64,000 nt of DNA from Tenrec ecaudatus (taxonomy: Eukaryota > Chordata > Mammalia > Afrosoricida > Tenrecidae), in contig NC_134536.1 of the NCBI RefSeq assembly GCF_050624435.1, positions 5,150,758 to 5,214,757 of the forward strand. The letters are read 5' to 3'. Made by a program: the position numbers and the translations under genes. The notes under the pieces are model-generated. The model saw only the letters and a program-made list of their open reading frames with translations. It was not told where the DNA came from and made no database searches. Positions within the stretch are counted from its first letter, which is position 1, and the number at the start of each line of letters is the position of its first letter. Positions 1 to 64,000 of this stretch are shown here, one piece after another.

Positions 1-1139
1 CGCATCCTCCCCCCCACCCCCAAGAGAAAAAGCTTTATTCAGTCTGGGCTCTTAAACCTCTTTTGTGAAACGCTGTGGAATTTGTGAGCTATGTGGCCTT
101 TGCTGAACAAGTGACATTAGTGGGAATTTAAGCAAGGCCGAGGGGCTCAAATCTATGTGCCCCAAGCAGCATTTTCATCCATGTGGATGTTTGCACTGTA
201 CTGGGGCTGAGGGACAAACGGCTCTAACAGAATGTGGTCGGCAAACAAAGGCCCTCCATCAAATATTAATTTGGGGTGGAGATGGTCACCGTCCAGGAAT
301 GTTCCACAGTCGGGCTCCCCCCCACTGAAAACAGTCTCTTTGAATGTCAGGATTCCCGTGAGCCTGCTCTAACGCGCGCCCCATGGCACACTGCCCACCT
401 CTGAGGGGCGCCTGCTGAAGGGTTTTTAAAACTTTACCTTTTTGTCAATAAAGTTCTTTATGGGAGTCCCCCCCTGCACCCCCTTGTGCTGCATTTTAGT
501 GCAATGTTCACGGCCCCCAGATGTGTGAGGGAGGAGACAAAAAGGCTATTTACTACTCGGGCTCTAGAATGCCCCGATTATGCGTGGGGCTGAATCCTGA
601 GACACACAGCCCTGGCTGTCCCCGGCCATAGCTGAAGCTGTAGGCTGCCTGCTCGTCTCACCCACCAAGAGGCACACCCAGGGCAACAGAGCAAACACGG
701 ACACAGACGCCTTCCTTCAGCCGGCCTGAGCGTCTGCTAAGCAAAATGAAGACAAGACAGTTGTTTCAGGATGGCCGATTCCCTCCATGGCTTGGAGTTT
801 TGAGCCATTTATTAGAAAGAAAAGTCCCTTTCTGTATTGATACAAATGATTCTCTTACGTCCGCACCCTTCCCTTAAGATGACATGCCCATCGAATATTT
901 GGAGATAGACTATGGAATGATCAGTGCTTTGGATCTCCGCTCCCTCTGACACCATCGAGGGCAAAGATGATAGCATTTCCCTCTCTCTCTCTCTTTAACC
1001 ATTTGGATTTTTATGGGTTGATTTAAGGCGTCCTTTAACCAGGTACCCCTCTTATTTATGCTTCAGACTGAGGAAAATCTGATTCTCTTCCTGACGAGGG
1101 AGTTGAAGTTTCCCTCTTCTCCTGAAAGGCTACGGGACC
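1..1139. other. Unique intergenic sequence downstream of PACRG
   Basis: I see no gene or clear dispersed repeat here. There is a short CT run near 979-994 and an AATAAA in T-rich context near 449 without other 3'-end features. In mammals the region downstream of PACRG is a long gene-poor interval before QKI, which fits. Confidence 0.6.
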
Positions 1140-1250
1140 TTAACTTCTGCTCCCTGTAAAGGGTTACAGTCGGTAGGGGCAGTTCTAACTGACCCGCAGC
1201 GTCACTATGGTCACTATAGGTCCAGACAGACCCTAAGGCAGTGAGTTGTG
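1140..1250 (+). repeat. AfroSINE fragment (3' part), degraded
   Basis: The recognisable order is GTAAAGGGTTACAGTC, GGGGCAGTTCTA, a disrupted TCACTATGGTC and GGCAGTGAGTTG, the typical 3' half of the Afrotherian tRNA-derived SINE. The tRNA-related head is missing. Confidence 0.6.
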
Positions 1251-1253
1251 GGG

Positions 1254-1460
1254 CTTGGGAAAAGAGTCTGTGGTGGGTACACGTTGGGCTGTCAGCCTCA
1301 AGGGTGGCGGCTCCAGACCACCAGCCGTTCCTCAGGAGAAAGATGTGGTTGGCTACCCCTGTTAGGATGGTCAGTCTTGGAAAGCCACGGGGGCAGTTCT
1401 GCCGTCCTATTGGGTCACTAGGAGTCGGCATGGCCTTCCTCCATGGCAGTGAGTTGGGGT
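1254..1460 (+). repeat. AfroSINE (tRNA-derived SINE)
   Basis: A nearly full SINE: TACACGTTGGGCTG head, CCACCAGCCGTTCCTCAGGA, AGAAAGATG, GGCAGTTCTGCCGTCC, GGAGTCGGCATGG and the GGCAGTGAGTTGG tail. It abuts the degraded copy at 1140-1250, so two insertions sit side by side. Confidence 0.8.
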
Positions 1461-4395
1461 GTGGTTTAAAGAGGGTCCACTTGCAGGTGGAAAACAGCAA
1501 GGTGGTCAGGGTGATGGGGCCACCATCCAGGGACTGCTGGCTTGGGCTGAAGCATGTCTCAGCTTTGGAGAGAACCAGTGGAGGCTGGAAACCCGGGCGT
1601 GGAGCGGTGGTTCTCAAGCTGTCGGGTGTAGCAGAGACAATCGAGGCCTTGGGAGCACACAGCCTGGGTTTCTGACTCGATGGGGCCAGGGGCGGGGCCT
1701 GAGGATGTGCACCTGCACAAATTCCTGGGTGAGGCTGAAGTTGCTGCTCCAGGGACCACCCTTGGAGAACCGCTACTCTTGAGTATGCTGCTGGGCGGTA
1801 ACTGGTTGTTATGGTGACACGCTCAGCTTCCAGGGAAAAGGCTGGTGGTTTGAAGGTAGCCTGCAGCTCCATGGGAGAAAAGGCCTGATGAGATGCTTCT
1901 GTGACAGTGACACCCTACAGAACCTAGTGTGGCAGCTCAAGGGCCCGCAACCACCGCCACCACAACTGGCGGGCAACGGGGTCGAGATGCCCGCTTGAAG
2001 ACCTGGGGTTACATGAACGCTCAGGCACTGAGTGTGCAGAACCCCCCACAGGGACAGCCTTGAGCTTGAAAGGCCATCGGAAGTGACCTGCAGTCTGATT
2101 CTAGCCCAGCATGTGTCCTCCCCCAGGAGGTGTGGCTCCCCCAGTCGGGTAGGAGTCCGGGGGCAGGGTGCTGCCCACCGGCAGAGCTAACCCTGCTGGT
2201 GCCGTAACGCTCAGGAGAGGTTGCCTGTCTTTGAGCAAGCCGCTGGGCCTGTGCTTTCTGAGGCTCAGAGGATACGTCAGAGAATCTCCTTGGACTTCTT
2301 TGAACTAGGATAATGTCACCTACCTGGCCCCAGGTGGCAGAGCTCTTTCAGAGTTCTTCTGGTGCACTGAGAATCTGTCTCTCCTCCAGAGGGCACATCT
2401 TTGGCACCTGACCTTCTGAGATCCGACCCCCACAAAGTCCGGTGTCTTTAGATGGAGTCTGAGGACAGTTGTGGGTGGCGAATGGCCCGGGGGGGGGGGT
2501 GTCTTCCACCTACCTTGGACATGTCAAGTGGACAATGGACCTTCCATGCCATTTGATAAGGACTCTTCATAACTCCGTCCGGTGAATATTTACTTAGTGC
2601 TGAGTATTCTTCAGGGCAGAGAGGATGTGGGGGGCAGGTGGAAGGGGGGATCCTACATTCTGTGTGGGAGAGAACCTGGTGTCAACACCTCCTGGGTAGA
2701 CCGACAATTATTCAATCAGCGTGTAGCTAAAACCGGACCAGACACAGGTCAGGGCTTGGAGGCAAGTAAAGCCGAGTTAGGGGGTGGAGACCCAGAGAAA
2801 GGGGCTAGGCAAGGCCTTGCTGAGGACGTGTGGCTAAGAGGGACCAGAATGAAGTCAGGGAGAGTGGGCTGATAGGTCTTGGGGGGAAGGATGCCTTTGG
2901 CTGCAACAGGGATGAGGACAGTATGGCTGGGAAATGGGCTGGGACTCTGAGAGAAAGCAGGGAGTGGAGTGGGGCAGGTCAGAAATGGCTGGGTCACGTG
3001 CACCACGTTGTATAGTAGGCCTCCAGTGAGGGTGGTGGGAAACCAGTGGTGGTGCCTTGGGTGAGGCTGGTATTCTTGGGCTCCGACAGCCCAGCCAGTG
3101 AGGAGGAGCAGGGTCAAAGCCGGAGCCTGTGTGGAGGGCTCTGTAGACAGGATTTGTAAGGGACTGGATAAGGGCGTGAGGAGAGACAGGGAATGATTCT
3201 GCGCTTGGGCTGGAGTGAGATGGAGAACTCAATTAGTGTCGATGGACGGTGAGGATCAGGGACTTGGCTTCATCTGCATGGTTGGCCAAGCTGTTTCCAC
3301 AGCCTTGTAGAACTGCTGAGTGACAGGCAAGCCATGAGGACCAGCAGGCTGTGGGTGGCATCTGGAGCCACCATCACCCAGGGCCTGGGCAAAGGGGGAT
3401 GGAGAAGAGCGGGAGCAGAGCCCTGGGCCCTGCAGTGTATGGAGCAAGAGAAGGGGGCAGCAAAGGATGACTGCTAGAGGTCAGTTGGGGAATGGAATCT
3501 ATCCAAGCAGCATGCCCATTCTCTCCTTGACCTTGTCAGGTGGCCAGGGCCATTGTCACTAAGCTGTTACCAGGTACATTCTCCTGTCTCCTCTCTGCAA
3601 TGAAAACACTGCCATTTCTTAGTGGGTGAGCCTGGGATATCCCTAAATCAGCTTTCTCACCCTGGGGTTGACTGGTGCATTGTGGGGGACAGGAGAACAT
3701 CTGAAAATACCCTGGAATCATCCTCAGCATTCTGTGTGCACATGCCTCCCTTGGGGAGAGGGTGAACGGCCTCTAATCGATTGCTAAGGAAAGGCTAGGA
3801 GGCATTTTTCAATAAAAAAGTAACAGCACAATAAATTTTGGGATTTACCAAGCACAGGAAAAAGAACAAGCCCTGTGGCCAGTGTTTGAGCTTCTAGGCA
3901 TTTGGCAAAATAAAAATGAAGGAAGAATTCAAAGACCTTAAAAAGAGTCCCACTGGGACAAAATTCCCAAACTTTAGAGAGACCAGACTTACTGGTCAAA
4001 TACAGAGTGGGGGAGGTGCCAAGCCATAGCCCTTTGACACCCCTGAAGTCAGAATCTGACCTCACTCCCCAAGGTCCATCACAGCAGGGAGGAATGTTCT
4101 CCCAGTACAACCAAAGGGCACTGTTTGTCCCCAAACAAAGCCCAGGAGGCATGAAGGGGCAGGGACATGGGAATGAGAAGCCAGGAGGAATCGGGAGAAT
4201 GTTGTGGCATTTGAGGGGATGGCAACTGACGCCCCGAAATCAAACGTTTAGGAAATGCTGAATGGGAAACCAAGGAGCTCCAACCCTGTGCACCCAGCAC
4301 AAAAGACAGCAGTATGTGGGGCTCCTGAAAGTTCATGGAAATACAGTCATTATTTTTCCATTACATTTTTCCATGAAGTTTTTGAGCCCTATCAA
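1461..4395. other. Intergenic sequence, no gene recognised
   Basis: This is mostly unique, G-rich intergenic DNA. It includes an 11-nt G run at 2489-2499. Open frames of 60-270 codons in and around the interval lack splice context or recognisable protein composition and I do not support them. Confidence 0.5.
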
Positions 4396-4594
4396 AACCT
4401 AAACAAAACTTACTGCCATCAAGTCGATTCCAATGCATAGGACAGGGTAGAACTGTCCCTCTGGAGGTCTGAGGCGGTGACTCTTTATGGGAGTAGAGAG
4501 CCTTAACTTTCTCCCTCAGTGGCTGGTGGGTTTGAACTGCTGACCTTGTGGTTAGCAAGCCCAACATGTAAGCCACGATGCCACCAAGACTCCG
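4396..4594 (-). repeat. AfroSINE, reverse orientation
   Basis: Read on the plus strand it runs ACTGCCATCAAGTCGATTCC, GACAGGGTAGAACTG, CTTTATGGGAGTAGAGAG, GGCTGGTGGGTTTGAACTGC and ends GCCACCAAGACTCC, the complement of a nearly complete SINE. Confidence 0.85.
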
Positions 4595-6059
4595 TTGACA
4601 CCCCGCTGAGGAAGCAAAACCCAGTTCCTGACATGGAGAAACCTAGAGGAAAGTGTACTTCTCAGTGCCTCTCTGTCCAGACTGTTAATGAGTGAGGCCC
4701 GCGGGCTGCTGGTGGACTAATGGGGGGAGGAGCCAAAGGACAGCAGTCATGAGCTCTAAAATGGGAGAGAAAATCTGCCAGACTCTCTACCATGTAGACT
4801 ACACTTGGCCAACTTAGGGTCTGCGGCACGTAGCTTCCACGCTCCTCTCTAAGAGGCCGTGCGTAGCGTGTGGACCAAAGGCTCAGTGTGTGGTCCAGCG
4901 GGTTAGCGCCAGGGCGCAGCTCTTAGCAGTGAGAGCTGCCGGTGCCTTGGTCTTCCCGCAGGGTGCACATACTGACACCTGCACAGGCGTTGGGCCACGC
5001 AGGACAGCGACAGCACAAGGTGTTTCTAGAGCCAGCCTCCACACCGGGATGTATTTTCCCTGTGGGGAGGGCTCTGGATAAACCGCAGGGCCCATGCGTT
5101 GGATTTCACCACGGAGAGGAGGCTTACAACTTCTTATGCAGGAAAGCTCCGAGAATGGGGCTTGCAAACATGCTTACAGCTGAGGGGCCCGGCGTTGCCC
5201 CACGCGGGCCTTTCCTCCAGCAACATGGGAGGCCACCCTCCCTGACCACTAACAGGCCGAAGAAGCACTGTGCGCAGAGGGCAAGCAGTGAGGCCAGCTC
5301 ACCGCTGACCATGAGCCTTGAAGCCATGAGGCCAAGGGAGGTTGGGAAGGGCCTTCTTCTAGAGTCTGTGCTGGGTGAGCATCCCCTCCATGCTGCTTCC
5401 TCAGTTACGCGCCCTGCTTGCTCCTGCTCATGCTCATGGGAAGAGAGCCTGACGTCTGGGCCCCGGGGACTCAGCAGGCATGGTGAATTTGGGTAAAGTT
5501 ATTTTCTGCTTGCTGGAAGCGAACACTCCTTAGCACTCGGGCAAACATTGGTCGAGTGGTCTGTAGTCACACAAGGGCCGCTTTCACTAGCAGGCTGGGT
5601 GGGGTGTGAGGGCCTTTGAAAAGCACCCGTGGCCCTCTGACTCTACTGACATCTCATCGGGTGGGGCAGTTTCCATCTCAAACACTGTTTGGGGCCACTT
5701 TCCTGAGGAATTTTCGTTCTCTAAAAGAGAAATTGGTCTTTCAACCTCCCGATCTCTGCTTGTAAAGGGCTAGTGGGAAACACCTCACAACGTTTACGAG
5801 CGTTCGAGATGCAGGGGGCACCGAAGCCGGTGGAAAGCTAGGGCCCGCCAGCCTCTGCAGTTACAGTACTCTCAGCCACCCACAGGCTCCACCTTCTCAG
5901 AGGTCTGAGGTAAGTAAGTAGACAGGCTCAGGGGCTTCTTTGTTTGCTTAAGGAAGCTTTCCTTTTGGAGAGAAAATTCTACAGTGGAGCAAACCCTCAG
6001 CAATTATTTCCCTCTTGGAATTTCTGAGATCACCACGACTACCCCCACCCCCCACCCCA
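4595..6059. other. Intergenic sequence, no gene recognised
   Basis: I see no clear repeat or gene. A GC-rich stretch at about 4880-5330 gives overlapping open frames on both strands. The segment near 4885-4930 faintly recalls a tRNA-like SINE head but is too diverged to call. Confidence 0.45.
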
Positions 6060-6276
6060 CCATCATCACACCTAAACCCAACCCAAACCCACCCCACTGG
6101 CACTGAGTCCATTCTGACGCACAGGGACCCTGCAGAAAAGAGTAGAGCTGCTTCTGAGGGCGGTTCCATGACTGTAAATCTTCACAAGAGCAGCCAGCCT
6201 CCTCTTTCTCTGGAGCAGCAGCTGGTGAGTTTGAACCTTAGGCCTTGTGGCGGCCATCAGCAGGGCAGGGCTCCTT
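6060..6276 (-). repeat. AfroSINE, reverse orientation, with AAACC-type tail
   Basis: Starts with CCAACCCAAACCC tail repeats, then CACTGAGTCCATTCTGACGC, AGAGTAGAGCTGC and GGTGAGTTTGAACC, ending in GGGCTCC. This is the complement of a full-length copy. Confidence 0.85.
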
Positions 6277-7535
6277 ACTCAGAGCACAGTTGGATCATAA
6301 GAATCGGGCATCATTCTTCCCAGGTGGTGGGAAAGGCAAGTCACCAGGAGTGAGGAGGTGCCCATGGAGGTGAGGACCCTGGGGAGCCCTGCCCACGGAT
6401 ATCACAGATGTCCCGAGAACTGGGCCCTGCCTGGGGGCTGCACATGCACTGGCACCTTCTGTGTCCCCAGAGAAGGCTGGTCACCTCCACAGTGAGGGTT
6501 CTCATGGGCCTGCTCACAGGCCCTGCCCCTGCTGGGGCCCCTCTGCAGGTGTGCACCTTGCACAAGGCTGATAATAACCGTCTTTGTACCTGGCTTTGGA
6601 AGAGGAGCTTCCGATTTAGAGTTTTCATCCTTCAACTATTGCTGGGAATGGACAGACTCCCCCTTTGTCTCCTCCGCTGGGGGCCTCACACATAGCTGCC
6701 CGAGCTGATGGACACTTGAGAGAGTCTTGGAGCTATATCACAACTCAGTTACAGACAAGCGAACAAACCCCCTTGCCGACCACCCAAAGTTCACGTCTCC
6801 ACATCCGTTTGGGGAGCTGCTTGAACAGAAGCACCACAGGCTGTCCCCAACAGAAATTCAGTCTTGGGGCTAGGTGTTCGAACTCAGCACCAACTCTCAG
6901 GGAGGGCTTTTTCTCTGCTGTCAAGGGGGTGGGGGGGGGGGCGCGTTCTTGTCTCTTCAGCTTCTGAGTGTACTCCCAGGGTCCAAGGCAGTCTCTGCGT
7001 CGCGCAGCATCTGTCTCGCCTTTGCCCTCTTGTTTGATCTCATATCTCAAAAGAGACTGAGCAAGGATGCGCCCTTCCATGAAACCTGCTTCACTGACCA
7101 CCCACTGGCAAGTGGTGGCACCGACAGCACATATTTTGGGAGGGCACATGTTAACCTTTCCGTCCCGCAGAGGCCTTGGAAAGGACATGCCCGTGTGGAA
7201 CGTGGCAGAGGAGGAAGCCACAGCCTCGCTGAGGTCTAGGAGCAGCATGCATGGCCCTCTGCCATGCGTGGGAAGGGTCCGAGGGACTGGAAGGCAAGCC
7301 TGGAGGTGGCTGACGTCAGGAGACCAGGGCACCAGGACAAGTGTGTGTTTCTTCTTACTCTCCAGAGGACATGGGCTGTCTACCCACCTGCTTTGGGATT
7401 CTGAAGAATGTCTCCTCGTTACAAGCACCCTACTTTCTGAAGGGTTTCTCTGTTTATGCTGCTTTGCTAGGGAGGGCGCTGGTCCATTTCACCCATGTTG
7501 CTGTGCTTCTATCATTGCTTCCACTGACATTTCTA
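6277..7535. other. Intergenic sequence, no gene recognised
   Basis: Unique sequence with an 11-nt G run at 6931-6941. A minus-strand open frame of 227 codons (6745-7428) has no recognisable domain or splice context and I treat it as chance. Confidence 0.45.
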
Positions 7536-7812
7536 TCTATATATCCATCCATCCATCCAGCCAGCCAGCCAGCCATGTATGTATGTATTTCCTTATCCAT
7601 CTATGAATCTTTCTATATACTTGTCTATCCATCCATCCATCCATCCATCCATCCGCCTGCCAATCCATCTACTTGCCTACCTGCCTGTCATCTTTGTCTG
7701 TTTGTCTATCTATCCGTCCATCCATCCTTCTATCTATGAATCTATTATCTATCTACTTGTCTGTCCATCCATCTACCCATCTGCCCTCCCACTCATCTCC
7801 CTCCCTACTTAC

Positions 7813-7897
<85 letters not shown>

Positions 7898-7925
7898 GAT
7901 CTATCTATAACTATCTATGGATCTG
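7536..7925. repeat. Compound tetranucleotide microsatellite (TCCA/TCTA)n
   Basis: About 390 bp of degenerate TCCA, GCCA and TCTA tetramers; the purest block is (TCTA)n at about 7806-7915. The long open frames rich in Ile, Ser, Leu and Tyr across it are artefacts of the repeat. Confidence 0.95.
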
Positions 7926-7949
7926 CCTGTGTCTTGCTATACCTACCTC

Positions 7950-8118
7950 TGGAATCCCTGGGGGATATAAAACAGTCAAAGCACTTAGATACCAACCAGG
8001 AGGTTAGAGATTCAAGTCAACCCAGAGGTTCCTTGGAAAAAAGACAAAAACAACCGGCCCTTGAAAACCGTCTGCAGCACAGTTCTACTCGGACACACAC
8101 GGAGGTGCCATAAGGCAG
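7950..8118 (+). repeat. Older AfroSINE subtype, degraded
   Basis: Matches the pan-Afrotherian subtype with GAGGTTAGAGATTCAAGTC, CCCAGAGGTTCCTTGG, CAGCACAGTTCTACTC and GACACACACGGAGGTGCC. It is more diverged than neighbouring copies, so probably older. Confidence 0.65.
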
Positions 8119-8131
8119 AAGCTGTATCTAT

Positions 8132-8285
8132 CAGGAGTGCTGATGGTGTTGTGATTGCATATTGGGCTGGGATTGGTGTAGTCAGTAGTTCAAAACCATC
8201 ACCAGCTCTTCAGGAAAAAGACTGGGCTTTCTACTCCTATGACCAGTTTCACTAGTTACAGTCTGGGAAACCCACAGGGGTTTGG
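8132..8285 (+). repeat. AfroSINE, 3'-truncated
   Basis: Contains GCATATTGGGCTG, CAGTAGTTCAAAACCA and CTTTCTACTCCTATG, and stops after GGGAAACCCACAGGGG. The TCGCTATGAGTC tail is absent. Confidence 0.7.
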
Positions 8286-9094
8286 ACCCTTCACTTTGCA
8301 CAGAAGCATCGTCTGGAGGCAGGCAGGTCAGGGCCTCCCTCAGGCTCCCCCATGCTTCCCAGGTGTGTGGGTTCAGTGACCCACTATCAGGATACCTTCT
8401 GGCTGAGTGTCAATGACCAGAACACAACACCTGACACCCCTAAGAAGACCTTTTCTGGGATCTGGGCACCCCCACCCCCCGTCTCTTTTTCTTTCTTTGG
8501 TCTCAGCCACATTCCAAAATGCTGCCCTCAGATCAAATCCAGGGAGTGGTGGTAGCAATGGAGAGGAAGGCTCATCAAGAGAAACAAATACAAAACTTTG
8601 ATTTGTTTCTAGGGGTGATCATCTGGATGCCCAAAGGTCACGTCAAAACAATGCCCCAAATTAATGGTGTGGTTTTGTCTATTGCATCCCACCCAAGTCA
8701 TCCCAAGAGGGACCCTGCTCTAGCTACGTGCACAAAGGCACATGGCATGTGTAACCTTGTCCCTGGCGACCTTTAAGGGACACACCACCCAAACTTGAAC
8801 TGGGCAGCACCCGTGAGATCAGGCCCTAGGTGGGCTAAAAGCACTGAGCAGACTCCTAGCTGTGCTGCGTCTGGGGCTTGTCCAAATGCCCATGTGTCAC
8901 TGGACTATAGATTCAACAGCTGTATGAAATGTCAAAGCAAATGGCTCTGCACAGCTGCGTGGGGGGGGGGGTGTCCGGCTGAACGGCTGCTTCTTCTCCC
9001 TGACAAACACCGATTAAGCGGCCAGCACAGACTCTTCCCTCACGACCTCTGACATCACCCGCAGGCCAGGCAGACATAGCACGGCAAGGGCTGA
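8286..9094. other. Intergenic sequence just downstream of PACRG
   Basis: No gene or clear repeat seen. It holds an 11-nt G run at 8961-8971. Confidence 0.5.
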
Positions 9095-9406
9095 GTTGCG
9101 TATGAAAATTATAGTTTTATTGTCTATACAAGCCAAGGTTGAACTCAGACTCCAGCTTCTGTCCGAGCTGCATAAAGAAGCAATTCTTCTCTTGGAACAA
9201 ATAAGCACAGTACACTATTGTAATCTAAGAAACAGGCACTATTTATGTATCGGAAAGCCTTGCTCTCAATAGGGCTAATAGTCCAATGGTCCAGAAACTA
9301 CTATCTTAGCAGCTGTAGAAGTCATAAATCCTCAGATGCCCAAAGCAACAGAGACTCATCCCAGGCCTCCAGTGGATGCCTTCCTCAAAGACCAGCTTCC
9401 TCACCA
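9095..9406 (-). other. PACRG: PACRG 3' untranslated region
   Basis: This is transcribed sequence between the PACRG stop codon and the inferred cleavage site, about 310 nt. It is free of SINE or LINE sequence although repeats surround it, which fits a constrained terminal exon. The lower boundary is inferred from the poly(A) signal, allowing 15-25 nt to cleavage, and is accurate only to about 10 nt. A G/T-rich stretch on the minus strand around 9050-9080 could serve as the downstream element. Confidence 0.75.
9116..9121 (-). terminator. PACRG: PACRG poly(A) signal AATAAA
   Basis: The plus strand reads TTTATT here, giving a canonical AATAAA hexamer on the minus strand about 285 nt after the PACRG stop codon. 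No other AATAAA is closer in the right orientation, so I take it as the main cleavage signal. Confidence 0.8.
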
Positions 9407-9567
9407 CTAGTTTAGCAAGCATGACTCATAGGTGGGGACCATGTACTTGATATTGATGAAGGCATCTTCTCCTCCATAGCGCTCGAAGGCCTCCAGCGTC
9501 TCCTGGATCAGGTCCCCGATGTTCTCCCTCTTCTGCTGGCTGTAGTCAATGCCGTCCCCGGAGTTTA
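9407..9567 (-). CDS. PACRG: PACRG, terminal coding exon (C-terminal 52 residues)
   Basis: This is the last coding exon of parkin co-regulated gene protein, a conserved helical-repeat protein of ciliary and flagellar doublet microtubules that bridges the A and B tubules at the inner junction. On the minus strand it reads 52 codons then TAG (stop at 9407-9409). It begins [19 protein letters not shown], has the central stretch [18 protein letters not shown] and ends [11 protein letters not shown], which matches my recollection of the PACRG C-terminus. An AG acceptor after a pyrimidine-rich tract lies just above 9567. The exon starts with the last two bases (TA) of a split codon, so the preceding exon must end in G if the residue is the expected Val. 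That exon is not in this window. Relative to human as I recall it, two residues differ (N to D after GGE, V to M before VPTYES). No frameshift or internal stop is seen. Confidence 0.93.
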
Positions 9568-12524
9568 CTGGGTCAAGCAAACACACCAAGAGACCAGTTA
9601 TTCCTTTGCCATCACCCCCAAAGTCCTACATGCCCGCCTAGGCATTTTCTCTGGGGTAGGGGTGGGCATGGGGGCTCAGATCTTTCACCAAGTCAAGGAG
9701 TTGTAACAATGGTACAGGAAGACCAAGTCCCCGATTGGAACGACTAGAAAACACACTCGAGGTGGAAATGCAGCCCGAGCGGCCATCCATGACATTGGGA
9801 GGGGAGACCACGCAAAGTTAAAGAACTGGGACAGGCCTGTGACACACCGCCCGGCATGGACGGGCTGCAGGATGTTATATACAGTGATGGCAGTCAGCCA
9901 CAAAGTGAAAAGTATGGTTGGAGACCATGATTATTTAAAAAGTCAAGAAATCGTTCCCAAGAAAAGCCATTCTTGGCAGGGTGTCAGCGGTGGGAGGGGA
10001 GGAGAAGGGAGGGTAGATCCTTAACTAAAGGATTCACATAGGTCAACTTGGGTGAAGGGGAATTTAAAAATAAAAAATAAAAAGAAGGTAGACTAGAAGA
10101 CACCTAAAAATATAATTTAAAAAAAGAGACAAAAACAGAATGAGAAAATTCATCTAAAACAAAGAGATGCTGCTGGAGTGAAAGAAACGTGGACAAATCA
10201 CAGGGCAACCCAGGGTACCAGCAGCAAGGCCTTTGCGCTCTGCCCTTGTGCTCAATCTGAAGGGAGCTCCTCTGTTTCCGGCATGCTCAGAAGGAATGGC
10301 CCATGATCCGATTGGGGGGTTGGCACTCCATGCTTGACCATGGCTATGAGAGGGGGCTTCCAAGAGTTCACGGGGAAAATCTGGTAGCTTCTCATTCCAC
10401 TTTTCACCAGCGTTCTGAAGCCCCCTCTCATGTGATGGAGCTCCCGACCCTGCCAACTGCAGCTGTGGGGGACTCACTCTCCTGTGAGGATCAGGAAGGA
10501 ACTCAAGGGTTGCATTCTTTAGGATTATTCTCACCCCCCACCCCCCTACTCACCGCCCCCCCCCCCAGCTCTGGGTGTAGGCGGGACTGAGGAGAGTGCG
10601 TGTCATTTCCTGCTGGGAATGTTCCTGATGGGTAACGGAGTGTGTGGACCCCAGTGATGGATTCTTCTTCCTTATCATGGACGCTCGTCTGCCAGCACAC
10701 AGACAGCTGGAGTTCACTTCAGTTAAAGTGTGATTTGCGCAGCAGTTGATGGCCCCAAACATGCAGAGATACTTGTTGGAAACAATAAATAAGAGAGATA
10801 TTTGGGCAGGGTCCTTGCCCTGCTGTTTTTGAGCACAACAGCAAAGATACATTTTTTTTAAAACCAGCCAGCACACACAGATGCGCACGGAAAGTAAACA
10901 GACTCTTGATGGTGGTCTGGGCAGAGCTGGCGCGGTCAGGGGAGGCCGCACTGGAGGGACAACATGGTGGCCCCAGCTCCGTCCAGAGCAGCTTTCTTTC
11001 CTAGGGAGAAGGTCTTTGAGCTGAATGAAGAGAAAAGGGGTAGGGGAAAGTGTGGGGTGTTGGTACCTGTACCGGGGGTAGAGAAAAGATGTGAAGGAAG
11101 GAATGTCGGGGGGGGGGGCAACTGAGAGTCAGGAAAAGGGGCAGGAGGGAGAGCATGGTGGGTAGGGAGGTGGAGGGACACATGGATTAGCTACCAGCTC
11201 ATCCATCAGCTTCCCGAAGGAGAAGCTCTTCTCTGAGGTCAGGCTCACTGTGGGGCCTATGACACCCTGGAGGCAGACGGGGGAGGATGAGGCATCATCT
11301 CTCCGCCTAGCAGGAAACCCTCAGAGCCACTTGGGGAGGGCAGTGCCGGATCAGGACAGCCAGGCCTTTCCTTCTGCGGGAAGAGACGCGCTCATCTTTA
11401 GTAAATATGCCTTTTGTTAGCTCGTGTGCCCAAAGGTCACGAATGGTGGCTAACAGGGGCTGGGGCCTTCCGGGGGAGGCAGAGGATGTTTGCAAAGCTG
11501 AACACACCCTGTTTTCCCCACTGCCTGCTAGAACGAAAGGGCGACAGGCAGCAATTTGTCTCCATAATAACCTATTCTTATTTTTAAAAATATGTCGCTG
11601 TAGGAGTAAGGAGACTGTGCCGCTCTCTTTGTGTCTCTGGAGTGGTCAGCCCCAGCGATAAGCAGTAGAACAGAAGTCGCTTATTCAGAGAGGGTGTTGG
11701 CGTGGGCGTTACTTTGTCCCTGCAGAATGTGCATCGCTGGGGCAAACGCCAAACAAAAAGGGACTCAGTATAGAGAAAGCCCCCCCCCCCACACACACAC
11801 CCTCGTTTCGCATGCGACCCCGCTGCCAACGCGCAGGTGAGTGCTCAGCCCCGGGAGATGCTGGCCAGTGATGTGGTCTCCACCCACTGCCCTGGGCTTG
11901 TCGGTTTCCTTGAGGCTCTGAAATGGAGGCTACGTGTCTGAGCTCCCCAATTTTGATCCCTGTGACACAGCTGGTGTGCTTAGGGAACTTCCAATAAAAA
12001 CCACAACTGTCAATTCTGATGAGAAAGATGGGGGTCCATCCATCCTTTTAAGGCCAGCTATTAAGAGGATACACTGGTGATGGAGGCGCTGTGCTTAGTT
12101 TATAGTCAGATATATGTGTATATGTATCTGTATCTCCATACAGGTTGAAACAAGGTTGGAACGAGCGTTGGGGTTCTGCAGGGATAACTGATGAGCGCTC
12201 CCTGTCTGACCTCCCCTGGCTACAGAAAGGAGGAGAATCAGCCTCCACACCGGCCTAGGGCTGATTATAGACGTGCCTCCACCCTCCACCCTTCTGTACC
12301 TTATTCTGATGCCACCCACCCTTTCCAATGCACTCGACTTCTCTCCTGGACTTGATTATTCATTTCCATGGCCACACAGAACTCCCCGACACGATTCACA
12401 CTTCTGAGGTGGATTAGGGAAGCTAACAGGAATGGTAACAGCACTCCAAATGAGATGGCTTCCCGAACTGAGCCTCCTTCGTTCCTGTACTCTGCTCACT
12501 GCTAGGCACTAGGCTAGCCACAAG
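9568..12524. other. Proximal part of PACRG last intron
   Basis: Mostly unique sequence. It holds a 15-bp inverted repeat (10346-10360 and 10417-10431), 11-nt C or G runs at 10556-10566, 11108-11118 and 11780-11790, and an exon-like 72-bp minus-strand segment at 11195-11266 described under findings. No clear dispersed repeat. Confidence 0.5.
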
Positions 12525-12707
12525 GGTGCTGGCTAAGAATTCTGAAAGTATCATGGACCGCTAAAAGAACCAACAAGTCTGTCTTGGGAGAAGGACATCC
12601 ACCACGGTCCTCAGAAGCAAGGATGGCGAGACTTTGTCTCGTGCTTTGGACATGTTCTCAGCAGGGAATGATCCCTGGAGAAGGCATGCCTTGTTTGGGA
12701 AAGTGAA
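12525..12707 (+). repeat. RTE/BovB-like LINE fragment, 3' part
   Basis: Sense-strand RTE 3' sequence: ATCATGGACCGCTAAAAGAA, CAAGTCTGTCTTGG, GCAAGGATGGCGAGACTTTG, CTTTGGACATGTTCTCAG and CCCTGGAGAAGG. These encode the degraded end of the reverse transcriptase ORF; the extreme 3' end is missing. Confidence 0.8.
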
Positions 12708-13004
12708 GGGTATAGTTCTTTGGTCCCAAACACCTCTTCTCGCTATGCTGGCAGGCCTGTCTTGCTCTGGTCCTTGACCTCTCAGTCAGGTGGGCCCTTG
12801 GCCTCTGCCTCCATTGGCTGCGAAGCCGGGCCCCCTGCCTCATGGTCTTGACACGGCTCCTCGGCTTTACCTCCCGGTCTCAGAGCTGTAGTCTCTGGTG
12901 TTTCTGCTGCTCCCACCACTGCACACACAGATCTTGCACGCACGCTGTTGGTGGCTTTTCTTTCCTGAGGGTCACGGGACTCTCCGTCCTCCTGCTTCTG
13001 AGCT

Positions 13005-13256
13005 GTCGCTGTTGTTGGGTGCCACCTAGTCATTCCCAGCCCATCGTGACCTTAGGCCCAACAGACCGCAACAGTGCCGTGTCCTGTGCCAGCCTCCTGC
13101 TGAGTCTACGCCTGAGCCCATGGACGCAGCCACGTGTCCATCCACCTCCTTGGGGGCCTTCCTCTTTCTTTGCTGCCCCTCCATTTCACCAAGCGTGATG
13201 TCCTTCTCCAGGGACTGGTCTCTCCTGACATGTCCGAAGTATGGAAGATGAAGACC
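13005..13256 (-). repeat. RTE/BovB-like LINE fragment, 3' end
   Basis: Begins with the complement of the RTE 3' terminus (TGTTGTTGGGTGCCACC), then GGGGCCTTCCTCTTTC, AAGCGTGATGTCCTTCTCCA and GGGACTGGTCTCTCCTGACA. It lies in opposite orientation to the fragment at 12525-12707. Confidence 0.85.
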
Positions 13257-13884
13257 CCACCGAAACATGGACAGAAGACCCACACTCAGGGACTTCACTT
13301 CATCACAGACCCTGCATGAAAGTTGCCCCTGGTTGAGAATGAGTGGGAGTGTCTCCACATCCCCTGTGTTGGATGCTCTCTGACATGTAAGCAGGAGCTC
13401 ACACATGGCAGCCCCGAGGGCGTGAGAGGAGAACTGGGCTGGGGGCGGGGGTTTCCACGGCTGATTGTTTGGAAGATGATCACCAGGGCTTCCTTCCAAG
13501 GCCCTTCTGGAAGGTCTCAAACCTCCAGCCTTTTGGTCAGCAGCGGAGCCTCTCACCGTGAATGCAGTGTCGCTGCTGTCTTGGTTTTGTCATGTTTAAG
13601 CACAACCTCGGGACTGCCCCGAGGCACATGTGTATCTGCACAGCCTCTTGTCCTCTGAGAACACCTTCTTGGTGCATAACTTCAGCGTGTGACGGGAAGT
13701 GACCATCCTAACACTTGTCCTCAAGGGCCCTTGGACATATCCATGTTTCACATGCGTTTCTGCTGCTCAGGGGTTGGGGGACCAGCAGCAGACTCACAGT
13801 GTGCAGGGCTCGGATGGAATGTTCTCTTAGCCTCTTTTTTCCTTTTAGTCTACTTATTACTTGCAACACCTCAGTAACTCTGTT

Positions 13885-14232
13885 ACTAGGGAAGAATACT
13901 GAAAGTACCATGGACAGCCAACAGAACAAACACATCTATTTCAGAAGAAGTAAACCCGTAAGTTTCCTTAGAGGCACGGATGGCAAGACTGTCTCATGCA
14001 CTGTCAGGAGAGACCTGTCCTGTCTCCAGACCCTGGAGAAAGCCACCTTGCTTGGTAAAGTTGAGGCACAGCAAAAGAGAGGCAGGTCCTCAAAGAGACA
14101 GATTGGCACAGTGGCTGCAACCATGGGCTCCAGCATGGGCACCATGGTGAAGATGGTGCAGGGCCAGGCAGTGTTCATTCTGCCGGGCACAGGCTCGCAA
14201 TGAGTAGACAGCACCTAACAACGGTGACAGCT
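13885..14232 (+). repeat. RTE/BovB-like LINE fragment, 3' end
   Basis: Contains AGTACCATGGACAGCCAACA, AGGCACGGATGGCAAGACTG, GGCACAGTGGCTGCAACC and ends CAGCACCTAACAACGGTGAC, the characteristic RTE 3' end. Heavily 5'-truncated; the remaining ORF has stops. Confidence 0.85.
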
Positions 14233-14461
14233 ACTACAGGAAAAGGAGGAGATGGCCAGAGAAGACAGGCAAAGCCAGAGAGAGGAAAAACAGTTATGAC
14301 GTGCGACAATGCAGGCCTTCCTGGTCAGTTGGGGGGTCTGCTCTGTGGGGCCACTCTGTGTACGTATGGGCCTGGAGCCTTGGCTGTGGCATCAATGGCA
14401 GCTGCTGTTACAGGATGCCCCCATTGCAGACCAAGCACTCTACTTGGCACCTCAGAATGAT

Positions 14462-14622
14462 GCCCTGGCCTTGTGGGGAGCTGGTGATGGGCTGCCGATG
14501 GAAAGATCTGCAGTTCGAACCCACCAACTGCTCCAAGGGAGGAAGGTGAGGCTGTCTGCTCCTGTACAGATTGACAAGTCTCAGAAGCCCTATCAGCAGT
14601 TCTACTCTAGTCCCGCATCCAC
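14462..14622 (+). repeat. AfroSINE
   Basis: TGGGCTGCCGATGGAAAG, CAGTTCGAACCCACCAACTG, AGGTGAGGCTGTCTGCTCC and CAGCAGTTCTACTC in order; the 3' tail is lost. Confidence 0.75.
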
Positions 14623-14667
14623 TGTGTGACCATAGATTTAAGATTGGGGTTTTATCATGTAGACAAA

Positions 14668-14815
14668 GAGCCCTGGTGTCATGATGTTTAAGCAGTTGGC
14701 TGCTGGTTGGCTGGCAGCACAAACCCACAGTCAGCTAGCCGCATCACAGGAGGAAACGCTTTGATCTGTTCACATGAAGATGCCAGCCAAGGAAGCCCTG
14801 AGGCGCAGTGCTACT
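14668..14815 (+). repeat. AfroSINE head, degraded
   Basis: GAGCCCTGGTGTCATGATG followed by TTGGCTGCTGGTTGGC and AAACCCACAGTCAGCTAGCC. The 5' half resembles the SINE; the 3' half is poorly preserved. Confidence 0.5.
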
Positions 14816-15334
14816 TAGCCACGTGCTGTTCCCACAAGTCAGGGGGGCGGGGGGGGGGGGGACAGGGCAGCCCACAGTCACAACTGGCTGGGCTCCTGGA
14901 GCGGGCAAAGCTGAGCAGCTCCATGAGCGGGTGGAGCTTGGAGTTCACCGCAGGGGCCTCTGAAGGAAACCCTGGTCACCAGTCGGGAAGGCCCTGGTGC
15001 CCAGTTCTACCCGACACTCCTGGGTGCCAGGGCCACAGCCAACTCCCTGGGATCATCACCTGGCTTACCTAGTCACCTGCCCTTTCCAGAAACGTGACCG
15101 ATCATTGTGGCCCCTTCCCCATCCTACAGAACCTCTCTGCAGTACGAGGGGGCTCTCACAGAGCATGGAAAATTCCATTGTCCCTTATTTCCTTGCTCCT
15201 CCAACTCAGCATGCACCACACTTGGTGCTCTGGGCCATTGGACTTCTTGTTTTATTTTATTTTTTTTCAAAAACCTGAGATGGACTCTTCTGATCTCAGA
15301 AGCGTATGGGTGGCGGTGGGTGCCATGGAGGGGA
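14816..15334. other. Intronic sequence, no gene recognised
   Basis: Unique sequence with a 13-nt G run at 14849-14861. Confidence 0.45.
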
Positions 15335-15550
15335 CCCATGCACATTGACCCCGGGCACAACAGGCCAGAACCCTGCCTGGCGGCCCTGTGCCATCTGCAC
15401 AATGGTTCTTATGTCTAAGCCCCTTGCTGGAGCTTCTGGGTCAATTCATCCCCTTGGCCGTCTTCCCCTTGGTTACTGGCTCTCTACTTTATCAAGCAGG
15501 ATGGCCTTTTCCAGGCCTGGGCTCCTGATCCCATGTCTGAAGAAGGTGAG
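15335..15550 (-). repeat. RTE/BovB-like LINE fragment, 3' region
   Basis: Complement of RTE 3' sequence: GCCCTGTGCCATCTGCACAA, CCGTCTTCCCCTTGG, CTCTCTACTTTATCAAGCAG and GATGGCCTTTTCCAGG. The terminal TTGTTGTTAGG motif is not preserved. Confidence 0.75.
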
Positions 15551-17124
15551 GTGCAGTCTTTGAGACACAAGCAGGCTTTTAAAAGCAACAGTGAGCGGCG
15601 GCCACAGGGGGTTTCATGCTCACTGTAATCTCAGGCCCCTCCCAGCCCCCAGCTTGGGGAAGATTCTTACATGTCCGATCTTTAGCTTTTCTTCTATGAA
15701 GAGCATTCCATTTGAAAAGAGAAGCATTTATTTAAAGTATCAGAAATACAAAAAGAAACAAATGACCACTTTGACAGCTTTCTCCGTGCACTGAAGTCTG
15801 ACTCATTTGGTTGCAAGCAAATGGGGCCGTTTCCCTACATGCTCTGGCCCTCTCTGCCCCGGAGGTGGGTGGAGGGCAAGCAGGTGAGGGCAGGCAGGGG
15901 CTTTTGGTGAATCTGAGAGAGGTGCCACAGAGGCCGCAGTGTCAACGGAGCCCACACAGTCCCAGAGCAGAGCCTGTATGTCTGTGGGATGCGAGGGCCC
16001 TGGGGCTGCTGGGAGTTGGTGCTTCTAGAAGTTTCCACCCTTCAAGGCGCCTGGTCCCAACCCCTGGCTCCGACTTGTGGAACTGCTGGAGAGTTTGGCG
16101 CTTCTAGAAATTTCCACCCTTCAAGGAGCTTCCACTAGGGACTACCTACCTGATGGAGCTGGGAAATCTGGAAGGGAAAATCCAAAATTCGAAGGGTCAC
16201 CACCCACCTGTGTCCACAGAACACAAGACAACGTTTAGGCTTTTTGCCTTTGTGATGTAGCGCCCACTGTGCTCGCTAACAAACAGGGTGCTGGTATTTC
16301 TAGGTAGGCAGTAGCACGTTAAAGAATCACAGAATTAACAAATGGTCTCTGACAACTAGGGCAGGTCATCATGAACTGGAGGGAGCAGCGTTTGCTCTAC
16401 TTTTGGTAACTGCCAGTGTCTGAGTCAGGAAGACAGCTTTCCTCAGAGCCCTGGAGGCCAGGTGACAGCCTGACCACCAGGGCTTTGATGTAAATGACCT
16501 GACCACACCCCTGGCTGGGTCCCTGCTGTCTCCCTGGCCATTGGCCAGGGCCTTGTGGCCAAAGGCAGCCCTGTTGTGGTCTGCATTGTATTGGCGTGCG
16601 CATCCAGGTCAAGTCTCAGTGTTTGTCTTCCTCAAGGAAATCCCAGACGGGCTTCTGCTGTGCACCCAGGTGAGAGGTCTGGGTGACCAGGGCAGGGCCC
16701 TCCTTGGAGCACGCTGAGGGAAGAAGAAACACAGAATACCAGAAAAAGCAACCTCGCTGCTTTCTGGGCCACAAAGACCTTTTTGGCTTCTGAAATGCTG
16801 AGTGGAAGCATTTCTTCGCAGAGCTATACAGCAAAAATGGCAGGCATCCTACCTGCCCAGACCTGTACCCGCCAGGGCACCAGCCACAGGCCCAAGCTGC
16901 ATTCCTGCCCAGCTGGGTTTTCCTGATGTCATCCGCCCGTCCAGGGAAAGTGGGGGTGGGGTGCTGTAAGCCCAGGTGGCAACATACTGCCAACCTTTTA
17001 TTAGAAACTGTTTCCGGTGACAGTGAACTGACGCTGATTTCTTGCTGGTTGACTGTGAACGAATTTCCATGTGGGGTTTGGTGGGGTTCGCATTGGAAGG
17101 ACCAAGGAGATGGACCGTGTGCTG
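15551..17124. other. Intronic unique sequence with a 27-bp direct repeat
   Basis: No gene or dispersed repeat recognised. A 27-bp direct repeat at 16021-16047 and 16100-16126 carries a perfect heat-shock-element pattern in each copy (see findings). Confidence 0.5.
16021..16126. promoter_or_regulatory. Direct repeat with two heat-shock-element motifs
   Basis: Each copy contains TTC-TA-GAA-NN-TTC (16023-16035 and 16102-16114), the alternating three-unit pattern bound by heat-shock factors. The copies differ by one base and start 79 bp apart. The motif match is seen directly; regulatory function is inference. Confidence 0.4.
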
Positions 17125-17265
17125 CCTCTCACAATTCGCAGTGCTGTGGAGTCCATGGGGCAGGGTAGAGCTGCCCCTCTGAGCTCCTGAGGCTGTCACT
17201 ATGGAAGGGGGCAGAGGGCTCAGCTTTTCCCTCCAGGAGTAGCTGATGGCTTCCAGCCCAACTCG
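17125..17265 (-). repeat. AfroSINE, reverse orientation, partial
   Basis: GGGGCAGGGTAGAGCTGCCC, CTCCTGAGGCTGTCACTATG and TTTTCCCTCCAGGAG represent the complement of the SINE middle and 3' half. Confidence 0.65.
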
Positions 17266-17844
17266 GACCCGTCCATCAGGGCTCACTGGGGTTTAAACAA
17301 ACAGGAAAGCCAGCCCTAGAGAAACAAGAGCAGGGATTGTTGTTGTTTAAAGAGATGGTTAAACATCACTAGCTATTGTTGTCCAGCAAGATGTCATTCA
17401 AAATGTACTTTGAATGTTTATGAGCTTAGAAATGGTCGGTTCTGATTATTTTCATCTCTTTTAATCTCAACTAAAGGGTAAAGGGACAGAAGCAGATTTT
17501 CACTCCAGATTCTCACACCTAGATCAGACTGTAGCGATGAGGATTTTACCTGAAGTTTCTGTTCATTTGGCATTAGCGTGGACTCCATTTAATTTATAGC
17601 TTTGGAATAAAAGGAGTTTCTCCCATACGTGTTGGCTAACTACAAGGGTGACAAGTAGGAATTCCAGCCCGATCTTCCTGGAGGAGAAGGCATGAGGAGG
17701 GCTGGCAGAGGGAAGAAAACCAAGGTTACAATTGGTTGCTCTCGCTGGGAGAGAGGGGGCTTTGGGAAGACCCTGGATTGAGCGGTTATCCGAATCCCAC
17801 AGACGGGATTCTTCACGCTGCTCGTCTTCATCGCACACCCTCTG

Positions 17845-18055
17845 GGCATGCGATCGGAGAAGGACGTCATGCGTGATAAAGTGGAGGGGCAGTGAACACC
17901 GGGAAGACCCAGGGTGAGATGGGTTCGCATGGTGGCTGTACCCCTGGGCTTAGTCATAGCAACAATTTTGAGTGTGGGGCAGGACTGGGCCGTGTGTTCT
18001 TCTGTTGTGCGTGGGTCGTTATCATTGGAGCCAACTCAACGGCACCTTACAGACA
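17845..18055 (+). repeat. RTE/BovB-like LINE fragment, 3' end
   Basis: Contains CGGAGAAGGACGTCATGCGT, GATAAAGTGGAGGGGCAGTG and ends CAACTCAACGGCACCTTACA, diagnostic for the RTE 3' terminus. Confidence 0.8.
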
Positions 18056-19164
18056 CATCACTTTGAAGACACTGATGTTTTTCAAACCAGAACATGTGGC
18101 ACTCGTTCGGAATTCTTAGAGCTTCTGTTTTTAACCCATGCGTATCCACTCCTGACTTGGCTGACTTCAGAGTCCTGTGGGAATGGATGGTTTATCCACA
18201 CACCCTCCAGCAGGACCACATGAGTCTCTCTCCAATGTCTGAGTTCATGGGGGTGTGAACCAGAGATGCAGTGGTTTTGCATCCCAAACCTATAACCAGA
18301 GCCTCTGGACGGTAGGAAATGCCCAAGGGCTTAAATACTTCAAATCTTCTCAGATCTTGTTGACATTCATGAGAATTCACAAGACTTCTTTCCTCTGAAG
18401 AGAAAAGCTTTGAAGCAAGCCCTGGGCTCCCAGCTGGACAGAGCTCCGTCTGCCTCTCCTCTCGACACTGGCGCTGGGTGACTCGAGCAAGAGGCTATGA
18501 AGCCCTCACCCCTTCAGAAGCCCCAGGAAAGGGTTTCATCTTCTGAATGGGGGCACGGATGGCTTGTGAAATGGAAGACACCATGGATCTTCAGCCAGCT
18601 GCACATTCAATATTTAAAGTGCCCTTCAGAGAGATGATGACAATGTCTGAATAATCGCCATATAGTTCAACTGATTTCTGAACTTATTTTTGAAAATTGA
18701 GCAATTAAAATATTCAAAGTGTGCTGGTGCAGTGGAAGGAGTCTGGACTTCAAGCAGGTAAGTTGGGATTTCACTTTTCAATAACTTAGGAGGCAGGTGA
18801 CTAAGTCTGTGAGTTTCAGCTTCCTCCTGTCAACCACCAAGAGACTGAGCTTGGGAAGACCTCTGGTTTCCTACCACCCTAGCCTGGTATTTTATAACAT
18901 CATGAAGTGGCTTCAGAGTGAACCTGTGGAAATCACTCTTATCTAATGAGTGCACTGCATTTTGAGGGAAAATATGTTCATAGAGCAATTGTATCAGTCT
19001 TTACAACGCGTCACAAGTCCCATAAGCACCTCATGGGGCTTCAAGCCAAGTTCTAAGAAAACCCAAGAGGACCCAAGACTTATATAAGCAATTCTGGTTA
19101 AGAAACAACATGGTAGAAAAGTATGTGTTGACACAATGCTGTCAGTTATTCCATTCCGTTACTT
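18056..19164. other. Intronic sequence, no gene recognised
   Basis: Unique, moderately AT-rich sequence. No repeat or gene supported. Confidence 0.45.
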
Positions 19165-19595
19165 CAATAAACCTAGATAGATGGAAGCCACCATCAAGAG
19201 ATCAAGTGACTCACTGCATTGGGTAAATCTGCTGCACAAGACCTCTTTAAAGTGTTGACAAGCCAGGATGTTACTTTGAAGAATAAACATAGTTCTTGGA
19301 AGAAGTATGCCCAGAATGCTCCTTACGAGCAAGGATGTCAAGACTTTGTCTCACCTACTTAGGACATGCCACTGATCGAGACCAGTCCCTGGAGCAGGAA
19401 AGCAGAGAGGCAATGGAAAGACGGAGACCTTCTACCAGATGAACTGACACAGTCAGTGGCTGAAACCAGGGGCCCAAACAGGATCAACCTGGAGGATGGC
19501 TCAGGACCACGAGCTGTCTCATTCTGTGGTGCAGAGGGCTGCGCTGAGTTGGAAGGGACCCCATGGCACCTACCAATAACAACTAGAGCTTGGCT
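19165..19595 (+). repeat. RTE/BovB-like LINE fragment with internal deletion
   Basis: CATTGGGTAAATCTGCTGCA, GACCTCTTTAAAGTGTTGAC and GTTCTTGGAAGAAGTATGCC join RTE segments that are normally farther apart. The end reads GGGACCCCATGGCACCTACC plus AATAACAAC, the RTE 3' terminus. Confidence 0.85.
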
Positions 19596-20006
19596 TCCTA
19601 GAACAGATACCAGAAGGGATGGGTTGAGCTGGTTGTTGTTTTTTTAACACACTCAGTTGCCAGTGACTTGGTGAAGATGGTTAAAAAGGCAAATCAAGGT
19701 CAGCTCTGACTAAGGGTACTTTGATCTGGCAGCTTAGGGAAAGACATAGGTTTGTTCACCAACTCATGGCTCCGAAAGTAATTGGAACAATAGGGTCGGT
19801 AACCATGGAATTGAGCTTGTAGAGGAAACCCTGTCCCATTTTTCTGGGCTCATGTGATTCTATGACTTGACAGGGTCACCAAGGAACAAGGAACTCAGTC
19901 TAGTTCTGCCTCAAATAGAGTCCCTGCTGCCCCCTTCTCAAGGTGAAGCAGTATTGAGAAGGACCCCGGCTTCCTGCAGTTAACACAGATTGTCTTGTTG
20001 AGAAGA

Positions 20007-20232
20007 GGAGTCCATAGTGGTTTACAAGTTAGGCTGCTAACCCTGAGGTCAGCAGTTCAAACCCACTAGCTTCTCCATGGGGGAAAGACAAGGCTTTCTG
20101 CTCCCGTAAAGACTTATAGTCTCAGAAACACATGGGGACAATTATACCCTGTCAAAGGGTTGCTATGAGTCAGAATCGACTTCATGTCAGTGAGTTTGAG
20201 TTTTGGGGTCTTGGTTTTATTGGGGTTTTTTG
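20007..20232 (+). repeat. AfroSINE, full length
   Basis: AGGCTGCTAACCCTGAGG, CAGCAGTTCAAACCCACTAG, CTTTCTGCTCCCGTAAAG, AGTCTCAGAAACACATGG, TTGCTATGAGTCAGAATCG and a T/G-rich tail are all present. Confidence 0.9.
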
Positions 20233-20592
20233 AGTCTAATTGAGAACTAGGGCCAGCCCGATGGGGTAGAGACCGATGAGCTCCCCTGCAGGAAGCAGGA
20301 CCAAGGTTCAGGAAGGGCTGTACCTGAGCGGGGAGTGCTACAAGGACTGCCATAGTATCTGGGAACATGATGGCAAACCCAGGAGGAGAGACCTCACCTT
20401 CTATGTCAACACGTTTCTCCTCCGCTAGGAGGTTACCCTCGAAAGAAGAGAAGGACTATCCAGAGGCAGGTTCCTGGAGAACCCCTGTGCGGGGAGGAGT
20501 CTTACAGCAGTCAACCAACTGGTGGTTCCCAGGGCGGTCAGCCATTCACTTGACACTTTGTTCTCACACATGTTTGTGCTATCTGCACTAAA

Positions 20593-20782
20593 GCTTGGAC
20601 TGCGCACAGATTATGCATTGGGCTGCCAGCAGATTGAAACCACCAGCTGCTCTAGGGGAGAAAGATGAGACTTTCGACTCCCGTAAAGAGTTTCAGTCTC
20701 AGACAACCACAAGGGGAGATCTACCTTGTCCTACAGGATTGCTAGGAGTTGGCTTTGACTCAATGGCGGCGAGTTGGTTCTC
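20593..20782 (+). repeat. AfroSINE, full length
   Basis: ATGCATTGGGCTGCCAGC, GAAACCACCAGCTGCTC, CGACTCCCGTAAAGAG and CAATGGCGGCGAGTTGG in order. Its 3' end supplied the target site of the L1-like element that follows at 20792. Confidence 0.9.
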
Positions 20783-20791
20783 AAAGTAACA

Positions 20792-21968
20792 TAACATCAT
20801 GCACATGATATGCATATGTACAGAAAGAAAAAAAATGATGACATGATAGTGGGACAAGGAAAGTAAGGGGAAATAGAGGAGAGAACCAGGAGGCAAAGGG
20901 CTTTTATAAAGGTATAAATACAGCCATGTCCATATGTAAATATATTTTTATATGACGATGGGGAAGTAGATCTATGTGCATATGTTTATAGGTTTAGTAT
21001 TAAGGTAGCAGATGGGCATTGGGCCTCTACTCAAGTACTCCCTCAATTTAAGAACACTATGTTCTATTAACCTGGCATTCCACAATGCTCACCTTCCCTA
21101 TAGGATCACTGAAGACAAAACAGGTGCATAAGCAAATTTAGTGAAGAAAGCTGATGGTGCCCATCTATCAATAGATACAGCGTCTAGGGTCTTAAAGGCT
21201 TGAAGATAAACAAGCAGCTGAGGGGCAACAAAGCCCACATGGAAGAAGCACACCAACCTGTGTGATCATGAGGTGTTCATAGGATCAGGTGTCAGGCATC
21301 AAAGAACAACAAATTATATCATTGTGAATGAGGGGGAGTGCAGAATGAGGACACAAAGCCCATCTGTAGGCAACTGGACATCCCCTTACAGAAGGGTCGC
21401 AGAGAGGAGATGAGCCAGTCAGGGTGCAGTATAGCACCGGTGAAACATACAACTTTCCTCTAATTCTTTAATGTTTCATCCCTCCCACTATCTTGATCAC
21501 AATTCTACCTTACAAATCCAGCTAGACCAGAGCATGTAACTGGTACAGATAAGAGCTGGAAACACAGGGAATCCAGCAAAGACAAATCCCTCAGGACCAA
21601 TAATGAGAGTAGCAATACCAGAAGGGTAAGGGAAAGGTGAGGGGAGAAAGGGGGAACCGATCACAATGATCTACATAAAACTACATTCCTGGGGGATGGA
21701 CAACAGAAAAGTGGGTGAAGGGAGACATCAGACAGTGTATGACATGAAATAATAATAATAATTTATAAATTATCAAGGGTTCGTGAGGGAGGGAGGTAGA
21801 GGAAGGTGAGGGAAAAACGAGGAGCTGATACCAAGGGTTCAAAAAGAAAGAAAATGTTTGGAGAATGATGATGGCAACAAATGTACAAATGTGCTCGACA
21901 CATGGATGGGTGTATGGATTGTGATAAAAGTTGTACAAGCCCCAATAAAATGATCTTTTAAAAATTAA
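20792..21968 (+). mobile_element. L1-like 3' retroposed unit, copy A (about 1.18 kb)
   Basis: Noncoding retroposed sequence with purine/G-rich blocks near the 5' end and middle, the motif GGTCTTAAAGGCTTGAAG, and a 3' end reading AGCCCCAATAAAATGATC followed by an A-rich tail. It is flanked by AAAGTAACA at 20783-20791 and 21969-21977, a plausible target-site duplication. The layout resembles the long 3' UTR of Afrotherian L1 elements. No open frame spans it. It could alternatively be a separate non-autonomous family mobilised by L1. Confidence 0.8.
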
Positions 21969-21977
21969 AAAGTAACA

Positions 21978-22594
21978 CCCCTGCCCCCCAAAAGATGACT
22001 AATGGGGAAGTTGATGTGTCCAGCTGATGGCCTCTATGGAGACTAAGAGGTTCAGGAAAGTGTCCTTGTGATTCCTGGGCAAAACTCCATGGTCTTAAGG
22101 GTGGCATGGGGCCCCCAGTGGGCCCCACAGGTAATGTGGACCTAGCCCATCTCTGCCATGTGTCTGCTGACCCGTCACCTTGAGCCAGGGCGGGGAGGCT
22201 AGCTCTGCCTTTGAGCACTGCCCCTCTTTGTTCAGTTTGCTTCGGCGTCGTGCTTGGGGATTTGTTAGGGAGACCCCGGTTGTACTCCAGATATACGCTC
22301 AGTCAGTAGTCCGCTAACCCTCTGTTCCTTCGTTCAGTCTGAAACCCACTGCCAGGTCAATTTCCTGAATAATTCTTCTCTTGATCAATGCCACCAACAT
22401 TCCGGCATTGTCTGGTGGCTCACCAGGTTCACAGGCAGATCCTTCCGTGACCTGTTGCTCTCCTGAGGAAGCCACTCCTGTCTCCCGAACCTCGCCAAGA
22501 CCCTCCCTCCGTTCCCCTCAGCTTCAGGTCCGTACGAACTCAAATAGGTGCAGCTGTCACTTGGGCTTCCCCAAGTCCCACTCCCCAAATAACC
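21978..22594. other. Intronic sequence, no gene recognised
   Basis: Unique sequence; nothing supported. Confidence 0.45.
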
Positions 22595-22808
22595 CCAAAT
22601 AACCCCAGTTACTGGCATGGGGTCCATCCCGACTCACAGCGACCCTGGAGGACAGGCTGGGCCTGCTCCTGTGAGTTTCTGAGCCGGGAACTCTTTACAG
22701 GAGCAGAAAGTCCTTCTTCCTCCTGAGGAGAGGCTGGTGGTTTCAAACTGCTGACTTTGTGGTTCATAGCCCAACGCACAACCACAATCCCCCAACCAGG
22801 GCTCCTTT
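22595..22808 (-). repeat. AfroSINE, reverse orientation
   Basis: CCGACTCACAGCGACCCTGG, GAACTCTTTACAGGAGCAG, TGGTGGTTTCAAACTGCTG and CCAGGGCTCC in order: complement of a full-length SINE. Confidence 0.88.
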
Positions 22809-23989
22809 TGCGAAATCCAAAGCCTTTTTTTTTCCTTTTTACAGTTGGATTCACGTTCGCCGTGGAGTTGACTCACAAGCCCCTCCCTTTTCTCTGAGTG
22901 TCTCGAGCAATAGTCTAGAGCCCACCCCCCACCCCCAAGAGCCCCGCCTCAGGCCTGAACCCTTAGCAGGGTCGATGGTCCTCCAGCTCTCCCAGCTGCC
23001 CCGGGAGGGGAGGGTCACGGGCTGATGCCGCGAACTCTTCACTGGCGTCAAATAAAAACTGAGCACTGGCCAAAGGAATGAGAATGAAGGGCTATTTTGT
23101 GCGCTTACGAAAGCGAGGGATTGACTTAAACCAACCCTTCCCGAAATAAGTTGTGTGTTCCATGGAGTGTGTCCGGTATGCCCAATTCCAAGTCTTAGTT
23201 TTCTATTGACGCCCAGGTGAGCTCTTACCTAGGAGATGGCACTTAGGGGCATTTGGAAAGGTCCATCAAAGGAGCATAAGTAAGAACACAGGAAAATCTC
23301 AATGGTTTGATAGGACTGCTCTGCTTCAAAGGCCTCTTTGGTTCAAAGTGGGATTTACTGGCTCAGCCTTAAGTTTTGGGAAGAAAAGCTTTCTTTTTCC
23401 AAAGTGAAAATTTCCATCACCCCAGTCACTTTGTGCCTGGTCTCTGCTCCCGGCTGGGCTGGGGGAAGTACTGGGTTTGGGAGCGCACTCTGTGAATGTG
23501 TTCTGGATGGGCTTGCAGTCCTTCTTGCCCAGCTATTTGGCAAATTTTAACCAGCTCAGGACGAAGCAAAAGAAGTGATTTTGATCGGAAAGGGGATTAT
23601 GGACTGCTGGTTTCAGAAATGATGCAGACTTACGGGAGACAATTTTAGCTCTTCTCGACCGGTGGGAAGATGTAAAATCAATTATGCGTGGGGATGGAAA
23701 GGGTTGTGATGGTTTCCACGGTCAGGAAATATTAGTGATAGGCTAGATCATTGGTTTTCTAGAGGTCACATTCCCCGCGAGGGTGGGTGATCCCGTCACG
23801 TCAGGACCCTGAGCAGCAGGAGAAACCTCCACACGCTCTCCGCTCTCTTGCCACCGAGAAAAGATGCCACCCGGGTCAAAGCCAGTAGCCGTGGAGTTTA
23901 CTCTGACCCCCAATATGTGCTAGAGGACCATGGGGTGGGGGGGCTGCAGTGGCTGGCTTCTCAGAAGCATACTGCCAGAACTTTCTTAT
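22809..23989. other. Intronic sequence, no gene recognised
   Basis: Unique sequence with scattered G-rich stretches; no repeat or gene supported. Confidence 0.45.
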
Positions 23990-24062
23990 GAGCAACCTCT
24001 GGGTGGACTGGAATCACCAACTTTTCAGTTAGTAGCCCGGTGCTTGACCGTTTGAACCACCC
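23990..24062 (-). repeat. AfroSINE head fragment, reverse orientation
   Basis: GAGCAACCTCTGGGTGGACT, AACTTTTCAGTTAGTAGCCC and GACCGTTTGAACCACCC are the complement of the SINE tRNA-related head (older subtype). Confidence 0.7.
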
Positions 24063-24312
24063 GAACCAAACCAAACCAAACCAAACCAAACCAAACCAAA
24101 CCAAACCAAACCAAACCCAGGGCTGTGGCAGTGATGCCAACTCATAGCGCCCCTGTGGGATGGGCTGGAACTGCCCCTTCAGGTTTCTGAGGCTGAAAAT
24201 CTTTATAAAAGCAGACAGCCTCAGCCTTGTCCTATGGAGTGGTTCTTGGGTTGGAACCACTGACTTTCCAGTTAGCAGCCCAACACTTAACCCATGGTGC
24301 CAACAGGGGTCC
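24063..24312 (-). repeat. AfroSINE, reverse orientation, with AACCA-repeat tail
   Basis: Begins with about ten AACCA pentamers (24063-24116), the SINE tail, then GCCAACTCATAGCGCCCCTG, AAAATCTTTATAAAAGCAG, CCAGTTAGCAGCCCAACAC and CCAACAGGGGTCC. Confidence 0.88.
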
Positions 24313-24314
24313 TT

Positions 24315-24499
24315 TGAACCACCCCAGCCCACTGCCATTGAGTCAGTTCCAACTCTGAGCGACCTTATATAGGATTGTACACGCTTACTGGTACACACAG
24401 CCTTGTCTTTCTCCGGAGGAGAGGCTGGTGGGTTTGAACCGGCCATCTTTCCAAATGCAGTCGAACGTTTACCGGGCTGTGCTGGGCCAACAGGGCTCC
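24315..24499 (-). repeat. AfroSINE, reverse orientation
   Basis: GCCATTGAGTCAGTTCCAAC, GGTGGGTTTGAACCGGCC and CCAACAGGGCTCC. It is the third SINE in a head-to-tail row on the minus strand. Confidence 0.82.
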
Positions 24500-25350
24500 T
24501 TTGAGCCCCCCTGGAACTCCTGCATAAATGAGCTCACTGGGCTGAGAGAGAGAAACCAGGGTCGCCTATTTCCATAGATCAGAAAGCTCCCCATCATTGA
24601 GACACAGAGCCGCCTGCTTAGAGCACCGCCTCGTGTCGCGTCTACATGAACTCTGGGTGCAACACGGGAGTCGATTCCCAAGCCGTTAGCTGAGAGAGTT
24701 GTAGGGCGGAAAGATTCCTCACCGAGGAGCCAGTGAAGGAAAAACAAACATGCAGCACACACACTCAAGGGGGGCGCCGTGCTGAGCTCCCCGAGTGCTG
24801 GGAAGGGCAGAGGGAAAGGACGTCCTTGGGACCAGGAGTCACTCCATCAGCTTCTCCGGCCCAGCGACCAGTGGCCAATCTCTGCCACCTGAAAAGGCCC
24901 CAGCTTGTCATGCAGCATTTTACAGAAGTTTGGAGCTTCGAGCAGGGGCCGCATAACAGAAATAAATAAATACAGCAGAAAGAGGGAAGTACCCAAACAG
25001 GGCGGAAGCGAAATGAAAATGTGGCCGTTTAATTTGCCGTGGCAGCAAAATTGGGTTTACACAAGAATGGGAACGCGCGCCGGTCGGCCTGGCTGGTGGG
25101 AAATGTGCTGACTTCGGACACTTGGAATAAAGACTGCGCATTTGCCTGAGTTGCAGTCTTCGCTCTTACATTCCTCAGCTTAGCGCTTCTCTCTGCATCA
25201 GGGGGACTGTGGAGAGGAAGGGAGCAGGCGGAGAGGGGGGACACAACAGCCCCAGGCAGAAGCTGCACAAGAGGGAGCCCCACTGACGGATGGGACCCTG
25301 GGGCTGTTAGTGGCAGTCTCTGAATGGGTATCATAATACCCACTAAAGGT
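24500..25350. other. Intronic sequence, no gene recognised
   Basis: Unique sequence; nothing supported beyond chance open frames. Confidence 0.45.
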
Positions 25351-25565
25351 ACAAGAGGGTGGCGTGGTCCAGTGGTGAGATTCTGCAGGACATTGGGGTT
25401 CAGTTTCCAGCCAGGGCATCTCCTGCTGCTATGATTTGGAATGGGTCTCAGGGGAGCATCCAGACTAAGAGTGGCTAGGAAGAGAGGCCTGGTAACCTAC
25501 TGCTGGAAACCTCCCAATGCATCTAGCAGTAGTATAGAAGCTGCCGATATTAATACCACAGTGAC
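25351..25565 (+). repeat. Older tRNA-derived SINE, degraded
   Basis: An A-box-like GTGGTCCAGTGGTGAG and a B-box-like GGTTCAGTTTCC are followed by GGAAGAGAGGCCTGGTAACC, matching the layout of the older AfroSINE subtype. It is too diverged to be a functional tRNA gene. Confidence 0.6.
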
Positions 25566-26046
25566 TCACCTATGGGGTTCTCGCACCCATAATTTCACTC
25601 TCGTCTCAGATGGGATCAGACGTATTGTCTACCGTGCCACAAGGAGTTGCCTTTTGTTTTACTGTTTAATAAAATGGGCAGACTCTCAGCCTCCTGAATG
25701 GACCATCGGTTAGCTGTTTGATCCTCACATTACTTGGGAGAGGAAGTATATCAACACCTGGTTTCACTCTGAAGGCAAAAACTCAGCCTTGGCTGTACCA
25801 CCCCTTGGGGATGGTTTATAGGCTGGTTCAGGTGGGCCCCTGGGCTCTGGGTGGGGCACTCCCCGAGGGCCTAGAGGCTCAGTGGTGACAGGATTTTGTA
25901 AGCAAACAATTTATGACACAAATGTACCCTAGTGGTCTCCCAGCTCCCTCCCCAGGCCTAGATCAACATCAACAACATGGGCCGTGTCAATGTCCCACCT
26001 TGTCAGTTTCACATCTTGTCAATGTCACACCTTGCTTGCTGAGAGT

Positions 26047-26490
26047 TGAGGAGGACTTGAGGCTCCTTTCAATGAAGATCGAAGACTACAGCCTTCAGGG
26101 TGGATCATAACTCAATGCCAAGCAAACCAAAATCCCCACAACGGAACCTCCAGGCAACATCACGATCAATGGAGAAGTGACTGGCTTGGTCGAGGGTTTC
26201 CTTTTGCTTGGGTCCATGCCCGAAGAAGCAGTGATTGAGAAACCAAGGCCGGGCAGGGAGCAAGTCTGCTCCCCGAGGCCTCTTTACAGGGTTAAAAGAT
26301 GTCTCATTGAAGACTCCGGGCGCCTGCCTGCTGCTATCAGCTGGCATCAACTTGATGGCGGTGCGGGTTTGGTTTGGAGCCAAGTGCCTCGTGCCTTTGT
26401 GAAGGCTGGACAATGAATAAGAGACTGGAGAGGAACCGCAGCATTGGAGTCATGGTGCTGGCCGAGAATATTAAAAAGAACCTTGTTTTC
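26047..26490 (+). repeat. RTE/BovB-like LINE fragment, internal-3' region
   Basis: CAATGAAGATCGAAGACTAC, ATCACGATCAATGGAGAAG, CATTGAAGACTCCGGGCG and GAAGGCTGGACAATGAATAA correspond to the RTE reverse-transcriptase 3' half in order. Both ends are truncated. Confidence 0.8.
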
Positions 26491-26597
26491 GGTGGAGCCT
26501 CAGGACGAAGGAAGACCTTGTGATTCACTTCTGATGGGAAGTCTGTGGGTCACAACAGAATATGGTCTCATAAGATGACACCAAACTCTCAAAGCCA

Positions 26598-26800
26598 AGT
26601 GCAATGCCGTAAATCGAGTTGATTCTGACAAACAGTGACCCGCCAGGGCAGGGTAGATGCCCCTGTGGGCTGCCGAGACTGTAACGTGTTCCAGAGTAGA
26701 CGCCTTAGCTTTCTCTGGGGGAGGGAGCAGCTGGTGGATTTGAACTGCTGGTCCTGTGGTGAGCAGCCTCGTAGGTAACTACTGAGGTGCCAGGGCTCTT
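26598..26800 (-). repeat. AfroSINE, reverse orientation
   Basis: AAATCGAGTTGATTCTGAC, CAGCTGGTGGATTTGAACTG and GAGGTGCCAGGGCTC in order; complement of a nearly full copy. Confidence 0.85.
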
Positions 26801-27640
26801 TGCCAAGGCTCAGGATCAGACGGCGTTCCTTCTGTTGTCCACGAGGTTGCCGTGAGCAGGAGCCGACTCAGTGGGAACTGACAAGAGCAGCATGACACCT
26901 CCACTTACTGCGCACCCACCCCGTGCACTATCAGTTCCATTTTACACCATGAAGTCCGTCGGATTTACAAAGAATGGAGAAAACCAACAGCTTCCCCCCC
27001 CCCCCACACACACACATGCTGAGCAGAGGAGAGAGTGATGTCAGGGGCAGCTGGAAACTACTGGGGTGGTGATGGGGCTCAGGCCCCGACCTCACAGGAA
27101 GACTGCTTGGAAGAGGAGGACAGGGCACCTGTCCTTTGCCCTCTGTCATGTCTCCACTCACTTAGCAACCTCCCTTGCTGCCTGCGGGGGCCTCTGGCTC
27201 CCAAGAGAAGAGTCTTTCCTTTCTACTCTCTCCGCAGCTGCCGTTTGAGGCTCCCTGGGGTCGGGGAGGACCTCTGGGCCAGGCACTCGGGTTAGTGTTT
27301 GCACTGTAGACTCAGAGTTCCGGTGAGCTGAGGGACAGGACCAGGTAGATACACTCACTTGGCCATCGTAACGGTATCACCTGCCTTACTGGGCCGAACA
27401 ATGGCTTGGACAACAAGCCTCTGTCATGTCAGTGGTGACTGGAACCAAGAGCACTGGAACCTGGCCTCACTCCTGTGTTCTCACCACTAGGGACCTTGTG
27501 CTCGCTGACTCTCCAAGGCCTCTAAGTGAGTCCTTCATCCGGTTCCAGCCCTGGGAAGGACATACGAGTGGGAACTGGCAAGAGCAATTCTATTGAGGCT
27601 GGAGTGCTTCCATCAGCAAGACACAGGTCCTTGGGCGTGG
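26801..27640. other. Intronic sequence, no gene recognised
   Basis: A 12-nt C run at 26994-27005 followed by a short CA repeat. A GCCGTGAGCAGGAGCCGACT stretch near 26849 may be a SINE tail remnant. No gene. Confidence 0.45.
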
Positions 27641-28150
27641 TGATTGTTGCTCGGTGCTATCAAATTGGCTCCGACCCACAGTGACCCCATGCACACTGGA
27701 TGAAACACTGCATGGCCCTGTGCCATCCACACAATTGGTTCTGTGTCCGAGCCCATTGATGCAGCCATGAAGTCAAGCCATCTCACTGAGGATCTTCTTC
27801 GTTTTCACTGCCCTCCACTATCCATCAAGCATGGTGTCCTTCTCCAAGGACTGGTCTCTCCTGACAACGTGTCTCAAGTACATGAGATGAAGTGTTGCCA
27901 TCCTCACCATAAGGGCCATTCTGGCTGTATTTCTTCAACAGATCTGCTTGTCCTTTTGGCGGTTGAGGGTGCTTTCGATATTCTTCTCCTGCACTGCAAC
28001 GGAAATGCATGATTCTCCTCTGGGTTTGCTTACTCAGTGTCCAAATTCCACATGCTCGTGAGGCCATTGGAAATACCACGGCTGGGGTCAGAAGCACCGT
28101 AAGCCTCAAAGTAACATCCTTACTTTCCAGTACTTTGAAGAGGTGCAGCA
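27640..28150 (-). repeat. RTE/BovB-like LINE fragment, 3' end (about 510 bp)
   Basis: Complement of RTE from its 3' terminus: CTCCGACCCACAGTGACC, CATGGTGTCCTTCTCCAAGG, CTGGTCTCTCCTGACAACG, CGATATTCTTCTCC and CCAGTACTTTGAAGAGGTG. Well preserved but with stops in frame. Confidence 0.9.
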
Positions 28151-29424
28151 GACTGACCCAAAGCCCATGTCACTGTAATTGAGCAGATCTGTAACTGCCA
28201 AAGTGACTCTCAGCATGGGGTGGGATGTCTAGAAGTGTTGATGTGTGGGCACGCCTCTGTGTCTAAGAGCCCTCTCGGAAGCAGCAGAGAGATTTCCCAG
28301 GTTCCCCACGGAGAAGCACCACCAGCAAAGTGCACTGGGAATGCCGTTCTGAAGTGAGGGAGGCAGCAGCCATGCCCATGCCACGCTGAGACCGGAGACT
28401 GAGGAAGAGGAGCAACACTGAGATGCTGCACTGTGAGACAGAGAGTGGGTGGGCTTTTGGACCCACTGAGGCTGAGAAGGACCACACATGTGGCTGGGAG
28501 GCTGAGGACCGGAAAGAGAGGTGTGGCTGCTGGCTCAGGAGAGATGTCGCTGTACACCGAAGACTGAATCCTTCCTGTTTGCTGCTCCTGACTTGTGGGA
28601 ACCTGCTAACTTCCCTAATTGACCCCCAGGATCTTGTGTCTGGTCTGTGAGTTCGGTAAGGGATTACCAAACCTGAAGTCGCGGGTTCTGGGAGGAACGG
28701 TTGCTTTCTGCAGAGGGTAAGGAAGGATGAGGAGGAAGGCAGGTCTGACCTTGGCCTTGGGCTGGTGTGCAGACTGAGTCTCCTCCCTTTTGTAGCCAGA
28801 GGAGGTCCAAGGGGGGCTCCGTGTGGTTCTCTCACTTGGTGAGCTCTTTGTGTTCTTGCTGGCCCACTGTCGGGGCCAAGCAACAAGCAGGTCTTGGCAC
28901 CCGTGTCACCTGCCTGGGGCCTCCATCACTGCCTCCACGCTCATCTCCGAGGCTGCGTTCCCTGGTTGGAGGCTGAGGGGTGCAGCCATCAGCCCAAGGA
29001 GGAAACAAGAAACTGCTTCTAATTGGAACTCAGAGGTGGCCATCCAACTCTGACTGGGAGAAGGTCAACTTCTGGGCACTTGGGCCCCAGAGTGTGTGTG
29101 TGTGGGCGGGGGCTGGGGGTGTTGGGTGTGTGCAAAGATGACAAAGCAGTGAGATGCTGGGCAGCGCAGAGAGAGCTGGGAACGTAACAGCGGGCACGGT
29201 GACTGGGACTGTGTTGCTGTGGAGGAAAACCTCCCCAAGAAGGTGCGGCAAACCCCTGGGCAGCAGTGCGTAGACCCTGGGACCTGGAGAACTGTCCAAG
29301 TGTTACTAGCGCCACCAGGATGAGCTGGCCCTGGCCCTTTGGCATCCCCCAGGAGGATTTCTGCATGCTGCAGATACCGATGCAACTGAACAAGTATGCA
29401 CCCCTGAACTATTCTCCCGAATGG
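28151..29424. other. Intronic sequence, no gene recognised
   Basis: Unique sequence; a short TG run at about 29093-29103. The 207-codon minus-strand frame near 28263-28886 lacks support as a gene. Confidence 0.45.
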
Positions 29425-29602
29425 CACAGACAGACAGACGCTTAGGCACGCCACTATTAACGGAAAGGTTGATGGTTGAAATCCATTCAGAGGAGGCAGA
29501 CAGGCCTGGATCATCTTACTAACAAGTCGCAGCCCTGAGGCATAACATGACAACAAGACCTACAGAGCAGTCACGCGCACGTGGGGTTGCCAGGAGAGGG
29601 AA
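29425..29602 (+). repeat. Older AfroSINE subtype, degraded
   Basis: ACGGAAAGGTTGATGGTTG, AATCCATTCAGAGGAGGCAG, ACAGGCCTGGATCATC and CGTGGGGTTGCCAGGAG follow the order of the older subtype. Confidence 0.65.
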
Positions 29603-29662
29603 TGGCCTGCAGGGCAAAGAGCCTTCAAACACACTGCTCTGTCTTTGGTATTCTTCCCTGTA

Positions 29663-29830
29663 GTTGAGCTCTGGTGGCATAGCGGTTATGCATCAGACTG
29701 CTGACTGCAAGGTCAGTTGTTCAAAGCCACCCACCGCTCCTTGGGAGAGAGATGTACCCAGCCAGTCCCTTAAAAATGTACAGCCTGGGAAACCCACAGG
29801 AGGACGTCTCCTCTGGCCCACAGGGTCCAC
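29663..29830 (+). repeat. AfroSINE
   Basis: AGCTCTGGTGGCATAGCGG, GACTGCTGACTGCAAGGTC, GAGAGAGATGTACCC and GGGAAACCCACAGGAGG; 3' end weakly preserved. Confidence 0.82.
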
Positions 29831-30284
29831 GTGGTGGCAGCCAGCCTTTGTTCTCCTGCAGATGAGACACTGAGTGCAGCCCCAAATCATCACCATGTTA
29901 GACGGTGACACACACGGGACACCGCTTTCTCCTTGGTTACGTGTTTGCCACCCAGCAGCTCTCGGAAGTGGGGCAACCACTGGGATAAAAGACGTGCATT
30001 TTGTGGCTGCTGGTACATTTCTCCTCATTGATTTTCAGCGTAGGCCAAGATACAGTGCCACCGGCAGCGCTGAGCTCACCGGCTCTGTTACGGGCCTGGG
30101 TGCGATCCGTAGGCATTCTGTTGGCTAATTAGGTACATCTGAGTGTTTGCTAAGGCTGCTGTAGTTAGCACTGTTTTTTAATTCTAAGGAGGGTTAATGC
30201 TATGCAATTTTTGTTTTACGATGTAGGTTTTTTTTTTTTCTTACGAGATGATTCATTGTTATTTCAGGCCCTGTCTGTTAGTGC
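29831..30284. other. Intronic sequence, no gene recognised
   Basis: Unique sequence with a T run at about 30229-30238. Confidence 0.45.
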
Positions 30285-30480
30285 TGCGTGCCTCGCAGCC
30301 AGCTCTGATTCACGGCCATCTCACAGGACAGAGTAGAATGGCCCCACAGGGTTGTCTGGGCGGCCATCTTGACAGAAGCAGACAGCCTCATCTTTCTCCC
30401 ATGGAGCGGCTGGTGGGTCTGGAGCACTGGCCTTCCAGTTAGCAGCCAAGTGCAGGACCACTGTGCCACCAGGGCTCCTT
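30285..30480 (-). repeat. AfroSINE, reverse orientation
   Basis: CTCATCTTTCTCCCATGGAG, CAGTTAGCAGCCAAGTGC and GTGCCACCAGGGCTCC; complement of a nearly complete copy. Confidence 0.85.
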
Positions 30481-30608
30481 GCTCTAATCTCTCTCATCAC
30501 GGCCATTGGAGCAAGCCTCATCTTACTCCCTCGGATCTGCTGATGGTTTTGAACTGCTGCTCTTGTGGTTAGCAGCCTAACACTTAACCCTTATGCCACC
30601 AGGACTCC
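30481..30608 (-). repeat. AfroSINE 5' half, reverse orientation
   Basis: CCTCATCTTACTCCCTCGG, GGTTAGCAGCCTAACACTTA and ATGCCACCAGGACTCC; directly abuts the copy at 30285-30480. Confidence 0.8.
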
Positions 30609-31009
30609 ATCCCTTCTTTATCAATAGATGGCCTTTATCAAAGACATATAGGATCACGGGGTCATCATGGGAAACGTGGTAAGGGACCAGAGTCCTGCAG
30701 GTTTAGAGGCTGCTGCACAGCCTCTGCTCCAGCAGTTTCTGGCTGACGGGCTCAGCGAGGACCATTTCAGAGAAGCGTAGCTTGGAACTTCCCCACGTGC
30801 CCCGGCTCCCCTCTCGGCACCCGGGGACTTGCGGGGCTCTGCTCAGCAGAGTGGAGGAGGTCACATCATCAACAGTGTTTTGACTCATCTCTCTCCAGGG
30901 AGAGAGGGCCATACATGCACAGTGCACCACTTTTCCAGAATGTTCTCTATCTTTCCTCATGCTCGCCCCTCCACTCACTTCCCACCTCTGATCAGCTCAC
31001 CTTCCTGAC
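30609..31009. other. Intronic sequence, no gene recognised
   Basis: Unique sequence; nothing supported. Confidence 0.4.
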
Positions 31010-31094
31010 TCAGTAACTACAAGGGTGACCCAGTAGTTAAGACCTCTAAGGTGGTGGGCTCCAGCCCTCTTGTTCACAGAGCCTTAAGCCAAAA
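31010..31094 (+). repeat. AfroSINE head fragment
   Basis: Begins ACTACAAGGGTGACCCAGT with a degraded tRNA-like head and runs into the AACC microsatellite. The assignment is weak. Confidence 0.4.
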
Positions 31095-31147
31095 ACCAAC
31101 CAACCAACCAACCAACCAACCAACCAACCAAACAAACAAACAAAAAA
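31095..31147. repeat. (AACC)n/(AAAC)n microsatellite at a SINE tail
   Basis: About nine AACC units grade into AAAC units. It sits exactly where the tail of the following reverse-oriented SINE would be, so it probably grew from that tail. Confidence 0.9.
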
Positions 31148-31322
31148 CCCATGCCATTGAGTCCACGGAGACTTGGGGACCCTATAGCACAGGGTCGAAC
31201 TTGGGTCTCTAATTCTGTAACTCTTTAAGGGAGTAGAAAGTCTCATCTTTCTCCTGAAGAGCAGCTTGTGGTTCTGAACCGCTGTCCTTGCAGTTAGCAG
31301 ACCAATGCCACTAGGGCTCCTT
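31148..31322 (-). repeat. AfroSINE, reverse orientation
   Basis: CATGCCATTGAGTCCACGG, GGGACCCTATAGCACAGGG, TAACTCTTTAAGGGAGTAG and CCACTAGGGCTCC in order. Confidence 0.85.
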
Positions 31323-32018
31323 GGGGGTTCACTTCAGAGGAGATCGTCAACAAAGGAGCCCAGAGAGACCAGAGTGACTTGGGGGTGGGGGCGTGGAGGG
31401 GCAGGGTGGGCACAGATAAGAAAAGGTAAGTATTCACGGTGACCTACAGCTGACTGAATCTCAAGCCAACTGCATGGCCCTGCTGTCTCATATCCGCACA
31501 GGCTGCCGGGACGGATGGCATGCAGGCAATCGTGTGCATGTGAGGAGAGGGCCCGGGCTTCTGGCACAGCAGCTGTGGGGCAGCAGTCAGGCCAAGTGTG
31601 TGTTCTTTCTGAAGGTGAAGACACCAGAAGCCCTGGAAACTGAAGTCTGCTATTTATCTTCTGGCGAGGACAGTGCCAACAGCTGCAAGGTGAGCCTCCT
31701 GACAAAACCATGCCAGTGACCTTGGCCATGACCTCTGGCTCCCACGAGCTTGGCCACCTGTGGAGCGACACCGACTCTGAGCACCCACCGGCAGGGCTGT
31801 GTCAGTTCAGTTTCCAAGTGAGTGATGAGCCTGCCCACCCTCTTTAGTTCCATGTTCTTGCTCCAATTTAGGTGGTAAAAGATATCTTCGTGGCAGGAAG
31901 TAAGCCACACACCAGTGAGGGCATTCTTTGAAAGGGAAAACAGACATGACAACGGGGTTCTGAATTTCCAGCAGGGTTATACTGCAAGGCAAATACAGCA
32001 GGGTTTCCAAAAGCTAGG
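31323..32018. other. Intronic sequence, no gene recognised
   Basis: Unique sequence. The plus-strand open frame near 31474-31719 has no recognisable domain. Confidence 0.45.
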
Positions 32019-32228
32019 GGAGCCCTGGTAGTGTAGCAGGTTACACAGTGGGCTGCTAGCCGAAAGGTTAGGAGTTCTAAACCACCAGCTGATCCTTGGG
32101 AGAAGGACGGAGCTTTCTTGTCCCATAAAGAGTTGGTGGTCTCCGAAACTCCCAGGGCAGTTTTACTCCAGCCTGTAGGGTTCTTTGAGCTGGTATCCAC
32201 TCAGTGGCATGAGTATAACTTTGGTTTG
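32019..32228 (+). repeat. AfroSINE, full length
   Basis: GGGAGCCCTGGTAGTGTAGC, GTGGGCTGCTAGCCGAAAGG, TCCCATAAAGAGTTGG and CCACTCAGTGGCATGAG in order. Confidence 0.9.
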
Positions 32229-32714
32229 CTGGTAGGAAACAATCCATTGTCTTTTAACTCCATTTTCCTAGGAGATTGCGGAGGACCCCCGTGCCATCAT
32301 CTGGGAGATATTTTGGGACGTGTGTTTTCAGTCCTGAATCCCTTGGGTATTTTTCTTCCTTGTTGAATACTTGCTTATATGTAATGATAGCCTGTTATAA
32401 GATACGTATAAGGTTATAAATTGAGAAAAAGCACAAGCTGCTTGCAGAAATGAGTGCGAACCATTCAATGCCGAATTGGAAAGCTGCTGACGGGTCTAAT
32501 TATTGCCCTGAGTGACTGAGGTAAAATAAAGCGCACTTAATAAATATAGTGCATGATCTATTAGCACATTACTGGGTTCACTGTCCAGTACCGAGTCTGC
32601 CAAGAAATCCTGCCTGAGCACTATTAAGACAGGAACAAGGCATAACCAAGCCACCGTCCAGGCCTGCAATAAAAATCCTGGTTACATAAGCCAAACTCCT
32701 TTCAGGGAGCCCTA
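32229..32714. other. Intronic AT-rich sequence
   Basis: AT-rich unique sequence at about 32340-32560. The stretch 32580-32714 may contain diverged RTE sequence continuous with the next feature. Confidence 0.4.
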
Positions 32715-33195
32715 GAGCACAAGACCTCTTTAAAGTGTTGAAAAGCAAGACTGTTAGTTGGAGGACTAAGGTGCGCCTGACCCAAGCCATGGTATTTTCA
32801 GTTGCCCCCTCTGCACGTCAAAGTTGCACACGGGAATAAGGAGGACGGACGAGGAAGGGTGCACTTGCATTCTGGCGCAGGTGAAGAATATGGAAAGAGC
32901 CAAGGACTGCCAACAATAAAACCCAAACACGTACACCTGTCTTGGAAGAAGTACAGCCAGAATGCTCCTTAGAGGCGAGTATGGAGCGATTTGGTCTTTG
33001 GTCTTATCCCTGCAGAAGGACATCATGCTTGGTAAAGTAGAGGGGCAGCGACTAAGAGGAAGGTCCCCAAGGAGAGGGATTCACACATGGCTGCAGCAAT
33101 GGGCTCAAACATAACACCAATTGGGAGGATGGTGCCGGAGCAGGCAGGCTTGGAGTCTAAACTGACTTGATAGCACCCAACAACAACCACGGCAG
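32715..33195 (+). repeat. RTE/BovB-like LINE fragment, 3' end (about 480 bp)
   Basis: AAGACCTCTTTAAAGTGTTG, ACTAAGGTGCGCCTGACCC, CAAGCCATGGTATTTTCAG, CTGTCTTGGAAGAAGTACAG, AGAAGGACATCATGCTTGGT and the terminal TAGCACCCAACAACAACC. One of the best preserved copies, but disrupted. Confidence 0.92.
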
Positions 33196-33199
33196 AGTC

Positions 33200-33410
33200 C
33201 TGGAGCCCTGGTGGCAGATTGGTTACGTATTGGGCTGTTAACTGCAAGATCAGCCTTTCGAGGCAACCAGCCACTCATTGGGAGAAAGAGGAGGCCCTCT
33301 ACTGCTGTAAAGAGTTACCGTCTTGGAAACCTGCTGGGGCAGCTCTACTTTGTCCTATGGGGTCGCTCTGAGTCCAAGCTGACTTGATGGCAGTGAATTT
33401 GGATTTTTGG
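33200..33410 (+). repeat. AfroSINE, full length
   Basis: GGAGCCCTGGTGGCAGATTG, GTATTGGGCTGTTAACTGC, GTAAAGAGTTACCGTCTTGG and TTGATGGCAGTGAATTTGG in order. Confidence 0.92.
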
Positions 33411-33610
33411 AAAGGAGTCTTGGTGGCTCTGTCTGGAAAGCATTGGACCGCTAACCACAGGTCAGAGGTTCAAACCCGGCCAGCCACTCTGAGGAAGAAA
33501 AATGAGGCTGTCTACTCCTGAAAAGGCTTATAGTCTCAGGGACCTTATGTAGAATTAGGCAGAGTCAGAATTAATTGGCTTGATGGCGATGGCGATGGGT
33601 TTTGGGTTAA
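33411..33610 (+). repeat. AfroSINE, partial 3' end
   Basis: GGAGTCTTGGTGGCTCTG, CATTGGACCGCTAACCAC, GTCTACTCCTGAAAAGGC and GGCTTGATGGCGATGG; the middle has a deletion. Confidence 0.85.
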
Positions 33611-33677
33611 ATGCTTTTAAGTCCAGTTGCAATTTTCTTGTTGTTTCAAGAATAGGTAACCGGGCTCACCTTTTAAT

Positions 33678-33850
33678 GTGGTAAAGGAGAGGAGCAGAGA
33701 AAAAGAGGAAGACCCTCAGTGAGCCGGACCGACCCAGTGGCTCCAACCCAGGCTCAAAGAGGAGCAATTGTGAGAAGTGCACCATCGGGTAGTGTTTCGT
33801 GCTGTCAGATTGCAGTAAGGTGGACGTGACTCAACTGTATCTCCACTGTA
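33678..33850 (+). repeat. RTE/BovB-like LINE fragment, 3' end
   Basis: GGAGCAGAGAAAAAGAGGAA, GACCCTCAGTGAGCCGG and AGTGTTTCGTGCTGTCAG, the last 170 bp of the element. Confidence 0.8.
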
Positions 33851-33865
33851 AGAAGGAGTGATCTA

Positions 33866-34070
33866 ACTTATATAGAGCACCGGGAAGAAAGACGAGGCTT
33901 TCTACGCCGGTAAAGGAATGATCTCAGAAACCCACAAGGGCAGTTCTAGCCTGCTCTATAGGGTCGAGCCTGCTCTATAGGGTCGAGCCTGCTCTATAGG
34001 GTCGAGCCTGCTCTATAGGGTCGCTATGAGCCAGAATTGACCTGATGGCAGTGAGTTGTTGTTTTGAGGC
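33866..34070 (+). repeat. AfroSINE with internal 19-bp tandem expansion
   Basis: GAAGAAAGACGAGGCTTTCT, AGAAACCCACAAGGGCAG, then four copies of a 19-bp unit derived from the SINE motif CTCTATAGGGTCG (33950-34023), then CTATGAGCCAGAATTGACC and GGCAGTGAGTTG. Confidence 0.88.
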
Positions 34071-34162
34071 TTGTACAAACCCGACCATGGTGGTGAAGAT
34101 GCCCCAGGGCCAGGCAACGTTTTGTTCTGCTGTACATGGAAAAACGAGTCAGAATCAGGTTA
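34071..34162 (+). repeat. RTE/BovB-like 3' terminal remnant
   Basis: AGATGCCCCAGGGCCAGG, CAACGTTTTGTTCTGCTG and GAGTCAGAATCAG match the last 90 bp of RTE. Confidence 0.65.
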
Positions 34163-34340
34163 CTAACTAACTAACAAACCAACCACCAACCAACTGACAA
34201 ACTAACCGATTATCCAACCAACCAATGAGCTAAAAAACGAACTAATCATTCAACCAACCAACCAGCTAAAAAACTAACAAACTAATCAACCAACCTACAA
34301 ACTAACTAACTAATTAGAGAACCAACTAAGCAACTACCTA
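34163..34340. repeat. Degenerate ACTA/ACCA/AACC tract
   Basis: About 178 bp of decayed tetramers (AACT, AACC, CAAC). It follows the RTE 3' terminus, whose native end is a short AAC repeat, so it likely expanded from it. Confidence 0.85.
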
Positions 34341-34404
34341 TTCTACATTTTAATACTTCCCAGGGACTGTGCTAATTGCGTTTTGTGCCTTAGTTCATTT
34401 GCCT

Positions 34405-34596
34405 TTGAACCCAACCCCCTGCTGCTGAGTCCATTCTACTCACAGCAACCCCGTGGGACAGAGAACAGTTTCCAAGGTTGTCATCCTCACGGGAGCTGAC
34501 TGCCACCTCTTTTTCTCACAGAGCCAATGTCTGGTTTGAACTGCCAACCCTTGGGCTGGTGACTTAATGTTCAATCACTGTGCCCTGGGGATTCCA
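34405..34596 (-). repeat. AfroSINE, reverse orientation
   Basis: CTGCTGCTGAGTCCATTCTA, GCAACCCCGTGGGACAGAG, CTGGTTTGAACTGCCAACCC and CTGTGCCCTGGGGATTCC. Confidence 0.82.
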
Positions 34597-36817
34597 AATT
34601 TAACCGCATTTTGCCCTGATTCCCACAATAATCTGGTGCCTGGTGATGATGCCATTACCCATACTCTTTAGAGGAGAGAAACTTGTGGTAAAGCCTGACT
34701 TGCAGTCATGGAATCTTTACCAAAAGTCTTGATGGATATATTGACGTGGAAATTTAGTTCCGACACACATGGGAAGAAGATAACGTGAAAAGATCACCCA
34801 CAAACAGCAACGCTACTTTACAATGTACCTTTAGAAGTGGACATATGCAACCAGAGGGACAGTCCTGTCCTCCGAGAACTAAAAGCTGTGCTTGGTGGCT
34901 TTGGAATTACCCAGGCAATTAATGATATAACGGCGGTCTTGGCCGGGGATTGGCAAAGTTTTGTTGCAGGATAGATGTTGCTGCCGCACAGTTTACTGTA
35001 AGAGATAATAAAAAGCTTCTATTTGATGCTTAACAATGGCTCTTTCCTGTCCTAATTTTCTCCTGTGACTGACTCTCCCCTCCCCAAGGGGTCCCTTTCA
35101 GGAGGGGGAAACTGAGACCAACAGCGACTGATTTCAATGCAAATTGATTCTATTTTTGGATCATTTTCCTTACTTCTCCATGAAAATCACTAGCTCGTTG
35201 ATACCAACTTCATTAAGTGCAAGATTTTTCTCCCTGTGATAGGTGTTTTAAACTGTTGTATAAGAACATTTCTGCAGGGGGTACAGAGCAATCCTATGAT
35301 GACATAATTTGTTATACTCCCTCACAATTTCATAGGAACATACACAAAATGATATTCTAGCCAACCAACTTGCTTATATGAGATTAAGCCCTCATTAACA
35401 TATTTTAATGTTTTATAAAGAATATTTTAATACAAAAAAGTACAATGTCCTCATCTATTTTACCACAATTGCATTTTTTGTTCTAAATCTTCTTCATTAA
35501 GATACTTTCTGCTTCCAGAAAAAAGCCAAACCTTAATTTGCATATTTATATTCCCCCCCCCCAAATAAAACCCCAAACAAAACCAAATTGGGTCATATTC
35601 TATAATTGCTTTTGGAGGCATCAGGCTAGATAGGAAGTTGGTAAAAAAATAAAAGCTAGGTAGGAATTGGAAAAGTGTAAAATGCTAGAAAATGTTATTG
35701 GACCTTGAGAGAATGCAGCAAAACATGTTTAGTATTACAGTTTTCTTTCTGCAATGATCCCTTTTATTCCTCGTGATATAAAAAGCCTGGTTTTCTAGAT
35801 CCTTATTTAGTTTTCAAAAACTAAAACAGTTATTTGAAAAATCCCACAGCCTCATACCTTTATTACTAATCTTCGTAAAGTTTCTCGTCCCCAGTCCCCC
35901 CACCTCACTACCATCGGGTCAGTTCGGACTCACAGTGGCCCTTGCATGAGGCACACTGACGCCAGGTAACACAAACGGCTAAGTATTCGACTCCCACCCG
36001 TTCCCGACCCACCCAGAAGTGCCTTAGAAGACAGATCAGTGATCTGCTTACGAGAAGCCACCGCCTGGATGCCGCTCGAGCCTGGACTTTGCGAAACGTG
36101 AGGTCAAAGTGCAGTGAGAGAAGAGCCCCAGAGCCGCAGGGAGACCTGCTGACCAGACGTCTGCACAAGCTGAGTAATATCTGTCTTGGAAAAATGAGCT
36201 CTAGGGAACAACTCCCATTCTCTTGGGAGTGTCTCCATTCAGCAGGGATGGAAGGACGTGAGGACAGCGCCTGGAGGCCTGCCCTCGGCACAGCACCCCC
36301 TTATGTGGCAAGAAGCGACAATGCTAGAGACACACAGCCCTTTTTGGGGTGTATCGTGAGCCCCTGTAACCGTGCACTCGCAGGGCAGAGGGCAAAGGGT
36401 GCACGTCACCCCCTCCCATTCTACCCCCTTGTTGAGTGATTGTGTAAACGAGTGAAAAACTACACATGAGCCAAAGTGGGGCTAGGTTACTGCCCTTTTC
36501 TGGAATTCTCTGACGGAAAGCTGCCATTTCCGGTGTCAGACAACCACCCAGGTAGGTTTTTACCATGGAGGGTGCTGGGGGTGTGGACGGCACCAGGTAC
36601 CACTGTCTGGGGTGGGGGTGGGGGGGACACACCAAGACAGTGGTTTACACAACGTTTGGGAAAGGTTTCAGCAGATAGGTGTTCTTTTAAATAAACTATG
36701 CCTGTGGTTTGTCAGTTTTAACAGCAAAAACATATTTTGGTAAGCCAACTCACATGAGTCCACACACCTGCCAGGCTGGAACTCTAGTCCAATTTACTTT
36801 TTGAAACTTTCCATTCA
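34597..36817. other. Mostly repeat-free intronic block
   Basis: About 2.2 kb with almost no recognisable repeat, in contrast to its flanks. It includes AT-rich, homeodomain-like and SOX-like motif clusters at about 34930-35060 and a 10-nt C run at 35553-35562. A SINE remnant may lie near 35890-35960. No gene is seen. Confidence 0.5.
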
Positions 36818-37032
36818 AGCCCTGGTGGAGCAGTGGGTTACTCATTTGGCTGATAATCGCAAGGTCAGCAGTTCAAACCCACCAGTGGCTCTGAGGGAAA
36901 AAGAAGAGGCTGTCTACTCCGATAAAGGTTTTATAACTGCTGAAACCCCAAAAGCATCCTAAAGGGGAGTTCTATTTTGTCCTAAAAGGTCATTGTGAGC
37001 TGGAATCGACTCGATGGCAATGGGTTTAATGT
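36818..37032 (+). repeat. AfroSINE, full length
   Basis: AGCCCTGGTGGAGCAGTGG, GGCTGATAATCGCAAGGTC, CCGATAAAGGTTTTATAAC and GAATCGACTCGATGGCAATG in order. Confidence 0.92.
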
Positions 37033-37041
37033 GGAGTTTGA

Positions 37042-37151
37042 GTATCAATATTGTGAACCCGTATCAATATTGTGAACCTGTATCAATATTGTGAACCTGT
37101 ATCAATATTGTGAACTTGTATCAATATTGTCAATATTGTGAACCTGTATCA
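37042..37151. repeat. 19-bp tandem repeat (about 5.5 copies)
   Basis: Unit GTATCAATATTGTGAACCT repeated with one or two changes; one unit carries an extra 9-bp CAATATTGT duplication. It directly follows the SINE tail at 37032. Confidence 0.95.
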
Positions 37152-37182
37152 ATAACTTTTTTGAGAATAATAATTTTTAAAA

Positions 37183-37372
37183 AACCACTGCCATTGAGAG
37201 TCGTAACAACCTTATAGAACAGAGTAGAAGAGCTCCCTTAGGGTTGAGGGGCCATAACTCTTGAAGGGAGCTGACAGTTTCATTTTTCTTCCCCGAAGCG
37301 GGTGGGGAGTTGGAGGCAACAGCCCACTAACCAACCCACCCACACTAACCCTGTGCCACCGCCACGGGGCTA
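37183..37372 (-). repeat. AfroSINE, reverse orientation
   Basis: CCACTGCCATTGAGAGTCG, AACCTTATAGAACAGAGTAG, AACTCTTGAAGGGAGCTG and GTGCCACCGCC. Head partly replaced by ACCC-rich sequence. Confidence 0.8.
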
Positions 37373-37699
37373 CTTTGGGAGGATGGAGCCACAATGACAG
37401 GGGAAGATAAACTAGCTGCCCCTTACTGTCCAACAAGATTGCCACTAATCACATCGTCAAGGGAGAAAGATTTGTTTTACAAAACCATGTTCTCATGAAC
37501 ATTCAAGTAATTTAAGAAATACTTCACTGTCGCAATTGATAACCACACTGATCGCATACCATTCTATGACTAAAATTGTGCTTCTGGGGTGGGAGTGTGG
37601 ACACGGAGCTGTTTGCTACGGGGGTGCCCTCACCCCTTTTGTCAGCCCCGGGCAGGGGGAGCTAACTAAAGAGCTTTTCAAATGCTGATTCCTCCCTGA

Positions 37700-37873
37700 C
37701 ATCCAGCCCATTCCCCCTTCACGGTGACCTCTTGGGACACAGGAGAACTACCTGTCAGTCTTTACGGGAGCAGATAGCCTCCTCTCTCTTCCTCAGAGGG
37801 GACGATGGGCTTGAACTGCTGGCCTTGTGGTTAGCAGTCCAATGGCGGGCTCACAACGCCACTGGGGCTCCTA
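37700..37873 (-). repeat. AfroSINE, reverse orientation
   Basis: TCTTTACGGGAGCAGATAGC, GGGCTTGAACTGCTGGCC and GCCACTGGGGCTCC. Confidence 0.8.
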
Positions 37874-37989
37874 CATGTTGGTTCCACTTTGTGAAGTGGA
37901 CACACGCGCACACGGTCCTTTTTGATTCATCGGAAAGCCAAGAGCCATTAAGGCCGTGCCCGCCCTTGTTGCTCTTCTTAACCAGAACA

Positions 37990-38175
37990 CCGGCTCCTGT
38001 GGTGGTGATGCCAACTCACGACAACTGGCTGCCTGCCAGGGGCGCTGTGCTCCACAGAGTCTCCACCGGCTGCTCTCTGGGGAGCAGCTCACCAGGCACC
38101 TCTGGTGCGGTTTGAACCTCCAATTATTCCATTCGCACCGCCCGGCAACTACCCTGTCCCCCTCGGGGCTCTTGG
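37990..38175 (-). repeat. Older AfroSINE subtype, reverse orientation
   Basis: GATGCCAACTCACGACAAC, GCTGTGCTCCACAGAGTC, CACCTCTGGTGCGGTTTGAA and GCACCGCCCGGC. Diverged. Confidence 0.65.
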
Positions 38176-38231
38176 CTCTGCACTGGCACATTATACTCCT
38201 GTCCTGGAAACACTTGGTAGCAATAGTTTGA

Positions 38232-38315
38232 GATGTACGGTAGCCCTAGTGGTGCAGGGGTTGCTCATTTTAGTGGTTTGAATCCACCCCAAGCCTTTGA
38301 GGTGATCTGCTCCCA
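38232..38315 (+). repeat. AfroSINE head fragment
   Basis: GTAGCCCTAGTGGTGCAGG, TTTGAATCCACCCCAAGC and CTGCTCCC. The body may be interrupted by the reverse-oriented SINE that follows. Confidence 0.6.
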
Positions 38316-38339
38316 TGAACATTCAAATCAAAGCCAAAC

Positions 38340-38535
38340 AAAACTGGCAAGCTACCCAATGGCAAGTCGATCTGGACTCACAGTGGCCATAGAGACAGAG
38401 TGGACCTGCCCACAGGGTCCAAGGCTGTGAGCTCTATGGACGCCACATCTTTCTCCTGTGGCCTCAGCTGGGAGGGTCAACCAGCCCATTGTTTGGTTAG
38501 CAGCCAAATGCTTAACCACTGCACCACCGGGCTCT
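38340..38535 (-). repeat. AfroSINE, reverse orientation
   Basis: CAATGGCAAGTCGATCTGG, GAGCTCTATGGACGCCAC, GTTAGCAGCCAAATGCTTAA and GCACCACCGGGCTC. Confidence 0.82.
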
Positions 38536-40083
38536 GTCGTCCTCCTGCCCCCACAAAAGAAGAGCACAGCCTAGGAATCTCGACAGAGCAGTTCTACTCT
38601 GCCCAGGAGATTGCTGCATGCTGACAATGGCCTTCTGACCGCAACACCTCCCGGCCAGGGTTGCTTTTATCCCCACAGGGCCCTCAGCCCGCGACCATTC
38701 AACCAAGCACCCTGCAGAGGTTGGAACAGTCGGATGGAGCTCTCATCTGCTGACGGTGCCCGGGAAAGCCGGCCAGCCCAGACAGGCTTTACGGCGACGC
38801 AGTCAAAGTGTACATCAAGCTGCTTGTGGAGCGTTTTCCCTCAGAACGAATCTGCCGTTTTTCTTCTGTCCTTCTTCGTTTGGAGGGAGGCGTGGGGCTG
38901 GTGGTGAGTGTCGAGCTGGGCACGTGTTCAGAAGGCAGGCTCGGAGAAGCAGCCAGTTGCTGTTTCAGAGATTGTCCCTGTATCACTGATTCGAACCCGG
39001 ACACTCAGCTCTTGGCTGAGTGAACGTGCTAAAAACTCTCAAGGGTGTGGGGATTGGCAACACTGCCTCTTAGGAATGCTTTTGATAAATCGAGTGTCAG
39101 AACCCGAAACTTCGTGTTCATTTCTGCCTCCCTGGCATTCCACAGGACACCATTCTATCAGAATCCACGCTATTCTGTGCCGTAAGCATAAACGCCCGGC
39201 TTACGTATCCATAATAAAGTGATGCATTATTTCCCTGAAAACAGCAATCCACGCTGATTATTTCCTGACAATAGATATTTATGGACGATTCACGCCAGCT
39301 TTATCGCCCATATCATCCAGTGGGAACGGGTGGTCGTTCCGCTGTGGGTCTGGAAGACTCTGCAAAGCACCGCATAATGGACCCCCATCCATCCCACAGC
39401 CACGGGCTATAAAGTTGCCTGCATTGTCAGGAACTAGTTACTCTGATGAAATGCAATGTGCACCTCCTCCACTTCCACAGCGATAGATCATCTTCCCAAA
39501 CATGCATAACTTTATCGATGGGAGAATGACTTCTGAAAGTGATTTACACGACCAAAGCACGTCATATGGCCCTTTCCCTTCGCATCCAGGAATGAATCAA
39601 TACTAGCAACCATCTGTGCACTGACATGAGGAAGCGCTGAGTCGCCCCGTCTTTCCAGCAGTCTGTGGGGGACAATAACTGGAACCAGCCAGTACTGCCG
39701 CTGTGGGCACTGCTCTTTGCTACGGGCTGTCCTAGAGTGTGCCAGGCCACAGCCCTTGGGTCCCAGAGAGAGCTGACACCACCCTTCCGTGACCAAGGGC
39801 CATCTTCCTCATTGCCTCACTAGCAGGTATCTCCACAGCAGTGCTGGCTTCTCCTGCCATGCCAGGTGACATGAAGACCTGGTCTCTTTCTGTGAGAGGT
39901 CAGGACTGGGCCAGGAGCTGAGGACCCAGGCAGGAAATATGGCAGGCCACTGAGATCTCCCAAGGTTGGCATGCATTGTGGTTTAAGCTCAAGGAACCAG
40001 AGGTTGATGAGACTGATGCAGGATTCAGGCCAGAGGAAACTTCTTTTCAATCTCACTCCACCCTAATCTTTCAAGGACTGTGT
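38536..40083. other. Mostly unique intronic block with candidate conserved noncoding element
   Basis: No clear repeat after about 38650. The part at about 39050-39440 is AT-rich with many homeodomain-type cores and looks like a conserved noncoding element by composition (inference). No gene is supported. Confidence 0.45.
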
Positions 40084-40590
40084 GTTAGTCTGGGTACGTT
40101 AGAGAAAGAAATCCATAGAAACTCATGTATAAGAGAGTTTTATATAAAGGTTAAGTGCACATTAAGAAAACATCCCAACTCAGGCCTGCCCAGACCCACA
40201 AGTCCAACATTAGCCCATATGTCTGACACCGATCCACAAAGTCCTCCTCCATCTCACAAAACACACACTATGATGCCGACTTCAGGAGGAAAGCCAAATC
40301 AGTGAACGTGTAAGCATCTCAGCGCTGGCAGGGGTCTCCACATGGCTGCTCCAGCACCCAGGGCTGCATCGGAGTAGGTCCATGCGGCTTCTCTTTGGGG
40401 ATGTCTTGCAGGAAGTGAACCTTGCCAGCTGAAGCAGGGAACTAGATAAGGCAGCTGCACCCTGGTCCAACCATCAGAAAGCAAGAGACCCGAGAACTAG
40501 AAAGGTGAGGCTCACCCTGCCATTTATCTCTCTGCCCTTCCATTAACCCCACATGTGTTTATCGGCCAGGTTGTCACAATAAACTCTAAC
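40084..40590 (-). mobile_element. Unclassified element with short terminal inverted repeats, copy 1
   Basis: Starts GTTAGTCTGGGTACGTTAGA and ends GGCCAGGTTGTCACAATA-AACTCTAAC. Both ends match, in reverse complement, the ends of the copy at 52348-52800. No open frame. It could be a non-autonomous DNA transposon or another old interspersed repeat; the class is unresolved. Strand is arbitrary, set opposite to copy 2. Confidence 0.6.
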
Positions 40591-40676
40591 TCAGACCGCT
40601 TGATTGCTTACAGCAGATTCCTGTGTGGTTGATATGTGTGGTGGAAGAGGGGTTTTCAGAGTGCTAGTTTGCGAGA

Positions 40677-41067
40677 CTGAAGAAGAATCAAGGCATTTGA
40701 ATTGTGGTGCTGGAGAAGGCTATTGAAAATGCCACCGACTGCGGTAAGGATAAACCAATCTACCTTGGAAGAAGTATAGCCAGAGGGCTCCTCAGAGGCA
40801 AGGTTGGCAAGCCTTTGGCTCGTGTGTTTTGGACAGGTGGTCAGGAGAGGCCAGTCTCTGGAGGAGGACGTCATGTTTGGAAAGTAGAGGGGCATCAAAA
40901 AGAGAGGAAGGTCCTCAACAAGATCGACGGACACCTTGGCTGCAGCAATGGGCTCAAGCACCGGGGCAGCTGCGAGCAGGCCCAGGACTGGGTCGTGTTC
41001 TAGTCTGCTGTGCACAGGGTTGGTATGGGTCAGACCTGGCTGGGCGGCATCTAAAAGCAACAAGAGT
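40677..41067 (+). repeat. RTE/BovB-like LINE fragment, 3' end
   Basis: GAAGAAGAATCAAGGCATTT, GAATTGTGGTGCTGGAGAAG, TCTACCTTGGAAGAAGTATA, GGAGGACGTCATGTTTGG and ending GGCGGCATCTAAAAGCAAC. Confidence 0.9.
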
Positions 41068-41352
41068 TTGCTCGAGGCAACCCCGTTGACTCAGTGGGGA
41101 AACACTGAGGAGGAGGGACGATGGTGCACTGATGGGCACATGAAGGTCACATCCCTATGAGGGACACGAGTTGGCTCTGTAGTCCCAGAACTCAGATGCT
41201 ATCATAAGACAGACAGTATTCCTGGCAAAGGGGTGTTGTCTATGTTGCAATACTGTTCTTGTTTTCAATGTACAAATATCTAAAATAAGTCTGAGCCTTA
41301 ACTTGCCAAATCCTAACTTGCCCGTATGCACACCAGTGAGAATCCAACCATG

Positions 41353-42843
41353 CATGGCATTGCATTTGGAAAATGTGCTCTTTAGACTTCTTTAAAGTAT
41401 TAAAAAGCATATATGTCTCTTTGATGACTACAGTGCTCCTGGCACAAGCCATGATCTTTTCTAGAATAATTTTATTGGGGGGCTTTTACATCTCTTATCA
41501 TAATCCATACATTCCTCCAATGTGCCAAGCACATTTGTACATATGCCGCCATCATCATTTTCAAAGCATTTTCTTTCCACTTGAGCCCTCATATCAGCTA
41601 CCTATTTCTTCCCCTTCCCTCACTCACAAACCCTTGATAAGTTATAGATTCCCCCCCCATGTCTTACATCATCCTCCGTCGCCCCTCACCTACTTTTCCA
41701 TTATCCTGGGAGGGGCTTCTAGATTGATCTTTCTACCCCTCCCCTCCCCTAATCCTCCTAGTATCTCTACTCTCCTTGGCCCTGAAGGGTTTATCTATCC
41801 TGAATTCACTGTGTTGTGGGCTCTTATATGTAGCAGTGTGCATGCTCTGGTCTAATCTGATTTATAAGGTAGAATTGAGGTCATGATAGTGGGGTAAAGG
41901 AAACACTAAAGAGCTAGAGGAAAGTTGTGTGTTACATTGGTGCTATACTTCACCCTGACTAGTTAGTTTATCTCTTCCCTGTGATCACTCTATGAGGGGA
42001 TGTCCAATTGCCTACAGATGGGCGTTGGATTTCCACTCTATGCCCCCTCGCCACTACCCCATTCACCTTGGGTATGGTTTTATTCTGGGTCTTAGATGCC
42101 TGATCCCTGATCCCATTGACATGTCTTGATCACACAGGCTGGTGTGCTTTTTCCATGTGGGCTTTGTTGCTTCTGAGCTAGATGGCTGCTTGTTTACCTT
42201 CAAGCCTTTAAGACCCCAGACACTACATCTTTTGGTAGCCAGGCACCATCGGCTTTCTTCACCACATTTGCTTATGCACCCTTTTTGTCTTCAAGATCAT
42301 GTCGGGAAGGTGAGCAAGCCATGGTCTTTTCAATCACCTCCTATGCATGTGAAAACCAAGCCAAGGATGATGAAGGCAGAGAAGCATGGATGCATTTGAA
42401 TTGTGGTGCTGGTGAAGAAAGAGTATTCACTCTACACCCCACCGACAGGGTGGCGTTTCCTTCTGTCCTGAATAGGGTGGCTATGAGTTGAAAACCATCC
42501 ACTAACAGCAACACACCAGGGGCCACAAGAAGAATGTACAAAGCAATTGCAGAAGAAGTACAGCCAGGATGCTGTTGGAAACCAGGATGGTGAGACTTCA
42601 GGGCACTTCAGGTTGGACAGGTTGTCCAGAAAGGCCAATGGCTGGACAAGAACACACTGGTTGTTAAGGTAGCGGATTAGTGAGAACAAGGAAGCACTAG
42701 ATGAGATGGGCTGACATGGAAGCCCCAACAATGAATCACACATATCCACAATCGTGAAGCTTAGGACTGGCCAATATTTCGTTGCCATGGCGATGCATAA
42801 GCTCACCCTGAATCAGAACTGACTGACGGCACAGAACAGCCAC
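41353..42843 (+). repeat. RTE/BovB-like LINE fragment, split by an inserted element
   Basis: The 5' part (41353-41461) has GCATTGCATTTGGAAAATG and ACTTCTTTAAAGTATTAAAA. The 3' part (42315-42843) resumes with CAAGCCATGGTCTTTTCAAT and ends near CTGACGGCACAGAACAGCC. The gap is filled by a reverse-oriented L1-like unit. A short SINE-tail remnant may lie at about 42430-42510. Confidence 0.88.
41462..42314 (-). mobile_element. L1-like 3' retroposed unit, copy B, inserted in RTE
   Basis: Complement of the family 3' end (TTTTATTGGGGGGCTTTTAC, then CTTATCATAATCCATACATT) through the GGGTCTTAGATGCC region. A 17-bp duplication with one mismatch flanks it (41445-41461 and 42315-42331, CAAGCCATGRTCTTTTC). 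The copy is 5'-truncated and lacks a long poly(A/T) run. Confidence 0.9.
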
Positions 42844-43235
42844 CACAAGGACAAAGGTCATTTACTGCTCACGATCCTATGCATGGCAACCGCATCTCTA
42901 AATGAACCTGTGGGTAACTGCTATTTAAATGTGTTTTTGCTAGAATAACCCAGCACTTTTCATTCATAATGTTGTGTGTTATATCTAAAATGAAACATCA
43001 AATTTTCATAAAAATACTCATAGATTTCTTTGTCCATTTTTTTTTCTGACCAGAGATTTGAAATGCATTTGGATAAGCACTCTCTCATCAAAGAGTGGAA
43101 GAGCTAATTGGTTCATCTAAGTTAACACATGTTGAGTCAAGTTCTTTTTGGAAGTCATGGGGAACTTGGACAATAAAGGACACCACCTTTAAAAGACAGA
43201 ACCTCTATAAATGCCCTTTGCCTCCTAGTTCTTTA
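42844..43235. other. Intronic AT-rich sequence
   Basis: Unique AT-rich sequence between RTE and the next L1-like unit; nothing further recognised. Confidence 0.4.
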
Positions 43236-44240
43236 GATATGATGACGGGGAAATAGCTCTCTGAGCATACATTTATAGGTTTATTATTAAGGAAGCAGAT
43301 GGATATTAGGCCTCCACTTAAGTACTCCCTCAATGCAAGAATACTGTTCTATTAAACTGGCATTCCGTGATGCTCACCTTCCCTACACGATCACTGAAGA
43401 CAAATGGGTGCATAAGCAAATGTGGTGAAGAAAGCTGATGGTGCTGGCCATAAAAAGATATAGCATCTGGGGTCTTAAAAACTTGAAGATAAGTGGCCAT
43501 CTGAGAAGCAACAACGCCCACGTGAAGAAGCACACCAGCCTGTGTGATCATGAGATGTGGAAGGGATCAGGTACCAGGCATCAAAGAACAAAAAAATCCT
43601 GTCATTGTGATTGAGGGGAGTGCAGTGGGGCCCAAAGTCCATCTGTAGGCAACTGGGCATTCTCTTACAGAAGGGTCTTGGGGAGGAGATGAGGCAGTCA
43701 GGGTGCAGTGTAGTAACAATGAAGCAAACAACTTTCCTCTAGTTCTTAAATCCTTCCTCCCTCCCAACTATCAATCCCAATTCTACCTTACAAATCTGGC
43801 TAGACCAGAGCATGTACACTGGTACAGATAGCAACTGGAAACACAGGGAATCCAGGAGAGATGATCCCTTCAAGACCAATGGTGAGAGTGGTGATACCAA
43901 GAGGGTGGAGGGAGGGTGGAGTAGAAAGGGGGAACCAATTATAAGGATCTCCATATTACTGCCTCCCTGGGGGATGGACAACAGAAAAGTGGGTGAAGGG
44001 AGACATTGGGCAGTGTAAGATATGACAAAATAATAATTTATAAATTATCAAGGGTTCATGAGGGAGGGGGAGGGGGAGGGAGGGAAAAACTGAGGAGCTG
44101 ATACCAAGGGCTCAAGTAGAAAGCAAATATTTTGAGAATGACAATGGCAACAAATGTACAAATGTGCTTGACACAATGGATGGATGTATGGATTGTGATA
44201 AGAGTTGTATGAGCCCCCGATAAAATGATTTAGAAAAGAG
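43236..44240 (+). mobile_element. L1-like 3' retroposed unit, copy C
   Basis: Shares CAAGTGTACTCCC-type motifs with copy A: TAAGTACTCCCTCAATGCAA, GGGTGCATAAGCAAATGTGG, GGGGGATGGACAACAGAAAA, GATTGTGATAAGAGTTGTAT and a 3' end CCCCGATAAAATGATTTAG. Truncated by roughly 130 bp at the 5' side relative to copy A. Confidence 0.88.
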
Positions 44241-45794
44241 CACAGACAGATCCTTGAGCACTCCCTCTTTCAAGGTTCCCAGGGGCCTTTGCAATGGCAC
44301 CCATAAGCTGGGCGGGTGGGATTGTAGCTAAGAAATGTGCTGCCACGAATTAATCTAAAATCCGGCTTTGACTTTGTCTAATGAGGCGTCCAAGGCCCTA
44401 AGAGAGCATTCTCGCGCTGTATAACCACCCGGATGATGGGGCTCAGGGCGGTGTTTGAATTACACCTTCATAGGAAGGTGTAGCAGATCAAGGATCACTC
44501 ACAGGAAGGAGGAGCTCACCCTGCGCCCCTTTGCAGCCCAGGGGAGAGCTGCTGTGTGCTGGACTCCTCAAGGAAGCCAAGGAAGCGGGCCAGGATTTAC
44601 ACAGAAGGGCAGCAGCGGGCGGGCTTGATGAGGGAGCGAGCGAGCTCATCCTGAGGGTTTGCTGAGAGGACTTGCTGCTCCAGACGCCTTCCATCTCTTG
44701 AGCGGAAACCAAGAAACCCCATGATTGGACAGGGTTAGTCTTCTCCAGGGAAATCCCAGACCATTCCAATGGACTTCCCTTTCTAACAAGGCCAGAGGCG
44801 CGTCTGGACGGAGACTTTCTCCACCGACGGCAACCTTCTGGCTCCCACAGGATGCTGACTTGGAAGGGCGACGGCTTTGTCTTTCCTAAGTGCTGGAATC
44901 CTGTGCGTACCGGACAAGCGTCTGATCAGCGCGTCACCTCCTGGCTTTGAGTTAACCGTCAATGTCCTTTCCAGTCTGTCTGGGAGGAAGTACAGCAAGG
45001 ATGGACAGCATATGCAAATGAATGTTCATTTTCCTCAAGGTTGCATCTGAGGCAGTTTTCATTGCTTGTGCAAAGCATCCTCTGCCCCTTGGGGGCCTCT
45101 GACTTCACCTGATTCCATGTTTCATGGTCAAGAGGTCGTACTTTACTAAGGAAACAGAGAATGCTGTCAGCACACGGGTCCAAGTGAATGGGATTCGGAA
45201 AGCGAGCGGATTTGGGGCAGGTCTCGGCTTGCTGCCGGTGGTGTTCGAGAACCAGATCACAAAGTCAGCTCTGCGTAGCCTGACTCATGTACCGAGTATT
45301 TCAATTACAAGTCATTACTTTATGAATGTTGCACTTGACTTCAAATCGGTAATGATGGAATGTAAGTGGCTTGAATTTTTCCTCTGAGTGAGACATTTCA
45401 GGAATCATGTTCACGAGGGCTGGATGAGTTTGCTCCTTCAGATATGAAACGGAACCAGCCCTGTCAGGGGCCTGGGTTGGCAGGAGAGCAGTGGTGGGCT
45501 GGGTTTATCTGGCTGCCATGCACCCAAACAGTGCACGATGTCCCCCTGATGGTCGGCGATCACTACTCTTCAGTCGTTGTGTTCAACCTGCTTCTTTGCC
45601 TCTGAGACCATCAAAATGTCACTTTAACCCTGTCGGCTGCTCCCATACCTCACCCCACCCCATTCAGAACCTTTGATGGCTGTGTTTGGAGTGACGGGTC
45701 TCAGATCTTCAAGGGTGCCCTTTTTTTAAAAAAAAAAAAAGATCCAATGGCAGTCACCTCTCCAGCCATTTTTCCTACCATCCTCTAACTGTTC
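44241..45794. other. Unique intronic sequence
   Basis: No repeat or gene recognised. An exact ATGCAAAT octamer (45012-45019) overlaps a 16-bp palindrome-like AAATGAATGTTCATTT (45016-45031). An A run lies at about 45728-45741. Confidence 0.45.
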
Positions 45795-45960
45795 TGATCC
45801 CCGTGGGGGCACAACGTTTTTTTTCTTGACTACTATCTTAAAGGTTGGGAGTTCAAATCTACCCTGTGTGACTGTGGAAGACAGACCTGGTGACCTGTGC
45901 CCATAAAAGATCACAGTCAAGAAAACCTACGACAAGTCCTAGGCCACAACACACACACTA
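45795..45960 (+). repeat. Older AfroSINE subtype, degraded
   Basis: TCTTAAAGGTTGGGAGTTC, AAATCTACCCTGTGTGAC, GAAGACAGACCTGGTGACC and AAAGATCACAGTCAAG. Confidence 0.6.
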
Positions 45961-46029
45961 TCGTGATTCAGAAATGATGAGATAGGTGCAAGTTACGTTT
46001 GCTTTGGCCTTCCTTTCAACACTCTAAAT

Positions 46030-46206
46030 GCCCTGTCATTTGGCCGATGCCGACTCACAGCGAGAGGATATGGTAAGACCGCCCCGGTGGGTTCCCGAGA
46101 CTGTAACTCTTTATAGGTGTAGGGAACCCTGCGTTTCTCCTGAGGAGCGACTGGTGGTTTCAAACGGCTGACCTCACAGTGAAGCAGCTCAGTGCATAAC
46201 CACACC
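46030..46206 (-). repeat. AfroSINE, reverse orientation
   Basis: GCCGATGCCGACTCACAGCG, GAGACTGTAACTCTTTATAG and GACTGGTGGTTTCAAACGG. Confidence 0.85.
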
Positions 46207-46439
46207 CACTCACATTCCAGAGTCCAGGGGACATGAGAAGAGAGCTGGCAGAGCTCAGGACACTAGGAACAGAGGCGGAGTTGAACAAGGCACACAAGGA
46301 CTAGTCCTGTGAGAACACGAAGAGGCACAGGCGATGAAGTGAGAACTGTCAAACGACAGCAAACGGCTATTTGAATGATTAGAGTTGAAGTGAGAGATAT
46401 GCAAGACAGGCATACCCAGTGCCATCCAGGTGATCTGAT

Positions 46440-46592
46440 TCTAAGTCATAAAGACGCTTTATCCAGATTTTGAAATGGCAAGCCTTCATAGGAGCGGGCA
46501 GCTTCATCATTCTCCCGAGGGGTGTCTGATGGATTTGAACTGCCATCCGGCAGCTAGCAGCCTGACACTAAACTCACAGAACCACGAGATAA
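46440..46592 (-). repeat. AfroSINE, reverse orientation, partial
   Basis: CATAGGAGCGGGCAGCTTC, CTGATGGATTTGAACTGCC and GCTAGCAGCCTGACACTAAA. Confidence 0.75.
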
Positions 46593-46633
46593 GTCTCGAA
46601 CCCCAACTCACTGCCATCGTCAAGTAGATTGCA

Positions 46634-46770
46634 ACGGAGCCCCGGTAGAAGTGTGGGCTAAGTGTCGGGTTGCCAACTGCAAGGTCAGTTATTCTGTGGG
46701 AGTTTGAAACCATCAAAAATTCTGTGGGAGAAAGAAGAAGCTTTCTATGCCCATTAAGAGTTATCTAGTC
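46634..46770 (+). repeat. AfroSINE, 5' part (interrupted)
   Basis: GGAGCCCCGGTAGAAGTGTG, GTCGGGTTGCCAACTGCAAG and CCATTAAGAGTTATCTAGTC. Its 3' part resumes at 47948 after the inserted L1-like unit. Confidence 0.88.
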
Positions 46771-47932
46771 AGAGCAACAGCAAACTAACCAAGAGGAGGT
46801 ACCAAGAGGCAGAAATAAGGGGAAAGTGACAGTGGGGCAGGAGGAAGGTAAAAGGAAACAGAGGAAGGACCAAGGAAGCAAAGCAGAGGTATAAACATAG
46901 CGGTGTACATATTTAAATACATTAATCCACAAAAACAGAGGTATTGGCACATGTACATATATTTATATGGCAATACACTGAGGTAGGGGATGGACTTCGG
47001 GCCTCTGCTCATACCCTCCCTCAATACAAGAACACTTTATTCTAACCAATCGGCAGTCTGAGATGTTCACCCTCCCAACACAAATCACTGAAGACAAAAT
47101 GGGTGCATAAGCAAATGTGGTGAACAGGGTGGATGATGCCTGGCAATTAAAAGATAAAATGCCTGGGGTCTTAAAGGTTTGAAGTTACACAAGCCGCCAT
47201 TCAGCAGTGAAGCAACAAGTCCACAAGGAAGAAGCACACTGCTGGTGAGATCATGGGGAGTCATAGGGACTGGGTAATAGGCATCAGCAGACACATAACA
47301 AACAAAAACATATTGTTGAGAATGAGGGGTGCTGGAGCAGAGATCCAAAGCCCATCTGTACACAGTGGAACAATCTCCCCACATAGGGCCCACAGGGAGG
47401 GGATGAGTCACCAGGGTGCAGTAAAGCATCGATGAAATGCACTATATCCCTCTGGTTCCTTGAGGCTTCCTCACCCCCACTACCATGACCCCAGTGCTGC
47501 ATCCCAGTTCAGACTAGACCGGAATGTGTACACAGGTATAGAAAGGGATGGGAGCTCACGACACACGGAATCCGGGAGTGGGAATGGTGATGCCAGAGGG
47601 TAGGGGGAAAGGGGGAGAGGAAGGGAGAAAGAGGGAACTGATCGCAATATTCGACACATCACCATACACCCCTCTACAGGGGGAAGAACAACAGAAAACA
47701 TGGGGGAAGGGAGACAGCGGTCAGTGTGAGAAATGAAAATAATAATATACAATCTATCGGGGGGTATGAGGGTGGTGGGGAGGGGTTTAAAAAAAGCTGG
47801 TACTGAGGGCTCAATAGAAAGTAAATGTCTAGAAGAGAATGAGGGCAACATGTGCAAACATGCCTGCTTCAGTTGATGTATGGATTGTGATAAGAGTTGT
47901 ACAAGCCCCAGTAAAATGATTAAGAAAAAAAA
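46771..47932 (+). mobile_element. L1-like 3' retroposed unit, copy D, inserted in a SINE
   Basis: A 1162-bp insertion flanked by a perfect 15-bp duplication AAGAGTTATCTAGTC (46756-46770 and 47933-47947). The 3' end reads CCCCAGTAAAATGATTAAG then an A run of about ten. The 5' end aligns close to that of copy A, both starting about 60 bp before a shared AGTGGG-type motif. No open frame spans it. Confidence 0.93.
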
Positions 47933-48000
47933 AAGAGTTATCTAGTCTTGGAAACTCATAGGGGATAGTTCTACCCTGTCCTACAGGAGTCTCCAAAGGG
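47933..48000 (+). repeat. AfroSINE, 3' part (interrupted)
   Basis: Duplicated target site, then TTGGAAACTCATAGGGGATA, GTTCTACCCTGTCCTACAGG: the continuation of the SINE at 46634. Confidence 0.88.
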
Positions 48001-48690
48001 GTAAAATACACTGAAACAGGACAAGGATGGACTATTAAATTCAAGAAGTCTAGACCTATATCTTAGAAGGTCACAATCTGAGACCAAAGATATTCTAGAG
48101 GCAATTAAGTGGTCAAAACCATGCCTCAAGGGCTGAGAGGGAGCACCCAGTATTATTTGCCTAGCACAGCATCACGTCATCACATCGTACTAGGAGGAGT
48201 CCACTGGGAAGGAGTAGGGATGGGTAAGAGAGGAAGAAGGTTTACACTCACAGACCTCATCTGGTCAGAATGGGGCCACTTCACAGTGAATATGGGAGGA
48301 TGTGTGTCAATGACGTGCAAGCGATTGTCATCTTATGTAAGGGGCTTGAACATTGGTGGGTTTGGGTATACCCGCAAGTCCTGGACCCAAGCCCCCGAGG
48401 ATACCAAGGGGCAGCTGTATTACTTGAGGAAAGTCACTGTGCATTTACCGGTGTGTCAGGTGCAAATATTTCCCGATGGAAAGTGACATGCCATGTGCTC
48501 CTTAGAGACGTCAACGATTCCACTGGGGCAGAGCATCTCCACATGCCGAGGGAGCCACCTGCCTTCCTCTTGCTACCTCAGGGAGCCTGCAACCTCTGGA
48601 TTATTAATAATGAGGCAAGCCTCCAATCCCACAAGTCTGATTTGACTTCTGGTCCATTGTGTGGCCTCCCTAAGACACACCCTGAGTAAT
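48001..48690. other. Unique intronic sequence
   Basis: No repeat or gene recognised. The 139-codon plus-strand frame near 48270-48689 has no recognisable domain. Confidence 0.4.
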
Positions 48691-48691
48691 T

Positions 48692-49890
48692 GTCATTGTT
48701 AGGTACCTTCAAGTCGCTTCCAATTTCAATGACCCAGGTCCAACAGAAGGAAACATTGCCTGGTCCAATGCACCCTCACAATTGTCATGCGTGAGTCCCA
48801 GGTGGCAGTCATCCTGTCGATCTATCCTGGGGAAGGTCTTCCTCTTTTTTTGGCTGACTCTCTGCTTTACTGAACATGATGCCCACTTCCACAGACCGGC
48901 CTCTTTGGCCAGTCTGTCCACAGTACGTGAGACGCAATCTTGCCATGGTCACCTCTGAGGACGGTCTGGCAGATCTCCTGGTTCTTCTGGAAGTCCACGG
49001 TATTTTCAATATCCTCTGCCAGCGCCGTCATTCAAGGGTGTCCATTGTTCTTCAGTGGCTGTGTGTAAATTTGAATACTTGGTGTTACCTGGACATCCTA
49101 AGAGGTATGTAGATATGATCCTATCACAGATAGTGTGTACTTCAAGAAAGACCTTGAAAAGTGACACCATTTCTCTTGAATTTGTCGCTCCTGTTGTAAT
49201 CCAAGTTATTTTACTCAATGTACCTAGAAAAACTCCTTACAAAATGCAGTTCGCCTAAGGTACTTTGCAAATTGCACGTCACTGTGGGATTCTTATAACT
49301 GTTCCCCGGAAGCCGACGGCGTGGACGCGGATGTCACTTGAAGGGCCAGCCCATCTTCTCTTATTTCCTGGACTGCTGGTGATGAAAAGCTAGGTCCTGC
49401 CTTAGTGGATGGTGCATAAACTTGAATACTTTGCTATTAACTAGACTTCCGTGTAGGTATAGCTTCTAAATAAAAGAACAGTGGCATAGAAAACCACATC
49501 ATTGCCTGGTTCCAAATGGCTCACTCCACTCCACTGCAGCTCACTAATGCCTAGGAAGTCATTTAATTTTTAATGACTCCAGGTTTCCTAGATTCCTACT
49601 CTGCACAGCTCAGGTTCAGGTGAGTCAGGGAGGCTTGCAGCTGCTGCTTCTCAGGTTGAGCCACGCCCGATCAGCAAGCTTTACTCCATCCACATCATGA
49701 TGGTTGATTTTCCTTGGAGGAGACAGCTCTTCCACAGCTGGGCCTGACATTCTGAAGGGAATCTTTGAAACATGGTAGCTTCTAGGAACTAGGAAAGAGC
49801 AGGACAGGCTTCCCTTCATTCGGGTGGTGAGAGGGCTGTTACGGGACGCTGCGTGTCGTCTGAGACATTCACGATAGCCAGTAGACAGAA
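48692..49890 (-). repeat. RTE/BovB-like LINE with internal deletion, 3' end joined to endonuclease region
   Basis: 48692-49050 is the complement of the RTE 3' end (GTTAGGTACCTTCAAGTCGC, GGCTGACTCTCTGCTTTACT). From about 49055 it continues with sequence from the 5' endonuclease part of the ORF: GTGTGTAAATTTGAATACTT, CTAATGCCTAGGAAGTCATT and AGCAAGCTTTACTCCATCC. The reverse-transcriptase core is missing. The upper boundary is uncertain by about 60 bp. Confidence 0.88.
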
Positions 49891-50164
49891 TGGATCAGCT
49901 CTTTGCTTTGGTCTACCTAGCCCTGATGGAACAGTGGCAAAGAAGGACAGAGGTGCAGGAGAACCCAGGGCTAGGCTAACTCAGAGCGAGACAGTGCCCC
50001 ACATTCAAGTTCTCCTTCTTAAGGGGGGACAAGTCCCTGGATAAAAAGAAAATACACATGATATATACATAACCTAAGGAAAACCATGACGCTGGAAGAT
50101 GTAGACAGAGGTTCGGCAAATCCAATGCAATAGGTGGTTAAAAACAAATAGAAAAAAGATGGTA

Positions 50165-50366
50165 ACAACCAACTACTGTCTAGTCAAGACCCACTTCTGA
50201 TGACCCCAGAAGGCAGAGTAGAGACCGGCACAGCATGTTCGAGGCTGTAAATCTTTCTGTGAGCCGTAACCTAATCTTTCTCCGAAGGAGCCATGGGTGG
50301 CTTTGAATGGACAACCTTGGGGTTAGAGATGTAATGTTTAATTCAATGCACCACCAGGGCATCTTA
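50165..50366 (-). repeat. AfroSINE, reverse orientation
   Basis: GGCTGTAAATCTTTCTGTGA, GGGTGGCTTTGAATGGAC and AATGCACCACCAGGGC. Confidence 0.78.
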
Positions 50367-51747
50367 TAGCTCATAGAACCATAAAATCACTGTGGGGAAT
50401 GAGGAGGGGGGGCGAGGAGTAAGGATTTTACTGTCAGAAAAAATTACCAGCAGGCGAGACTTTTCATGCTTTCTTTGTAACAAGCAACAAATGGTTCTAT
50501 TATACCAGAATGTGAAGTAACGAGCTGCATTATATGAATAAATGATTTTCCTTATTGATAGTTTGAGTGGAAGATTATCATCTACAATATTTCAGTGTTT
50601 TCCAGGGTATTGTGTGATTTATTTTGGCTTTTCCATGAAACTGTATTCATTTTAAATTAAGAGACTGATTTAAAAAAAACAAAAATGTATTTCGGCCTTC
50701 CTTCTTTTAAAATTTGCTTTAATGTTTTCCAAAGCAACATTTTGAAAATATCAGCGTTTTATCTATGGGCTCGAACTCTTGTCAGTAGTAAACCCTGAGC
50801 GCTACTCAGTTTCTCTTCTAGATCTGCCAGTCCTAAGAAAAATACAGTAATTCAGAATTAGTTATTATTCACTGGGGACTGTGTTGAAGTTTGCTTGTTT
50901 AGAAAACCTCACTCACAAGTACAGTAAATAGTGTAAATACAACAGGGGATTTGTATGACATTTTCTAAGAACTCTTCCCAAACACTTTTTCTCGACCTGA
51001 GAGGATCTGTATATATAAACAGAATTGATACACAATTAAAATTTATATTTAATCTAATCTTTAAAGCTGGCCCGGTGGAATATCTCATTAATCAAATCAG
51101 AGTTATGCTGCACACTTCAAAGGAACAAATTGGACCTTTCAAATGTTGGATGATTTAAGCTTTTCACTAATTGAAATCACTTTTCCCAGAATTGGTGTGA
51201 AATATTATGGCCCCTTGGATACGTGTGGACTTAAAATGCTCTTCAAACAGAGACTCAGAGGCCAGCCTACCTTCTCCTCTCAAACTGTTGGCTCATTCCT
51301 TGACCAAACAAACAGCCACTGAATTCTTGGCACAGCGCAGGCATGCCATAACTGTTTGGTAAACAAATGAGCTCAGAGAGAACCTTCCGTCACAAAGGAT
51401 GGAGGGCCCTTCACTGGTGGGTCTGAGGCAGCAGCACTTCCCATCTAGACGGGGCTTGGGGAGACGGACCGATGGCACAGATAACCGCCCGTGGAAGGAC
51501 GAGGGGGCTGTTTGCTGCCGAGGGATGAAACATGCCGTGCTCAGCGACAGAAGACTCCTGCACATGGGCTCCATCAAGGGGCCGGCTCTCTGGCCAGGAT
51601 ATGGGCACATAGCCTAACATGCTACAGACATTTCTGTCAGCACACTCAGCCATCAGGCGAGGGCAGGAAGGAGGAATGTGCTGATCGATGGAAGCAGCCT
51701 CACCACATTCCACAGCTCTCCAGAGAGGTCCAAAGAGCAGTCCTTAG
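50367..51747. other. Mostly unique intronic block
   Basis: About 1.4 kb without recognised repeats. AT-rich portion at about 50440-51180 with homeodomain-type cores may be conserved noncoding DNA (inference). No gene. Confidence 0.45.
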
Positions 51748-52185
51748 CTTGAGCCCATGGCTGCAGCCACAGTGACAATCCATCTGGTTGGGGACCTTCC
51801 TTTTTTTCTCTGCCCCTTTATTCCGCCGAGCATGATGTCCTTCTCCAGGAACTGACTGCTCTCTCTCGACAACATGTCCACGTTATGTGAGCCGAAGTCC
51901 TGCCATCCTTGCCTCTACAGACACTCCGGCCTTATGTTTTCCGAGACGGACTGGCTTGTCCTTTTAGCAGTCTGTAGGATGTTCATTATTCTTCCCCAGC
52001 ACCATAATTCAAATGCATCGATTCTTCTCTGGTCTTCCTTGTGCGGTGTCCAACTTTCATGTACATACGAGGCGACTGAAAATGCCATGTCTCAGGTCAG
52101 GTTGCACCTTAGTCCTGAAAGGAAAGTCCTTGCTTTTCAACACTCTAAAGCGGCCTTGTGCAGCAGGCTTTACCCAGGCCCTTTA
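51748..52185 (-). repeat. RTE/BovB-like LINE fragment, 3' region
   Basis: CATGGCTGCAGCCACAGTG, GAGCATGATGTCCTTCTCCA, TTTTAGCAGTCTGTAGGATG, ATAATTCAAATGCATCGATT and TGCTTTTCAACACTCTAAAG in reverse order of the sense element. Confidence 0.9.
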
Positions 52186-52347
52186 AATTATGCACATATA
52201 TTTAATTTTTATAAAATATTTGGCTAATCAGTATTGTATTTTCATATAATTTGGGAACTCTAAATGCAATGGCTGATTCCATATTATTCCCCCTGCTCCT
52301 ACTGTTCTGGAAGACAAGACTAGAAGTGTTTCTTATTCACGGAGCTA

Positions 52348-52800
52348 GTTAGGCTTTGTGTCAACTTGGCACCCTCTCACTCGTGAAGTCTCCTTGGTGG
52401 TATGGCCTATTTGATATCCATAGGCGACATTGAGAAGACCCTCTCTCTCTTCCTCCTCTTGCTGACCTGATTGCTGAGTCTGGCGCCCTGGGACTTAGGC
52501 TGGCAGTCACCATATGGTCTGTTGACCATTTGGGGCTGTTGGCTGCCTTCTATGTTTCCTCCCTTGGATTCAACTCGCCTGTCTCCACTGTCTTCTTACC
52601 TCCTGCTTCCTTTGCCGGTTCCTTGGCCAACAGCTGCATGAGGCTGCAGGATCTTCAGCCAGCATCTGACCAATAGACTGGACTTGGGCTGGCCTTGCCT
52701 GCTCTGTGACTGTGTGTGTGGGTTGCTTTCTTGTTATCAATTTCTTTCCTAGACATGTATGAGTGTCTGGCCTTTATTTCTCTCGAAAATCCAGCCTAAC
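52348..52800 (+). mobile_element. Unclassified element with short terminal inverted repeats, copy 2
   Basis: Starts GTTAGGCT and ends AGCCTAAC, an 8-bp perfect inverted pair. The subterminal GTGTCAACTTGGC and TTTCTCTCGAAAATCC have reverse-complement counterparts at the ends of copy 1 (40084-40590). 453 bp, no supported open frame. I did not find a convincing target-site duplication. Confidence 0.6.
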
Positions 52801-53521
52801 ACACTCAGATTCTATGTCATGGACATTTTTAGCCATCATGACAGCATAGGTAGAAGAGAATCCCTGAGACATATAAAAGAGGTTTGTTTTATAATGTCTT
52901 TATAAAGTATTTTAATCACTGTGAATTTTAATGTCAATGACTATTAATCTTCAATTCAACACAAGTGATTCTAAAGGAATTGGTTTGTTATTATTTCTTA
53001 AATGAGGAAATAATTATAAAGTGATGATAGAATGATTTAGATGCTAAGTAATTGGAGACACACCAATATCATTTAAATTTGTGAATCAAATTATTATTTG
53101 CAGAAGTGAAATGCATAGCAGTCAAAATATTATGATGTCAATCCTTGATCCAGAACTGAGAAACATCCTGTTATGGTAAATGCTAAATATAACAATATAG
53201 GTGTTCTTTTTTTAAAATCACTAAACCAAAATCCTGATGGAATACTTCAGCCCCATTTCCATTATGTCCACTAGCTGGTTAGAGGGAATCAACTGCTGTG
53301 CCATGGGAAAGTGGCAGCATTTGCACCTCTGAAACAAAGTCAAGGAATGATGTGTATTTGGCCTAAAGTTAGAATGGAAACATTTAGGATTTGGATGGAT
53401 GAGGCCACTTGCTAACAATAACAGGAACAGCCAACACTTGCTGCCGTGGAGGCAATTCCAACAATGGGGAACTATCACTTAAACTATGCTCCTATTTATT
53501 AATTACTGACAGTTATGGATT
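52801..53521. other. Unique AT-rich intronic sequence
   Basis: AT-rich, no recognised repeat or gene. Confidence 0.4.
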
Positions 53522-53673
53522 AAGGAGCCCTGGCAGTGTCGTGGTTGCCTGTTGGGTTGTGATCTGCCTGATTCGAAACCAACAGCGACTCCATGGGACA
53601 CAACCTGGGCTTTCTCCTCTGAGTCACGAGGAGCCAGCATTGACTTGATGGCAGTGAGTTGGCATTTACTGGA
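53522..53673 (+). repeat. AfroSINE with internal deletion
   Basis: AGGAGCCCTGGCAGTGTCG, CTGTTGGGTTGTGATCTGC and CATTGACTTGATGGCAGTG. About 50 bp of the middle are missing. Confidence 0.85.
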
Positions 53674-54128
53674 GTTTTTCGTTATTCCCACTCATCAACT
53701 GATGCAATGCTTACACGTAAGGGTTAAACATCAGCCACATAAGGCAGGAATGCCCATCTTCACCCTCATTTCATTCTGTGTGTGGAGAGGTGCTTTATTC
53801 ATATTGCTTTAGACCATGGGCAAAACAACTCTGGGCTCAGAGTGGGCTCCTTCCCCTTGACATGGACAGGGCCCCAGACGCCCAGAGGATGGCAGAGAAC
53901 CTAGGGTCACCTGGACAGCCTGCCTTGGGCTCTGCTTCTGGATACTCTGAAGAGCCCTTGGAGCAGCCCCACCTGCGGAAGCTTCTTGAAAGTTTTTCAG
54001 GAGCCCAGTGTTCCAATCGTTCATCAGAACATTACCTCCAACAGACTTGCTGTCGTAGTATTTCCTCATTCACTCACGCATGCATCCACTCATTTGCTTA
54101 TTTATTGAGAGCCTGCTATCTACTAGGT

Positions 54129-54307
54129 CAGTGGTTCTCAACCTTCCTAATGTTGCGACCTTTTAATACAGTTCCTCATGATGTGGTGACCCCCCCAACC
54201 ATAAAATTATTGTCATTGCTACTTGATAACTACAATTTTGCTACAGTTATGAATCAGGTGACCCATATGAAAGGGTCGTTCGACCCCCAAAGGGGTGGTG
54301 ACCCCTG
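54129..54307 (+). mobile_element. SPIN-like non-autonomous hAT element (179 bp) with 8-bp duplication
   Basis: Begins CAGTGGTTCTCAACCTTCC, the characteristic 5' end of SPIN/Charlie-type hAT elements, with internal AACCATAAAATTATTGTCAT and TTCGACCCCCAAAGGGG. It ends GGTGGTGACCCCTG. A perfect 8-bp duplication TACTAGGT flanks it (54121-54128 and 54308-54315), the length expected for hAT. Most of the element, including any transposase, is absent. The 3' inverted end is imperfect compared with the 5' end. Confidence 0.88.
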
Positions 54308-54315
54308 TACTAGGT

Positions 54316-54480
54316 GGTGCTGTGGGTTACAAATTGGGCTGCTAGCCACATGTAAGGTCATCAGTTCAAACCCACCGGCTGCTCCACAGGAGAAAGGTGA
54401 GGCTGTCTGCTCTGGTCAAGGTTCATTCACAGCGGTTCCTACAGGTATCCTCTGGCCCCAGTCCTGGAACTGCGTGTTCT
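54316..54480 (+). repeat. AfroSINE, 3'-truncated
   Basis: GCTGTGGGTTACAAATTGGG, CATCAGTTCAAACCCACCGG and GAAAGGTGAGGCTGTCTGC; immediately follows the hAT target duplication. Confidence 0.85.
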
Positions 54481-54724
54481 GAGAGGCACTGGATTCTTTC
54501 ATTAGAACTCTAGAGACCTGGTAAGAAGCTATGCTCTCCGATGAGCTAAGTCCAAGAGCTGAGTTCAGGGTGGCATGAGTTTAAACATACTGCCTGACAC
54601 CCTGAGAACAATAGGAGGCAAGTTGTTTCAATCCCTTGCACACCAACCTGCTCAGCTCTCAATTGTTGCTCAGAATGCTTCAGCGGGAGCTGGGGACAAG
54701 CACAAATTCAGACGGCTCCTTAAA

Positions 54725-55420
54725 GGGATCTGGTAGCAGACATCAAAGACTCAGAACAAAAATCACATCAATGTGAATGAGGGGGAGCATAGAGTGGAGA
54801 CCCAAAGCCTATCTGTACACAATTGGACATCCCCTTACAGAAAGATCACAAGGAAGAGATGAGCCAGTCAGGGTGCAGTATAGCACTGAGGACACATACA
54901 GCTTTCCTCTAGTTCTCTAATGCTTCCTCCCCTCCATGATCAGGACCCCAATTCTACCTTACAAATCCAGAGCATGTACACAGGTACAGATAAGAGTCTG
55001 AAACACAGGGAATCCAGGATACATAAACCCCTCAGGACCAATGAGAGTGGGGATACCAGGAGGGTAAAGGGAAGATGGGGGGAGAAAGGGGGAACTGATC
55101 ATAATGATTGACATATAACACCTCCCCAGGGGGATGAACAACAGGAAAGTGGGCAAAGGGAGACAGCAGACATTGTAAAATAAGAAAATAGTAATCATTT
55201 ATAATTTATCAAGGATTCACGAGGGAGGGAGAGTAGGGATGGGAGGGGAAAATGAGGAGCTGACACCAAGGGGCAAGGAGAAAGAAAATATTTAGAAAAT
55301 TATGATGGCACCATATGTAAAAAAAGAAAATGCTTGACATAATGGATGGATGTAGGGATAGTGATAAGAGCTGTAAAAGCCCCCAATAAAATGATTTTAA
55401 GAAATGATTTAAAAAAAAGA
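54725..55420 (+). mobile_element. L1-like 3' retroposed unit, copy E, 5'-truncated
   Basis: ATCACATCAATGTGAATGAG, CCAAAGCCTATCTGTACAC, GGGGGATGAACAACAGGAAA and ending CCCCCAATAAAATGATTTTA plus an A-rich tail. About 700 bp remain. Confidence 0.88.
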
Positions 55421-56206
55421 GTAGGAAAACGCTATTTCAAAAGAACGCAAGAAAATCTGTGCAGCTGCAAGTCACAGTCCAGCCTTCTCTCCCCGACTTT
55501 TCAAACTATCCCCCTAACCCCCCGCCGCCCCGCAAATACCATCAGCATTCTTACTTATCCCTGCTAGCCGGCCTCTTATCTGCAAATATGTAAATCCATT
55601 TAAATTAATTTCCTGTAATACCACACAAAACAATAATCATATTAGTACCATTCATAATATACTAATAACATTAACATAATTGCATTCAAATAGGAAATGG
55701 CTGGGTAATAGCTTTTTCATAAAGTGTTCCAACTCAAGTGTCATTTCACCCTGACTTTTGGTCTTTGGCTCCAGACAGCGCTGGGGGGGAAGGGTTCCCC
55801 AACCTTCCCACGGCCTTTGCGGGCGTGGGAGACGCTATCCACGAGCTTTGGAGAGGCACCGGCCAGCCGAGGGCCTGCAAAAGGAACATATTTCCGAGTA
55901 TAATGGGGCTTTCACCATTGTAGCCCCAGGCGGGGGACGCGTCTGCACGCATGGTGCACAGGCGGTGGGAGAGGTGGCCTCAGTGGCACAGTGGGTGTCA
56001 CTGTCTTTATTCTCACGTATCCAGGGCACAGGGTTGCCCTGGAGAATCGATGCTTTATTTCTTGGGTGGCAAGGCCAGCTGTCCTGTTAGGATCCAGTGG
56101 GCTCCCAGATTGTCGCCCTCTTAGGAAGGCTCAACCCGAAGGCCAAGTCTGCTCGTTTGTAACACATCATTACACATGAACGAGGGCTTGAAAACCGGGG
56201 TAGCGA
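55421..56206. other. Mostly unique intronic block
   Basis: 55570-55720 is AT-rich, homeodomain-motif-rich unique sequence; the rest is GC-rich unique DNA. No gene supported. Confidence 0.45.
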
Positions 56207-56950
56207 AATGGTGGAGGTGGAGGTGGAAGAGGTACAGGTGGTGGTGGTGGAGATGGTGGTGGTGGAGGTGGAGGTAGTGGTGGTAGAGGTGAAGGTGGTA
56301 GAGATGGTGGTGGTGGTGGTGGTGGTAGAGGTGATGGTAAAAGAGGTGGTGGTGGTGGAGGTGGTGGTGGTGGAGGTGGTGGAGGTGATGGTAGAGGTGG
56401 TGGTGGTACAGGTGGTGGTGGTGGAGGTGAAGGTAGAGGTGGTGGTGGTACAGGTGGTGGTGGTGGAGGTGATGGTGGTAGAGGTGGTGGAGGTGGTGGT
56501 GGTGGAGGTGGAGGTGATGGTGGTAGAGGTGATGGTGGTAGAGGTTGTGGTGGTAGAGGTGATGGTGGTAGAGGTTGTGGTGGTAGAGGTGATGGTGGTA
56601 CAGGTGGTGGTTGTGGAGGTGGTGAATGGGGGTGGTAGTGGTGGTGAAGGTGATAGAGATAGAGGTGGTGGTGGAGGTGGTGGTAGAGGTGGTGGTGGTG
56701 GTGGTAGAGGTGGTGGTGGAGGTGAAGGTGGTAGAAACAGAGGTGGTCATGGAGGTGGTGGTGGTGGTGGTGGTAGAGGTGATGGTGCTAGAGGTTGTGG
56801 TGGTACAGGTGATGGCGGTGGAGGTGGTGGGACAGGTGGTGGCCGTGTTGAATGGAGGTGGTAGTAGTGGTGGAGGTGGTGGTGGTGGACTTGGTGGAGG
56901 TGGTGGTGATGGTGGTGGTGGTGGAGGTAGAGATGATGGTGGTGGTGAAT
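56207..56950. repeat. GGT/GGA-rich minisatellite (about 740 bp)
   Basis: Plus strand is an almost uninterrupted mix of GGT, GGA, GAT and AGA trinucleotides, with higher-order units such as GGTGATGGTGGTAGA. It yields long Val/Glu, Gly/Arg and His/Tyr frames on both strands, which are not genes. Strong G-quadruplex potential on the plus strand. Confidence 0.95.
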
Positions 56951-56977
56951 CAGAGAGGTCTCCTCTTTGCTTAGAGG

Positions 56978-57177
56978 TTCAAACCAAACCAATCTCACTG
57001 CCACCGATAGCGACCCTGTAAGGCAGAGTGGAACTGCCCCTGTGGGTTTCTGAGGCAGTAACTCCTGAAGGGAGTACAAAGCCTTGTCGTCCTCCTGTGG
57101 AGTGGCTGGTGGGTATGAACTGCTGACACCGTCGTTTGCAGCCTAATGTGTAACCACTGAGCCACCAGGCCCCTTGG
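56978..57177 (-). repeat. AfroSINE, reverse orientation
   Basis: Tail AAACCAAACC, then CACTGCCACCGATAGCGACC, GGTTTCTGAGGCAGTAACTC and GAGCCACCAGGCCCC. The neighbouring GGT tract begins at its tail. Confidence 0.9.
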
Positions 57178-57964
57178 ATAATTATAATGTCACCTTGCAT
57201 TTACACCCAGGCTTTTTCCTCCGATGCTCAAGTCCTCATGTATACATGCAGGCCAGTTCTCCCCAATAGGACGCAGTGACACGGGCACAGGAGACAATCT
57301 GCCCCATAAACAAGCTAACCGCATGTTCAATATTTTCAGCACCTTCGCTTGCACACAGTAGCATTGCAGGGAAGAGTTCGTCCGTCACCGCCCTCTCTGA
57401 AGTTGAATGATAACAGGTTGCTAGGGAATTATCAGGGGAGACAAGCACAATAGGAATGAAAGACATCTATTGTGGTATTTTCTGCTTTGCCCTTCTACCT
57501 TCCCATGCCTTAGAATCCACTCTATCTTAAGATACATGGGCGCGCATTTATGGAAACACGTTTTCCACACTTTGGAAACATTAACCACCTGCAATATGGC
57601 ACGAAGAAGCTCCTGGGCAACTCAACAAGTGCAGGGGGCATACGGTGAAGGGCCTGGGCGAGTTTGGGCAACAGCGAACAGCCAGAGAGGGACTGAGGCA
57701 GGGGTGATTCCCTGGGAAGCTGAGAGCCTCTCTGCTCTCCCTGCCTGCCTGCCCAGGGCCTCGCTCTTCCTGGTTCCCTCCTCCTTCTTCTCCACCCACT
57801 GCCCATCTTCTCTCTCTTCCTGTCTGCCTTCTTGTCCTTGGTTCTTCGAGAGCTTACTGCATCTGTGCGCTGGGAGAGTGAGCGAGAGAGCAGTTTCTTT
57901 ACTGAGATGCCAACAGGCACAGCACAAGCACGAGCCGCTGCTGCTGCCGCTACAGGAAACCCTG
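57178..57964. other. Intronic sequence, no gene recognised
   Basis: Unique sequence. The 187-codon plus and 169-codon minus frames here overlap each other and have low-complexity composition; not supported. Confidence 0.45.
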
Positions 57965-58105
57965 CATGCTCCTGCGCCACCCTCACAAGGGTTGGCATGT
58001 TTGCGCCCATCGAGGCACCAACGCATCTCATAGAGGACCTTCCTTTAGTTGGTGCCCCACGTGGGATGCGGGATGTCCTTCTCCGGGGACTGGCCTAGTG
58101 AGGTA
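57965..58105 (-). repeat. RTE/BovB-like LINE fragment, 3' region
   Basis: CACCCTCACAAGGGTTGGCA, CATCTCATAGAGGACCTTCC and GATGTCCTTCTCCGGGGACT. Confidence 0.8.
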
Positions 58106-59944
58106 GCCAAGGTAGCAGGGGTGACACCGGGTTGAAGGCGGAGCCCACGCGCTTTCAGACAAACTTTGAGAGGACGTCGCTGGTGGAAATTTTACTTTGA
58201 GAAACCCTGACACAAATGCTTTCCAGTGGCCCAGGGCTGCCCAGCCACAGGCTCACCCACCACAGCCCCCATTCCACACGTGGGAACAGGAACCCCTTGG
58301 CAAAGCCCCACTTCTTTGGGGCCAATGAGAAGCAGGGAAGGTGGTTGAGGGCTGGGGTGGTGGGAAGGGCCTGGCTGACCTGGGGGACATGGAACCACGG
58401 GGGGGGGGGGGGCTGCCAAAGGTGAGGGGCTTCCATGGCCTAGGGATTTGGGGAGCGTGGGAGCCAAAGGAAGGAGCCAGGGGAGCCTGGGCCAGGACCA
58501 CTGCCTCCAGCCAGCTGGCTACTGTGGTGGGAAAATTCCTTATTGACTTTCAGCAAAGACTTTTCTTTCTTTCTTTCTTTTTTCTCACTTTGAGGAATTT
58601 TTATTAAAGTAAGAATCTTATAATCCAAATTACGTTTCCTTGCTCAGTTATCCAGTCTGTCATCTAAAGCAGAAGTGAGGCTCTGAGCTATCCCTCAGTG
58701 AAGAATTACAGAATTAAAGAAAGCAATGACTTAAAGTTTTGTGCTAGCAGAGACTTTTCTGCCCAGAATGGTGCTCCCTATTTGAGCCAACCAGGGCCCC
58801 TTCCCGGCACCCTCCCGAGCCCCTGGGAGAGGAGTCAGCGGGGAGACAATCTGTGTGCCCCACGAGGACTGGGTCTGGGCAGCAGAGTCCTCAAGAAGCT
58901 GGGCTCTGTAGCGGTGTTTTACATTCAGCTGCTGCAGCGGGAGAGGAAACGGAGATTTCAATAACAAGGGGAGTGTGTTGTCCTCCTTTCTCAGCCATCC
59001 CAGAAAGCATTCTGCTCCCCTCTCTGTCCAGGGAAGACCACGGAATCCCGCCCCCAGCCCCAGCAGGCATTTGCATAACACATTTGCATTTGAAGGGAGC
59101 CCACAGATTGGCAACCCCAAAGCTGCCGCTCGGCGAGATTTTCTGTAATAGCAATTAGGAACAGAAATAGAATAGCAATAGCGGCAGAAACACAGTTGCC
59201 GAGCGGTGGGTAGATGAAGCAGAAAAATCCCCGGCTGTAAAGGCTGAACTTTGAATAATGGCGGAGTTAGAGACTAACTGGCCTTTGTTCTTTGTATACG
59301 AGCTTTGAAGCCACGGAGAGACCCAGCCAATTTGGACCAATGTGGGGCCAGTCGGGCTGCCCCTTTTGGAAAAGGAGAGGGGCCTGGGTGGAAGAGGACC
59401 AGGCCAAGACGGAGACAGGGTCAGGCCTGAGCTCCCTGGGTTGGGTCCCCGCCATCCTCAGACAGGACACCTTGGAGAGGATTGGCTTGGAGAGTTTCCC
59501 GTAGGGAGGGAGGGAGGTGAGATTGAACAGGGGGCTAGGTTTTGATCTTGAGGCTCAAAGCCAAAGCCAAACCAGGGCCCTTGTCTGTAAAGTCCACTGT
59601 GCTGATGGTGACCTCCTGGGTGTTGGAAAGGAACTGTGCTTCGGAGGGAGGGCGCTCTGTCTGAGTCTATTTGGGTTGTTGCTGTGGGAGGGTCCGCAGA
59701 GAGGGCCTGCAGGGGGTCAGCAGTCCCAGTGCAGCCTAGTGAGACTGGTGACTGCCTTCTAGCACCACCATCCCTATCCCCCCTTCTGAGCTTTCCCTGG
59801 CTTAAATAGCAGAAGCTCACTGCGCCCCAATGCTCCTAGCCACTCTGCAAGTGCGGTCTGCTTAGTCCCATGAGGATCATTCTTAAAAGAACACGATGCT
59901 CAAGACAGGCCTTTTCTTTCCTTCATTTTATACTTGTTAAGCTA
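58106..59944. other. Mostly unique block with octamer motifs and a dyad
   Basis: 14-nt G run at 58399-58412, CTTT repeats near 58559-58580, two exact ATTTGCAT octamers (59069-59076, 59082-59089) and a 9-bp inverted repeat (59126-59134/59198-59206). No gene supported. Confidence 0.5.
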
Positions 59945-62900
59945 AGCTATTATTGAGCTTCAAGAAGACTCCAGGGGACCTTTATGGCCGGGGGTTTTAA
60001 GATGATTTCAGGGCAGTCACCCTGGGTGGTTCCGGAGAGTCTAGCGTCCATAAGACTTTGAAATTCTGGTCCGTGCTTCCCCCTCTTTTGAGCAGTTTGG
60101 CAATCGGTGACCAAAATAGTCAGTAATGGTAGCCAGGCAACATCCAGTTCTTCTGGTCTCAGGGCCAACCAGGCAGTAGCTCATGGAGGTAATTACTTCC
60201 ATCTTCCATCCTGTTCCCACTGGTCCTTCTTCCTCTGCTGCTCCGAGGAAACAGAAACCCATTGTGGTGCCTTGAATGGCCATTTGCAGGCTTTTAAATC
60301 TCCAGGTACACACGGGCAGTACGGAAGCAGCAAACATGTTATTAGGCCAAGTTGCTGGCAAGTCCCAGGAACCATGCCCCTACATCACCAAACCAAGGAG
60401 CCCAAGCCCAAGAGGTGCTGGGTTGCCCACAGTGTCCTAGCAGCTGCTCTTTGTAAAATCGGTGTAAACGATATCTGCCACACCACTTGTGTACAGCTGG
60501 ACAGCCATGACCATAATCGGCTATGGAGCCTCGCCCTTGATCAGTGTGATATTTCCCTCGCCATTGATCACCTCCCACCCCGTCCACCTCTCTCTCCGCC
60601 TCCTCCTTCTTGTCCTCCATAACTACAAATAAACTTTGCTCTCTCTACATTTCCCCTTTCTGGTCCATTTATCCACGTGAGGTCAAACACAGTGTCCTTT
60701 TGGTGAATGGCTTAGAGCGCCCAGGGTAACTGATTCAAGCTGCGGCCTGACTGGGGCATGCCATCCAAACCTCATGTCTCTACTGACTAAGTAGTGTTCC
60801 GTTGTATGTCTGCACAACAGTTCATTTACCAGTCATGTGGTGATGGCATATTGGGTTATTTTCTCCTTTAATCTCTTTCAGCAGTGTTTCATCATTTTAA
60901 TTGTTTTTTTTTAATTTAATTATTTTTTTTTTAGTTCTTTTTAGTTCTCACGATCTTAATTCTTTAAGCCTTTCACATGCCTGGTTCATATCCACATATT
61001 TTAGTCTCTTAGATGCTAATATAAATAAAATAGATTCCTTCATTTCTCTCTTGTATTTTTCATTGTAGGCATTTAGAAAACCTAGATGATTTTTACCTGT
61101 ACCCTGTAACTTTGATAAATTCCTTGATTAGCTATGGACATTTTCTCATGGAGTCTTCGGGGTTTTCTATAAAAAGATCCTATCATCCACAAACAGACAT
61201 ACTTTTACTATGTGTTTTCTAGTCTAGAAATTTTTTATTTATCTGTTTTTCTTGTTTTATGGCTTTGGCTAGGACTTCGAATACAATATTGCACAGAAGT
61301 GATGAGACTGGGCCCCGTTGCCTTATTCTTGACTTCCAGAGGAAAACTCTCAGTGTTTCCCCATGAAGGAGAACACTGCTTGGTGTCTTCTCATGCATAC
61401 CCTAAATGGTATTGAGGAATTTGCCTTCTATCCCTGTCTTCTTTAGCGTTTTCATCAAGAAAGAGTGCCAAATTTGAACGGATGCTTCTTCTGCAGGCGT
61501 GGGTGTGATCATGTGGCTCCTTTCCTTTGGTATTTTTTGGTTGTTGCTGCTGTTCCTGTTAGGAGCTATCAAATCCGTTCTGACTCAGCGACCCCAGAGT
61601 GGGTTGCATTTGGTATGGTATGTCAGCTGATCTTCTAAAGTTGAACCATCCCTGAATTCCTTGTAAAAACCCCCTTGGTCATGGGTGTGACTCTTTTAAT
61701 ATGCTGCTGCATTCTGTTCACTCGTGTTTGCTGAGGCCGTTGGTATTTATATTCATAGGACATAATGGCCTACATTTTTATTTTCTAGCAGAGTTTTTGC
61801 CTGGCTTGGGTATTTGGGTTATGGATACTTCATAGAATAAATTAGGGGGGATTCTTTCTTTGTTATCTTTTGGAACTGTTTAAACGGTACCGATGTCAAT
61901 TCTGTAAATGTTCGGTAAAATCCCAGGGTGATGCCATCTGTTTCCGGACTTTTTGTTGTTGTTGGTAGGTTGTTTCTGGTTCCCGATTCAATGTTTCATT
62001 CCTTCTAAGCCTGCTGACACATTGTATTTCATTGGGTAGGTTGTGTTCCTCTAGGGATTTGCTGGCTTTGTCTAGGTTATCCAGTTGATTGCCATAGAGT
62101 TGTTCACAATATTTTGTTGTTTATTTGGTTCAGGTGCAGATTCCACCTTTGTTTTTTATTTTGGGGCATCTTTTCACTTTGTCAGTCTAGCTACAGCTTT
62201 GTCAAATTAATTGATATTTTCAAAGAAAAAAGTTCTGATTCTGATTTTATTTTTTTCTATGAGTATATCTAAAATTTATTTTATTTACTTCTGTTCTAAA
62301 ATCTAAAATCATATTTACTTTCTTCTGGTAGGTTTAGGCTTAGTTTGTTTTTCTTTTCTAGTTCCTGGAGTTGTTAAATTAAGCTGTAGAATTTCTTCTT
62401 CTTTTTAAGGTAGGTATTTATTTGTTTATTGTTATAACTTTCCCTCTGAGTACTGCCTTCACTGCAACCCACAAGTATTGGTATGCTGTGCTTTTATATT
62501 CATTTAACAATTGAGAAATTTTCTATATTTCATTTAATATCTTCTCTGATCTAGTAGTAGTTTAACATTGTGTTTTTCTAGGTTTTGTATGTTTGTGTAT
62601 TTCCATTTTTAATTTTTTAAGATTCACTCCATTGTGGTGAGAGAAAATACTTTGTATGATATCCATCTTTATAATTTATTAAACTTGCATGGTGACCTGA
62701 AATATGGTCTCTCCTAGAAAATGACTCATATGCACTGGAGTAGAATATATATTGGGCTGCTTAGGGGCAGCCCACTCTGTCTGTTAGGGCTGGCTGGTTT
62801 ACAGTGTCATTCCGTTCCCTGTGTTCTTATTGATCTTGTTTCTAGATATCATGTCTAATGTTGAAAGTACTATTGCTGTAGTACTATCTATTACTCTATT

Positions 62901-63210
62901 ATAGTAGTAATATCACTGTTGTAGGAAGATCTGCCATCCCTGTGGGCTAGGCACTGGACTGCTATCCAAAAGGTTGGTGGTTCAAGCTCACTAGCTGCTC
63001 TGAAGAACCAAGATGAGGCTGCCTGCTCCTATAATCATTTGCAATCACAGAAACTCTATATGGGGTGACTGTGAGTCAGAACTCAATAATAAGGAAGGTT
63101 TCTCTCCCCCCTCCCTTTTATTGTTCTTTTTGGTGTTATTGTAGTACTGTCTGTTTCTGCCTTCAATTCTTTCTGTGTGTGCTTTCAATGTTTGGGACAT
63201 GCCCCAGTGT
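59945..63210 (-). mobile_element. 5'-truncated L1 LINE, minus strand, with nested SINE
   Basis: 59945-60350 resembles an Afrotherian L1 3' UTR read backwards (TTCTTCTGGTCTCAGGG, TTGAATGGCCATTTGCAGGC). From about 60780 it shows the complement of L1 ORF2: AATCTCTTTCAGCAGTG, ACCCTGTAACTTTGATAAAT, GATCCTATCATCCACAAAC, CACTCCATTGTGGTGAGAGA. Beyond the SINE at 62935 the L1 resumes with TATTGTAGTACTGTCTGTTT. A small RTE- or SINE-derived piece interrupts it at about 61545-61615. ORF2 is broken by many stops; no ORF1 is seen. Both ends are approximate. Confidence 0.82.
62935..63098 (+). repeat. AfroSINE nested in the L1
   Basis: CTGGACTGCTATCCAAAAGG, TTGGTGGTTCAAGCTCAC, GAGGCTGCCTGCTCCTATAA and GTGACTGTGAGTCAGAACTC. 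Confidence 0.85.
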
Positions 63211-64000
63211 CTGGTGCCTGTGGCTGGGGATGGGCAGGGGCGGTGAGGAAGTGAGTTTCCTATGGTAGAAGGAACCCCCAGTTGATCTTTGCCCCTCAGC
63301 TGCAGTTCCCTGCTCACTCAGCAGAGTTCCTCAAGGCCGAGCACTGTTTCCTTGCTGTATCTCTTGTATTTTCAGGGCGAGGGCCAGACTGATGGTTTGT
63401 CATCCTTGCAGAATCCTTTTCTAGCACTCTGTGAACTCGTGGAAGTAGACTGCCAGGCCTTTCTTCAGAGGGGTCATTGGGTGGGTTTGACCTTCCAGCC
63501 TTTTAGTTCGTAGCCAAGGGCTTCCATGTTTGCACCATCTGGTGAAGAGGCTAAGCCAAGGCTGGGTATGGCATTTTGGGGTTGATCCTTCCTTGGACAG
63601 GGGGAGCAGGTTCATCCCAAATAGCAAACCAACCTCTCCTTGATCCCAACCCTGAACATCTCCCAGAGGATGGGGACTTCCACGTGACCAAGCTCCTCAG
63701 ACAGTTCGGACAGTGCCCTCTTCTCTCACTCTCCAGGGAACTGACGGGCTTATGCCCTTCCAGTGACCCACTGGGCAGCCAGCATGCAGGAGGAGGAGGG
63801 GTCAGGCGAGGATGCATGGGGTGATAAAACAGGAGCAAGTCTGGGCGCAGTCAAATAGGGGAGAGGGGATGATGAAAGAGGGGTGCCAAGAGATGAGGAA
63901 GTCTGGAGCGAGGCTGTGGACATGGGTGGCTGAAAGGCCTCAGAATAGTCCTTAGAGTTGAGTAGATTAAGGAAGTGTAAGGAATTATCTTAGCAAGGTC
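63211..64000. other. Intronic sequence to window end
   Basis: Mostly unique. A reverse-oriented older AfroSINE remnant at about 63440-63545 (GACTGCCAGGCCTTTCTTCA, GTTTGCACCATCTGG) is the only repeat suspected. No gene. Confidence 0.4.

Follow-up and report, generated by a model that had tools for sequence, protein, structure and literature searches.

A SPIN-type miniature element with a shortened terminus beside a perfect target-site duplication

SPIN elements and the copy in the window

SPIN is placed in the Buster group of hAT transposons in the cited passages of PMC3499496, where target-site duplications of the form nnnTAnnn are given for TcBuster. It has been reported from tenrec, and its transfers into galago, murine rodents, opossum, tenrec and vespertilionid bats are dated at 15-46 million years (passages in PMC5857283). 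The hosts named in the cited parts of PMC5857283 and PMC11614815 also include the bug Rhodnius. The name SPIN_NA_1_Et occurs in the cited part of PMC3183009, in the row for bat. Another horizontally transferred transposon, OC1 (OposCharlie1), is given with 6837 copies in tenrec (passage in PMC3621081).

The window, i.e., the whole stretch of 64,000 nucleotides analyzed here, carries a short element (Table 1) that resembles the tenrec non-autonomous SPIN elements in sequence (by a provisional consensus), in its termini, in an 8 bp duplication with a central TA and in high copy number, but lacks 15 bp at one end. The suffix Et in SPIN_NA_1_Et presumably stands for Echinops. The SPIN elements of galago, murine rodents, opossum, vespertilionid bats and Rhodnius are alike at the family level, as judged from excerpts of published descriptions only. 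The host list of OC1 overlaps that of SPIN; the SPIN match covers nearly the whole window element. SPIN in tenrecs is already known, and within this very abundant family the window element is an ordinary copy that has decayed. Alone it has little significance, being one more SPIN copy among thousands in the genome. A second SPIN copy scoring above chance was not found in the window.

Table 1. Positions of the element, its flanks and its neighbor in the window
Feature	Position	Strand	Remarks
Left target-site duplication	54121..54128	+	TACTAGGT; fits nnnTAnnn and the column-wise consensus of the relatives, CTCTAGAG
Non-autonomous SPIN-type hAT element, 179 bp	54129..54307	-	192/193 bp family form with a 15 bp terminal deletion
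Site of the 15 bp deletion	54300..54307	+	GACCCCTG, against GACCCACAGGTTGAGAACCRCTG in intact copies
Right target-site duplication	54308..54315	+	TACTAGGT
AfroSINE-like SINE copy	54313..54420	+	Neighbor, no part of the element

The SPIN reference used for family assignment is a provisional consensus. The window copy aligns almost end to end with this non-autonomous consensus and agrees with it at 162 of 177 ungapped columns; the match is to the reverse complement, the minus strand of the element having the orientation of the consensus. The local alignment score is 244.5, and 200 shuffles gave at most 26.5. Copies from the host genome itself were used to reduce reliance on this reference. The majority consensus of 33 such copies is 193 bp long. 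Over 192 columns it shows 97.4% identity to the provisional SPIN reference, relative to which it has a 33 bp internal deletion, so that the family is SPIN and the deletion is the family form in this genome. The SPIN-like hAT identity put forward in the sequence-only reading is supported. An old pan-mammalian element of the Charlie/MER5/MER20 kind would have the terminal motif CAGTGGTTCTCAACC in common with the window copy, but with provisional consensus sequences of MER5A and MER20 the match is confined to 13-17 terminal bases, with scores of at most 34 against 244.5 for SPIN, and the near identity of the own-genome consensus to SPIN also speaks against such an origin, which is extremely improbable. 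MER5A and MER20 were the two Charlie-type families compared; both were rejected on internal similarity, since their ends alone match. The sequence was also sought outside animals: exact 19- and 22-base patterns of the element gave no match in the collections viral_contigs and genome_contigs, a search that diverged copies would escape, and blastn found no match to the element in phages and plasmids. A text search of the literature with SPIN terminal strings gave no title on SPIN among the matches listed.

Relatives were sought in the host genome, 3.92 Gb in 2140 contigs. From 4361 first-look candidates found with the window copy, 40 went on to scoring: the window copy and 39 others at 87-91% identity. 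A pattern for the intact 3′ end (21 positions, two of them free) has 10,753 exact matches genome-wide and none in the reversed control, so that the genome holds thousands of relatives of the element. A family sample was formed from 40 loci with the exact intact pattern on one contig (C1), in listing order; four without a recognizable head were dropped, leaving 36, and a further three of unusual length were dropped, leaving 33 for the consensus. The commonest copy length is 192 bp (7 of the 36 sampled copies). Flanking duplications agree at six or more of eight positions in 22 of the 36, from which the consensus in Table 1 was derived, and the upstream 8-mer has a central TA in 25. Divergence from the consensus is 10.7% for the window copy. 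Copies in the sample span 5.7-14.1%, with a median of 9.5%, and by this measure the window copy therefore looks like an ordinary member.

The element had been described from the sequence as a 179 bp unit with a perfect 8 bp duplication and a 3′ terminus that does not mirror the 5′ end, and both points are confirmed. Identical copies of TACTAGGT abut the two ends exactly, with TA at positions 4-5 as in nnnTAnnn. The left terminus shows no mismatch to the hAT end CAGTGGTTCTCAACC; the right end reads CAGGGGTCACCACCCC inwards and therefore is no mirror of the left. With both strands counted, the window has just two exact TACTAGGT sites, the element's own flanks. This count by itself is ordinary (expected mean 1.12; two or more in 35 of 100 shuffles), and the evidence of the pair comes from its position, as exact 8 bp agreement at two fixed positions has p ~1.5e-5.

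The 15 bp deletion at one end

Intact copies and the window copy both run directly into the duplication, the window copy 15 bp sooner. It has lost 13 of the 16 bases of the terminal inverted repeat and 2 further in, and the outermost CTG is kept beside the duplication. Imperfect repeats, ACCC and ACCG, bracket the loss. The family consensus has matching terminal inverted repeats of ~16 bp; the window copy does not, only the outer 3 bases being kept at one end. Of the 39 other copies scored, 29 best-matching ones were fetched, and each retains the deleted segment in recognizable form; the set is biased in that the 30 loci taken from the own-genome search are best matches to the window query. 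The short terminal repeat is read as decay of a family member because all 29 near copies examined have the full end, and the window element is classed as a SPIN copy on grounds of descent and not as an intact member of the group. The odd end looks like a later deletion of 15 bases rather than a new mobile form.

The preferred reading, which is very probably correct, begins with a SPIN-family miniature element of the 192/193 bp type. This would have inserted at TACTAGGT in the last PACRG intron, with SPIN transposase presumably supplied in trans, and insertion would have duplicated the target site. The inserted copy has since decayed, and slippage between ACCC and ACCG would have removed the 15 bp from one end, probably after insertion in the window copy. 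The deletion might instead stem from a transposition that went wrong, either in the donor or upon integration; this is unlikely, for the ACCC/ACCG repeats yield the same product by ordinary slippage, but it would fit with terminal CTG and duplication being kept together in several short-end copies, and the window copy itself is compatible with either timing.

It had been suggested that the short 3′ variant itself transposes. This finds no support, the deletion being absent from the 29 near copies and scattered among other copies. A truncated end flanked by a perfect duplication is not in itself a sign that the truncated form moved. The search of the genome for other copies with this 3′ end, proposed with the sequence-only reading, found the same 15 bp loss in at least six further copies; none of the 29 near copies has it.

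Other short-end copies and their origin

A pattern for the short end, allowing up to two mismatches, matched 1254 places, 629 on the forward and 625 on the reverse strand, against 0 and 5 for the reversed controls; the loci described below come from 100 listed matches. Thirty of the matches were taken as loci L031-L060; 20 of these, without CTG after GACC or otherwise unfit, were only glanced at. Twelve more loci were picked by their ending, a few whose ending was altered being left aside, and 22 loci, the window copy among them, were inspected closely. Among the matches listed, the same 15 bp loss is present in at least six further copies: L034, L056, L064, L065, L068 and L069. Duplications agree at 8/8 positions in L056, at 7/8 in L034, L064 and L069 and at 6/8 in L065; in L068 a duplication appears only in a register shifted by one base. 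In L072 this end carries another deletion (duplication 7/8), and L031, L035, L036, L061 and L071 are unclear or have no duplication. In the remaining 9 of the 22 the terminal repeat is largely present but slightly altered or decayed.

The seven short-end copies, the window copy included, end in GACCCCTG (window, L056 and L068) or in GACCACTG or GACCGCTG (the other four). Slippage between ACCC and ACCR would account for both kinds of ending, depending on which side of the last base the join falls; the placements were enumerated on the consensus sequence.

The six or more other loci with the same short end beside a duplication count against the preferred reading, and could suggest a mobile short form, i.e., a transposing SPIN subfamily defined by the short 3′ end, in which the window element moved as it is, with only CTG at that end. 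Duplications do abut CTG in the seven copies (with the one-base shift in L068). Such a subfamily is nevertheless very unlikely. A tree of 69 rows requires seven changes for the seven short-end rows (shuffled mean 6.8), and the copies do not cluster: none of 200 bootstrap trees separates them from the rest by a single branch. Only 4 of the 66 inner branches of this tree are well supported, and the terminal region was trimmed only where a AAAGGGGT-type motif was found, so some near-group rows kept it. The window copy is closer to the best-matching full-end copies (88-91% identity) than to five other short-end copies (84-89%); pairwise identity among six short-end copies is 84-90%. Backbones also differ. 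That of L056 is 315 bp even with the short end and includes internal sequence absent from the 192 bp form. The absence of the short end from the 29 near copies argues in the same direction, as does the loss of 13 of the 16 terminal repeat bases. Terminal repeat bases are normally required for hAT transposition.

In a smaller tree, one-clade tests were made that took in 20 of the 33 intact copies. Forcing all seven short-end copies into one clade cost 20 log-likelihood units, with p-AU 0.054, so that a common origin is not firmly excluded, a point in favor of the subfamily; one clade of the three GACCCCTG copies cost 10.8 units (p-AU 0.149). A single origin of the short ends is disfavored on these comparisons, but is not rejected at the 5% level. 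The best reading of the 15 bp loss is a recurrent slippage deletion, probably after insertion. In a repeat family of this size the recurrent loss amounts to a natural experiment, on a small scale, in deletion by slippage. It is highly improbable that a SPIN miniature element with one terminal inverted repeat cut to CTG could still be mobilized and that the short-end copies are its transposition products; if this were true, most of that terminal repeat would be dispensable.

Two loci have features of their own. L064 (G000:C65:33750250-33750750) is a 179 bp short-end SPIN copy flanked by GACTAGGT and TACTAGGT, nearly the same site letters as in the window. Because the flanks differ and identity to the window copy is only 84%, this likeness is apparently a coincidence. 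L036, at ~1501-1560, has a SPIN-like end followed by what seems to be another terminus, and the flank atttrgtgagtaaa is repeated there; this may be a duplication at an insertion junction.

PACRG and the neighboring SINE

The last coding exon of PACRG lies in the window at 9568-9410 on the minus strand, where 53 residues are 96% identical to human PACRG, and the element therefore lies upstream of it. This supports the location in a PACRG intron proposed from the sequence; the intron is the last one unless another exon was missed. There is no Rfam match at the gathering threshold within 50000-58000.

Against a provisional AfroSINE consensus, the SINE beside the element shows 79.6% identity in 108 columns. 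Its start shares GGT with the right SPIN duplication, as the last 3 bases of the latter, and SPIN therefore may have inserted at the edge of the SINE. A duplication of the SINE's own was sought as a guide to the order of insertion. The score for SINE first was reached by 89% of 200 shuffles and that for SPIN first by 7.5%, neither flank being convincing. AfroSINE-like matching pieces at E < 1e-3 against the provisional AfroSINE consensus number 36 in the window. These many pieces, together with abundant SPIN, are compatible with the tenrec host deduced in the sequence-only reading.
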